Made by a program: the position numbers and the translations under genes. A stretch of 64,000 bases of DNA. It comes from Mycteria americana (taxonomy: Eukaryota > Chordata > Aves > Ciconiiformes > Ciconiidae). Within the stretch, counting starts at the first letter, position 1; the number at the start of each line of letters is the position of its first letter. Below, piece by piece: positions 1-64,000 of this stretch. The stretch covers positions 47,293,501 through 47,357,500 of the forward strand of contig NC_134370.1 in assembly GCF_035582795.1 (NCBI RefSeq), read 5' to 3'. The notes beneath the pieces are model-generated. The model was not told the DNA's origin. It worked only from the letters and a program-made list of their open reading frames with translations, and did not search any database.

Positions 1-3000
1 AAGCATGGGTTTCTTTGGCATCTGATTAAATGTCACAAATATATTCTCATTTCTCAGTCGCAGCGCAGGGGTCCTGCTGTGTCCCAGGGGATGCTCTCTC
101 TCCCAGGGGTTTCTCCAACATCTGAAATGGAGATTTGTGGCTCTGAAGATGGACTCGGCCAGCCATGGCCATGGAAATCCTGCTTTAATTCACAAGCAGA
201 GTCTCCCATCCACCCCTAGTGTTCCTGTGCCCTATGATAAAATGCCATACATAGTCTGTTCTTATTACTGTGAAAGTAACAGAGCAGATGTTAACACTGC
301 TTCACAGTCACTGTTTTTCCAGTGTAAAAGCAATTCCAAAAGTTAGTCCTAGCTCCTGGCAGTGGTTTCTCTGTCCGTTGAAGAATTAATGCACAGACAT
401 TCGAGCCTGTAGTTCAAACACAAAAGGAGTGGGCACCATGTCTCTGCATCCAGCACATGTCTGGAGTGGGAACCCCACTCCTCTTCTTCAGCTCTGCAAT
501 GGGTCTGAGTCAGGGCAAGGGCACGCTGCACCAGCGCTGCTAATTTCTTCTTGGGCAGCAAGCTGGAAGGGCAGTGCAGCACAGATAGTCACCGGCTCCC
601 CGTCACTAGTAGCCACAAGCAGGGTGAGTGTCTTGTCAGGGTGAATAAAGCATGGAGGCTACTCCCAGAAACATCTTTCTGACTTGGAGAGCGTCTTTCA
701 GCCGTCGTTGGCTGCCTGCAGCTCTCTGGCAGCACATCATGAAGCATCCAGGCAGGTGGAAGTAAAGAAAAAGGAATATGAAAGACCCAACAGCATCTGT
801 GTGTGTGTGCTGGAAGCAAAAAAAGCAGGTAAATAAGTATCTTCAAGTGCTGCTGGAGTGTATCCGGTTCATCTGACGTCTCAGCTGTCCAGGTTGTTGT
901 CCTGGCCAATGCGACTTGCTGTGAGATTTTAAGGAACAAAAAAAATACACTTTTTTCAGGTTGTATAATTGCTGTTTGCCATTTCAACAACTGAGCTTCT
1001 CTGATAGCAGAAACAAATCAAATGAGCCAGTCAGTCTCTGTTTGAAAGCTCGTTATATGTGGAGAGGCAAGAAACGCTTTGTTCCAGTTTTAAGGGTTGC
1101 ATCTTAATTTGAATTGCCTCCCAACATACCTTTTTGTCTTCCAACCTGCTGCTGTGTCCTGTAGGTGATTCAAAGGGTGAAGAATGGCTGAAGTGCAGAG
1201 CATCTGCTCTGTTCTGCATCATCCTATAATTGATTAGAAATAATGGCTGTTATCCATGAAACCCATTTTCTCAGCACATTGAAATAAATCACTACTTAGA
1301 GGGGAGGGGAACAGCAACACGTGCTGTTACCTTCTTTGAAGAGCCTTTGAGCAAGTCCTATTTTTTAAGACTGATTCACCTGCAGTCAATTTTTTCCTGT
1401 CTCCAGCCCTCCCTGTGCAGCATTTTATATTTTATAATGAGCACTGCCCCCTCCTGCCTGTTGCTTCTTTCCAAGTGGTGGAAATGCAGCAAGTTTTCCT
1501 TAAAATTAAGGTATCTAATAAACCTCTGGGAGCAAGATGGAGTGATCACATGCACGTGGAGCTTTCAGCCAGGTATGGATCCAAGGTCTGTAAAGAAAAA
1601 GATCTGTGTTTGCCAGCTGAGGATGTGTCTGGATTCAGAGCAAGAAACCAAAGAGTAGTGAGGGTCTATCAGCCCAATGGCCCTCATCGTTGAGGCAAGC
1701 AGGTCAGTTGGAAGGACTGACGTGGGGTTGCTGCTGCCTGGGCAGCTGCTTAGCTGGGGGATCAGCGGGCTTGGTGATCCAGAGTGGCATACGCTCCAGC
1801 CTGCCCCGTGCAGAAGGTGCGGAGCTGTCCTGCCAGTATTGACCCAGTGCAGAACTGCTTGGGAACCAGTGACTCCCCACAGGGAGCTCCCTAGTTCCCT
1901 GTGGGGGTGACCAGCTGGTGGCTCTCACCTTAAATGTTCACCAAATCTGATAGCATCAGGCCGTGAGGTCCGCTGCAGCAGTGCGGCAGTGACCTCTGCG
2001 GACTGACACTCGTTAGTGCAAAATTTGGACTGTGCAAGTGCAATGGTTTTGTAGTGTTGCAAGCCTGCATGCAGACGGGTAGAAGGCCTTTCCAAAGAAG
2101 CATCTTGCTTAACAAAGCCACCATGTGTGCAGGGCAGCCGTGGATCAAGACAGCCATAATTGGGAATTCACATGTTTTCTTTTAAAACCTAAAAAAGAAA
2201 TTAAATGGTAATAAATTAAATGAAATTGTGAATTATTTCCAATTGGAATCATCTATTAAGTTAGGAACCCAAAGGAGATCTGCTTGCTGACCTATTCAAA
2301 CTTTATCTGCAATATATTTAGTTTCAAAAGCAATATTAATGATGAGCATCTGAATAAGGTGCATTGTTAGAGGAGAAATGGCCCTCCATCACCTTGGAAG
2401 TGGGGTTCCTGCCCTTTTACTTTCCCTTCTCAGTCATACTGCCAGAACAAAGTTAGTCAAAAGCTGAAAAATATTCCAGCTATTTTGAGTTGATAACTGA
2501 TTAGATTAGTTATTATTTTTAGTCAGTGTTGAGGATCATAAGGCTTCTGCCTGCCCAAAAATCCCCCTCCATGAAGAATCTGGTGTGTCTAAGACAAAAT
2601 ATGGGTCAAGGGAGGAAGGTGGTAAGACAGAGCAACAAGGAAGGCTGTGGGCAAGGGAAGAGCTCCTGGTAACTGGTTTAGTATGTTTAAAATCAATTAA
2701 AAAAGGCTGCTGCAATTCCCTGTGGCATCCTTCCAAGAGCTATGACCTGTTGGTAACGTTTCAGAAACAGACATTGCAGTTTCTATTGGGATAAAGTCAG
2801 GGAGCACAGTACGGTAGCTGGAGAAAGGAGGGGATGACAAATTCCTCTTCCAACTCTGCATCAGAGGACGCAACCCAGCTCCAGTTGTAACTTCTGCCTT
2901 GGTTTGCTCCATCTGTTGTGGCATTTCTCGTAGAGCAGCCGAAATCTGAGATAGCACCGAGCAGAGGCTCAGCAATGGGCTAACAAAACCTTGCTGCCTC

Positions 3001-3063
3001 GTTAGCCGGGAGAGCACAGTAGCTGGTCTGCTTGCAAATAACATTTGCCTTGTCGTTTTGCAG
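1..3063 (+). other. CSNK1G1 intron (5' part outside the window)
   Basis: No coding exon was recognised in this stretch. It is ordinary AT-rich intron sequence that ends in a T-rich tract and CAG at 3061-3063. The exon expected just upstream, encoding the residues before [10 protein letters not shown], is not here. A short GT run near 800 is the only simple repeat I see. Confidence 0.8.
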
Positions 3064-6000
3064 ATATCACGAATGGAGTACGTGCATTCGAAGAACCTCA
3101 TCTACCGAGATGTCAAGCCAGAAAACTTCCTTATTGGCCGGCAAGGCAACAAGAAAGAGCACGTCATTCACATCATAGACTTTGGATTGGCGAAGGAGTA
3201 CATTGACCCAGAAACCAAAAAACACATACCTTACAGGGAACACAAGAGTTTAACTGGAACAGCAAGATACATGTCCATCAACACTCATCTTGGCAAAGGT
3301 CTGTGTGGTTGGTGGGAGCTTGCAGTGCGGAGTCTTGTAGACCTCCAATGGTAGCTTGGCTTACAGTGCTCTCATGCCCTTCAAGCTATTTGTAAACCAC
3401 TGGGTGCTGTGATGCTGTTTACAGTTGTGAGGCTGTTTTTTTCTTCCCCTTTTGAGAAATTGAGACAGCTGAAATGTTGGAAGCCTCATAATTATAGTTT
3501 TTATTAGGAACTAAATAGCTGGTACCAACCCTGCACTCATAAAAGGCCAGTAGGTGGGTAGTAATTGCTGCACTAAATGATGACCAAATAGATTTTTATA
3601 GCACAGCTCTGTACTGGTACCTTCCAGTTCCAGGTGTTAGAATTGGATGTTCCCTGACCTAATAATTGTTTGGGGAAAATTAACTTTTTTACTAATTTTA
3701 AACCTGGCTTTCATTTCCTCACCTTACTGCCTTCTTTCATACCAGAAGATTACATTTCTGTGGCTGAAAGGCAAAGAACCTTATTAAATGTTTATATTCG
3801 CTTAAACTCATAAGAGCAGTAAGATAATGGAATATTATTTGAGTAGCCTCCCAGCTATGAGATCAAGGCAGGTGGATGTGGAAAGAAGATCTGCTTTTGT
3901 CTTAAGTACACCACGTGCCTTCTTTAGGACCCTTTTCCCTGCAGGTTTTGCAGCTAATGCCACAGCTCATGCAGGGGAAGAGATGCTTCTGGGTGGGTGT
4001 GTTTGAGGAGGGGAAGGTTGGCTGCCAGCCGCATTGGGGGGCTGACTCTGCCCAGAGGTTTTTCATGGGGCTGATGCTTTGCTGGTGAGGCCAGCCCAGG
4101 TGGAGTCAGTCCCTTCACATTTCAGGACTGAACAAAATAAAGGAGTCTGATAGCAATTTTTTTGAAAGACGACTGCACTCAACCATCTTCCCAAGAAGTT
4201 CATCTGCATCGTTGCACTAAATTACCCAGGACATCCTCTTTTTTTTTTTCCTTTTTACAGCTGTATCAGGGTAACCTGCAGGAACTGTCATCTCGATTCC
4301 CTTCTGCTGAGTGTTCTCACCCCCAGCATCTTGTATCCTCGTTTGGGTTTTTTGATACGTTTTGGTAGATTATTTTAAGGATGCTTTTTCCTTTGGCTTG
4401 AGGCCCCCTTTTTTCCGCCCTCATTTATAATCATAACATCTGCATGGCAACAGCAGCAAGTGTTTCACAAGGAAAAGCAGTGCTAGAAGGAGCTGGTTTT
4501 GATCTGCTCTGATGTGATGAGCTGCAGAAACAATTGAGAAAGGGTTGGCACTGTACAACGTGGTAGTTTCCTGCAGCTGGTTGCAAGCGTCCCCTGCCTG
4601 TTCCTGTGTAGTTCAGAGGAAATAATGTAATCCAGCACCACATGGCAGTTGCACCATCGGCACTGGCAGTCCAGAGAACTCGGGAGCTGCTTTATTCCTC
4701 TGCGATTAATATCTCCACATCTTATCCATTCTACCTAAGGCTATGTAGTATGTCTTACAGCTCCTGTGTTACCTCATGCCTTCTAGTTGATCTTTTCTTT
4801 ATGTATTTTATGGGTTTTTGTAACAGGTTCTAGGTATATTTGTACAAGGGCTGAGCTTCAGACAGCAAGTGAACTTCCCTGGGATAACTTTATCTCAGAA
4901 ATACATGTGGCTACTAATCAGATCTCAGATCCATTTCCGCAGCTGCAGCAATAATTTGTCATCTTTTCTGTTCCAGAGCAAAGTCGTCGAGATGACTTGG
5001 AAGCCCTTGGCCATATGTTTATGTATTTCCTCCGAGGCAGTCTGCCCTGGCAAGGATTGAAGGTAGGTTTGAGTTTTAGGTTTTGCCCTTTGAAACTTTG
5101 TCTGGTCTGTGCCCAAATGAGAATCTGGTGGGGAAACATTTGCAAAATCCAGCCAGAAACGCTGTCCCGTTCTTTGTGTCCTTGAAGTCTAATGATGAAG
5201 GCGTTAGCTTTACCTACAGGAAAGATTTTAAGATAGAAATATGTTACCTGCCACTTCAAATTACCATTAGCTTAGCTGTATGGGTACAGCTCTGGAGAGA
5301 AGAATCAGCAGAGGCATATGAGCGGCTGGGACAGGGGTGGCAATGAGAAAACTGTTGAGCTGTTGGAGCAGCTTTGCTGTACCATGAAGCTGCCCCGAGC
5401 TGGAGTGAGACTGGGACACAGTGGTTGTTTATGAAATTCCAGTTACGGCACACAATCCCCCAGCTGCATCTGAAATGTGTTTATAATGGGAGCAGTTTGA
5501 TGGTTTTAGATGTACAGATGGACTTCAGCTTGAAAAACTGGTTTCTGGCAGAAGTATTGAGCTTGGCTTCCCTCCAGAGACATTGGACACTCAGTGCTTA
5601 GAAGTTTATGAAATGTCATGTACAATGTGGAGGGCTGCAAGCAATTGGGTTACAGCAACTGCAGCTAACATCCGTCAGCTGAACTAACTAGTAGTAAGTT
5701 ATTTGCTGGCTCTGAAGGTGTTGGTAGTTGCATCTTCGCTTCTCCATCACTTTCCTGATGATTAAGCTACTGTGTTCAGCTTTGGAATTGCAGTGAATGA
5801 AGGGATCAAATTTGATCAGGTCAGGAGAAGGTTTATTAATGAAGACAATAACTCCTGTTAGACCTGTTAGTACTGTTGGAAAAAGGACACAAGCTTTTGG
5901 ACTCTCAAGCTGCTCAGCAGAGTGCTGCTATGATCAGTGGCAGTGGCTTACACGATAGACCTTTGTCACCATCTATCCAGAGTTAGTCTCAGCTTAGCCT

Positions 6001-9000
6001 TATCAGACATGTGCCAGAAACATTGGCAACTCATAAAAACAAAGAAAGGGTTTTTCAAGCATGAAGGTGATTCTGAAAGAAATCAGAATCTCTCCAACTT
6101 TAAGTTCACACCTCTGTAAATGTGTGCTATTCCATTACATATTTTGTTTCTGGCTTAGTTGTACTCATCTGCTTTAAATTAATCCTGTAAATTGTTCAAA
6201 AATAATTCCAGGTTTAGACAAGACTCTACAAAATTTCCTCAGTTCATTGCTGAACTTGATAAGAATTAGTTGACTGCTTCTTGAAGTCCTATATTTTTTC
6301 AGCTCCAGAACAAACACGGACGGTTGAGCTTCTTCTAGAATATGGTATCTTCACTCTACTAGGTTTCCTCAGCTTACACTTTTGGTCTATTGTCAGAGCT
6401 AAAGTCTTGAGAGAACATCTTACGGTGCTAATTATGCTGCTGGCAGATCTCATTGGCATATTTTGAAATGGAGGCAATAAAACCTGATCTTAGGGTGCCG
6501 ACTGGAGCAGAGTTCTCTGCTTCAGGAGGGATTTAGGTGGGAAATCTAACTGAAAATTGTTTCATTTTCTTGATGACCAACTGTTTAATCAGTGCTGTCT
6601 AAGTGATAAACACTTTGGGGGTGAAAGGAGAGGTAGCATGGGATTTGGGAGAGGTGTGAACGGATGTAAACTAGTTATCTGTGTGGTGGCATTCTATTAT
6701 ACAAACTAGTAAAAACCCGACATGCCCAAATTGCAGTTGCAATTTATCTACTTTTACAGTTGTTTATGAAGGTCTTGAGGTTGCCAATGGCTCTAAAGCC
6801 TAGGACTGATGTGCAATCACAGTATATGCAGCTTTATTTTCTTGTCCCATGAAAGCTTCCCTGTACAGTGCTCAGGACTGGGCTGGTAAGAAATTAGCCC
6901 CGTAAGATACTAACAAGTGTCCTTCCTTACAAGTACTGAAGATGTTTTGAGTGTGTCCTTGGATATTCTTTGCTGATAGCACACAAAATGTATAGCGAGA
7001 ATTACAACAGGGTAAGATAGTATTCCTACTAGTGTAGTCTAGGATGCAATTCAGTTACAAGTAACATCTTCTGATACCACCCAGAATCAGTATTAAGTAC
7101 CTTGTTTTTCTTCCCATACAGCATGTCATTTATCACATGGTTGAACTCTTTCTCCACAACTGTTTTGTCTTTGTGTGCTACAGGCTGACACCTTGAAAGA
7201 GAGGTATCAGAAGATTGGGGACACAAAGAGAAACACTCCGGTTGAAGTTCTCTGTGAGAACTTTCCAGGTAAAGCCCTGATGGGACCATTTGAGTGCAGC
7301 TGGAGGTGGACATACCTTGTTAAAAATGATGGTTCTGAGCTCCTCTGGCAGAAAGTATTTGGATGATGTGTATCCATTATGCTGTTTCTCAAGCTGGCAG
7401 ACAACTGGAGCTGCTGCTATAAATTAGCAGGGCCTGAGGGCTTGTGGCTGTGGCTTAAAATGAGCATAACTCTTCTCATCAAGGAGGCTGGACAATGTTC
7501 AAGTGCCATGTGTTCCTGCTTTGCTTCTTGGCTTCCCTCCAAAAGAGGGCCTTGTAGTTTCCATCTCTCAAGTGACCATGTTGGATCTACTGAGTTAATT
7601 CTTTTCCAAATGGAAGGTTTTACAGGTGTTAAAATTGTAGTTGGCCAGCTTAGAAGATGGGATGATGTGTCTGTCCTTGAATTCCACCATCTGACAGCAG
7701 TTTTAAGGAGACTATTACTAAAGATGTGCTTCTAGCCAAGCCCAACACCTTTTCTCCAGTTAAACAAAAGTCAACCTTGGAGCTAGGAAAGCTCTAACAA
7801 AGTTAAAGCCCTCCCCAGGTATGCTGTGGCCTTCACAGAGTGGGGTTTTTTGGTGTTTTTTGAAATCCTGACACCAGGGAGAGCACCCAGGTCCCCACGA
7901 TCAGCCCCATTCTTGTAGGAGCCATTGTTGTCATATGGCTCTTTCCCAGTGTGAGGAGCAGCAAGCCTGGAAGGGGATTGTTGTTCCCTCAAGTCATGCT
8001 AATTCCCCAGACATATTTGCATCCAAAATCCACCCAGTTCCAAGCAGAACAGCTTCAGGTTGGCTGTTCTGCTTGGAACTGGGTGGATTTTGGATGCAAA
8101 TAGTCCAATACTCGTTCCTCAGAGCTGGGTCACACCTGCAGGTCTGGGCTGAAGTGAGATGAGAGAACTTATTTCTATTCCTTACTCATCTGAAACCTGT
8201 TGGTCCTCCACCTTTCAGCAATACTTGCAGGAAGAGGAGATTACCTTTCTTCTCCTCCTTTTTTTCCTCTTTTACCTCCGTGTGACATGCAAGCTGCAAG
8301 CCACAGGCAGAGTTAAGTATCAATAAGCAATGCTGTTCTTATTTTTGTTAGCTAAAGGCAAAAACCATGCTGGTGTATCAGTCGTACTGCAGTGCCCAGT
8401 CTCACACCTTGTACTGAGCTCTGCTCAAATGTCCTACCTTGGTTTAGGCGTGAGCCAAGACAGAGCTGGGAAGGGGCAGGACATGAGTTACCAGGGCTCA
8501 GTTCTCTGTGCATGCAGAGTACGACCCAGATGCAGGAAAGCAATTAATTAGCTTAACACCAAACACTGTTCTGTGTGCACTAGGTAAATTAACGCTGGAG
8601 CCTCCCCTTTGAAGTCTTGTTTTGAATATTCAAGGCTATGACTGATGTAATAACGTTGGGCAGCACAGTGCTTTGGGCAGCACAGTGCTCTGGGCAGCCA
8701 GACCCTAGTTGTTGCTGGAGCTCAGGGGTGCCATGGGGTGCCCACCAACATCTCCTGCTTTCCTTCCCCAGATGAAATTGCTATTGCTATTTTAAACATC
8801 TGTTTTGGCTCAGTGTTCAGTTGGCAGGTTCAGTGAGTTGGCATTTATTGTACAGTGTGTTTTAGTGTTTGTTTTTTATACAAATGTATAGAATCAAACT
8901 AGCTGTGGAACTCAGATTTGAGGTAGAGCAGCAGCTCTCTGGAGCAGAGGTGGGACTTCCATCTTTGCTTGAGAAGTGTTTGAATTGATTTGCATTGTGG

Positions 9001-12000
9001 ACTATTACTAAAACCCACTACTTTTATAGGAAAAGCCAGAGGTAGCACCGGTAGCCCACACAATTCTCTCACAGCATGATGCTCAATGCTAAAACACAGA
9101 CCTTGGTTTATAACAACTCATTCAGAAGATTCAGAATAAAAGCAGACTATTATTAGACTTTGGGCAGGGCAGGAAGGCTCTGGAAAGCTGAGTGAGATTC
9201 ATGTAGCAATAAAAGACTGTTGAGTAGGTCACTGAGGGTGAAGATTTGTTGGATATCCTCAGCTTCTGTCAATCCGCATGGCTCAGCTGAACTTAGCAGA
9301 GCCTGGACAACTCATGTCACTGGTGATCAGGCCCTCAGCCCAACTTTAAGCACCAACTTTGAGCCTAGTGCCATGGGAAAGCCTAGTTGGAGTTAATTGA
9401 AAAGCATATTTCCAGTGTGTGCATCAGCTCTGAGAGGCTGTGAGTGATGGAGCTCATGTGTGAGCAGAACTGACGCTGCTGCTTTTTCCCCCTTTTCCAA
9501 CAGAGGAGATGGCCACGTACCTCCGTTATGTTCGGCGATTAGACTTCTTTGAGAGACCAGACTACGATTATTTACGAACCATCTTCACAGAGCTATTTGA
9601 AAAGAAAGGCTACACCTTTGACTATGCCTATGACTGGGTCGGCAGGCCAATTGTAAGTTGTCCCTGCAAAATGCAGTGCCTTGCCTTCCATGTGCTGCTT
9701 CCCCACCACCTGGATCTTTGTTCCTGATAACCCCAATTAATGCCAGTGAGCTTAGGATCAAATCTTTCATGTCTGTTCTCTAGATAACCTGGGCTCAATA
9801 TAGTGAGATCTCCTGACGTTGTGTTCAGGGGGTTCTTGAAGTTTCCCTTAGGGGCAGAAGGCCCCTTCCCACCCCTTTGGGCTTGCCCTGGTGGAGCATT
9901 CAAATGTGATTTTCCCACTTGTGGCAATGAACGTGACTAGACTTAATTTCGTCTAGTCTAGCACAGGATTTGAGATCAATATCTAAAGACATCCATCTTA
10001 AAGCAGGAGAGCATACTTGCTATCTCAGCATTGAATGGTGGAAGACCTCTATAGTGGTCGAGTTCTGATCGAGACGTATGGGAGATCTAGGCAGGGCTCT
10101 GATGGATGCCCAGTGAATAGTAACAGCAAACCAGTTCTGAGCTCAAAAGATCTTGGGGCTTACCCTACTCTGGAGGCTGAACCAGCTCTTTATAGGATAT
10201 GGCAAGGAAATGTGGGAGTAACCAAGCTCCATTTGGCAGTTCCATGACACCAGATGGACCATAATAGTGATCTCATTGCGTCGCTTCTATTGTCAAAAGC
10301 CATTTATACTCACGAAGACCTTGGCCAAAAGATGTGTCATGGGGAAATCTGATAGAAGAGTCTAAAGCTCTTCCGCTGGCTGCCTGTCGCTTGTGTTTTG
10401 TGTCATTCTGCTGATAGCCTTCTTGCTAATGGCCAGTCGCCATACACCAGCAATGGCAAAGGCATCTGTAAATTAATTGTCACTGGTGCCAGATCAAATG
10501 CCTTCAGTGCTAAACTTGGTACCATTGCTGGTGATTTACCATCCCAACTATATTTAGCACTACCAATGTTTACTGTGCCCAAAACAGTTCATCTTCATAA
10601 GAAATCATTGCCTTTGTGAATCGTGATTTCTCTCCTCATTTTTGTTTAATTACAAAGGCAATTGATAAAAAGTCCCTTCTAAGACAAGCATGCTATTGCT
10701 GACAACTGCAGTGGTTGCTATGGAGATTTTGATGTTGTGAGCAGGGATTATGACTTTGGTGAGAATCGAGCAGATGAAGCTTTAATTTTTTTAACATGTC
10801 CTTTTTCTATTCAAGTGTGGTTTTTAAAAGTGGCAAGACAATGAGATGAGGAAAACAAGTCTGTATATTTTCAGTTGTAATAATCCTATGCAAGACACAT
10901 TAGGTGTGATCTGACAACGATACAGATACCTAACTATATATTTTTAATTCATTTTTATACAAGATGCTTGTCAGTGGTGTCCAGCATCAAATCACATGTC
11001 CATCAAATCACAGGGATTTTACAGCCCTGGCTGTAATTTTCCTTGGTTATTGTCAGTACCTTTGGGTAGTGTTTTGATGTTTTCCTGCTTCTACCCGATG
11101 GGAGCCAGCCTGACAAGTTAGGTTTGTGCATGCATGTGTTGAGAGAGAGAGGCATCTTCAGCATTGGCTTCATCCTAATGAACGCCTTGTTTTCCAGCCT
11201 ACTCCAGTGGGATCCGTTCACGTAGATTCTGGGACGTCCGCAGTAACAAGAGACAGCCACGTCCATAGGGATCGACCATCGCAGCAGGCCCTTCGCAATC
11301 AGGTGCGTTGCTCACAACTGCTTCAGCAGTGCCATGTGGTTCATCACCTTTCTGAATTCCCCTTGGACTGGGGAAGCAGAAACCATATGCCATTAGAGGT
11401 GGCTGGGGCTGATTCTTGCCTTGGTCATGGCAAGCACTATTCCTGCTTAACTTAGAGGTTGTGATTTGAGTAGAATTTTGTCAAAGCAAAGGTTGCTGAA
11501 ATACTGTATCGACCAGTGGAATTCCTCGGGATCGTGAACCAAGTGGAGTACAATTTGGAATGGGTCATTTTTCTGTAGTTTGTGGGTAAGCTGTTTAACT
11601 CAACTGTCCAGCATGGTCAGACTATCTGACCTACCTGGCCAACCATATTCTTTTGGGTGCTTTTACTCATAGCACATGGACCGTGGGGTAGACCAACTGC
11701 TGTGGCAATGGCAGTCTGCCCCCAGGTGCCCTCTTCCCATGGACCGTGCAGCTGCAATAAGGATGTACGTGTCCTGTGTATGTGCAATATATCCTTCACA
11801 GGGTGTCCAGTTCACGGCGTGAGTGTTGCAGAGCATAAAGGACTGCCAGGGTAGGGTCCCTTGGGGAGGCTGGGCATCATGGTCCAGATGAACTGGACCC
11901 ATTTTTTCCTTTCTAGCTGTAATACTTTGTTGGTGTTGAGAGTTTGGATTTTCTATATTAACAGAACTGATCAGAAGTTCAGTAGATCTCCAACTGCTGG

Positions 12001-15000
12001 CTCCTAGCTAGAGCTGTTGGTGCTCTTACTTCCCAGTGAGTGGTTCTGGGCTCGCTCTGCTCCTCTAACCGCTGTGTGCCATTCTAGCTTCTTGTCTGCC
12101 GTCTCTGCTCCCACTCAGCTTGTGCAAGCTGGGGTTCGTGGGTGCAGAATCAAGTGTGAGATGTAATAACCTGTCTGAGCTCAGCTTTCCTTGTTACATG
12201 CAGCTGGGCTCTGAATGGTAGAGCCACTAATGTAGACTAGAATACATCTAAAGCCATCAGCTACAATCAAGATGAATACCCCTTATTAGAAGTGTTGCTT
12301 GTAGGAAGCTGGATTGTTTGAAGCACGTGTGCAGTACTGTATTTATGCATGCTGATTAGTGTGGACTGGTTTGTGAGTACTAGTAAAATAATCTGCTTTA
12401 ATATATTGCCTGATTAATGCATTAACCCCTCTTTTTTGGGTGGCAGTCTCTAGTTGTCCACTTTGACAACAGACCTTCAGGCTGTGTACGTATGAGGCAT
12501 CTTGTTCCTTTAACAGAAAATGACGCCTGGCTTCATTTTCAAGCATGTTAGTTCACAAATTACAGTACGGAGTCCAAAAAAATCTGCCCTATTCCTAAAA
12601 TATTTTGCAGGCAGCCTTCAGTCCTTGTTCTTCTGAGCCTATCAAATAGTCTTAATGCTGTATTGCATGGCACCTTTTGTCATTTTTTTTAATCTAACCA
12701 TTACTTAGGATGCTGAATTATTTAATATTCCCAATAGGTAGGGAAAATCAGTTTCTTCTCGCCAAAACATAAACAACTCTCTTCCAAGGGATGTTCCTTT
12801 TAAGTGTTGAGCAAACGATTTCTCTAAAGGAAAAAGTAGAAAAAATAAATATCTAGAGCAGTGAATTGGAGGCATGGATCAAGTGACTGCCTTGATCTCC
12901 AGATTTAACTGCCTTATTTTTGTTCCCAGGTATTATAACTGCATTTGGTTTCCTAGTAAAGACACTGATGAGAGAGTGATCTCCTTTTTGTAGCCTTTTC
13001 CTCTAGGAAGTGCAGATACTTACTATCTATCAAAGATGGGTGAGCCCTGCCCCCTCTGTCTTTAGATGCCAGTCTTGTCTTGCAGTTTGTTAGCTGGTAG
13101 GAAGGTGATGAGTGTTAATGGGAACTGGATGCTCTCAAATTTCATGGGCATTGCTTCCTCAGTGTCACTGCTTGGGTTGCATTTTGAGCAGCTCAGCTCA
13201 AACCTACCTCTGAACCAGTTTATCACATACTTGGCTGTAGAGCTAAAAGAGAAAAATCTGGCTCTTGTGGCTTCTAGAGCCTTTCCTAGAAGCTGCTTCC
13301 AGGCTCCTAGGCAGAAGGGTGCTTCTCCTAACGTTGATGTAGCATAGTACTACTTCATTGCTGGGGCTCGCCAAGCGACCTGATGGCATAGTGCTTTGGA
13401 AGAAGCAGCACTCAAAGTCTGTCTTCTACTAGCTTTTAAAACCTGCGTTTAAATTCTCCAGTTCATAATCTTGTGACTTGCAGCCATTAAAAAATATTCC
13501 AAGGGAAGTGCTTCTCCTTTGAATGTCACCAAGTACAAAAAGTGTAAGCAGCGCTCAGGCTGATGGGAAGAACATGTAATAAGAAGGTTTAATAGGACAA
13601 GCCCGGACAAGACCACCTCTAGGGAAATACTACCTATGAACTGGATTTGGTGAGTGCTTGGAAGGAGGAACAGCACTGTGGGTCGCTCCAGGAGGAAGTC
13701 AGATGTCACGTGCAAAGGGAACAATAGTGAATGTTTCATAAAATGCCAGGAGACTTCTTTTTTTGTTCTGCTTCCCTTTGCATGTGCTCCTGTTCTAGTT
13801 GAGTGACCGTTTACTAGTTAATGTTGACGTTTATTCAAAGGTTTCTGGAGTCTTTCTCCTGTGTGGAGCTGCTTGCAGTCTTTTTTTCCTTTCTTTTTTT
13901 CTTTTCTGTTTTTTTACGGTGGCACTGAGCCCTGTGGCTTCTCTCTTGCTCAGACCAGGGCTTGGGCTCATCATCCGTGGCTGCAGGGAGTAACACAAAG
14001 TAGTGCTGGGGAAACGCAGGGCCTGCGCACCTCTCTCTGGTTAGCTCCTTCAGCTTCACTGCTGATAACCTGGTGTTTATTCGCTTGAGCCTCTTGTTTC
14101 CTGGCCAGGTCCATGGTGTCTCTGTTCAGCATCCCTCGTGCCAGGTGCCTGTGAGCTGGGGGGACTCTGCTGCTCTGCCCTCTCTTCTTTCAAATTTGTG
14201 CTTCAGCTTTGAAACATTTGCTTCAATTTTGTATATGGTGTCCAGGGAGACACCTTTTAAATGTGTCCCGTCGGTCACTTCAGGCTTGACTATGTCCTCT
14301 GCGGTTGGCCTGAGGCCAACTCAGATCTACTTATTTGTCCTACGCTTCTTAGGAATTGTTCCTCCAGCTGGTCAGTTGGGTTTAGGTGCACTGAGATCCT
14401 CCTGGGTCTTAGATGAATGCTGGAGGTGTTGTCATCAAAGCTGGGTGACTTGTAAGAAGCTTCACATGCAAGTGCAAAGTGGTTCTTCTAATAAAACAAA
14501 TAAATTCTAATAATTTAGTTGCCTAGAGTTTGCATCTTTTGGGGATGAAGAAGAAACTGTTAGCAAAAGTTTCTTATCTGCTTTTCTGCAGAAAACCAAA
14601 AAACCACCAACCCTCTCTCCAGTCAAGCAGGTGTGGTGGGTGTTTCCTTCTACACTGTACAGGTGAATCAGCGTGTGGAACTGGCTTTTGGTGAAATAAA
14701 ATGTGGCTTTGTTTTATGTTGCAAATTTGAGTTCAAAAAATATGTATTTTAGGAAGGTAAAGCTTGTGTATCCAATCTTGCTGCCATGCCAAGTGCTCTG
14801 GTGTGTGTGACCTAACAGACATAGTTAAACATACTGTCAGTGTGTTTATTTCTATGCTGAAACCCATGGAAATGAAGCCATGTAAAGAAATAACTTCCTG
14901 AATAGATCTGAGCTTTCTCTTTGTTTAGCAGCTAGAAGAGAAGAAATCCACTCCTGCAGTGGATTACTGCAGACACCGCTGAAGTAACGTTATGAGGTGC

Positions 15001-18000
15001 ACTTGGTAAAGAGAAATTTTAGCCCAGCTAAGAGTTTAAATGCCTTGCTTTTTGCGAAGAAACTAACTCACTAACAAACACCCCTTTATTTCTTCTCCTC
15101 ATTTCACCTTTTGCCCTCTCTTCTGTTTCTCTTGTGCTTCTGAACATGTGAGCAGGCGTCGTCGGATCGCCGAGGGGAGTGGGAGATCCAGCCAAGCCGG
15201 CAGACGAATACCTCGTACTTGACATCTCATTTGGCTGCAGATCGGCATGGAGGATCAGTACAGGTACCTCTTCCTCCTGATATGTATGGCCTTGATGCGA
15301 GAATTTGTGTTAAATCCCCTGAATTCTCCTCAAATGGCAGTAACATTGTGGTCAGGAAAGCGATTTCACAGGCCAGTTTGGTCCTGTTTTGTACGTAATG
15401 CTCAAGCCATGGTTTTGTGGGACCCAAGTTGTGATGGCCAACATTGTTGCTGTTACTGTTTCAATGAAGCTTTTCCTCTGAGAGCTATTTTGAACTCAGA
15501 TTTGTCAAACTGAACACAGAAAGGAGTGTATATTAGCAGGTTTGGTCTATAAAGCACCCCTTTATCCCCATCTTGGGGATGCTCTTAGGTAGCAAGAAGC
15601 AGCTGAAATAGGGTTTGTTGCATATAAACCCCACAAATGTTAGGAAAATAGTTGAGCTGTTCCAGTTCAGGCTTGATAGGCGAGGTTCTGGTTGAACTCC
15701 TGCTGCCTAATGGAAATCTAGGGGTGTCAGACTGGAGAAATGCACAGGGAATGGCTGGTGCGAGGAGGCTGTACAGCCACTTCTCCCTCCGGATGGAGGG
15801 GAGACAGGCTGTGGTGACCACAGGGTGTGGTGACCCTGTTCTCTTGCTCCCCAGCACATTTGCATTTTAGTTTTGGATCCAGTGGCAGACCAGCACCAGC
15901 ACAAGTGTAAGTGCATGGTGGCTCCAAGTTGGATTTTTGGGTGATTGCACTGTGGAAGGTGGATGAGCAGGGGATGCACGACAGTGCCAGACAGCATTAA
16001 AGGTGGCACTACAGCTAAGTTTTTTAATTCCTGAAAAGACCACTTCTGTTTATGAAACCATACCTGCCTCTGGTTGTCACTCAGGCTCACTAAGGGAGTT
16101 TCTTGCACTACTGCCAAAGATGGCTGGACATGCTAGAGAGAAGATGCAGGAGTCATTCAAGCAAACAAGAACTGTGTAATATTGCTGGCGAGGTGAACTG
16201 TTTGGCGGAGGCTTGCCTGTGAGAGCTGGCTCTACCACCAGACACAACACTTTGAAAATTGGCTCTGGTGAAATGGGAATTAGTGCCTGGAGTGGGACAG
16301 AGCTGAACTGAGGAGATGGGAAGTGCAGGGTGCCCCTAAGTGAAATGCAGATTAGGTTGACATTTTTACTTATTCCTGATACTTGGTTGGATTCAATAAT
16401 TTTTTGGCTTGATTAGCCACGTTCCTTTTTTAATTTAAAGATATTTTTCTGAGTAGCAGAGAAATTGGAAGATAAGGAGGAACTAATGTATGTATAGCTT
16501 TGATCTCAGATGTGAACAGACTGGAAAAGTGTTCAAGGTCAGGTTGGATGGGGCTTTGAGCACCCTGATCTAGTGAAAGGTGTCCCTGCCCATGGCAGGG
16601 GTGTTGGACTAGATGATCTGTAAAGGTCCTTTCTGACCCAAACCATTCTGTGATTCTACGAATTCAGCGCTCAGTAAGTAGAGTAGGTGTTTTTATTCTT
16701 TTTTTTTTTATGTAAGGGGAATAGTTTCCTTGTGCAAAGGCAGCATGAGCTGTGCCTGCCCATGAACAGTGCTCTGCCAGAGTAGCTACAGCAATAAGGC
16801 AGTGCTAGTCTGAATTTGACTGGGAGGGTTGCCTACCTGAGCAGTTTACAAGCCTGTATGTGTCACCATAAGCATTCAAATTCTGCTTATCTGCAGCCAA
16901 GAACAGGAAATCTTCTGCTGTGCATGGCTGCTGGGCTGCAGATGCTTAAATTGTTTCTCAACAGATGCCCCAGCTCATGCTGAACCTTTGGGAGGTCAGT
17001 AGCTTCAAGCGGCCATTTCCTTTAAGGCAATGGTTAAATTTGCCACATCAAAATGAAGTGGTGGCACGTAAAAAAAGAAGAGGAAAATCAAAGCCTTTTG
17101 TAAAATGAAATTTAGCAAGTAGCTGGAGAAAGTGTGGGAAGATCACTGGGAATAGCACAATTAAGTGATAGCGTTTTGCAAAGTTGTGTGGGAAGTGTGG
17201 GGGTCTGGAGAACCTGGGTGGGCCTACAGTGTGATGAGTCTGGGAAGGGGGGTGTGAAGAGAACCCACCAAGGGGTTGTCACTTGAGGAGAGCTCTGAAA
17301 ACCACATGAGCTGAGTCCTGACCTGTCTTGGCAGTGACTTACCACAGGACTTGATCTGCAGAAACAGCCATTGCTGGTAGAACTTAAGTATTCAAAATGA
17401 ACATGGACAGATGCACTTAATAGTGAGGTGACATCTGCTTCAATGGCTTCCTTCCCTTCACCTCGGGTGGTTAGGTCATCCAGAGCCACCAGCAATACTA
17501 GGTAGCACCTTGACCCCTCCCATGGGAGATGCCTTTTACCTTGTAGAAAGGTGAAGAGGTGGAGCAGGAGGGGAACCACGCATCGTTACAGCTCTGGACC
17601 CAGGAGCAGCTCCAGGTGTTCACAGCAACACGCAGAAGCCTGTCCTAACTTCCAGATGGAGTGCGGAAGGGCTGGCCAAACTTCAGTCCCATACAGGCTT
17701 CTTTGGCAGTTGTTGTGGCAATAGAGCAATGATAAATTATCCAGAAAATTATGTGCTCTCCTGGCAGATGCAGGGCTGCTGGCAGCTGGGGATCTGAATG
17801 GTCATCCCTATAATGGAAATACTGAAGTAAGCCATGTCAGCTGTGAAGCAAAAAGAGATGAGAGACTGTATCAATAGCTTTTGGGTGAGGACGTAATTCC
17901 AGAAACTGGCTGTGTAAGGAGTGAGACTCTGGTGGCTCGCATGACCTTCCACGGTACTGGCAGGCAACAGGACTGAGTTGCTCACCTGTAAAGGTGTCAG

Positions 18001-21000
18001 GAGAAAACAGTCAACATAATACAGTTTGTGTGTGTATATAGGGCTGTCAATTAGGTTTCACACTAATGGCTACACCTCCCAAAGTGGTGTAGCCTCCCAA
18101 AGACACAAGACCTGTGCTGGCCACAAGAGTGTGAATTAGTGAACACAAACCCAGTCCCCTGCCTGCTGTTCTGCTTGGGATGAAACAGCTGGTCTCTCCA
18201 AACCAGGCACATGATTCAAAGGCATCCAAGGAATCTGACAGCCTGCTAAGAGGGTGCAAAGAGACAGGAGCAAACAAAAGTTATTCCGCAGATTTCCCAT
18301 TCCCACAGCATCCCTTGTCCAGGCAGGTGGAGACACGTCACATGCAAGGGGGCTTCGTTAATGGGGTTTTCATTTGTGTTTCAGGTGGTTAGCTCAACCA
18401 ACGGGGAGCTGAATGTGGACGACCCAACAGGGGCACACTCCAACGCACCAATAACAGCGCAGGCGGAGGTGGAGGTGGTGGAGGAAGCTAAGTACGTTTG
18501 CTTTACAAACAGGCTTTCCACTGGTGTGGTCATTAATCCTCCTCCTGGGAAACGAGTGGGGATGTTTACCCATGGTGAAGTACTTGATGCTCATGTCCCA
18601 TGCCCTTTTCCTTGCATATTGCTGCTTTTGTGCATGGTGCCTTCAGTGCTGCTGCTGCTGCTGCTGCTGCTGCTTTTTTACACTTGTCATGGCTGGAGAA
18701 CGTAACTCTTACTCAGAGCATGTATTGCAAGATAGACAGTAGCACAAATACCAAAATAATGTGAATTGATTTCAGGAATCCCAGTGAGCGTCCCCTGTTC
18801 CAAAAGGAGAACATGCTGTACTCTTGTGCTGAGAGTGTAGGAGTAGCATGAGCACAGCTCAGTGAAGAGATTGTAGGTCTGAAAGTTAACACTTTATTTC
18901 TGGCTGCAAGAAGTGGATGCCAGGTATCCAGAACAGTCCTAAAGTAACTCTTGCAGGGACAGGTAGTTCTCTCTGTGAATTCTCTTGGTCCAGCCCAACA
19001 GAAGCTGAGAAAAACCAGGAGCAGCCCTCCTGCTTGTGGGGAAGAGCGTGCTCCCTCTGAGCTGACCTCTCCTCTGTAGCTTGTGGTCAAGTGAGAACTG
19101 ATGTACAAAGTTGCTGCTTTGACCATTTTGGCCTCCTTTGCACACGTGCTGCATCTGGCACCATCATGTCACCTTTTGCATGATCCTCAACATGGGACCT
19201 TCTTGCTGCCTCTGAACTAGACCAGGACCCTAGCAGGTCACGGTGTAATCCTGATACTCCCTGTGTGAGGGGTAAATAGGCCCCAGGGCTGCCTTTGAAC
19301 TGGTCAGTGCTGTGACGTTGCCCAACTGCCTGGTTGTAATTTGAGTGGATGACACTGGTGTCACTTGTCCCATGTTGTTTGTCTCAGCCTTTGTGGGAAC
19401 TTCTGTTAGGAATGGCTTGTGGGAGGGTGAAGAGGAAAACTGGCAGGTGTGAGAAAGGGTGTGTTGATGGAAAAGGTCCCTAGGTATGCGTCAGTCTGAA
19501 GCCAGTGCTGGTTGTCCTGAAGGTCTTCTGCTGTCTATTCCTCTGTGCTTCGCGAAGCACTTGTGTGTGATCTTGCTTTCTGGTAGCTGACCTGGGTGTG
19601 ATCCTGGTAGCAACGTGCCCAAGCAACAGATACCCTTTCTCCTCCCAGCCAAAGGAGGGAGCCTTGGTTTTGGTGCAGGCTCCTCAAAGTACGGTGGGGT
19701 GGGGAAATCTTGAGGTGCAACTTGTGGATTGGGCAATATTCCTCTTAGATATGGGTAGTGTGACCTGCAGAGACCACCAGTTTGGCGTCACAGGCTCTGT
19801 CTTAGTCAGACTGAAGTGGGTGTCTCCCCCGGGCATAGGGCTTGGGGTTGCCCCTAGAAAGGATGGGGCAAATTGCCACCCTTAACAGTTCTTGATACAA
19901 CAACCCAATGCAAGGAAGAGCCAGCTTTTAAGATGGGACCGCCTTTAGCCTGTTTCTGCAGCGCCTTGTTCAGTGAGGACAGGGTCCAGACCCCACACCC
20001 GTAGAGGGGAGATGTCAAGACAGGTGAAAAGGAGCGTGTAAGGGCTGTGCTGCCCAAGCCGTGTCTCACGATGTGTGGAACTGTTCTGTCTCCCTCCAGC
20101 CCTTGTTTGTGTGGTCCCAAATTGGTTTTGGAGGTTCTGGGAAGCAGAGCATGGGCTGCTTTGCACTGACAGGTTTGGGGTATCTTGTAATTCCCAAGTG
20201 TAGTCCGCTTCGTTCCTCTTGCCACAGGGAGGGCTGGCTTCATCTTCCCTTGCATCTGTGATCATAAATCCCCTCAGATATATGCGGAGGGCAAAGGACT
20301 TTTGGATTCTGCTCTGCAGTAAAGCAGGCCAAAAAGAGCTAGAAGGAGCTGGAGCTGGGCGTCTGTGTTTCAAGACGAGATGCAATAGCAGAAACGTCTT
20401 CCTCTGGCACTCCGGCAGGCAGAGGAGTTGTGCAAATGCTTCTGCTTTGGGGTACGCTGGAGATAAGCTCCTGATCCTGGCCATGGGTTTCACTGAAGGG
20501 CAGGTCCCAGGCGCAGATCCATGATCTGGCCCTTCTGTCACTGGAGCTGCAGGGGACAAGAGCAGATTCCTCTCCTGGTGTCCCTGAGCCCCTTTCTGAT
20601 CCCAGCCTCAGATAAGAACCTCATGGGCCTGGTGCCTTCATGGAAAACAGGGGGTGTTTGGCAGAGGCCTCAAGACCCTGGAAAATGTGGCAGTTCTCAG
20701 CAGCGCCATGGCAAGGGCAGAGGTGGTATGAGGGCTGGGGGTGGGCCGCGGGCAGGTATGGTGTGTGTCTGCCAGTCTGCACTGCATGTTTGCATGGCTG
20801 CAGTGACATGCTTTCATCCCACCTCTGTAAACTAATTGCTCTTTCTTCCTTTCTGTGTTTTTTCTCTACACTCTCTGTAGCTGCCTGAAAATGCTCAACT
20901 TGTGGTGAGTCCCTCTCTCCAGTCCACATGCAAGGGGGAGCGGACCAGACTAGACTGGGGTTGGCAAAATCAAACCGACCAAACCCTAAAATGGCACAAA

Positions 21001-24000
21001 GTCAAAGCCAACCCAGAGCTGTTTTGATTTTAGGACTGTGCTGAGGACCACATGCAATATTGGGGAGGGTGTGGGCTATGCCCAAGCGGCCGCATTAGGC
21101 CGAGCAATTTGGCTGATCTCTGAACTGATGGATGCAAAAGATGGATTTTAATCCTTTTCTATTTGGCTTACCATCTCCCCCAAACGGTTACGTCCGTGAG
21201 CAGATGATGTCTAATGGAGTTGGGCAGAGTCGGGACCAGGCTTACCAAGCATCTTGCAGGAATTCCTCATGCAGATGGTTACAAAGGGAAAACCCTGCAC
21301 TGGGTATCGAGGGGAGGGGGCCAGTCGCTTCCATGGAGACTTTCCTCTGAAGAAGCATGGGCCAGGGCCTGTATCATTAGAGAGGATGGAAAGATGTGGC
21401 CATGGAGTCCTCGTTAGTGACAGAGCCCCAGCTAGGTCCCCTGCTTGGAGAGGGTGGGTGGGAGATGGCTCCTTTCCAAAAACCCTGCAGCTGCCAGCTG
21501 AGGGTGCAGGTGAACTGGCTTCTCCAGGAAAGAAGGGGCGGAGGTGTTGGGATTAGCATTGGTCCAAGCCCAGCTCAGGCATATGTATGGTTTTATCAGG
21601 GTTTTGAAGTCGCAGCTGTAGTGTCCCGGTCTCAAGGTGTCCATGGAGGTGTTCCCTCCCTCCCTTGCCCCTTGGGGAATCCACATACCCAGTAAGCGGA
21701 TGACCAAGCAGAGACTCAGATGAGGAGTTTGTAGGTCCCAGGGAGAGCTGATGGGTGGGAATCACTATGGAGCGAGGTGACAAAGCCCATGTGTGGTGAG
21801 GAATGTCCTTGTTGGATGGGAGACTGACCGCCTCTGCCCTGCTCTCCATAGGCATTGCCTCCAATACCTCTGGCATCTCTGGCTTCTCTGTATGTCGTAG
21901 TCTGGGGCTGTTCTCTTGGGCATTGTCTGCATGCAGAGAGATCATGTTCTGTAATTGTCAGCCTGCCTTATTCTTTTATTTTGGTGTTTTGCCTCTGCCT
22001 GTCTGACCTGCCAGGACTTCCTTTCCTGAACCCTTCCCTGGACCTCTGAGTAACAGCCTAAAAAGACAGTCACAAGGAAAAATAGCCAGAAGTCAGTCAG
22101 CTCCCTTTGTTCAGTGCCCAAGGAAACGAGTGCTGCTCAGCCCTCTTCTTCCCTTACCCACTGCATGCGAAATCATAACTTGTGCATTTTCCATCCTCTC
22201 TCCCCATAACGTCCCCCCCTTACTCACCATTGCCCAAGTCATGAAGGAAGGGGCTGCTGTGAGAGAGAAGTACTGCGACAGGTTAAAGCAGGAGAGGGTG
22301 GCAGATGGCCTGGGACAATAAAATGCAAGACCAGTCCTGGGGTGGTGGGGTGAGAGTACCAGCCACGTGCAGGAGCCTGGGTGGGGTGGTGGTTCAGACT
22401 GCGCGCTGCAAATGCCAGGCTAGGTGGGTAGTGATGGAGTCGTCACAGGTCGCTCTAAGCCTGTGTTCCCGCAAGGACAAGTGTTTTGCATTTTCTGTCG
22501 GCTGACCTCCAGACTGCGCCTGTTTAGGAACCTAAAGACAAATTGTGGATGTTAAACTTCCCCTGGCCATTAGTCCGTGCAGGCCAGAGGAACGTGTGGT
22601 GGCCCTCCTCTTGCTGTGGCTTTTTGAGCTCTCCATGTTGTAGGGGATTTCGGTCCCCCCAGCAGATGATCTGTGCTGGCAGGCTTGGCTCACAGGGGGC
22701 TAGTGGTCACCCATCACTTTTGCACCCTGTAGTAAGGCTCATGCATCCAGGGGCAAGCGCCTTCTGGGGTGTGAGTGAGAACAAATCTGTTCCTCCAGGT
22801 CTAAGAGGATAGAATTGTAATAGCAACATTTCAGAGCCACGAAGGACCCAACGGAAAATAATTTGGAGAAGTTGTTAGTGGTTTTGAATGCTTTTTGTCT
22901 GGCTGTTGGTAAAAGATGCTTGTAGGGAAAAATGGTCTTTGCATACTCACATCTGCTCTTGCTGCTTAGCCAGGCATCCCTTCCACCAGCCTGAAAAAGT
23001 AGTCTTTCAGCATCGCCCGGGCTTCTCTGGAGATGGCTGTAACAGCAGGAGAAAGACATGTAGCTCAGGGGCAGAACTCACACAGAACAAACACCTTTCT
23101 TTTGTGCAGAGGATTCCTGACAGTGGGCTGAGGATAGAAAGGTAGATACACCTTAAATGCCAAGTAATTCTGTAGGAAACCAGCAGGACTAGAAATTCTA
23201 ACCTGGGTGACTGTTTTCAGTGTATCCCACAAGTGAAACCACCACTCTTCACTCACCATGGTTCAGCTGTGATGGGTGTTTTTCTCCCCACCTCAGCCTC
23301 CACTATCCATCCTTCTTGCTTCCCCTAATCCCTGGGCACCACACACCTCCCTCGCATCTGATGGGGGACGAAGCAGGGGTTCTGCGTATCGGCACTGAAT
23401 CATTTATCCAAGGTGGAAGCTCTGGTTATTGTGAAAGGTTCAGTAAAGAAACCTGGTCCCTGAGCCGAGATCTCTTTGGAACTTGTCTTTTTAGTGAATG
23501 GTGGTGAAAACCGTGTGTCTTGTAGCTGGGAAGAGCAGCCACGGCTCGTCATCCCAGTCCACTTCCTCCAGGGTTTGGACAGAAGGAGTGGAGCATCTGG
23601 ATCTTTGTTTTACTGCTTTCCCAGATGGCTCCTTGTATTCCTGCCCCAGTCAAGCCTCAGGAGGGAGACAGCACAGCTCCCAGTGCTCAGGGGCTGCACC
23701 CCTCTGTTGCCTGCAGCCTTTGGGCTGCGGGACCCCCCAGCATGTGGGTACTTGCCTTTGCTGGTCTACCAGTCCAGGCTGGTGGTGTCAGCCATCCACC
23801 AGCATCTGCTGACCTTGTCAACCATCCCACAGGATGGCAGGTCTGTCTGGGCCTCGGGCCAGGTGCGCAGAGGTGCTGTGCATGCAGCTGAGCGGAGGGA
23901 AGCCCGGGGTGGCAGGGGACCTTCCTGGGGTGCTGGGCGCGGGGCTAACTTGCCTTGTCCTTTGTGCCCCAGGTGCTGCTGCTTCTTTAAGAGGAAACGG

Positions 24001-24027
24001 AAGAAGACAGCTCAGCGTCACAAGTGA
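3064..24027 (+). CDS. CSNK1G1: Casein kinase 1 gamma 1, 3' part of the gene (5' exons lie outside the window)
   Basis: This is a membrane-anchored Ser/Thr kinase of the CK1 gamma group, which in known members phosphorylates Wnt co-receptors and other targets at the plasma membrane. Coding exons are 3064-3298, 4977-5062, 7184-7268, 9504-9652, 11198-11302, 18385-18491 and 23973-24027; optional exons are 15156-15263 and 20881-20904. All have AG/GT borders and the constitutive set stays in frame (822 nt, 273 codons plus TGA). The first exon carries the catalytic loop YRDVKPEN, the DFGLAKEY motif and the CK1-type SIN element in place of APE. Later exons give the C-lobe, a Ser/Thr-rich tail, and the end [17 protein letters not shown], a Cys cluster plus basic stretch that is palmitoylated in CK1 gamma. 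The kinase N-lobe exons are absent because the window begins inside an intron. The tail [12 protein letters not shown] and [14 protein letters not shown] favours paralogue G1 over G2 or G3. Confidence 0.95.
3299..4976 (+). other. CSNK1G1 intron
   Basis: The donor is GTCTGT and the acceptor is TTCCAG. I see no exon, RNA gene or mobile element inside. A T-run of 13 bases lies near 4239-4251. Confidence 0.8.
5063..7183 (+). other. CSNK1G1 intron
   Basis: The intron runs from the donor GTAGGT to the acceptor TACAG. It contains no recognisable gene, repeat family or structured RNA. Confidence 0.8.
7269..9503 (+). other. CSNK1G1 intron carrying a large perfect hairpin
   Basis: The intron runs from GTAAAG to CAACAG. 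Its notable content is the inverted repeat at 8014-8102, described separately. A short direct duplication of a 16-17 bp GGGCAGCACAGTGCT unit lies near 8658-8692. Nothing else was recognised. Confidence 0.8.
8014..8102. repeat. Perfect 39-bp inverted repeat with an 11-nt loop
   Basis: The left arm is 8014-8052 and the right arm is 8064-8102. The arms are exactly complementary over all 39 positions, and the loop is 8053-8063. Each outer end carries the octamer motif ATTTGCAT or its complement ATGCAAAT, which is a POU-factor binding site. The element would fold into an 89-nt hairpin in CSNK1G1 pre-mRNA. The arms match no repeat family I know. The absence of any mismatch suggests recent origin, for example by template switching during replication, or an assembly artefact. 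The sequence alone does not decide. Confidence 0.97.
9653..11197 (+). other. CSNK1G1 intron
   Basis: The intron runs from GTAAGT to TTCCAG. The only structure noted is a small palindrome at 9935-9958 with 8-bp arms. No exon was recognised. Confidence 0.8.
11303..15155 (+). other. CSNK1G1 intron
   Basis: The intron lies between the constitutive exon ending at 11302 and the optional exon at 15156. T-rich stretches occur near 13880-13915. I see no gene or mobile element. Confidence 0.75.
15156..15263 (+). CDS. CSNK1G1: Optional 36-codon cassette exon of CSNK1G1
   Basis: A 108-nt in-frame exon sits between the exons at 11198-11302 and 18385-18491. It reads [16 protein letters not shown] at its start and ends HGGSVQ, with a CAG acceptor and a GTACCT donor. 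Both flanking junctions are phase 0, so inclusion or skipping leaves the frame intact. The peptide matches my memory of an alternative segment in vertebrate CK1 gamma isoforms. It lies in the linker between the kinase domain and the palmitoylated tail. Whether it is used in this species cannot be told from DNA. Confidence 0.85.
15264..18384 (+). other. CSNK1G1 intron containing a CR1 fragment
   Basis: The intron runs from GTACCT to TTTCAG. Apart from the CR1 LINE remnant at about 16522-16660, I recognise nothing in it. Confidence 0.8.
16522..16660 (+). mobile_element. CR1 LINE, truncated 3' end
   Basis: This 140-bp stretch reads like the 3' end of an avian CR1 retroposon in sense orientation. 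It includes GGTTGGATGGGGCTTTGAGC, then GGTGTCCCTGCCCATGGCAG, GGACTAGATGATCT and AACCATTCTGTGATTCTACG. It ends with the degenerate ATTCT(A/G)TG octamer repeats that CR1 uses instead of a poly(A) tail. No reverse transcriptase sequence is present, so it is a typical 5'-truncated dead copy. It is the clearest evidence that the genome is avian or from a close reptile relative. Confidence 0.92.
18492..20880 (+). other. CSNK1G1 intron upstream of the microexon
   Basis: The donor is GTACGT. The intron contains a (GCT)9 run at 18648-18674 and no other feature I can support. If the microexon is skipped, the intron continues to 23972. Confidence 0.75.
18648..18674. repeat. (GCT)9 trinucleotide microsatellite
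   Basis: Nine uninterrupted GCT units, 27 nt, lie within a CSNK1G1 intron and are followed by a T-run. It is outside any coding frame I recognise and may vary in length between individuals. Confidence 0.95.
20881..20904 (+). CDS. CSNK1G1: Probable 24-nt microexon of CSNK1G1
   Basis: A 24-nt segment is bounded by a pyrimidine-rich tract ending CTGTAG and by the strong donor GTGAGT. Inserted between the exon ending at 18491 (phase 2) and the last exon at 23973, it keeps the frame and changes the junction from EEAKCCC to [17 protein letters not shown]1 gamma 3 has, from memory, an isoform with the very similar NCQKVLNMW at this place, so this looks like a shared ancient microexon. It adds one more Cys and hydrophobic residues right before the palmitoylation cluster. 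No transcript evidence is available here. Confidence 0.75.
20905..23972 (+). other. CSNK1G1 last intron
   Basis: The intron runs from GTGAGT to CCCCAG just before the final coding exon. It is G+C rich with no recognised exon or repeat. Confidence 0.75.
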
Positions 24028-27000
24028 CCAGTGCCTCCTGGGCCTTGCAGGAACCACCGCACCTGCAGCTCCTGCCCTGTCTCACTGGAAGGGGCTTCTC
24101 TTTAGGGGGGAGGAGGAGGCATAGGAGGAAGAGAGAAAAAAACAAAAGTGACATTTTAAACCAAAAAGAGAAGAAAACGTTCCAAAACAAACCACTCTGG
24201 GGTGGATCTGCTGAATGGTCTCCCTCGTTCACTCCAAGCCTGAAGCTCCTTTTGGGACCAGGACTGTGGCTGGCTCAGGTCTTGGTCGCCCTGGGAGGGG
24301 GCTGGCTGGCTGACCCTCCTTCCCATTGTTTACGGCAAAGGCATCGTTCACGCAAACCTGAGGACTGTGCTTAGTTCCTGCTCACTTTCCTCCCCTCCCT
24401 CCCTTGCACTCTCTGCTCCTCCGTCCTCCTCCCTCCTTAATTAAGTGAAGAAATACCTTAGGTGTCGAGAGGGCAGGAGGATGTGGTGCGGGCAGGAGAG
24501 TTGTGTGGGAGAAGGGCCTGACTGATGCAGCAGTAAGAGACAGGTTCCCTTTTTGACTCCTTGGGAACAGTTACACTGTAATGTGCAAGCTGTGAGAAAT
24601 TTGCAATCTACTGTTCCAGTTAGGTTTTTTTTCCGGCTCCCTTGACACCTCCCTCCTCTGACGGTAACAGAGCAATGTGGATTGTTTTAAAGAAGCTGAC
24701 GTTGTTGCACTTTTTATTACTTTTAGCATTTACAGATGCACATTGTATCTGTGGATCTCTGCATGGCCACGCCGTGCCAGTGCAGACAGATATTCAGCTG
24801 GGAAGATGGTGCGGTGCAAAGATTGCCCTCAAGTGGGGATGTTGATGACATCTGCATGACCCTTGTGCCAGTCTGGGGTTCCCCATGGCCTCCTTAGGCC
24901 ATGCGCTGAGAAAAGCATACTTGAATTTCCAGTCACCCTTTCTAGCTGCCAGTGAATGTCCCTACCATGGTTTCCTACACTGTGCCTGACCTAACTGGCC
25001 GGGAGATGTAAGGCCATAGCCCAGCATTGGCGGGAGGGAGCGGCATCAGCTTTGCTGGGCTTGGAGGAGTTTGCGCTGGCTTAAGAGGTAGATCTGGATT
25101 AAGGTAGCTGGGAGGCAGCTCTTTCCCAAAGCGTAGGTGTTTCTCAGTGTGGGCGACTGGGCAGCCTTCTCAAATCCCTCCAGTAGGGTGGTTGTGAACA
25201 CGTACCTTTTGCGAGAAAACGTTAGCAGGAGCAAAGCTTCCTCGGCAGGGGAGAGGATACTACACTGCCTTAACACTGATTTCATCTCCAGATGATCAGA
25301 TAGGTTTGACTGGAATAGCCTCCATGTCCTCTCTGCAAGCATGGGTCTGGGGCATGTGGGACACCATCCCACCCCACAGGAGAAGCCATGGTTCTCATGC
25401 ACCGGTTTTGAGCCAAACCTAGCAGGCAAAGGGCTTCGGGCGCTTTGCACACGTGTAAAAAAAAAAAATGTTGCATCCTGCTGCAGCGTTTCCAAACTTG
25501 GAGGAGGCCGAGGCTGCCCGGGGGTTACCGTAGACGTGGCAGGGCTGTGGGAGAACTCAAGCAGATTTTGGCGAGGTTGTGAATAGGTTCCTTGTACTTT
25601 GTCTTTCCACGTGTGACACCTGACCAGGCTGGGACTGTTCACTTGAGGGACTTCAGTTGTTGTAAACTCAGGCCTGGCTCACCCCAAAAATCACGGAGAG
25701 CATGAAGGGAGGAAAGGGAGAGACTAGATCTCATTATCTTTTTTATTTTTAATGATGATCTGCGTAGCTTGGAGTTTGTGGAGCAGCACTCCTGGGAGGT
25801 TCGGTTCCCCTGGCTGGGCAGAAGCAGGCTTAGAGGGCAGGCGATCATCCTGGGCAGGGAGCTTCTGGGCTTGCTCTTTGTGCATCCCTAAAGCAGGCAG
25901 ACGCTGGTGTGGTGCCAGGGCGGAAAAGCCTTGCTTTTCCACCAGGATCCCTGTAGGACATCTCTTCGCCATTCTCCACTGCGTTCTCTCCATGCCTTAT
26001 CCCGACAAGTGCAGCTCGGAGGTGCAGAGCTCTTCACTAAGGCGCCCACCAGGAGACCCATGCACCTCCCTTCTCATTCTGCAAAGCGCTTTCCTCGAGC
26101 CGTACTGTGGGCCATGCAGGAAGGGGACTGCTCCCTTCCCGCAGGCACGTGCCAGGGTGCTTCACCCTCTTGTCCCCTCCTGCCAGAGGGAGGACAGGGA
26201 CCGTGGCCGCGTTCCACCCTTCTCTTTCCGAACTCCTCCGCTGCCAGTGGCTCCCAGAAGCCTGGTGTCTCTGGCACAGGCATTCCCCTCTCTGCTGTAG
26301 GAAGCCATGGTTTGGAGTCTTGGGAGGGGGGAAAGGGGCACAGGCGCTCCCTGGGGAGCAGTCCTGCCCGCTGCAGACAGAGCCAGGCCCTGAGACACTT
26401 CTGTTGCTGCCCTCCCAAGCCCCACTAAGTGCCTGTCACCAGAACTCGATTCCTTCTGCATCTCCTGCCGTGTTTGGTCATTCCTCGCTGCCTCCAGTCA
26501 AGGAGCAGCTTGTAGTTGCAGCATATGTAAGTGTTTGCAGGGTGAGGGAGGGCGGGGGGGGAAACGGGCCATCTCAACAGTTTTTGTTCTTAAATGGTTT
26601 TGGTTTTGTTTTTTTTTTAAAGTGAATGTATTTGATTGTTTAGAAACTTTCCTGACCTTGTTTTTAAGTGGGTTGGTTTGAAAGCTATTTCACAGTGACC
26701 CACTACCGCTTCTCTCTGGAGATACAATGTTCTTTTAATCCTACGATGATGTGTTTGTAGGGGAGGACTGTCCCCCCACGGCATGCTGGTAATGCTCACT
26801 TGTACCAAGCCCTCTTGCACTATAATCGTACGTACGTTGGACTCTTCAAAAGGGCAAAGATGTGGAGTGGCTTTTTTTTAAAAAAAAAAAAAAAAATAAA
26901 AGGAAAATAAAGCAGGTTAACAGCAAGTCCTGTGCTTGAGGAAACCACTGTCCCCAGGGAGTTCAGAGGTGACTAGGAGACACAAGCCAGACTGAGCCAA

Positions 27001-27260
27001 CCATGCTGTGGTAGGAAGCAGGGCATTAAGCCTACCTGGGCAAACTCTCCTCTCCTCACCAGAAGCTGTTAGCAGCTGGGAGACCCCAGGGGTGCGAGGG
27101 GAGGGCTCTCAGGCCCACGCAGCGGGGGGGCACCCAGCGCTGTGCTGGCCTCCCCAATGTAGCTCTCCCACGGTGTGGCCCACCAACGTTGCGATGCAGT
27201 CTTCTGAGGTATCAAGTGAGATTTATTTTTTTTTTTCAATAAAACATTGCACTGCTGCAT
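24028..27260 (+). other. CSNK1G1 3'UTR, with its end uncertain
   Basis: The stop codon at 24025-24027 is followed by a long non-coding stretch. AATAAA signals occur at 26895-26900 and 26906-26911, after an A-run that starts near 26879, and again at 27238-27243. The A-run could be genomic or a remnant of a retroposed tail. Transcripts probably end near 26930 or 27260. No conserved short RNA was recognised. Confidence 0.7.
26895..26911 (+). terminator. CSNK1G1: Candidate polyadenylation signals of CSNK1G1
   Basis: Two AATAAA hexamers lie 11 bp apart, about 2.9 kb after the CSNK1G1 stop codon. Another AATAAA at 27238-27243 is an alternative distal site. Confidence 0.6.
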
Positions 27261-28640
27261 TGTTCTCCATGAATAGACGTATTTATTACCTCTTCCTGAC
27301 AACATTGCTTGTATTTTCTTTTCCTTTGCTTCTGTTGGGCACTCTTTGTAGCCCTCCTTTCCTGTGAGAAGCTCTGAGCCCTCCTTTGACGGGACGATGC
27401 ACAGCATGGAATCTTACAGGACCTTCTCAACACTTTGTGCTTTACAGCCATGGACGGTTCAGCCCCACAGATCTTGGCCAAGACATAGTGGCACCCGTTT
27501 CTCTTCTCCTTGTGCCTGCACATTCCCATTTCAGGCATCATGGGTAGCAGAATGGCTGACCCATTGATTACTTGGAACACAAAGATGTGAACCACCCCAA
27601 AACATGCTGTGACATGGTCCCTGTGTCTCTGGAATAGCATCTACAGCTGCTGCTGTAGGTGTCAAGTGTGCCTTCCCCAAGTGGAAGGGCACTGTGTACA
27701 CCTGTTTGCTGGCCAGAGCACACCGAGGGGCTTTGGCTCCGGCCAAAGTAACCACCAGCCAAATCCCTCGGCACACGCCATGCTGGCAGCTGTGCCTGCG
27801 GAGGAAGGTGGCAATGACAAAGGCCCAACTGTTGCTGCCTTGAGTGCCGCCTTCCTCTGTGCCTCTGTCCACTTACCGGCATTTTGCGTAGACAGGAGAA
27901 GCACTGTGCCACTTCCGTGAAATCAGCTGCCAGGATCATGAGGTTTTCCAGCATGCAAATAGCTGGTGCTTATTTATTCTCAGTACAGAGAAAAGCATTA
28001 AAGGAGATGTCACCTATTAACATATTTTAGAAGCAGCTTTCACTGTATCTAGACAGGGAGAGCACCTGCAGCGCGACTCCCACTCTTAAAAACTGCTTCA
28101 TGCAGGGATCTTTGCTGGGAGAAAAAGAGCTTTTTCTCTTTCTGTTTCCCAGCCTTAAACATAATATTTTTAGCATGAACTTTCATTTCCTGTTCCCAAA
28201 AATTAGTCTTGGGTCACTTGTGCTCTGAGAAGGAAGAAAAACTTCAAGCTTTCTTTCCCTGGCCCTTGGAAACATGCATCTCCACCAGGCAGTTCCTTTA
28301 AAGGTTTGTATGCTCGGTGATTAACACTGACCAAGATCTATTTGAGTAGACATTAAAAAAAACCTCGGAATTCCCATGTATTCAACTAACTCCACTATTT
28401 GTGAACGACTGTGCCACGCTAGACATCTGCACCTGCAATACTGCAAACACTTCTTTGCGCTTTCAGCCTGGCCACATCTGATATTTAAAAGAAATTTGGG
28501 CCTCTGTGATGAAGACCGTTCTCTCTCACTCCTTTCTTTAGCTTTGTCACACAGCCGTGCCCGCTCTTCAGTCTTGCCCAGGAAAGAGGAGAGGGGGGCA
28601 AGTCCCAGCAGCCCCTCTCCACGTTTACCCTCGCCAGGGA
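27261..28640. other. Intergenic sequence between CSNK1G1 and PPIB
   Basis: No coding exon, RNA gene or mobile element was recognised here. Base composition rises toward the PPIB CpG island at its right end. A run of 12 G lies near 28669-28680, just past this stretch. Confidence 0.65.
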
Positions 28641-29241
28641 TGCCTCAGGACAAGGCTCCACCATTGCGGGGGGGGGGGGGCTGCACAAAGGGCTGCGGGC
28701 CCGGAGCGGCGAAAGGCCCTGGGGGCGCCGAGTTGTCATTTACTTTGACCATTTAATGCCCCCCCGCCCGCCTGGGGGCACGCGGTTGTCGCTGATTGTT
28801 CGTTTTACTGCCGAGGACACAAACCTCAGCTGCCCCCACTGCCTCCGCGCTTCTTCCCGCCCGTGGCGCGCGCCCTTCAGCACCCCAACGGCCAGAGCGC
28901 GTGCCTGCCCCTCACAGGGCGCCGGCCGCGCCCATTGGCCGACACGACTCCCGCGGCCCCGCCCCTCAGCCTCCCGCCCCCGCCCCGCCTCCTCTTCCGC
29001 GGTGGCCAATCAGCGCGCCGCCCCGCTCCTGATTGGCCGCGCCGCGGCTGCCGAGTGAGGGGCGACGTGGCAGCCGCCCGGCGGCTCGCGCCGGCACCGC
29101 CCCCGCCCGGCCGGAAGGTGCCTTCCCCCCCCGCGGCCGTTGGTCGCGCCCGGGCGGCTAGAGCGGGCGGGCGGGGAGCGCGGCGCCGCGCGGCGTGTAC
29201 CACTGCGCGGCGGGGGTGGGGGCCACGGCGGGCGGGGCCGG

Positions 29242-31165
<1,924 letters not shown>

Positions 31166-31430
31166 TCCACCCTCCTGGCTCTGTGACATGGCGTGGGGCA
31201 CTGCGCTCTGCAAGGGACCCAGCTGCAAAGGGCTGTGGGCCTGGGGCTGCCCTGCTCCCCCTCCATGCGTTTCCCTGTCGTCCTGGGGGGGGTGAGCAGC
31301 AGCAGAGCTGCTGTGCCCCCCGCTCCTGCTGCCTGGCCTCCCCCTTCACCCTGCCACCTTCCAGCTGGCCAGTGGGCAGGATGGGGCACTGGCTCCTCTT
31401 CCCATCACTTTTGTAAGAAGCACATGCACC

Positions 31431-31436
31431 AATAAA
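31431..31436 (+). terminator. PPIB: PPIB polyadenylation signal
   Basis: AATAAA lies 266 bp after the PPIB stop codon and is followed by a GT-rich tract (TGTGACCAATGTG). This gives a short 3'UTR of about 290 bp. Confidence 0.88.
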
Positions 31437-31628
31437 TGTGACCAATGTGTTTTTTAAGAGTCGCCTCTCTTCTGCTCTGAGAGGGGTGTGGATTGCTTAT
31501 GTATCCCTCAGCCCTCCAGCCCGCTTCTTTCATGTTTCATCAAGCCAAGAGCCACGCTGCAGTTGGCCCTGGCTTTGCTTTGCAGAATTACAGAGCACAG
31601 CAATCTTTTGCCAATCTAGCCCAAGTGA

Positions 31629-31634
31629 TTTATT
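31629..31634 (-). terminator. SNX22: SNX22 polyadenylation signal
   Basis: AATAAA on the minus strand lies about 295 bp beyond the SNX22 stop codon. It faces the PPIB signal only 193 bp away, so the two genes are tail-to-tail with almost no spacer. Confidence 0.8.
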
Positions 31635-31926
31635 GCACTGAAGTCCGGATGCTAAGGGCTTTTCCAGCATGGTTCAGGGTCCAAAGACTTCTACTGCAAC
31701 CCCAAAATGTCAGGGCAGAAGGCAGAGCTCTTCCAAAGAAGGCACTTTGGATGGCAGTGGGAGAGCAGCGCTGGCCTGGAGAGCAGCTGTGGCTCCCACT
31801 GTACCCCTTGGCTTCTCCCACCCAGTTTTCCTGCCCCATTCCAGCAGGGAGGAGTTATTTTTGCCACAGGGATCCTTTCCGCTGCCTTACCAGTCACCAC
31901 TGTGGCCCTGGGTGCTGGGTGGGTGC

Positions 31927-34261
31927 TCAGGAGCCTGGCAGGCTGGGGGCTTGGGGTGCTGCCTGGCTGGGGGTGCAGCACAGGGGGATGTAGAGGCCCT
32001 GCAGCACCCCACTGAGGATGGTGTTGGGGAGCAGGTCTGCAAGGAAAGGGGGGAGCTGGAGCAGCTTTGTTTCCCTCCCAGGCCCCATTTAAGGAAAAAG
32101 ATGTTTTGGGGGCCCAAAAGAGCTTTTCCCCTTGGAGGCTTGGGGGACCTGCACCCGTGGTCACACTTCTTACCGGTGTCTGGTGGCTGCACATAGGGAT
32201 CGGTGCAGAAGCCAACAACAGGCCGCTGGGAGGGCAGATGGCCGGTGCTGCTATGGGAGAGGGGATGTCAGCGCCTGGTGAAGGGTCCCACTTTCACCCT
32301 GAGTGACTTGGCCACATGCCAGCCCCCTGCCTGTCCCCATCATCCTGAACCCTGTGTCTTGGGTTGCTTAACATGGGTGAGAGGGAAGATCCCAGCACCA
32401 TGGGGGATAAACCAAGTGCAGGCAGAGCTCAACAGCACTGTCCACTGCTCATCTACTCACGGGGGACTGCTCGCCTTGGGGTCCTGCTGGCAACGCCGCA
32501 CCTTCAGGAAGTCCAGAACGTCCTGGGGCAGCTCCTCGTTGTGGTATAGGACACCCTGCCATGCACCCAGGGCAGGGGTCAGCACCCAAAAAACAAAGAG
32601 CCCCCAAAAGCCACTGCCTGCCAGCACCCTACCTGGATGTAAAGCTCCAGGCCCTGCCGGCGCTGCTCCAGCACTTTGGGCATCCAGTTGGGGACACGGC
32701 GGGGGGGGAAGTCAGGGACCTTACATGTCTTCTTGATCTAGGTTAGAGCATGGGAGGACACTATGGCAGCATGGACCATGGAGGACGAGGCTGGTCCTCC
32801 CTGCTCCAGGGAGCTGGTGTCTCCTCCCCCTGTCCCCCTGTGGTGCCAGGGTCTCACCCGCTTGTGCAGTGCCTGGAATTCGCTGTAGCGCTTTGCCACC
32901 GTGTGCCGCCGGCCATTGCACAGCACCTCCACCCTGAACACCTGCGCCGTGGGTCAGCTACTACAGCCTCCATCGTCATCCTCATCATCCTCCCAGGGGA
33001 GGCAGGGGCCTCCAACACCACCACCACCACCACCCCAGTCCCCCCGTCCCGTTCCCCCCCCACCCCCAGTCTCCCTTCCCCAAGGCAGGGATAGTCATAG
33101 ACCTCCACCCCTCCATACCTCCCCCCTGCCCCAAGGTAGCAGTGCGTTATCATTGTCCCCCAGCAGGGACCCCTGGGAGCAGTATGGTCACCCCCCCCCC
33201 CAGACCAGGTTCTACCCCACCTCCCCCACCCCCTCACCCCCCCCCATTTCCCAGGGCCAGTGGGGATCCCCCAGACCAGAAGCACCCCCACCCCCACCAC
33301 ACATGCCCCCCGCGTGTCCCCTTCAAGGGCAGATGGTCCGTCAGTCGTGTCACTCCCCCGCCCCGCGCAGGGCCCCATGGGGACAGTTAGGGATTTTCAC
33401 TCCCCAGGGCAGAGAGTCCCATCTGCTCCTGTCTCCCCCCACCACCACCCCCCCGAGGCAGGTGAGATCTCTGGGAGCAGGCAGGAACCCTGGGACAGAC
33501 GGAACCCCAGAGCTGTGGAGGGCAGGCAGAGCCCTCCAACCCCTGGGGCAGGTGGGGACAACCCCAGAGCATGCAGGGACCCTTAGGGACAGGCAGGGAC
33601 CTCCACTCATCCCCGGGGCAGAGAGGACCCTCCACCCCCTACAGTTAGAGGGGACACTGGGGCCAGGGAACCCCCTCTTTCAAGGGCAGATAGTGCCCCC
33701 GGCAGACACCCAGGGCAGGCAGAGACCTCCACCCCCTGGGGCATGTGGGGACACCTCCAGGGGACACTTGGGGACCTCCAACCCCTGGTGCAGAGGGAGA
33801 CACAACCCTTCGGGGCAGGTAGGGTCCTCGGGGAAGTTGGGGACCTCCAATCCCCAGGGCAGACAGGGACCCTGTACCCACGGGTGCCAGAGGGGACCCC
33901 CGGGCCAGGGACACCCTCCCTTTCAAAGGTAGAGGGTCTGTCCCCCGGGAGGGAACACCACCGGCAGGGACCCTTGGGGACAGGCAGGAACCTCCACTCC
34001 CAGGGCATGTGGGGACCCCCCGGGGACACTTGGGGACCTCCAGTCCCCGGGGCAGAGGGAGACAACCCCCATCCACCCTCCCTGGGCAGGCGGGGACCCC
34101 CTGGGGACAGCCAAACCTCCCCCCCCTGCAGCAAGAGGGACCTCCCCCCGCTCCAGGGACACCCCCCCCCATCGCCCGAAGGCGCCCCTCACCGTGTGCG
34201 CCTTGTCGGGGCTGCGCGCCGCCGCCTGGGGCTCCGCTGCCGGGATGGAGACGGCGATCAT
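31927..34261 (-). CDS. SNX22: Sorting nexin 22 (PX-domain only)
   Basis: This is a small phosphoinositide-binding sorting nexin of endosomal membranes. Coding exons in transcript order are 34193-34261, 32858-32941, 32633-32737, 32461-32555, 32174-32250 and 31927-32036. All have GT-AG borders, phases fit, and they encode 179 aa (human 193). The PX domain spans roughly residues 1-115, with [15 protein letters not shown], the basic KRYSEF motif, the VPDFP loop, and [14 protein letters not shown]. The tail shows FCTDPYV and GVLQGLY, both conserved in the human protein. There is no BAR domain. The start is the first ATG of the short GC-rich first exon, [11 protein letters not shown], like human MLEVHIPSVGPE. 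It lies downstream of SNX1 on the same strand. Confidence 0.93.
32942..34192 (-). other. SNX22 intron 1, largely a C/G-rich tandem repeat
   Basis: The intron separates the 69-nt first coding exon from the exon at 32858-32941. Its left part (about 33000-33300) is C-rich low-complexity sequence and its right part is the minisatellite described separately. No exon was recognised. Confidence 0.8.
33400..34130. repeat. Diverged GC-rich minisatellite in SNX22 intron 1
   Basis: Short units of the type CCCCTGGGGCAGGTGGGGAC and GGGACCTCCA recur many times with substitutions and length changes. Larger blocks are also duplicated. The stretch around 33741 (GCATGTGGGGAC, then GGGGACACTTGGGGACCTCC) recurs near 34005, about 264 bp later, and GGGCCAGGGA near 33661 recurs near 33902. 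Long open frames across it are a by-product of biased composition. Confidence 0.88.
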
Positions 34262-34360
34262 CGCCCGCCGCCGCTGCTGCCCGGGGCCGCAGGGGGGAGC
34301 GGGGGCGGCCGCGGGGCTTTGCGCCGCCGTAACCGCCCGCAGGCTCCGGGGAATGGCTCC
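34150..34360 (-). promoter_or_regulatory. SNX22: Small CpG-rich promoter region of SNX22
   Basis: A CpG-dense patch surrounds the first coding exon of SNX22. The whole promoter must fit in the roughly 720 bp between this exon and the SNX1 polyadenylation signal. No TATA box was seen. Confidence 0.55.
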
Positions 34361-34361
34361 G

Positions 34362-34980
34362 GGCCAGCCACGGCCCCTGGGCACCCACAGGGATGACACA
34401 GGGGACCCCCAAAGCCAGCCCAAGAGTACCCCAAGGAAGGGTCCTGCAGCCCCAAGTTCCAAATCCAGCACACTCGGGGGGGTTTTTTGGAGCCTGGAGG
34501 TACCACAGGGATCCTGCTTGACAGGGACAAGGGGAAAGGAAACTGGGAAGTCAGCACAAGCTGCCTTTTCCTTTTTTTAAGGCAGAAGAAGGGGTATCGG
34601 TTTTGACAAAATCCACAACTGGGGTCCTGGGAGGGTTTGAAGGAGCAGAGCTGCCCCTTAGCCATAGGGGAAAGGAGCACCACAGCCCCCAAAGGCTTCA
34701 CACTGGCTTCTTGGGTTCCAGGTACCCCCACAAACCCCACTGAGTAGGGCCCCTACACAGCCCCACTGAGCTCAGATCCTAAAAACAGCTGCACCAGGCT
34801 CATGCTCAGAGCAGGGCACAAAGCCAAAGCTTAATCAGGAGCCAGGACAGGTGGCTGGGGCAGTACCCAAGGTCACCCATGTCCCAGTCACAACAAGGCA
34901 GGAGGCGCCGCTGCCTCCCTCAGCATCTGCAGGATGGGGCCCCTACCCCTCCCCACCCCAGCCCATGAACAGACAGAGCC
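34362..34980. other. Spacer between SNX22 and SNX1
   Basis: About 0.6 kb of sequence lies between the SNX22 first exon and the SNX1 transcript end. I recognise nothing specific in it; it probably includes the SNX22 5'UTR and promoter. Confidence 0.6.
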
Positions 34981-34999
34981 TGTTTGCCCTGATAGAAGT

Positions 35000-35005
35000 T
35001 TTATT
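35000..35005 (-). terminator. SNX1: SNX1 polyadenylation signal
   Basis: AATAAA on the minus strand lies about 335 bp beyond the SNX1 stop codon. The 3'UTR is AT-rich and includes an A-run near 35290-35304. Confidence 0.75.
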
Positions 35006-35339
35006 ACAGAATTTTAATAGCACTGCAGGAGTAAGATAGTCATTAGAGCCCTAAAACCCAGCCTGAAAAATATACATTTTACATATATCTTTAACCCCCT
35101 GCTGCAGGTCTGGTCTTAAAGGAGGAAACATTTCTCTTCAGTAAGAAAATATATGTTGCTAAATGAAAAATATACAGTTAGAAGAGTTACTGGCTTGCAA
35201 GCTGTGTGTCCAGGGGTTAAACCTCTACCAGCTCCAGAATGTTTAACTAGGGTTCATTCATGTGTAAAAGAGGAAGAGGTATAGTGTATATAAAAAAAAA
35301 AAAAGGCAAAGTTCAGGTACTCTCATTTGCTCAGTCCAA

Positions 35340-38300
35340 TTAAGAAATGGCCTTGGCTTCGGGTAGGAATGCTTCCCAGTACTTCACCAGCTGCAGAGAA
35401 GAGAGAGGGAGAGAGTAAGGAGCCTGCAGGCACTTTGCCAGCACAGTTCAAGCCCAGAGCAAGTAGAGAAGTATTTTGGGGGGGGCAGAAACCCCTCCAC
35501 AGGGCACACAGGTCCCGTCCCCCCCCCCAAAAGGCATCAAGGGGGATGCAATGCTTATATTTTGTCCTGCTCCAGCCTGTGGGGGTTCCTCCCTCCCCCC
35601 ATGTAGGGAGCAGGACGTACCCACTGTGGGGATTCACACTTGAGCAGCGTGCAAACTCGCACTGCTGAGCTTTGAGAGGTAAAACCATGGCAGGGGCTGG
35701 GGCTACTCACCTGTTGCTGAGAGTTTAATAACGTCTCAAGGTATTTAGTGACATGGTTTCTGAAGTCCTTGGATTTCTCTTTCTGCAAGAGATGGGTGCA
35801 AGAGTGAGTACAAGGCTGAATGCACCACCACAACCCTCTAACTTTTGAGGGGGGGGAAGGACAAACCACCAGGATTTTCCTGTTCCTCCTGGGGCTCTGT
35901 TGGACAATCTCAGCTGCCCACATGAAGCAAGCAGTATGAGAGCAGGAGATGCTGAGGATGAAGCTCACCTCTGGCCACAGCCTGATGGCTCAGAGGATCT
36001 TTGCCCACCCAGCCTCATTTTGATGGATACGCTTCTCTGCATAGAAGCCCCCCTCTTAGCCAAAAGACATCAGCTCTGCCCACGGTAGCAATGCCCCAAC
36101 TCACATGTGTCCAGATTTACAAATATTGCCAACCACTGTACTGGGAGCAGGGTCAGGAGCCAAGGTGACCCTTGGCTAGCCCAGGCTAGCTCAGCCAAGG
36201 CACATAGAGGCCAACAAGCTAGGGGGTTGCATGCCGAGGGCTGGGCCAAACATACCTCAAATCGTATCACTTCCTTGCGGATGACGGCAGAAATCCGTTC
36301 AAAGTCCCTTTCGTACTGTGTCACACGAGACTCCCACTGCAGAGAGAGGAAGCGTGCTGTTTCCAAGGGAGGGGAGGTGAAGAAGCTCTCGCTCCCCTCT
36401 CCAAGCAGTTTCACAGCCACGACTGTCCACATGAGATGAGCTGCTGGAGCAAAGCCTGGCATTTCTGCTCGTTGCCACCATGGCAAGCTGCATCCCCTGC
36501 TTGCTGCAAGCTGAGCAAGGAAGCCACAGGAGGTGGGACAGCAAGCAGCCCCTCCTGCAGCTTCTGTGGCTTCCTGCGGGGCATGCTTGAGGCTGGCTTA
36601 TCCCTTGATGCAAGCTTGGCCACAGATGCCTGTCCCTTCAGCTCAAAAGGTCCCTTTCTTACTGCCCAGCAGCACAGCACGGAGGTTAGGAGCTGAGCAG
36701 AGACCCCGGCAACTTCTCACCCCCTACCTCAGAGATCTCCTCTTTGGCCTGCTGCAGCTTGTCAGGTTTGTTGGCCCAGAGCAGCCTGGCCTCCATCTCC
36801 CTCTTCTTCTGCAGCATGGTCTGGGCATCCTGCCATCGCTGCCAGGTCTTCATGCGCTGGTCAAAGGCTCCCTGAAAGGAAGGAGCCGAGACTGAGCTCT
36901 GCTCTGCCTTGGCTACCACACCAGTAGCAGCAGGCAGCTGCAAGGAGCTCTGCTGACAGTGGCAACCACACCTTTAGCAAGGGGGACATCAGCTAACAGC
37001 AGAGCTGCTTTATCAGTCAGGTCCTGAACACATCTCAGTGTAACCAAAGCTGACCCAGAACATGGACTTGCTCTACTAGCAAAGGAGCCCAGGTGCAACA
37101 TCAACCAACTCACACAGCTTTGAGACCTTCGTCCCTACAGGGCTAGCAGCACAGGATTTGCCCACCTGGCTCTATGGTTTGGCAGGAGAGAGTCACTGGA
37201 AAAGCCCCAGCTACGCACGCAGTTCAGCACAGGTCTGGACAGGCCCCAGGCTACCTACTGAACTGGCAGCATCCCAAGCATGACATCTAGCCCGTCCCCA
37301 AGCTCTGCTGCCTTCCCGTTTCAGTCCTGCCATTGAGAGCAGCCAGTACAAGGAGCTACCCTTGCCTGTCCCACACTGGATCTCCACCACAAGCTCCTGC
37401 AGAGGTAAGTGCTCACATGTTTTTAGCAGGCCTGCAAATCACCAGCCCAAGCAAGGAAGACCCATTAGACTTCTGAATGGATCCAGCCAGATCGTGGGGA
37501 AGAGATAGAAAAGCAGAAAGTGGTGTCTGATAGCCTGGTCAGAAGGACAGAGCAGCCAAGAGACAGGTGAAGTCCGAGGCAACGCTAGGGCTCCTTACCA
37601 GAACATCCCAGATAAGTCTTATTACCTCCAGCACTATCAGAGATCTTGGTCCTGCTCTGGAGCACAGACCACACCTCCCAGTACAGACTGGCAGACCAAG
37701 GAGGCTTGTGCATACTCACTAGGCTGTGTTCTGGCCTCTGTAGCCTCCAGAAACAGCTGCTCAGAGACAGGACAAGTTTGGGGCAGGAATGAGTCAGCCT
37801 GCTAGACTTGCAGCTCACTTGGGACTGGTTTCTTTCAGCCTCCAGCAAGGCCAGTGCACCAGGCAGGCTGCGTGGACTTGACGACTCAAGCTCTTCCCAA
37901 GCAGGCGCTTGGCAGATCTATTTGCAACACCCAGATCACGGGTTACCTGCTCACAGACTCCGTGGTAGACACAGCCTTCACCTCTGGAAGGGTTGAGGCC
38001 ACCTACAAGCCATGAACTTGCTCCACATCCCTGCTGGAGAAGAGCAGCACAGCCAGCCCTCGCTTACCCTACTTTAGATCTAGCCACTCCAACATGTGCA
38101 CAACTGGACAAGCAGCAAGTTCACCCTCTGCCTGGAGAGGTCAGAGGCACACCATGCCCTGTGCTTGAATTCAGAAGGTGTGCCTCCTGGCACACCTAAG
38201 CCTACGATCGGTGCTAGGACCAGCAGCATAGGCTAGAGCTTGCCCCAAGGAGTGCTTACCCTTACAACTGAGAGGAGGCGGATGTAGTCTCCCAGGAGCT

Positions 38301-41300
38301 CGGCCAGGAGGAAGAAGTCATTGTTAGCCTGTTCCTGGTGCAGCTGTTCAATCTTCTCTTCCACCTCAGCCAGCTGGGACAGCGCCCGGGACAGGGCTGT
38401 GTTGTCCTCCGAGCTCCCCAGCATGGCCAGACTCTTTGCAAACTGGGCTGTATTCAATGCTAGCTCTAGTGAACGGAACAAGAGAGTCAACCGATGGGCC
38501 TCGCTACACCAGGTGCTCTGCAAGTAAAGCCCCAGCCTAGAGTTCAGCCCAAGGAGCTGCTTTTCTGTAGCCCCAGGAGACGTCAGCTGGAAGACCCAGC
38601 ACTGTTTCAGTCAGAGCTGGCAGCTTCTGCAGCATGGCAGGAGGAGGGCTAGGCAACTCCAACCAGGGAGGAGAAGGGAAGCAGCAGAGTGGGAGGACAG
38701 GCACAGCTTTGCAGAAGTCAGCCAAAACATGCAGAGGAAGAAAAATCATCCCTGCTCCCTGCCAGAGGACAGCTCAGAATTAGTAATAAGAACAGCTCTG
38801 CGCAGGTTTGCTACGGCAGCCTTCATCCAGCAGGACACTGGTTCACTTCAATACCATCATCCTAAGCTTGTAGGGCTGGACAGAAGAGGTGGGATTACTG
38901 TTTTACTTCTGTCTCCCATGATGAAGAGACCGAGAGTCCTTTATAGTAAGGAAGCACTGTCATATCTTCTCAGAAGCACCTCCTAGGACACCTGCGCGCC
39001 AGTGACCTCCAGTCAGGCACCGCACAAAGCTCAACTGTTACACGTCAAGCTACAGAGCAAGCGGTACCGAGCTTGTTACCTTTCCTGTGGTTCACTAGCG
39101 TTTCGACAACAGCATGCAACTTCCGTAGCCGCTGGTCCTCGCATTCCACCTCCTGCAGCTTCTCCTCGAACCACTGAAATGGGAAACCCAGAGCTGATTC
39201 CCACAGACGGTATTGCTGCAGGGCCACGGGGCTTTCCTTGCATCTCACATCCAAAGCTTGAGCTGGGGAGAGCACACAGCTCCAGAGCGAGGACAAGGAC
39301 AGCTCAGGGATGTCCAAATACTTACTATGTCCGATTCATTCATCTTGATGGTCATTTTACTGACAGCATCTGTAGCTTTGTTGAACATCTTCAGTATTCC
39401 TGCTCCACTCAGGGTCTGGGTGCCTACTGCTCTTGGTAGCTATAAAGAAATAGAAAAGTTTGCTTTGCCAGGAGATAAAAGCAGCTCGGAGAGCAGCCAC
39501 CACAGTGGCATCATTCTCCCATGTCAGTTCATTGACAGCAGGTTTTCTGCTCACAGCTACTGCAAAGCATTAACCAGACACCACCCGACCGGTGGCATAG
39601 CCTGTACAATATTTCAAATAACAGGACTGGAGTAGTTTTCAAACAAATGAGGAGTTCCTAAACCTTACACTGTATCTGTGTCTACCTGTTCTACTTGGCT
39701 GAGGTAACAGACATCTGCAAGAACCAGCCACACTACTTTAATCCCCGAACGGAGGGCTGCCCAAGCTGCCACAGGTCACACAGGCATGTAGAAGTGCTTC
39801 AGAGCATCTCTCCAAAAGCCAGCAACAGTTTCCACTGCTGGGGGACACTAGAGTAGAGCAGTGCCTTGATGCTGGGAAATACTCCACATCAGCCACATTA
39901 TTTTCCAGACAGAGCTGCATCTGCTCAGGAGCAAAGTGAGGTGTTTCCATGATGTCTGCTCCTACATCAGAACCCTCCAGCACAGCATTAGTGCTGGAAT
40001 CACTCAGGCTAGGGTTTTCCCAGGGCTCAGCCTCTTTAAGACCGACTTCTCCACATCAGGTGCACAATTGGGCATGGTCACGCTCTCCTTGGAGGAGCAG
40101 GGACCATATTGGCCAGCTCTCCCTTAACATCTGAGCATCAGGCCAAGCCAGCACTGGACCCCCCTTGCTTCCAAACAGTGGGCTATGCTCCTGTCACAAT
40201 TTCAGACAACAAAGACTACCCACGCTCTCAATGTGTGCTCCACCATGATGTAAGCAAGCTAGGCCAGAGCTCGTTATGACTGTACAGTGCTTAGACAAGC
40301 ACTGACACACAGAAGAGTGTCCTGTTCTTGTCATCACTGGTTAAGAGCTCTTTACAGGGTTCTGCTGCTTCTTGCTGAGCTTTGAAGCATCACGCCTCTT
40401 TAACTGCTTGTGTATCGTTTCCTTCTGTACTTCCAAGGTACTTGTAGCTACATTACTCCACGCTACTGACCTCCTCCTTTTCCAAGAACTCCCTGACATC
40501 TGGGTCCTGCAACATTGTTGGATGGCTGACCACTCTCTGTAGGTACCTGAGGAGAGGAATGCACCAAGAGTTACTTCGGTTGTAGCAAACCTGGCTCTGA
40601 GCCATCACAGTGAGCTTGCAGCATGCTTGTTATTTACTCTGAAATGGCAGTTCAGTAGCTGGAAGTCAGGCCCAACAAGCTGTTCTCATCCACCCACCTA
40701 CCTCCCTGTGGACTCTAGTGAGACCAGACTGAAAGACCAGACCTTTGATTAATACTTGCTACAGTATTAATTACTACACCAAGTGATCAAGATCCAGATT
40801 TATATCTTGAACAATGACACTTTTAACAGATCTTTTGGAGTCTGAAGCTGGAGGGGGATCAGCATCCTGGTGCTAACTACAACGGTCAACACAGGTGGCA
40901 GAGCAAAGGCCAGCTGTGGCTGTGTAGTTAGGGTGCAAGTTAGACAGAGATCGAGTTGTTTCTCACCTGATCTGCACTGTTTGTACCATTACTTAAAATC
41001 CATATTTTTGGGCTCCTGAGACAGCTCAGTTCTCTCCCTGCTGTGTCAGTGGAATTTGGCCAGATTTGGACCAAACACCACCAGAGACTTTTAAAGCAGG
41101 AGATTGTTTTACAGAGTCAAAGCAACTCTCTGTAGTTGCAACTCTTTGGCAGCCTCCAGGTTTGCTGCAAACCTAGAAGCAGACGGCTTTTCCCATGTAG
41201 GGAGGAGAGTGCAGCCATTCTGACCTTTCAGAGGTCCCTTGCTTGGTTCAGGCACAAGGGGATAGCTGTTGGGGTCTGTACCTCTCTAGAGCAGCCCGTC

Positions 41301-44300
41301 TTTTTTCTAGGAACTCTGCAGAGGAGGAGTCTTCTTTCCCAACTTTCACTTTGGTCATTCCTAGCACAGAAGGAAGACACAATTAATGAGTTGCTTCAAA
41401 CTCAACACACAAGGTAGCACGGTCTGTTACAAAGCACAGGCTATCAGGGTGACTATAGAGGAGAGGCATTTTACAAGAGGAATTAGACCTTGCATCAGCA
41501 AGAGCTACTTGGAAATTTTAAATCTGCTTATGCCTAACGTCTAGCAGAAGTCGACATCCAGAAAAGAGGCGAAGCAATGCCAGGCAAGACTGGAAGGGTT
41601 ACAGGTCTGGACTCAAGTGAACAGCAATTCAGTGACAGCGCAGAGGATAAGGTTTTACTCTACGTCAAGCAGGTACAGAGGCATCTACAAACTCAAACAA
41701 GGCTTTAAGCCCAGAGCTCCAAGTATGGAACCGGAAGAATTTTGTCTGTGCCACAGAACCCAGATTATTTTCCACACCTGCTTCCCATGGCTGCTCTGCA
41801 GCTTCCCTCTCAGCTTTGAGACTGCAGGCAGGCCTGTCCTTCGTGCACAAAGCTCGCCATCAGAAGGACCAGCTCTAGTGCTCTGCACCTCCACCACTCA
41901 CCTATGAGACTCTTCTCGGGCGGTGGAGGAACGATGAACCCATTTTGGGCGTGCTTCTCCAACAACTTCTCATAGAGACCCAGAAAGTCACTGAACCTCC
42001 TTTTCACTGAAAACTGCTTGCTCCTGAACATTGGCATGCTCGTCTGGGGGAAGAGACGAGACTCAGATCAGACTCACCGAGGGAAGCTTGCCCCTGCACA
42101 TACAGCCTCACTAGCTCTATCTGCTGTCACTTCTGGGGATGAAGTAGGACAGCTTGAGCTCTGCAAGATATGAGGAATTAATAGAGCAAGCTTCAGACTA
42201 GGTTTTCAGCAACTTACCTCCTAACAGTTCTCCTTGGACCAAGCAGCAGTATTAATGCCACTAAATAACAGAACAGCTGCTACTGCAGCCACAGGCTGCT
42301 TGATAAGCCCTGCCCATTGCCTAATCCCATCATCCCTGCTCCCCACAGGAACAGGGATCGCTGTCAGGTCAGACTTCATCACCTTAAGACTACAGGGGCC
42401 ATCAGTGGCTTTTGGCTGTCTTTGCAGAGCAGGAGTGGAGGCTAACAAGTCCCCTAGTCCCCTTCACACACCATCAGCTTCAGACCACAGGATGACTGTA
42501 GTCCAGCAGTCACTGTACAGACAGCTAGGAACAACTTTTTGTAGAGCTCAGAGCAGCACCCCAAACCTCCAAGCAGGGCAACAGCTGCAGAAGGCTCGAA
42601 TTCTTGCGACTAGTACAGGACAGCAGGCCCTGACATGAAACTAGCTACAGCAGCAGCTCTTCAGTAAGAGCTGAGTTCAGGTCAGCTTAATCTGATGCGA
42701 CCATCGGCACAGAACCATTAGCAACAGCCCCAGTGTCTGGGGCTTTCCCTAACAGGTGTCATTCCTGCTGCTCACTCCAACACTGAGCACCAGTATCAGC
42801 CAGGACTGCAAAGAGGTAACTGGCTGAAGAAAAAAAAAAAAAAAAAAAACAAACCACAAACCACCACCACCAAACCAAAGAGACAGCCTCCTTTCAAAAA
42901 GGTTCAAAACCTATTTCTCAGCTAGGCTCATCCTTTGATCTGTAGGATTGGATTATAACTCCTGAATCCATGTACAAGGCATCGGACCTCCTGTCTATTT
43001 AGGTCACCATTGGCTTGGCTAAGAAAGGACGGTCCAGCTGTCTTCAAGTGTGGAAAAATAACGACACCCCATCTCAGGAGCGACAAGTTAAACATACCTG
43101 TGTTGACACTTTGTAGGCTACATACGCATTCATGCCATCCCCTACGGAAAACAGAAACAAGGCATTAGTATCACAAGATCAGCACTTTCCACTATCACCT
43201 GAATGCAAAGCACAAGGCTCCTGCAATCTTCTGGCCTTTGCCTCCTTCAGCAATTCCGGTCTTTGATCTAACAGAGTCCCAAATCTTTGCACAGAACCAC
43301 AGGCAGCATCTCGCTGCAGGACTGTGGACCCCTGCCCACTAGGCATTTCCCTGACCTGACTGCTTAGCCCTCCTTTTACTTCCTATGGCAGCCAACACCG
43401 ACAATCAGGCACTTGTTACCCTGACAGCATTTGGGCTGACTCCACGCATCTGCTCAGCACGCAACAATTCAGCGGCTGTACAGCACATGAAGCAGTCTAT
43501 TCAGACTATGCAAGTCAGACGGCCCCTGACTGCATGTGGTTGGATTCTGAAACATCACAGGCAGTTTTCTCCAGCTAACACAGAAATCCCCTTGTTTGGC
43601 AAAGGGAGGGCTTACCTGGTAGTTCAACTGAAGGCCATCTGCAGAAGTCTGATGCCACCCCTAATATACCTCTGATTTACAAGTCAGTGCACCTCCCAGC
43701 TCCAGAAATCATGAGCCACGGAGTGAGAACAAGCTGCCACTTGTGAGGCTGCTCCACCAGCTGGGATCAGAGGTTATTTGGGGTTCTCTGCACCCCAGGG
43801 ACTGCCACATAGCTGGCCAAGTTCCTCTGACCCCCACTTTCAACAGAGAGAAACCCTCTTGCTTCTCAGTTTGAAGCCAGAGCTGCTTCCCTGGCTGCCA
43901 GAGCATGGAATAATACACTTAGTTTTAGGGTAAGGCAGTTTTGCCTCCCCCCTGCTGCCTGCACACAGGACAGTGCTGCCTGGAGGTCAAGTCAAGCTGG
44001 TCACCACAGCTCTAGACACCAAGCTCTGCTACTGCAAACATCATGTTTCACCCTCCCAAAAAACCCACTCCTGGCTCCCTGCCTTTGAGGTCCTGGCTTT
44101 CCAGAACCTGCTTCTGCCTTGCTGGTTTGCGACCTAGGCATTTTGCTTCGTGTAGCTTCATTTCTTCTAGATGTTGGAAGAAGTCTTGGAGAAGTTACTC
44201 TGGGATCAAGTTTGTGCTCACAGAGACAGCTCAAAAGCTGGAGCTGTGGCATGTGGAGGTGATAGCTGCATTCAGTCCTACTGCCAAGCCTAGCTTGTCT

Positions 44301-47300
44301 AACTGTGCTTCACCACGCAGCAGGACAGGGTATTAACTCACCAACTTTCTCTGGATCACTCACTCCTACAGTCAGCTCAAATTTGTCCTCCTGTTCCTCT
44401 TCCTCCAGCTGTTTGGAGTAAGCACACAAGGACAGCAAGTTAAAACTAGAAAGCCAGACTTCAATCCATCCCAAACCACGAAGTCCCATACATTACAGGG
44501 AGCTTGTCACACTGCCAAGGCATCTTTGGCACTTCAGTCTGGCCAAGGCCATTCTATAAAGCCCTCAAGCTTCTCACTTGTGTCCAGACTACGTGTTTCA
44601 AGGATCCCAAACTGGATTTGTCTTTACAATACTGCTATCCACACAGACCAATGTACAAACTGCTCAGCCCCAAGGTGAAGCTCTGCAGAGTCCAGCCTCA
44701 GCTCTACACAAGATAGTTCCCTTTGGACTCTTTTACATCACAATTTCGGTTCTCATCTGAAACAGTGCAAGACACTGAACCTATGCAGAAGGTAACTTGT
44801 ACTCTGTAGGCATGCACGGATGGAGAGCCAGGATAGCAACTGGCAGATCCAGTCTGACCAGCTCTTTCAATCATACCCTGCTTTGCCAAGGGCCAGTCCG
44901 TGGTTCTACCAGCAGTACTGCCTCTGACAGACCACAGATGCTTCAGGCTTGCTTAGAGAGCATTGCAGTGTCTCATTAGTGGAATGGTATTAAAGGACTG
45001 GGCAAAGCGGAGCTGAGACTGGCCTCAAACAACCTTTGGTCTATGAACCTGAAGGTGACAGTTTATCGGTTCGCTGATCAGCTCAGCATCCTGGCCTAGT
45101 TCTGCGTTGCTCCTTCACTTAGGCCAGTCTGAAGGCAACCTGAGACACTACTCCTGAGGATACTGCAGAGTCCGTTTTCACGAGCTCAGGGGTGCTTGGG
45201 GCAGAAAAGGAGCACTTTCCTTGTCTCCAAAGTAGTTTCAGTCTCTCTACAGGAGAAAACCCAGATTTAGGCCAAGTACCACCTGATTAACCGGGCTTGG
45301 CAACCAGACTACAAGTTCCACTTAAGGACCCTGTGCTCTCATATCACACTGCTTCTTTTAAAAAGATGGACAAGAGCAGCTACACCACTTGCCCCATCTG
45401 CAGTGATACAGCATGCTAGAGCTCCGAGTCAGAGCTCAGACCCTCAGAACCAGGTCAGCCACTTGCTATTTCAGCTTTGGCAGCAGTCTGCACCACCACA
45501 CCAGCAAGAATGCTGACAGGCTGACCTGAACCCCACTTCAGCTGTATCAGTCCCAGACTGATGACCTGACATACAAGCCAGGGCATCCAATATGGCAACT
45601 ACATTAATTGCATCATTTAAGATGCATGTTTACAACTAAGTAAACAGACAGGTTCTTACCAATTACAGTCTGAAACCAGCAGGGCAAGTTGGAAAGCTCA
45701 GAGTAATTCTCACCTCCTCATAGCTCTTTGGAGGGTTTCTAGAAGAAGAGCTTGCAGCTACTTCTAATGAGGGGGCAGGATTGGATGCTTTGGCCAGTTC
45801 CTTCTTCTGGTTGTTTTGCGTGCTGTCTAGAGACAACTCTACAGTGGCATCTGTCAAGAGAAGTTTGCAAGGGTCAGCCTCTCTACATTGGGTTTCTGGA
45901 AAGGTAATGAAGGCAATTTCAATATTCTCAGAGAGGTTCATGGGATCTAGGGAGTAACGACAGTCTTAATTAGGAAAAAAAAATCCATAAGGAGGACACC
46001 TGCAAGCATTGGGAAGAGCACGACAATGCATCTTCACCACAGTTAAGAGCATTTGATCAATCCTGCTGGAGAACACTAAGTTAATCCAATGACCTTCTTA
46101 TTCTAGAAGGAGCCAGACATCACGTCCTTGCTATGTGCTAGAGGAGCTGCACACTAGAACAGCTAAAGCCGAGCTGGATTTTTACACAGCATTTCGGCCG
46201 GCCTGGAAAGTAGGCTCCTTCCCAGTAACACTTCTCCACACAGAGGAAGTCAAAACTTTCATCTGTTAGCAGATGTCTCCAGAACCGACTCTCAGATGCC
46301 TCTGCCAGAGGCGTCCCACCATGCCAGGGCTGGAGAAGGTCTGACCCTCCTTGTTTTCCCCTGCTAAAGGGTGTTATGTTTCCTGTTCCTTGGGAACAGC
46401 CATGTCTTGACTAGAGATGCTTCCTCCACCTGCACGGAGGGAGGAGAAGGTAAAGAACAAAAAGCCTTTTAACTCCGGGAGGACGCCACCTTACAGTTTA
46501 AGGCAAAAAAACTAAAGCAAACCCCATTTTAATCCTCTTCAGCTTCCAAACAGTTAATCCTGCCACAGATTATGCTAGAGACGTGGAGGAGGCTACTCCC
46601 ACCTTTGCAAAAACACCACCAGACCTTAGTGCTTCCAGAGCAGACTGGAACACAAATTTGAGATAAGGACCTGTGATAGTCCAGAAATATCCATGACCTG
46701 CATGTCATGCTTAAAAGCAGATCATTCCAGGCTTAGAGTTCAGAAAGCCCCAAACACCCAGCAGATACAGACCCACCTGCAAATAAGTCCTGATCATCTT
46801 GCTCTACATGAACCCCATTCTCTTTGGAGATGCTGCTCACAGGGAGAAGAGATTCCCTTTTCGGTGCCATGGGCTTGCTCTGTAAAAGAATTAAAAGCAC
46901 ATAAACAAGAGGTTATTTACATGGAGGAATAGAGGCTGGAGGACCAAACAGATCACCTTCCTAGCCGCTGCCACACAGGGTCACTACTATGAATCTCATG
47001 TGAGCACAGTGGCCAGAGGACATCACAGACTGCTTCCCTTCCACCCACCCTTGAGCATTACGATCTCTGCCAGCAACGCTATACCGAGGCATCTGAGCCA
47101 TTAAGGACACTGAGTGTCACACGAAACTTCAGAGCCAGTTTTGACCCTGATTTTTAGCAGAACTGGAGCAGCTAGCAGGTCATTGGGTTGTGCCAGCCCA
47201 CAAGCCAAGCATCAAAGCTCCAGTCCTTCTGCTACAGGTGTCAGGAGCAGTAGGCAGTCAAGTACACACAGGTGCTCCTGTTTACAACACCCAAAACACA

Positions 47301-50300
47301 CCCGGCCACACCACTTCCAGGTAGTGACTTGCACACCAGCCTAATGCTGCATCAAGGCAGGTGGGCAGCACTAGGGAGCCTCCTGCACTTAACTGTAGTG
47401 AGCCGAGCACACTGCCAACAGGATATCCCTTGAGAAAGCCAGGATGTCACCGCTGGCAGCAGACCCACAGCAATTTGCTTGCCCAAAGGCAAGACGCTGG
47501 GGACCACGGGAGCCTTGTCAGCAGCTTAACTTGTGCTAGCAGTTAAACCGCCACCATGAGCCAAGCTGCCCTTCCCCAGAGGGCTGGTTAGGGCCCACAT
47601 GAAGGTAGGTAGGCTGTGCTTTAATGTAGCAGCTTACTTCTACTTCCAAGTGGTGCCAGAGGAGCTCATGGACTTCGTTGCCCTGGCACTGCTGGGAGCC
47701 GGCTTCATGGAGCCGTACCATTCCCTCCTACAACACCCCTCACAGCAGAGACAAGGCTGCCACAGCTGGACTAAAGCCGGGCACGGCTCTTGGTGTTTTG
47801 CAGAGTGATGCTGGCAGTGTCTTGCATACCATGCTTTGCGACCCAAAGCTTGTGCTCCCCACGTACGCTCAGCTGGGACAAGCCAGCCCCAGGGCCAGGA
47901 CTTACAACACAGCTGATCCTGCCACAACAAACAGCCCCTTGGGCACACAGCTTTGCCAGGGGGAACGCCATCCCAGCTATGGGGAGCAGACTTGGGGACA
48001 AGGTGAAAGCCAAACCAAGAGCTTGTAGACCAATCAGTCCACCACACCAGAAGGCAGAGCTATTTCTGCATTCCTGCTGCAGGCAAGCGCTATGGACACC
48101 AGCCTCATGAATCATCCCTCATTTTGCAGGCAAACAAGCAAGTACAAGTTATTCCAAGCAAGAATCAGCCAGCAAGCACTATTCTTTAACGTCTTAGCAG
48201 AGAACAGAACAGGTCTTTGACGACCAGTAAATGGAGCACTATTAGCAGCGACTCTGAACTGACAGGCTCCTTGGCACTTTCTTCAGCAAGGAAACATCAT
48301 TGGTTCCCACTGCTCCTGAAGGAGTAAAGTGGTGCTAACACAGCTCCTGTTTGAGGTGGGCCCAAGTCCTTGGGTACATAAAACATCAGCATTGTTTGAT
48401 GGTGAGTCCTCCTGCATTTTATGATGTTTTCCTGGAGGAGAAAGCTGGGACTGCTCCCAGCTTGGATCAGAACAGTTATAGGCAGGAGCTACATTTGCTA
48501 GTGATGGAGAGTGGGAGCAGACAGACCCCCACCAAACATCACACCCAGACTCCCACAGGGTCTTCCAGACAGACCTCCAGAGGGTGGCCAAGCCAACAAG
48601 ACTGCTACCACCACAGTGACCTCCTCCAGCCAGCAGCCAAGCCAACAAAAGGGCTGCAAATGCCACTGTGACCTACGTCAGGGACATTTGTAGCAGGTCT
48701 CGTTCAGATCCTCTGCTTCTGCAGGAGCTCTTCAAGCTGGTAAAGAAAACCCCACTCTACATGGAGAAGGTAAGGTGGGCTCTGAAGTTTCCCTAATGAG
48801 TCCTTTTCTGCATTTGAGAGCTGGGAGACTATCTACTTTTCTACTGTGACCGGCTTCTCAGTTTGCCTTAAATTTAGTTTCTAGGACTATGAAAGTACCA
48901 CGCCCTGTTCCTACTTCTTCATCTGCCACTACGAAAGAGTCACAGCCTCTTTTAGATCAGCCCATGACACAACACCATCTCAGAGGCCTGATTTAGTGCA
49001 CCCCAACCATCAGGCATGCAAGCAGAAGCTCTCTAGGTCCCCTAGTGCAAGCCCGATGCCTACCACAGGGAAGCAGACATTGGGTCAGAAGAGCCAGCAA
49101 TTGAGGGCATCCCTAGAGAGGGCTGTAATCATGCAGTGATCCACCCTTCGTCAACAGATGGATGAGGTCCAGCTCTGGTTATATTTGTGTCTGACCCAAA
49201 TGCTTCTTTGCTGGCTACTGTGTTATGGCTAAGTGCTGTCAAGCCACCTGAACACCAGCAGCCAGGTGGATCTGCCTCACCAGCCCAACTCCCCTGCTTC
49301 ACAGAAAGTGTTTTGCTAACGCTCGAGGGCAGACAGACAAGCAAAGCCACTGAGTCACATAGAATAGCCAAGTATTAGTTATGACAGTTGCTTCAACAAC
49401 ACCACTAAGCACCTGATAAGCTGCTTTAACTTAACAGACTCCAGTTTCAGCAAAGGGACACTTTATTTGCACAAAAGCCTGCAGCAGTTGGCACTTGTCC
49501 GTTTTGGTAAGCTGCCTCTACCACAAAGCAACAAGCCACATACTACATCTTCCAGTTCTTCAATGATGAAAGGTCCTGAGAAGTTCAAGACCATCACCAT
49601 GCCCTGGTGCTGGCCAGAGGTACCAGCATCTTCCTCTTGCAAGGCCAGGGTTGCACTTTCCCATGTTGTTTTCAAAACATTACTCTGCTGTTCCGTTATG
49701 CCCTGACCAATGTGAGAGTTTCATCCTCACAAGCTCATGCAGGGCAGAATCTACCCACACTCCCCAACTCTGCCTTGGTCCCTGCTGCTAAGCCACCTGC
49801 AGAAGACAGCCTGCTGCTGAGCAAGCATGGCTGAAGGATACCAGGGCAGCACCAGGTCAGGAGCTTCATCAGAAGTGGGGCAGAGACAGCTCCAGCTTTG
49901 TGCTGGTGGCAGAAGAAGCTTGGCCGGGCCGGTTCCATTCCCAGCAGCAGGCAGGTCCACATGTTTATGGCAGTGGTCTCCTGCTTGAGGCCTCCCTGTA
50001 CCCAGCCCAGGGAAAACATCAGGGCTGGGAAACTGCAGACAGGAGAAGGTTCCTGGAGAGCTTTCTGCCAGAGACACCAACTCCTCCTGCCCTCCTGGCA
50101 GGAGCAGGTAGGCTAGAAAAACCCTGGGTGAGGCAGGCAGAGGCCACAGTGTTAGCCCTTGCAGGGGACGTGACCAGCCTCAGCAGGCAGAGCTTAGGAA
50201 ATTAACCCTAGTACCTGCAGCATTCAAACAACCAGCCTGCTGGAGGAGCCAGCTTCTGCAGCCCCTCTAGCAGAGATCCTCACTTGCTGCAGACACCAAA

Positions 50301-51608
50301 CCCAAAAACCTGAGGCCAGCAGCTGGCTGGGGAGGGATTCAGCCTGGGAAAGCACCAGTGAGTGTTTTAACTCTCCTCCTGTCTGCTGGTCACTGTCTGG
50401 AGCAAATGCTGGCACAGCTGGCCAAAGCTAGCATGAGTTAACACCAACAGCCTTCAACAATCAGGGATTCCACACAGGAGACTACTCAAAAAAAGGTGCT
50501 GAAATCCTTCACCATTCACACCTCCACCTTCAGCAGGGAATTTGTGCAGCAACAGTGACCTGGTTTGCTGAACAAGTACCACCAAGCTTTCCTAGCCCCT
50601 CCTGCAGCCAATTGTGCTGGTACAAGGCAAAGGAGATCACCAAGGTGTTGGTGACCCAGGGACATCAGATGCCTCCTGTCATCTCACCCCCGCTGCACGG
50701 AGGGGTTCATCACCCAATACCAAACTGAAGGCAGCAAGCACCATGCCAGCCACACCAGCACCCTCTGGATGTTGAAGGGACGCAAGCTGATGCTGGGGGA
50801 AGGAAGACAGGGCTTTCCCCCATGAAGTCTCACAAGCTGCATAGCAAAGATGCTGAGCAAGGGCCACCAGCAGGTTTCAAACCAGCCAGGCAGCCCACTC
50901 ATGAGTTACTCTGACCCTAATCTGGGAGAGTAGCAGACAACTACCCCCAGCGCCATGGCCAAGCCACGCAGGGACATCTTCACACTGACGGGCTCCTTCG
51001 TGATGCTCAGGTTCTGCAAGAATTGACAGGTTATAACCCTGGGGAAATAGAGATCAGCTCAGCACGAGCCGTTCCGCAGTCCCGCAGCCAAGGGAGCCAC
51101 CTGCTCCCCCAGGACCCACTCCCCGAGCACCCACCTTGCCCCTGCGGCACACCCCTCCACAGCCACCCAAGGCACCTGAGGTGCTCTCAGAGAGGGAGGA
51201 GACGCCGGGGTCCCTACAGGGACAAGCACCCTTAGACATCGCCCCCCTCCTCTTTTATATTGGGCGGTTCCCCCCTTTTTTAACCAAACCTGGAGAATGC
51301 CACGCCGCTGCCTGCAGGCACGGGGCCGCCCCTCAGAGAAGGGCCCACCTGCAGGCACCGCTAGGCCCAGCCCCGCAGCTCCTCCCTCACAGCGGCCGCG
51401 GGCCGGGCCTACCCCCGGGGCCGCTCCCGCTCACCCCTCCCCCACTGCGCCCCGCACTCACGGTGCCAGTGAAGATGTCCTCGCCCTCCGTGTCGCTGTC
51501 GGCCGCCCCCGGCGCGTCGCTGTCACCGCCGTAGGGCTCGGGGAAGGGCGGGGGGAGGCGCTCAGCGGGGGAGGGGGAGCGGGACCTGCAGACGCCACCT
51601 GACGCCAT
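35340..51608 (-). CDS. SNX1: Sorting nexin 1 (PX-BAR, retromer-associated)
   Basis: SNX1 pairs with SNX5 or SNX6 to tubulate endosomes for retrieval to the Golgi. Fifteen coding exons, in transcript order: 51462-51608, 46777-46879, 45714-45850, 44342-44408, 43098-43141, 41902-42043, 41282-41360, 40471-40546, 39326-39439, 39080-39173, 38260-38465, 36728-36871, 36256-36336, 35711-35782, 35340-35390. Borders are GT-AG, phases agree, and the product is 518 aa (human 522). The N-terminus has [13 protein letters not shown], the region known to bind retromer, and [13 protein letters not shown]. The PX domain spans about residues 138-267 ([25 protein letters not shown]). An amphipathic linker and the BAR domain cover about 275-518, ending [13 protein letters not shown]. 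Intron 1, near 4.6 kb, is the largest. The start MASGG matches the human protein. Confidence 0.97.
36872..38259 (-). other. SNX1 intron 11
   Basis: The intron lies between the exons at 38260-38465 and 36728-36871. It has no recognised exon, RNA gene or repeat. Confidence 0.75.
39440..41281 (-). other. SNX1 introns 7 and 8
   Basis: Intron 8 (39440-40470) and intron 7 (40547-41281) flank the exon at 40471-40546. I see no further gene or mobile element in either. Confidence 0.75.
41361..45713 (-). other. SNX1 introns 3 to 6
   Basis: The introns here are 41361-41901, 42044-43097, 43142-44341 and 44409-45713. The only simple repeat noted is an A-run of about 20 bases near 42830-42849, followed by CCACCA units. 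No other feature was supported. Confidence 0.75.
46880..51461 (-). other. SNX1 intron 1
   Basis: This 4.6-kb intron starts with the donor GTGAGT next to the CpG island and ends TTTACAG. No exon, structured RNA or recognisable mobile element was seen. The reading frames present are short and unrelated to known proteins. Confidence 0.75.
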
Positions 51609-51830
51609 GTCCGTGCTGCTGCCGCTGCCGCCGCTTCCGCCTGCGACAGCCGCGCCGGAAACCGCCGCCGCCGCCTTAACCTGCCGGGGCGGGGCCGGAG
51701 GGGCGGGCGACCTCCGGATTGGGCGGTGCCTCCGCCCGCCCCGCCTTCCCCCGCCAGGGAGAGCCAATGAGCGCCACAGTTTTCCTCCGCTGGCAGGCGT
51801 CGCTCCGTCCCCGTGGAAACGGCCACGAGC
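51250..51830 (-). promoter_or_regulatory. SNX1: CpG island and promoter of SNX1
   Basis: A dense CpG island covers SNX1 exon 1 and the upstream flank. CCAAT-type sites are at 51718-51722 (ATTGG) and 51764-51768 (CCAAT). No TATA box was seen. A run of 21 G bases at 51833-51853 sits just upstream of the island. Confidence 0.75.
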
Positions 51831-51832
51831 CT

Positions 51833-51853
51833 GGGGGGGGGGGGGGGGGGGGG
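51833..51853. repeat. Run of 21 G
   Basis: An uninterrupted homopolymer of 21 G lies about 225 bp upstream of the SNX1 start codon. It can form a G-quadruplex on the plus strand, and its length is prone to sequencing error. Confidence 0.9.
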
Positions 51854-52029
51854 AAATGGCCTACCGGGATGTACCATTGCGCCGGCGGAGGGGGAGCATG
51901 TCCCCCCAGGGGCAGTGGGCGAGCCCAGGCCTGAGGGGATTGAGGGGGGCGGGGCGGGGGCCTCTGCGTGGGGAGGGCGGCAAGGGCGGGTGCACCCACG
52001 GGCTGGCACCGCGCATCTCCTCAGCGCCT

Positions 52030-52455
52030 GGCCAGGATGGCCGTGGTCCCCTCAACACCCCAGCTGAGATGGCCATGGTCCCCTCAATGACCGAACTAGC
52101 CTTGGTCCCCTCAACACCCCAACCAAGATGGCCATGGTCCCCTCCACTGAGGGGAGCCAGCTCAGACCCAATGCCCCAACTGAGATAGCCATCAACCCCT
52201 CGATGCCTTAACCCAGACACCATGGTGCCTTTGATGTCCCAACCAAGATGGCCACAGACTCTCTGTGCCCCAGCCAAGATGGCTGTGGTCCCTTCAACGC
52301 TCCTACCACAACAGCCACCCTCCCTTGAGTACCCAAACAGAGGTGGCCATAGTCCCCCTCAGTGCCCTGACCAAGATAGCTGCAGTTCCCTCAACACCTC
52401 AACCCAGGACAGCTGCCATCCCCTCCACAACCTGACCAGGATGGCCACCTGTTCA
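52030..52455. repeat. Minisatellite with a unit of about 30-32 bp
   Basis: About a dozen diverged copies of a unit like GATGGCCATGGTCCCCTCAA followed by CACCCCAACCAA run in tandem. Early copies keep near-identical cores, and later ones are more diverged. AAGATGGC within the unit resembles a YY1 core. It lies in the spacer between SNX1 and PATL2. Confidence 0.9.
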
Positions 52456-52574
52456 GCTCGAGGGTTTTTGGGAGAAGCCCAAGAGAGGTGACACTGCTGT
52501 AAACCACCTGGATCTTTCCCTCTCCCCACCTCCCCTAAACAGCCCATAATAAGTCTTGTGCAAGCCCAAAATGC

Positions 52575-52705
52575 TCTTCCCTGCATCCCAGCATGAGTCC
52601 CATACCTCCCAAGATATCCTAGGATGAGCCCCATACCCTGAAGACATCCCAGGATGAGTCCCATACCTCCTGAGATATCCCAGGATGAGCCCTATTTCCC
52701 TAAGA
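52575..52705. repeat. Short tandem repeat, unit of about 30 bp
   Basis: About four copies of a unit of the type GGATGAGTCCCATACCTCC followed by GAGATATCCCA are in tandem. The unit is unrelated to the neighbouring minisatellite at 52030-52455. Confidence 0.88.
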
Positions 52706-54765
52706 CAGTGACTCCCCTTGGTCCAGCTGCTCACTCATGGTGATGGTTCACCACCACCCAACAGGGTTGGTGGCTCTTTTGGGACAGTGCCAGGAGGAGC
52801 CAGGCAAGGCAGGCAGGTAGATAAAGCAGAGCCAGGTGAGACACCCTAGACTTTCATCAGCTTTGGGTTAAGGGAGATAAACCAGATGGGGTCTCTGAGC
52901 TGCTGGACACCCCTCAGATGAATTAACTCACTGGGTGGTGCCCCAGGGAGAGGGTCTCTTTCTCCTGGCAGGAAGCGCTGAGGAGGCTGCTAGGTGGTGT
53001 GGGTCCCTCAGTTGTGGGAGAGTAACCAAAAGAAATGTATTTTCCTTCTTTTGTCTCAGCTGTTTCCTGCAACAAAGCAGCAAAGTCCAGTAAAGACCTC
53101 CAGCCCTTCTACATTGGAGCATTTAGTTTCGTACATGATTGCAACAGTGTCACACTTTCCTCCTCCATCCCTGTTGGCTCTCAGGCCAGGAGCGCTCTTG
53201 CTAGGTCTGCACTCTGCTCTGTTGCAAACAGAAAACATAACACTGCTTATCCTTATCTTGAAGGACTCACGGGTGTCCTCCTCTCTTCCTACAAATCAAT
53301 GAGCAGCTGCTAGTTCCCTTCTGTCTGAAATTGCCTCTAGGGCTTGTAGTGGCAAGGTCCATCCTTTTGCTTACAGGGGGGTCACCACGCAGGTATTGTC
53401 CCAGATTGCCTTGGTGGGTTAAAACTATAGGTTTCACCCTGATGACAACCTGCCAGCATCACTCTCTTGAAGTGACATAGCAGGGGATGACTAGAGATGC
53501 ATAGGGATTAACACAGCTGTCCCAAAGAAGAACTTTCCAACAATAAAGCGTGAGGAGCAAGCACAGAAGGCTTTGGACCTGCCTTTGGCAAAACTAATTT
53601 TGAGGGCGGAGGAAAGGCTGAAGCTGTAGGACACCAAGATGAGCAGGAGAGGCATCAGGATGACAAAAGCAGCTGCCAGAATGATCTGGAGCTCCTTCCA
53701 GCTGGACCTTGCACCCTTTTAGATGATTGACAGCCTATACCTCACCTCTAGCACGAAGGGCAGGAGTCCCCCCTAGGTCCTGCATCACATCTGCAGCACC
53801 TCTTGTCTTTGTACAGCCATATTCAGACATTTCAGAAGCTGAGATGTGAGCTGTCTCAGTAAGCCATGGAGATAAATCCCACCCAATCACTCAGCCATAC
53901 CAGTCATATCCTTATTTTCTGCAAATTCTCCATGTGCATTAGTTTGACCTCTGGAGGGTGTCAGTTTAAAGGAACAGTTTCATCTACATGGGGCTGGAGC
54001 TTGGGCACATATGATAGCCACCAGGTCTGAAGATGAGACAACTTTCTGGTGCAAACCTCTTTTGAATACATACCAGGCTTTGGGTTTCAAGCTTAGAGCT
54101 CCAGATGGGCATCCAGGTGCTTAGGCACAGGTGTCCTAGGCTCAGATATCCCCTAGGGTTAGGGGAAATCCCACCATATACCCCTGGAAGCCAGGCAGGA
54201 GCCACAAAGGTTTCTACAGTAGACCAGACGCTGCACCTAGGCACCCCCTCAGCCCTAGATGCAGAAGTGAGGGTCAGCTTGTGGTAGTCATGGTCAGTTG
54301 AAGCAGCTCAAGAAAGATGCTGCAAGGTACTTCATCATGACCATGCCTGGAAGCCTTTAGACTAATTAGCCTTTGAGAGCTCAGCAAAGAGAGGTGCTTT
54401 ATTACCCACCCAGGTATGTTCGAGATCACCTATGTGCACCCAGATGCGCCCTCCTGACCCCGTCTTCCCCACCACATCCCTTTACTGCCAGCCCATTCCT
54501 TTCCCTGGGGGCTCAATTCCCCTCCGTCCCCAGCCACATGGGTCCTCTGATCCCCTCCACTCCCTTCTGAGCACATTGCCTTCTCCTCCATCCCCCTTTA
54601 TCCTCTTTCTGGGTCCTCTCCCCATCCCCTCCCTGCTTCTCCTTCCCCTTTACAGCGCACTCAGATCCCCACCATCCCCAACTAGGGGTCTCCATGCCCA
54701 GGCAATGCCTCCAGGACCCCTGTGCTTACAGCAGAAGCTGCCCACAGGAGCCAGAGGAGCTCATT
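52706..54765. other. Intergenic sequence between SNX1 and PATL2
   Basis: No coding exon was recognised on either strand. In particular I see no trace of CIAO2A, the gene that follows SNX1 in human. A pyrimidine-rich tract occupies about 54440-54660. Confidence 0.65.
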
Positions 54766-54774
54766 AATCACCTT

Positions 54775-54785
54775 TTTATTTTATT
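54775..54785 (-). terminator. PATL2: PATL2 polyadenylation signals
   Basis: Two overlapping AATAAA hexamers lie on the minus strand (54775-54780 and 54780-54785), about 310 bp after the PATL2 stop codon. Confidence 0.75.
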
Positions 54786-55095
54786 TCAAGTGCTGTACAC
54801 AAAGTCGCTCACCCCTAGGTGTTCCCAGGGCCCATGTGTAGACCCTGCCTCAACACCCACCGTGAACCAGCACTCACTGTTGCTGGGTGCAAGGCCAAAA
54901 TAAATTACCCGCCTCCCCGTGCTCCCCATGCCCCAGGCACCGGGGCTGGTCGGCATCAGCCCTTGAGCGCCAGCCCTGCCAGTGCCCGGCTTCACCCAGA
55001 GTGCCCCGCACCAGGGTAAGTGTTCGCTTCGAAACAAAAAGTCATAGCATCGGGCCCTGCCCGTTCCCAGCACCGCTGGCCCCAGCTCCCGGGGC

Positions 55096-58000
55096 TCAGC
55101 ACAGCATGGCAGCCTCTGACAGCAGCGGGGAGCACCTGCAGGGAAAGGACAGGGTTGGAGCATCAGGTTGCCACACTCACACTGCTGGCAGCTGCCTGGA
55201 GCCCACCTGCCCAACCACCCCAGGGTGCCCTAGAGCTGCTGGCTAAATTGCTAGGGGGATCCCCCTGGCTTTTCACCCCCCACTTTGATTCACCCCACAG
55301 GGACATGCCATCAAGATCTGGTGAACCTGATGCAAACACAAAACCCAGAGCCAGCCGGCACGGTCCTGGGATTGCTAAAAACAGGAGCTGATCCACAGCT
55401 GGAGGGCTGTGGAGGCTCAGCCCAGTGGAGGTTGAGGCTTGTGTCCAAAGGGGTCCCCAAGGGGACAGAATCAGTGAGCCCTCAATGCCGTCTTCTGCAT
55501 CTGAGGGATCCCAGCAGGAGGGAGCCGTGTCAGGCAGTACTCACTCCATCTTGGCTTCCAGGTGGTGGATGGTCTGCTTGTCCAGGTAGCGGCAGAAGAG
55601 TGACAGAAGGTTGCTGGGCAAGAAGAGAGGCTCCACCAGCGAGGCCTTGGGCACTTGTGACAGCTCCCGGGCAACCAGGAACACCATGTCTGTCCTGGGG
55701 GCATCAACACAGGGGGTTGAGTGCCCCACCGGCCACCAAACCCCAACCCTGTCATTTGTACAGCCCCTCACCACATCTCAAAGTCCCCGCCACACGGCTC
55801 CAGCGGCACATCGGAGGACAGCAGCCTCTCACCATGGCTCAGTAGGGAGTAGAGCAAGGAGATCCCAAACTGCGGGGAAGCAGCAGGAGCAGTGTCACAG
55901 CCAGTGGCAGTGGCACTCCAGGGACACTGCATGGCTATGCCCTCCTTGGGGCCACCTACCTGGTTCTTCAAGGCCATGGTGAGGGGGAGTTCAGGGGACT
56001 TGGGCAGAGGCCTGGTCATCTCCTGCAGGACCTTGATGAGATTGCTGAAGGTCATCCCGCCCACTACCTCATTCAACGGGCTGTAGAGCAGGGGGAGAGA
56101 CTGGGCAGGGCAGAGGGGAGAGCAGGGATCTGAGCCTGTTTGACCCATCACAGCCACAGCCCCATCCCAACACCTGGGGGTGATGCAAGGGTCAGTGCAC
56201 ACCCCCCTGGGGGGGGACTGCCACCAGGACCTGCTTTAATCCCTCCTGGAGACCTTTCTCCTCCTCAGGGAAGGAAAGAGGCTCCTACCTCATGTCAACC
56301 CCACCAGCTGCTTGGCCATGCTGGGACCCAGCAAGATGGGCCCCCTCCCCATTGCCCAGGGTGCTCCCCCTCAGCAAGAGCAACAGGGAAGGAGGCAGCC
56401 CAGGATGACCCTGCCTTGGCTGGACGTGCTTGCCTCATCCAACACATCCTTCTTCATGAGGAAGGGCAGGTGGTGGGTGATGGTCAGCAGGATCTTCTCC
56501 GCTTGCTCCCGGGGCAGGTGGGGCAGCAGCCGGGCTGTGAGCTTCTTGCCCTTCTGCACACACAGGAGTTGCAAGAATTCATCCTCTGCCTCCCTGGGGA
56601 CGAAGGCTCCATTGGCACAGATCCCGAGGGACCTGTAGCATGTCTGTCTATCCAGAAGGACCAGCATCAGCTCCAGTGGAGGATGAGGCTCATGGGCAAG
56701 GTCAGCACAGGCCACAGTGACACACAGAGGACAGGATCCAACCCTCACTGTCACCCAGAACTACTCATCCATCACCATCTGAGCCCAGTGAGGACCAGGA
56801 CATGCCACCTGCTCCCCTCTCCCCACAGCACAAACTCACTCTTCACTGCTGCAAGCCCTGATTTTCAAGGCTTGGTAGATACGCTCCACTTCTTGGCTTT
56901 TCTGCTCCTGACAGCAGGGCTGCTGCTCCTCTGGGGCCAGAGACATCTTCCGCTGCATCTCTTCCACTTCCAGCAGCTGCAGAAAAAGCTGAAGAAACCA
57001 CATGAGGTAAGGAGGCAGCTTGGAGTATCCTCTACCTGCCAGTTATCCAGGACCTCTGCCCAGGCAGATATCCCCTCACAGAGGTTTCTCAGATGAAAAC
57101 TAAGGATCTACATCATCCCATCTTGCCCTGGATTGCTGCTCGCTCACCTTCTCAATCCTGTGCAGTGCCCGAAGCCGATGGCTCCCTGCAGCCTTCAGGA
57201 GGGGATAAAGGAAGGCACAACAGTTACAGCCAGCACCAGACACCACCGCTGGCAGAGCACTGGGCCAGCTGCTCCCTGGGGATCAGAGGCAGCTTCAGGA
57301 CAGAGAGCAATCCCACAGGGAGGCCACGGCCAGCTCCAACTGCTCAGAGCCCCAACCCACCCCTCAGCAGGGGACAAGCTGCCACCGCTGAGGTGGCACC
57401 CACTCCAGCTGCACACCCCATGCCACAGCTTGGGGCAGCACTCATGCTTGGTCACAGCAACTGCTAAAGCGCCTGTTAAAGCTGCTCCAGGGCCTAGGGA
57501 AAGCTCAGTGTCCCCGGGCATCCAAGGCACCAACCAGCCCAGCTCCCCCTCACCTACCTCCTCCACAAGGGCATGGTGCACAGCATCAATGGCCCGGCGA
57601 GGGCTGTAGCAGGTGGACACTGCAACCTGGCCCAGCGAGCCCGCAATGCGCACCACTGGAAGAGAGATGGGACATGGTGAGACCACATCCCACAACCCCT
57701 CACCCAGCCCCCCCACCGCAGGCCCTCACCGGAGTCATACGTCTCAACTTTCTGGATGAACGGCGTGACCAGCTTGGGGGGTTCCTGCTTGTTGCGCCGG
57801 CCAAGGAGTTCCTCCTCTGCCTGTTTGCGCTCCAGCCGCTGGTAGTATGTCTATAACAACAGGCATAGCCAGGAGGGGAGCCACCATGAGCCCAGGCACC
57901 CTCTGGCTCCCAAAGGGATGAAGCCCCAGCCCCAAGGAGCAGGATGAGTCACTGGTGCTGCCAGCAGGAGCTCACCTGGTAGTAGTAGTCATCATCCATA

Positions 58001-61000
58001 TTCTCACTCTGCAGCTGGATCATCTCCACCTTAACAACCCAGTCCTTCTCCTTGGAGGTCATCAGCCCAGCATAAGGATCCACTTTAGGAGACCACAGCT
58101 TCTTGGGGGAGATGCTGGCAGGGGAGAAGATTGCAGCCTGCTGTGACTGCCCAGAGCCCCACTACCACCCCGCAGCTCCCTGGGGACCTGGGACCCCCTT
58201 ACCTCTGCGCCTGCCCACCTTGCTGCTGCCGCTGGGTCAGGATCCGCTGGTGCTGGGGGTGCAGCTGGGTCATATGACTAGGTGTGCTGCAAGGGAGACC
58301 AGATGGGGGCTGGGGAATCAGCACCTGCACTAGAGCCATCCCCAGAGGGCTCCCCCCCAGCTGCTTTGCAGGGCTCCTCTGGTCTCACCCAGGCACCCCA
58401 CTCGCCGTCCTGCTACCTGAGGTTCAGCTGGCTGCTGGCCGATGGACTGAAGAAGAGAGCAGGGTCCAAAGAGGGAGACACAGGACCAAAGTGCATGGTG
58501 AGAGGCTGTGGTGGGCTGATGTGGGGTGATATGGGCCTGAAAGGAGTCGGAGCTGCATACCCTGCGGTCTGGAGAGGAAGAGAGAAGCATTCAGGTGTCT
58601 GAGCCTTCCCCTTTGAGGGTCCTGGAGGGGTTTGCCAGCTCCATGCTGCCTTCTGGCACCCATCCAGAAGGAGCCCATCATCCTGGGGACATAGTGGTGG
58701 CTCACAGCCCACTGCGTTACCTGGTTAGAAGCAAAGAGTGGAGAGGGTCTGCGAGCTGGCGTGAAGGGCCGAGGGGAGCACAGTGAGCGAGGCATCAGAG
58801 GTGACTGCTGCAGGGCATGAGATGAGAGGCGTCACTAGGACAAGCCTGTCCTAGAGGCTGCACCTCTGGTGAGGGGAAAGCAGAGGAAGAGGGGACACAA
58901 GAGTCCCCCAAATCTGTTACCTGCCGGAGAAAGCGCTGGGGGAAGGACTTAGGGGACATCAGTCTGAAGCCAGGGTGCTTAAGCCGGGGAGAGCCCCCGT
59001 AGCCCCTCTGCATGGGGGAGCCGAGGAAGTCGAGGGCCATGTTGGTGGATGGTGGGGGCCTCTCCAGGACCTGGAGGATGGCTTTATCCTGAGGGGAGGA
59101 GGCAGCAGGAGATGGGAATGGGGCCCAGCTGGGATCAGTTTAGCTCACTCAGCATGGGGCAGCTCACCAAAGCCTTTGGTTGTTGCTCAACCAGACCATG
59201 CACCAGCCAGGCTCCCATTCTGGCAGTGTGCAACAGCAGGGGACCCGCAGGGACACCTAGCATGGGGGTCCCAGTCCCCCCAAACTCAACAGAGCCTTCA
59301 AACCCAAGCTCTGCTTAGGGTGGGCACCTCCACCCACAGTCTTGGCATCCAACAGACATGTCCTTGCACCTCCAGACCCACGATGAGGCTTTGGTGGTCC
59401 CTCAGTCACCCCAAACCGCCTGCATGACCCTTGGCCCAGGGTACCGGGAAGCCCTCAGGTGCTCCCTGAGGGCCTGGCTAGGGGTACCCACCTCCAGCAC
59501 GTGGTGGGGTGGGATGCTGCCAGGGCAGGAGCCCCACACCACAGGATCCATCGCCAGCTGGAAGACAGGGAGATGGTCAGCACAGGGAAGAAGGACAGGA
59601 GGAGAGGGGCAAGGGACACTGCAGGGACCACTCAGCCGCATCACCAGATGGGAAGGCACATTTTTACCATGTCCTCTTTGCCAAACTCTGCCCAGCAAGT
59701 GCCAATCCTGCTGTCCAGCACTGCCGAGTCCTGGCTCTGCAAGCAAAGAAGAGGTTACAGGCACATACTCAGCCCTGGCACAACAGGTCTTCCTCCCTTG
59801 GGCAGAGACCAAACTACCCCCTGGTGCCCTCCGTGGGGCAGAACCCACAGGTGTGGGGATGGAGGGGGGAGCAGCGGGTCCCTGCCAGCCCATCTGCCCA
59901 GGCATGGGTCCCCTCCCTCTCCATTCATGCGTCACCTCCAGGGTGGGTTTGCTCTGCACAGCTCTCATCACCGCCGGGTCTCCCAGGTCATTGGGCTCCT
60001 CGCTGGGGTCCTGATCTTCCTCCTGTTCCTCAGTTCCCAGCTCCTCCTCCTCTTCCTCCAACTCGGAGATGACCTGTTCAACCTCCAGCTCCATCCCACC
60101 TTCCTCCTGGGGCTCTCCCAGCTCCTCCAGCTGCTCAGCCGCTCCAGACCCCAGTTCTTCCCCAGCCTCGGTCTCCTCTGCCACCACTTTGGCCAGCTCA
60201 GGGCTTGTCTCTGGAGGCATCAGGGGTTTTGCGGCGTCCTCCTCAGTGGAGTCTCGGTCTTGGAGGGGGAAAGCAGAGCCTGGGCAGTGCTCACCGGGGT
60301 CCCTGCTCCCAACCCAGCTCCTCACCAGACAGGAGGACACCTTCCTCACCCCCCCTCACCCCGTTGGGTGCTGGCTTATCTCCCCAACCCCAGGGCTCCC
60401 CTGAGATCTTACCTAACCCAAAAGTCATCTCGTTGTACAGGTCAAGCTCTTCGTCCTCCTCGGCCATCTCCTCCAGCAGAGGCACATCTTCCACTAGCAG
60501 GTAGTCTTCGAGGATCTGGAGTCAAAAACAGCAGGATCCCCGCTCAGGGAGACAGGCAGGGATGGGGTAACCCTAACCTGCCCCCAAATGGGGGGCACCC
60601 AACCTCCCTCCCACTCCGCTAGTGGTGCTAGGCAGACCCCAGGGCTCATGGCTGCTCCACAGCTGGAAAGGGAAGAGCAGGAGCCACTGGCACTACCAGC
60701 GAGGGCAGGACCCACTCGCTCAGCATAGGGTAGGAGCCCAGTGAAGCCTGCCAGGACCAGGGCTGTGGCCGCCCGGAGGTGAAAGTGGCCCCTGCCAACA
60801 CAGGGGATGCCGGCATGGAACAGCACCAGGGTGGCTGGGGCTGAGTGGCACCATTAGGCTTCAGAGTGAACACCCCGCTACTAGGGCACAAACAGCACCC
60901 GAGCACAAGGCAGGGAACGGCACCCCACTAGCACCTCCGGGGCGGTGTCTTCTCCGGTACCGACCGCTCCCAGGAGAGCCAGCACCGGGAAGGGCAGCCC

Positions 61001-61127
61001 CGGAGGAGCCGGCACCAAGAGGGGGCGTGACCCGGGGCAGCGGGAAAGGAGGCGGCCCCGAGGACGGGCCAGCATGCCAGGGCGGAGCAGGGCGGGCACT
61101 CACAACCGGCTCGCCGCCCTCCGCCAT
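55096..61127 (-). CDS. PATL2: PAT1 homolog 2, long form
   Basis: PATL2 is an mRNP protein that represses translation in oocytes; its family binds the helicase DDX6 and LSM1-7. Nineteen coding exons, in transcript order: 61104-61127, 60413-60515, 59936-60258, 59668-59736, 59492-59557, 58921-59088, 58721-58807, 58417-58568, 58203-58286, 57976-58114, 57730-57850, 57558-57655, 57148-57192, 56840-56988, 56434-56632, 55960-56100, 55772-55869, 55545-55694, 55096-55135. They encode 751 aa. Features are NEMTFG at 36-41 (candidate DDX6 motif), an acidic Glu-rich tract and [12 protein letters not shown] near 130-146, a Pro-rich middle, [25 protein letters not shown], and a helical C-terminal domain from about 480. 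Human PATL2 is 543 aa. One intron uses GC-AG. The last exon ([12 protein letters not shown]) is the least certain. The neighbour B2M supports PATL2 over PATL1. Confidence 0.92.
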
Positions 61128-61400
61128 GCCGCGGCGCCGCCCGCCCGCGTCCCTCTACGGGGCCGGGCTGCCCCCGCCGCCGCCTTTTACAGACCGCCGC
61201 CGCCGCTCCGGCGGCACCGCGCCGCTACGCATGCGCTTGCCGTACAGCATGGCGGCGCCCGGCTGCGCCCCGCGCCTGCGCGGTCTCTTTGCCCCGCCCT
61301 CTCGTGTAGGCCCCGCCCTCTCGGACAGAACCGGCGGCGGTGCGCGGAGCAGGGATGGGGGTGGAGCTGGAGGGGATGAGGGTGAGGTTCAGTGACCCCA
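60900..61400 (-). promoter_or_regulatory. PATL2: CpG island and promoter of PATL2
   Basis: A CpG-dense stretch surrounds the first PATL2 coding exon. An ATGGCGGC motif at about 61249-61256 matches a YY1 core of the kind often found near start sites. No TATA box was seen. The exact start of transcription is unknown. Confidence 0.7.
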
Positions 61401-63100
61401 CGCGCGAAAGGCGGTGTAAAACTGCAAGCACCTGCGTCTTTCAGGGCACAGAAAACCCCACCCCGGCTTTTCCCACTGCTCTCGTCGCTCCCTGCCAGCG
61501 ATGCCGTTTTCTGAACCGATAGCCCTCCGAGCAGTCGTGGAAAACCAGCGGGACGTGGTCGGTCCGGCTGGAAGCGCGCCTCGGAGATTTACTGCAGTAG
61601 ATCTGAAAGCACAGGGGAGCAAAACTAAGGCGAAGACGTTGTAAATCCCTGCGTCCTGCAAAGCGCAGCAGGCTGCCCTCATGCCCCTGAATGCCAGGAG
61701 CGCCTTGGTTGTGTCAGACCTCACCCGCTCCTTAAATATTTCTCTCTACTAATAAAAGCAGAAGCACCCTAAAAAAGGAAGATTTGGCTGTTCAAATCAA
61801 ACCAACGCGGCCTTTTAGACATATCACATGGAAGAAACTTGTGGTTCAGCTGCTCTTTACAGGGAAAGTCTGCTGGGCACTGCTGGTTATGGCAGAGTCA
61901 TCTCCAGGGATTCCCATCCCAACAGGGAGAGCCCAGGTGTCAGCACAGAGAAAGGATCCATGTCCTGCAATGAGCTATTTGTGTAATTAATCCTCCCTGA
62001 GCCAAGGGGATCGCTCACCTGGGCAGAGCCCGACTAGCATGCAGGTCAGGCTCCAAGGCGGTGAGCCCTGATGCCAGCTCAGCCGCCAACACAGCAGTTG
62101 GTGTTTATTTCTGGGAGAGCCTTGAGATCCCTGATAGGGTTCTGGTGGCAGCTGCGTCCCCTTATCTCACAGGGAAAACACTCAACGGCAGCTTCGTGGC
62201 TGCTGGCGCCGCTCACCGGGCAGCCAGCAAACCAAGCAAGAGCTCGGTTCAGAGCTGGTCCAGTGGGGATTGGTAACAGGCATTTGCAGGTTTTTTCTTT
62301 GCTCAGTCTCTACTGATTTATCTGCTGCCTTTGGGTAGGGGATGTTCTCTGCACATGCTTTATTGATTTAATGATAGGTCTTTAAATGGGATGTATTAAG
62401 ATGGCAAGTCTTGAAGGGGCTCAGTGTTAGAGGAGCTACATGATACTGCTGTTTTCTTTCTACTCGTAGTGACTTTCCTTTCTTTCTTTTTCTTTTTTTA
62501 ACTTTTTAATCCTTATGCAGCTAGATAGAGGACAATGTACATCTGCTTCCCAGTCTGAAACAGTGAGTCTAAAGATAAGCAGTACATGACCTGTAGGACC
62601 ACAAGCAGACAAGCTCCTAGGTATATAAAATACCTATGTACTCTTTAATACTGGTTCATTTTCCTTTTTTAACCTTGTTTTTCTTAATGCTGCTATTCAA
62701 AGCTGGTGTACTTCTCTAAGCAGTGCCTGTAGTGTTATAGAGCCACTCGGTGGCACACCTAGCCTAGCTGGGCTACGGTGCTCATCGTTTTTCTGGAGGA
62801 GGCACTAGGAAACCCAGCTCTTTGACCTTTGGGTTCTCGTGTTTGACGTCAGGGAGTCCATGCTGGGCTTGAATGGCGGAGTCAATCCATCCCGCAGCCA
62901 CTGGACCGAGACGCTGACACACAGGCTTCAAAAGAAAGCAAGCCAAGGTTCAGAAAGGAAGGTGTCTGGGCTGTGCCAGCGTTGGCTGTTGGCATAATAC
63001 CGGCCCTGGCTGAAAGATCCTCCACAAGAGGTGGTTTTTACCCCCCTTTTGGTGAGGAGCAGGAGCCAGGTGAGCACGTTGTAGTCCCTGCTCCATGACC
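61401..63100. other. Intergenic sequence between PATL2 and B2M
   Basis: I recognise no gene, RNA or mobile element here. A T/C-rich tract lies near 62465-62505. Short reading frames in this region show no family resemblance. Confidence 0.65.
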
Positions 63101-63414
63101 TGCTCCCGGCGGGGGTTCCTAACTGCAGGCGTTCAGCTGAAGGCCCGGGGGAGCGGCGGCTGGGGCCCAGTCCCACCTCACACTTCTGCTGCCTCCACCC
63201 CTGAGGCAAAGGCAAAGGGCAGGGCAGGCCCTGGGGCAGAAAAGGCCCCAGGACAGGGCAGGCTGGGCCAGGCCGAGCCTGGGGCACAGCCACAGCAGCA
63301 GCCCCACCTGCTGCCGGGGTGGCTCCGGCTGGCATGGTGCTGGGCCCAGCCGCGGCCGGGCACCGGGGCGGCTGCGGGCCAGCCAAGCCCTGGGCGGTGC
63401 CTCGGGCCTGAAGC

Positions 63415-63428
63415 GAAAGCGAAAGCGA
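63415..63428 (+). promoter_or_regulatory. B2M: ISRE of the B2M promoter
   Basis: GAAAGCGAAAGCGA fits the interferon-stimulated response element GAAANNGAAA exactly at 63415-63424. It lies about 125 bp upstream of the TATA box, a position expected for IRF control of B2M and MHC class I genes. Confidence 0.88.
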
Positions 63429-63469
63429 CACTGCCAGCAGGCGGGCGGGCTCGCATAACCTCTCAGCTC

Positions 63470-63520
63470 CCTGTCTGCCTGGAGACTGATGACGCGTGGG
63501 CAGTTCCGCACCGTGATTGG
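63470..63520 (+). promoter_or_regulatory. B2M: X-Y enhanceosome module of the B2M promoter
   Basis: The X2 box candidate TGATGACG is at 63487-63494 (ATF/CREB type) and the Y box GATTGG (inverted CCAAT, NF-Y) is at 63515-63520. A weak X1-like half-palindrome GTCTGCCTGGAGAC lies just upstream, for RFX. The 20-bp spacing between X2 and Y is close to the known module. This is the architecture through which NLRC5 drives MHC class I and B2M. The S box was not identified with confidence. Confidence 0.75.
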
Positions 63521-63537
63521 CCGCGAGCAGCAGGGGC

Positions 63538-63545
63538 TATAAAAG
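63538..63545 (+). promoter_or_regulatory. B2M: TATA box of B2M
   Basis: TATAAAAG lies 56 bp upstream of the start codon and implies transcription start near 63570. Confidence 0.85.
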
Positions 63546-63600
63546 GCAGCGGGCGAACAGGGCGGGTTAGTCTGTGAGGTGAAAGGAGCGGAGAGCGGCT

Positions 63601-63667
63601 ATGGAGCTGGCGGTGAAGGTGGGGGTCCTGGTGCTGATCGCACTGGTCGGCCTGGGGGAGGCAGATG
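63601..63667 (+). CDS. B2M: Beta-2-microglobulin, exon 1 (rest outside the window)
   Basis: Exon 1 encodes MELAVKVGVLVLIALVGLGE followed by AD, a signal peptide of the same shape as chicken B2M, which ends ALLGLAQAD. The donor GTGAGT follows in phase 1 at 63668, as in other B2M genes where exon 1 carries only the leader. The mature Ig C1-type domain, which is the light chain of MHC class I molecules, must lie past the window end. The ISRE, X2/Y boxes, TATA box and the head-to-head PATL2 neighbour all support the call. Confidence 0.92.
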
Positions 63668-63699
63668 GTGAGTACCCGGGGCGGCGTGAAGGGAGGTGA

Positions 63700-64000
63700 G
63701 GGGGACGGGAGGTGCTGTGAGGGGCCCGGTACCAGTTACCGGCGGGGGCAGGAGGTGCTGTGAGGGGCCTGGTACCCATGGGGCGGGCAGTGAGGGTCTT
63801 GTTACTGGTAAGGGGTGGGGGGGGCAGGTGCCTTGAGGGGCCCCGTACCGGTTACCGGGGGCGGGGGGGCCCTTATACGGTGGGGAGCAGGTGCTGTGAG
63901 TGGTCCGGTACCGGGGAGGGGGGCAGTCAGGGCCCTGTTACTGGTGTGAGCTGGGGAGGTGCTGTGAGGGTGCCGGTTCTCGTGTCCGGGTGGGTGGTGC
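63700..64000. repeat. GC-rich tandem repeat in B2M intron 1
   Basis: A unit built on AGGTGCTGTGAGGGGCC and CCGGTACCGGTTACCGG recurs with starts near 63710, 63753, 63826, 63889 and 63957. Spacing is 43-73 bp, so copies vary in length. It begins 40 bp inside the intron and runs to the window end, so the full extent is unknown. Confidence 0.88.

Follow-up and report, generated by a model that had tools for sequence, protein, structure and literature searches.

Short-range template switches have been catalogued in great apes, where 4,017 significant events were reported over six comparisons; in a gold-standard set of 1,503 switches, 65.0% made the sequence longer, with copied lengths of median 12 and maximum 128 (Walker et al. 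2021, PMC7954356). Perfect inverted repeats are described there as a frequent outcome of template switching. Perfect hairpins, and some microRNA loci such as MIR633, have been attributed to the same process, and such hairpins are said to acquire bulges after an initial, perfectly paired stage (Monttinen and Loytynoja 2022, PMC8794818). Palindromic MITEs of the Made1 type are the source of mir-548 (PMC1784062), and palindromes are discussed as possible helpers of inversion in a paper on avian microinversions (PMC3123225). We describe a perfect hairpin in an intron of the casein kinase gene CSNK1G1 and compare it with each of these systems.

The hairpin lies in a 64-kb stretch of DNA, here called the window (C6:47293501-47357500), on a contig of 71.7 Mb in a genome of 1,348,465,905 bases and 279 contigs, a size in keeping with a bird. 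A perfect inverted repeat spans positions 8014-8102 of the window, and 40 of its 40 arm pairs are complementary (Table 1). An earlier note on this DNA had described an 89-nt perfect hairpin with 39-nt arms and an 11-nt loop; the span was right, and the lengths were off by one pair, the arms being 40 nt and the loop 9 nt. The inverted repeat begins and ends with the dinucleotide TA. Being its own reverse complement, TA is part of the palindrome, and its presence at both ends is compatible with a 2-nt TA target duplication; the same note had seen no terminal duplications. Outside the arms, the fold adds three pairs between GAC and GTC across a one-base bulge. These may be due to chance, because only one of the five offsets from -2 to +2 gave a run of 3 (another gave a run of 1 and the remaining three gave 0).

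Table 1. Features of the hairpin and its host intron (positions in the window).
Feature	Position	Strand	Basis
Host intron of CSNK1G1 (GT 7269...AG 9503), 2,235 nt	7269..9503	+	Splice sites, flanking exons
GAC, partner GTC 8103-8105, one-base bulge A8013 between	8010..8012	+	Fold
Left arm, 40 nt	8014..8053	+	Inverted-repeat search and direct arm comparison
Octamer ATTTGCAT, left arm	8015..8022	+	Motif search
Loop TTCAGGTTG, 9 nt	8054..8062	+	Sequence between arms
Right arm, 40 nt, exact reverse complement of left arm	8063..8102	+	
Octamer ATTTGCAT, copied with right arm	8094..8101	-	Motif search
GTC, partner GAC 8010-8012	8103..8105	+	Fold

The host gene was identified from its exons. The exon from 3067 encodes 75 residues identical to the gamma-1 casein kinase chain 2cmw, with casein kinase I gamma-1 as its closest match, while four aligned residues ahead of this exon differ from 2cmw and are probably intron. 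Other exons were placed at about 4976 onwards, 7184-7268, 9504 onwards, 11198, 18385, and 23974 by sequence motifs. The hairpin starts 745 nt past the donor of its intron and ends 1,401 nt before the last intron base, on the sense strand of CSNK1G1, which bears out the earlier assignment to a CSNK1G1 intron. The arm resembles ordinary local sequence, as its G+C content (0.45) is nearly equal to that of the host intron (0.46).

Several other features of the window were recorded. The same intron contains a 17-bp tandem repeat of TTGGGCAGCACAGTGCT (2.5 copies, 96% matches; 8656-8698), about 550 nt downstream of the hairpin, with a diverged 15-nt copy of the unit at 9158-9172. The neighboring genes (30522-56757) include a cyclophilin-type isomerase exon at 30.5 kb on the + strand and, on the - strand, Vps5/sorting nexin exons at 36.1 kb (below the Pfam cutoff), 38.2 kb, and 51.4 kb, as well as a weak PAT1-like match at 56.4 kb that also falls below the Pfam cutoff. 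The order is presumably CSNK1G1, PPIB, SNX1, which we take to resemble that of human 15q22. A minisatellite of about 31 bp at 52584-52707 (61-bp higher unit, 2 copies, 87% matches) is accompanied by a second, 32-bp array at 52036-52144 and lies near an open reading frame (51387-51857, - strand) that matches the sorting nexin N-terminal domain.

Stems of this length are far beyond what the composition of this DNA would produce. Given the base composition of the window and loops of up to 100 nt, about 6e-18 arms of this kind are expected per 64 kb, and about 1e-13 in the whole genome. The window contains eight perfect inverted repeats with arms of at least 11 and spacers of up to 100, and the seven other than the hairpin have arms of 11 to 12 bp. 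Under a first-order Markov model, the longest arm in 50 simulated windows was 15. A sample of 20 random 10-kb pieces of the genome (starts at 1 to 40 Mb, contigs C1 to C6) likewise had a longest arm of 15 bp, and none of the 20 pieces held an arm of at least 16 bp with a spacer of up to 100; of the 18 arms of at least 12 listed in this sample, 9 lay within TA runs. These pieces amount to 200 kb of 1.35 Gb, a small sample that says only that hairpins like the one at 8014-8102 are not frequent. A chance origin of the 40-bp perfect stem is excluded, in agreement with the earlier description of it as far beyond chance (the second-longest arm found in the window measures 12 bp).

We then asked where else in the genome the arms occur. 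In a similarity search that scores the best candidates only and skips very common words, the 289-nt locus found one place, matching itself and its own mirror image. At E values of up to 10, the left flank, left arm, and loop taken together found only the hairpin locus, as did the loop, right arm, and right flank. In these searches the source of each arm is local and not a dispersed repeat, given that an arm with its own flank leads only to the hairpin. An exact 24-mer of the arm had no match in the viral_contigs and genome_contigs collections, which are not expected to contain birds. Within the window, 13 nt of a later CSNK1G1 intron, at 18165-18177 (- strand), match the arm's inner end (CAAGCAGAACAGC) exactly. 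When up to 2 mismatches are allowed, CAAGCAGAACAGC occurs eight times in the window, two of these being the arms, against 3.9 expected, and 5 of 100 shuffles reach eight; the 13-nt match is likely due to chance.

Searches that tolerated more mismatches bear on a rival origin, namely that the hairpin is a solitary palindromic MITE of the Made1 kind, 85 bp long with 38-bp inverted ends and inserted at a duplicated TA. We regard this as unlikely. Its layout would be close to that of Made1, which has 37-bp inverted ends with 6 bp between them (PMC1784062), and the TA at both outer ends would fit a TA-targeting transposon and to that extent counts against a template switch; yet any palindrome with TA at one end necessarily has it at the other. 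When up to 3 mismatches were allowed, the outer 25 nt of the arm occurred at only one place besides the hairpin locus (L025), against 0.6 to 0.7 expected under Markov models (orders 1, 2, and 4, trained on a 200-kb genome sample). The match at L025 covers 21 of 22 nt of the outer arm, and about 0.01 to 0.05 matches are expected for that word, which would speak for a MITE, with the qualification that the word was picked after the match had been seen. The inner 24-mer, again with up to 3 mismatches, occurred at four other places, each on a single strand, an excess in favor of a MITE over the 0.9 to 1.4 expected. Reversed controls of the 25-nt and 24-nt patterns found 0 matches, but only 0.11 to 0.14 and 0.04 to 0.09, respectively, were expected. 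Genome-wide, neither arm-half pattern, at up to 3 mismatches, gave a second place with the word on both strands.

Alignments at the four inner 24-mer places showed no convincing extension. The best of them, at L028, matched the loop and right arm at 34 of 42 positions, with an E value of 2.6e-5 against 15 kb of chosen loci that becomes about 2 when scaled to the genome, which argues against a MITE. We considered whether L028 might prove the right arm to be the ancestral one and dropped the idea, as a match of this quality is expected by chance genome-wide.

The outer 18-mer, with up to 2 mismatches, had 202 matches in the genome, including the hairpin's own two, against 35 for its reversed control. 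Taken at face value this would suggest a repeat family. The Markov expectations are 197 to 202 for the pattern and 47 to 51 for the control, so there is no excess of the 18-mer and the gap between the two reflects composition; with no second hairpin either, we rejected a family based on this count, and the lack of an excess among the 200 other matches weighs against a MITE. We looked for inverted repeats with arms of at least 10 within about 130 nt at 25 distinct partial-match places, comprising the 5 from the 25-nt and 24-nt patterns and 20 of the 98 other 18-mer places listed (chosen as recurrent or closest variants), and found none. Nor did any of the 20 fetched 18-mer places continue the arm past 18 nt: 14 belong to one dispersed repeat, unrelated to the arm, that diverges from it immediately past the matched word, and the remaining 6 are isolated sequences with no relation to it. 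The dispersed repeat itself (L038-L051) shows similarity over at least 110 nt, and its 14 of the 20 places come from a set chosen for recurrent words.

The multiple dispersed copies with shared inverted ends that define a MITE were thus not found in these searches, which could miss a more diverged family. Within the scope of these searches we take the arms to be single-copy and consider them unlikely to belong to a repeat family, with the reservation that a strongly diverged one could be missed. The earlier note had asked for a genome search for other copies and had named many dispersed copies as evidence against its reading; none appeared in the searches made.

We consider it probable that the hairpin was left by a single short-range template switch. 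In such an event, the growing strand would leave its template during replication or repair synthesis, copy about 40 nt of the neighboring arm backwards, with the nascent or the complementary strand serving as template, and then return to its own template. Intron sequence that is otherwise single-copy would thereby have gained a perfect reverse-complement copy at a distance of 9 nt, and the octamer ATTTGCAT now found at both ends would have been carried along by the copying. Three observations argue for this reading. Changes of one base at a time would not be expected to build a perfect 40-bp stem, so one arm was probably copied from the other. No further full copy of either arm was found in the genome, which makes the two arms each other's likely source. 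Finally, a single copying step is indicated because two identical single-copy arms sit 9 nt apart. The hairpin shows one feature expected of a template switch, a reverse-complement copy of nearby sequence at short distance (40/40, 9-nt spacer). On the other side of the balance, the 40 nt copied here far exceed the median of 12 in great apes, and whichever arm is taken as the original, the site where the strand would have returned shows no clear microhomology (0 and 1 nt, if the change was a pure insertion).

The hairpin is most likely young. With none of the 40 pairs decayed, the 95% upper limit on its age is about 11 to 31 Myr for 3.3e-9 to 1.2e-9 substitutions per site per year, unless arm-to-arm correction maintains the perfection. 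The suggestion in the earlier note that the structure arose recently fits this lack of decay (0/40). It is also most likely selectively neutral.

The earlier note had placed a POU octamer at each end of the hairpin. The positions were correct; the two are one motif duplicated with the arm and not independent sites. ATTTGCAT occurs five times in the window, three of them outside the hairpin, against 1.69 expected, and 3 of 100 shuffles reach five. Because the arm was copied whole, the two hairpin octamers represent one event and provide no evidence for a POU-bound element. We therefore rejected the octamers as independent POU sites, two of the five occurrences being a single duplicated motif.

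A further reading, in our estimation quite unlikely, is that the hairpin is very young and that a switch in CSNK1G1 has only just produced a transcribed 40-bp stem from which small RNAs are already cut; this would allow the origin of a microRNA or hairpin-siRNA locus to be followed inside a single species or genus. A related alternative, which we judge very improbable, is that the stem is a functional intronic RNA hairpin, such as a lineage-specific microRNA or another double-stranded RNA substrate, kept perfect by selection. Its sense orientation within the gene would suit such a role, as would the stability of the + strand RNA fold, at -80.8 kcal/mol, where shuffled sequences average -25.5 (sd 3.2; z -17.4); the - strand RNA folds at -79.8 kcal/mol, and the + strand folded as DNA gives -52.0. 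MicroRNAs have, moreover, been reported to arise from template-switch hairpins (PMC8794818).

Against these points, an Rfam search of the 64-kb window gave no match at the gathering score. When the threshold was relaxed for 7964-8152, 56 rows were returned on both strands, all below the gathering score and mostly from microRNA families of plants, viruses, and animals, many of them unrelated. We read these rows as what any perfect stem yields, and rejected a known Rfam RNA on the grounds that they fall on both strands and across unrelated families of different organisms. The sole CNNC motif within 30 nt 3' of the stem, at 8117, lies further out than its usual position in microRNA precursors. 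Mature microRNA precursors usually contain bulges, and the perfect pairing over all 40 bp fits newness. The earlier proposals of a Dicer or Drosha substrate, ADAR editing, or constraint thus gained no positive support, with no Rfam family at the gathering score. An assembly or library artifact (a foldback read or consensus error) is also very unlikely: no second haplotype or duplicate contig shows the locus, yet it lies within a 71.7-Mb contig with unique sequence on both sides, and foldback chimeras normally run to the read end and do not return to the correct flank after 40 nt.

The hairpin is real and well outside chance, and it is most likely the ordinary trace of a recent template switch within an intron. 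A literature search with most subscription papers outside its reach found no report of this hairpin, the CSNK1G1 papers it listed being on other matters by their titles, and the hairpin is new as a locus in the searches made and not new in kind. Compared with the avian microinversions, it shares a small reverse-complement change in avian noncoding DNA; however, a microinversion flips a segment in place, whereas the CSNK1G1 hairpin is an added inverted copy (PMC3123225). The Made1 elements are alike in size and form (80 bp, 37-bp inverted ends), and the hairpin has TA ends, but Made1 is a repeat family and the CSNK1G1 hairpin is single-copy in the searches made (PMC1784062). Hairpins of the MIR633 type share its perfect stem, origin in one event, and single-copy locus; in contrast, they are RNA loci, and the CSNK1G1 hairpin is known here from DNA sequence alone (PMC8794818). 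The great-ape switches of the four-point model are similar in that closely spaced, perfectly inverted copies are compatible with one local event, and the 40 nt copied here fall in the upper part of the great-ape range; for those switches, however, the ancestor was read from relatives, while this hairpin is known from one genome alone (PMC7954356). As it stands, the hairpin provides one clean example of a known mutation process, in what is apparently a bird genome. Were relatives to show a single-arm ancestor, its importance would rise, since copying 40 nt across a 9-nt gap is a long event by the great-ape median, and the locus would offer a dated start for the decay of a perfect stem or for the birth of an RNA gene.
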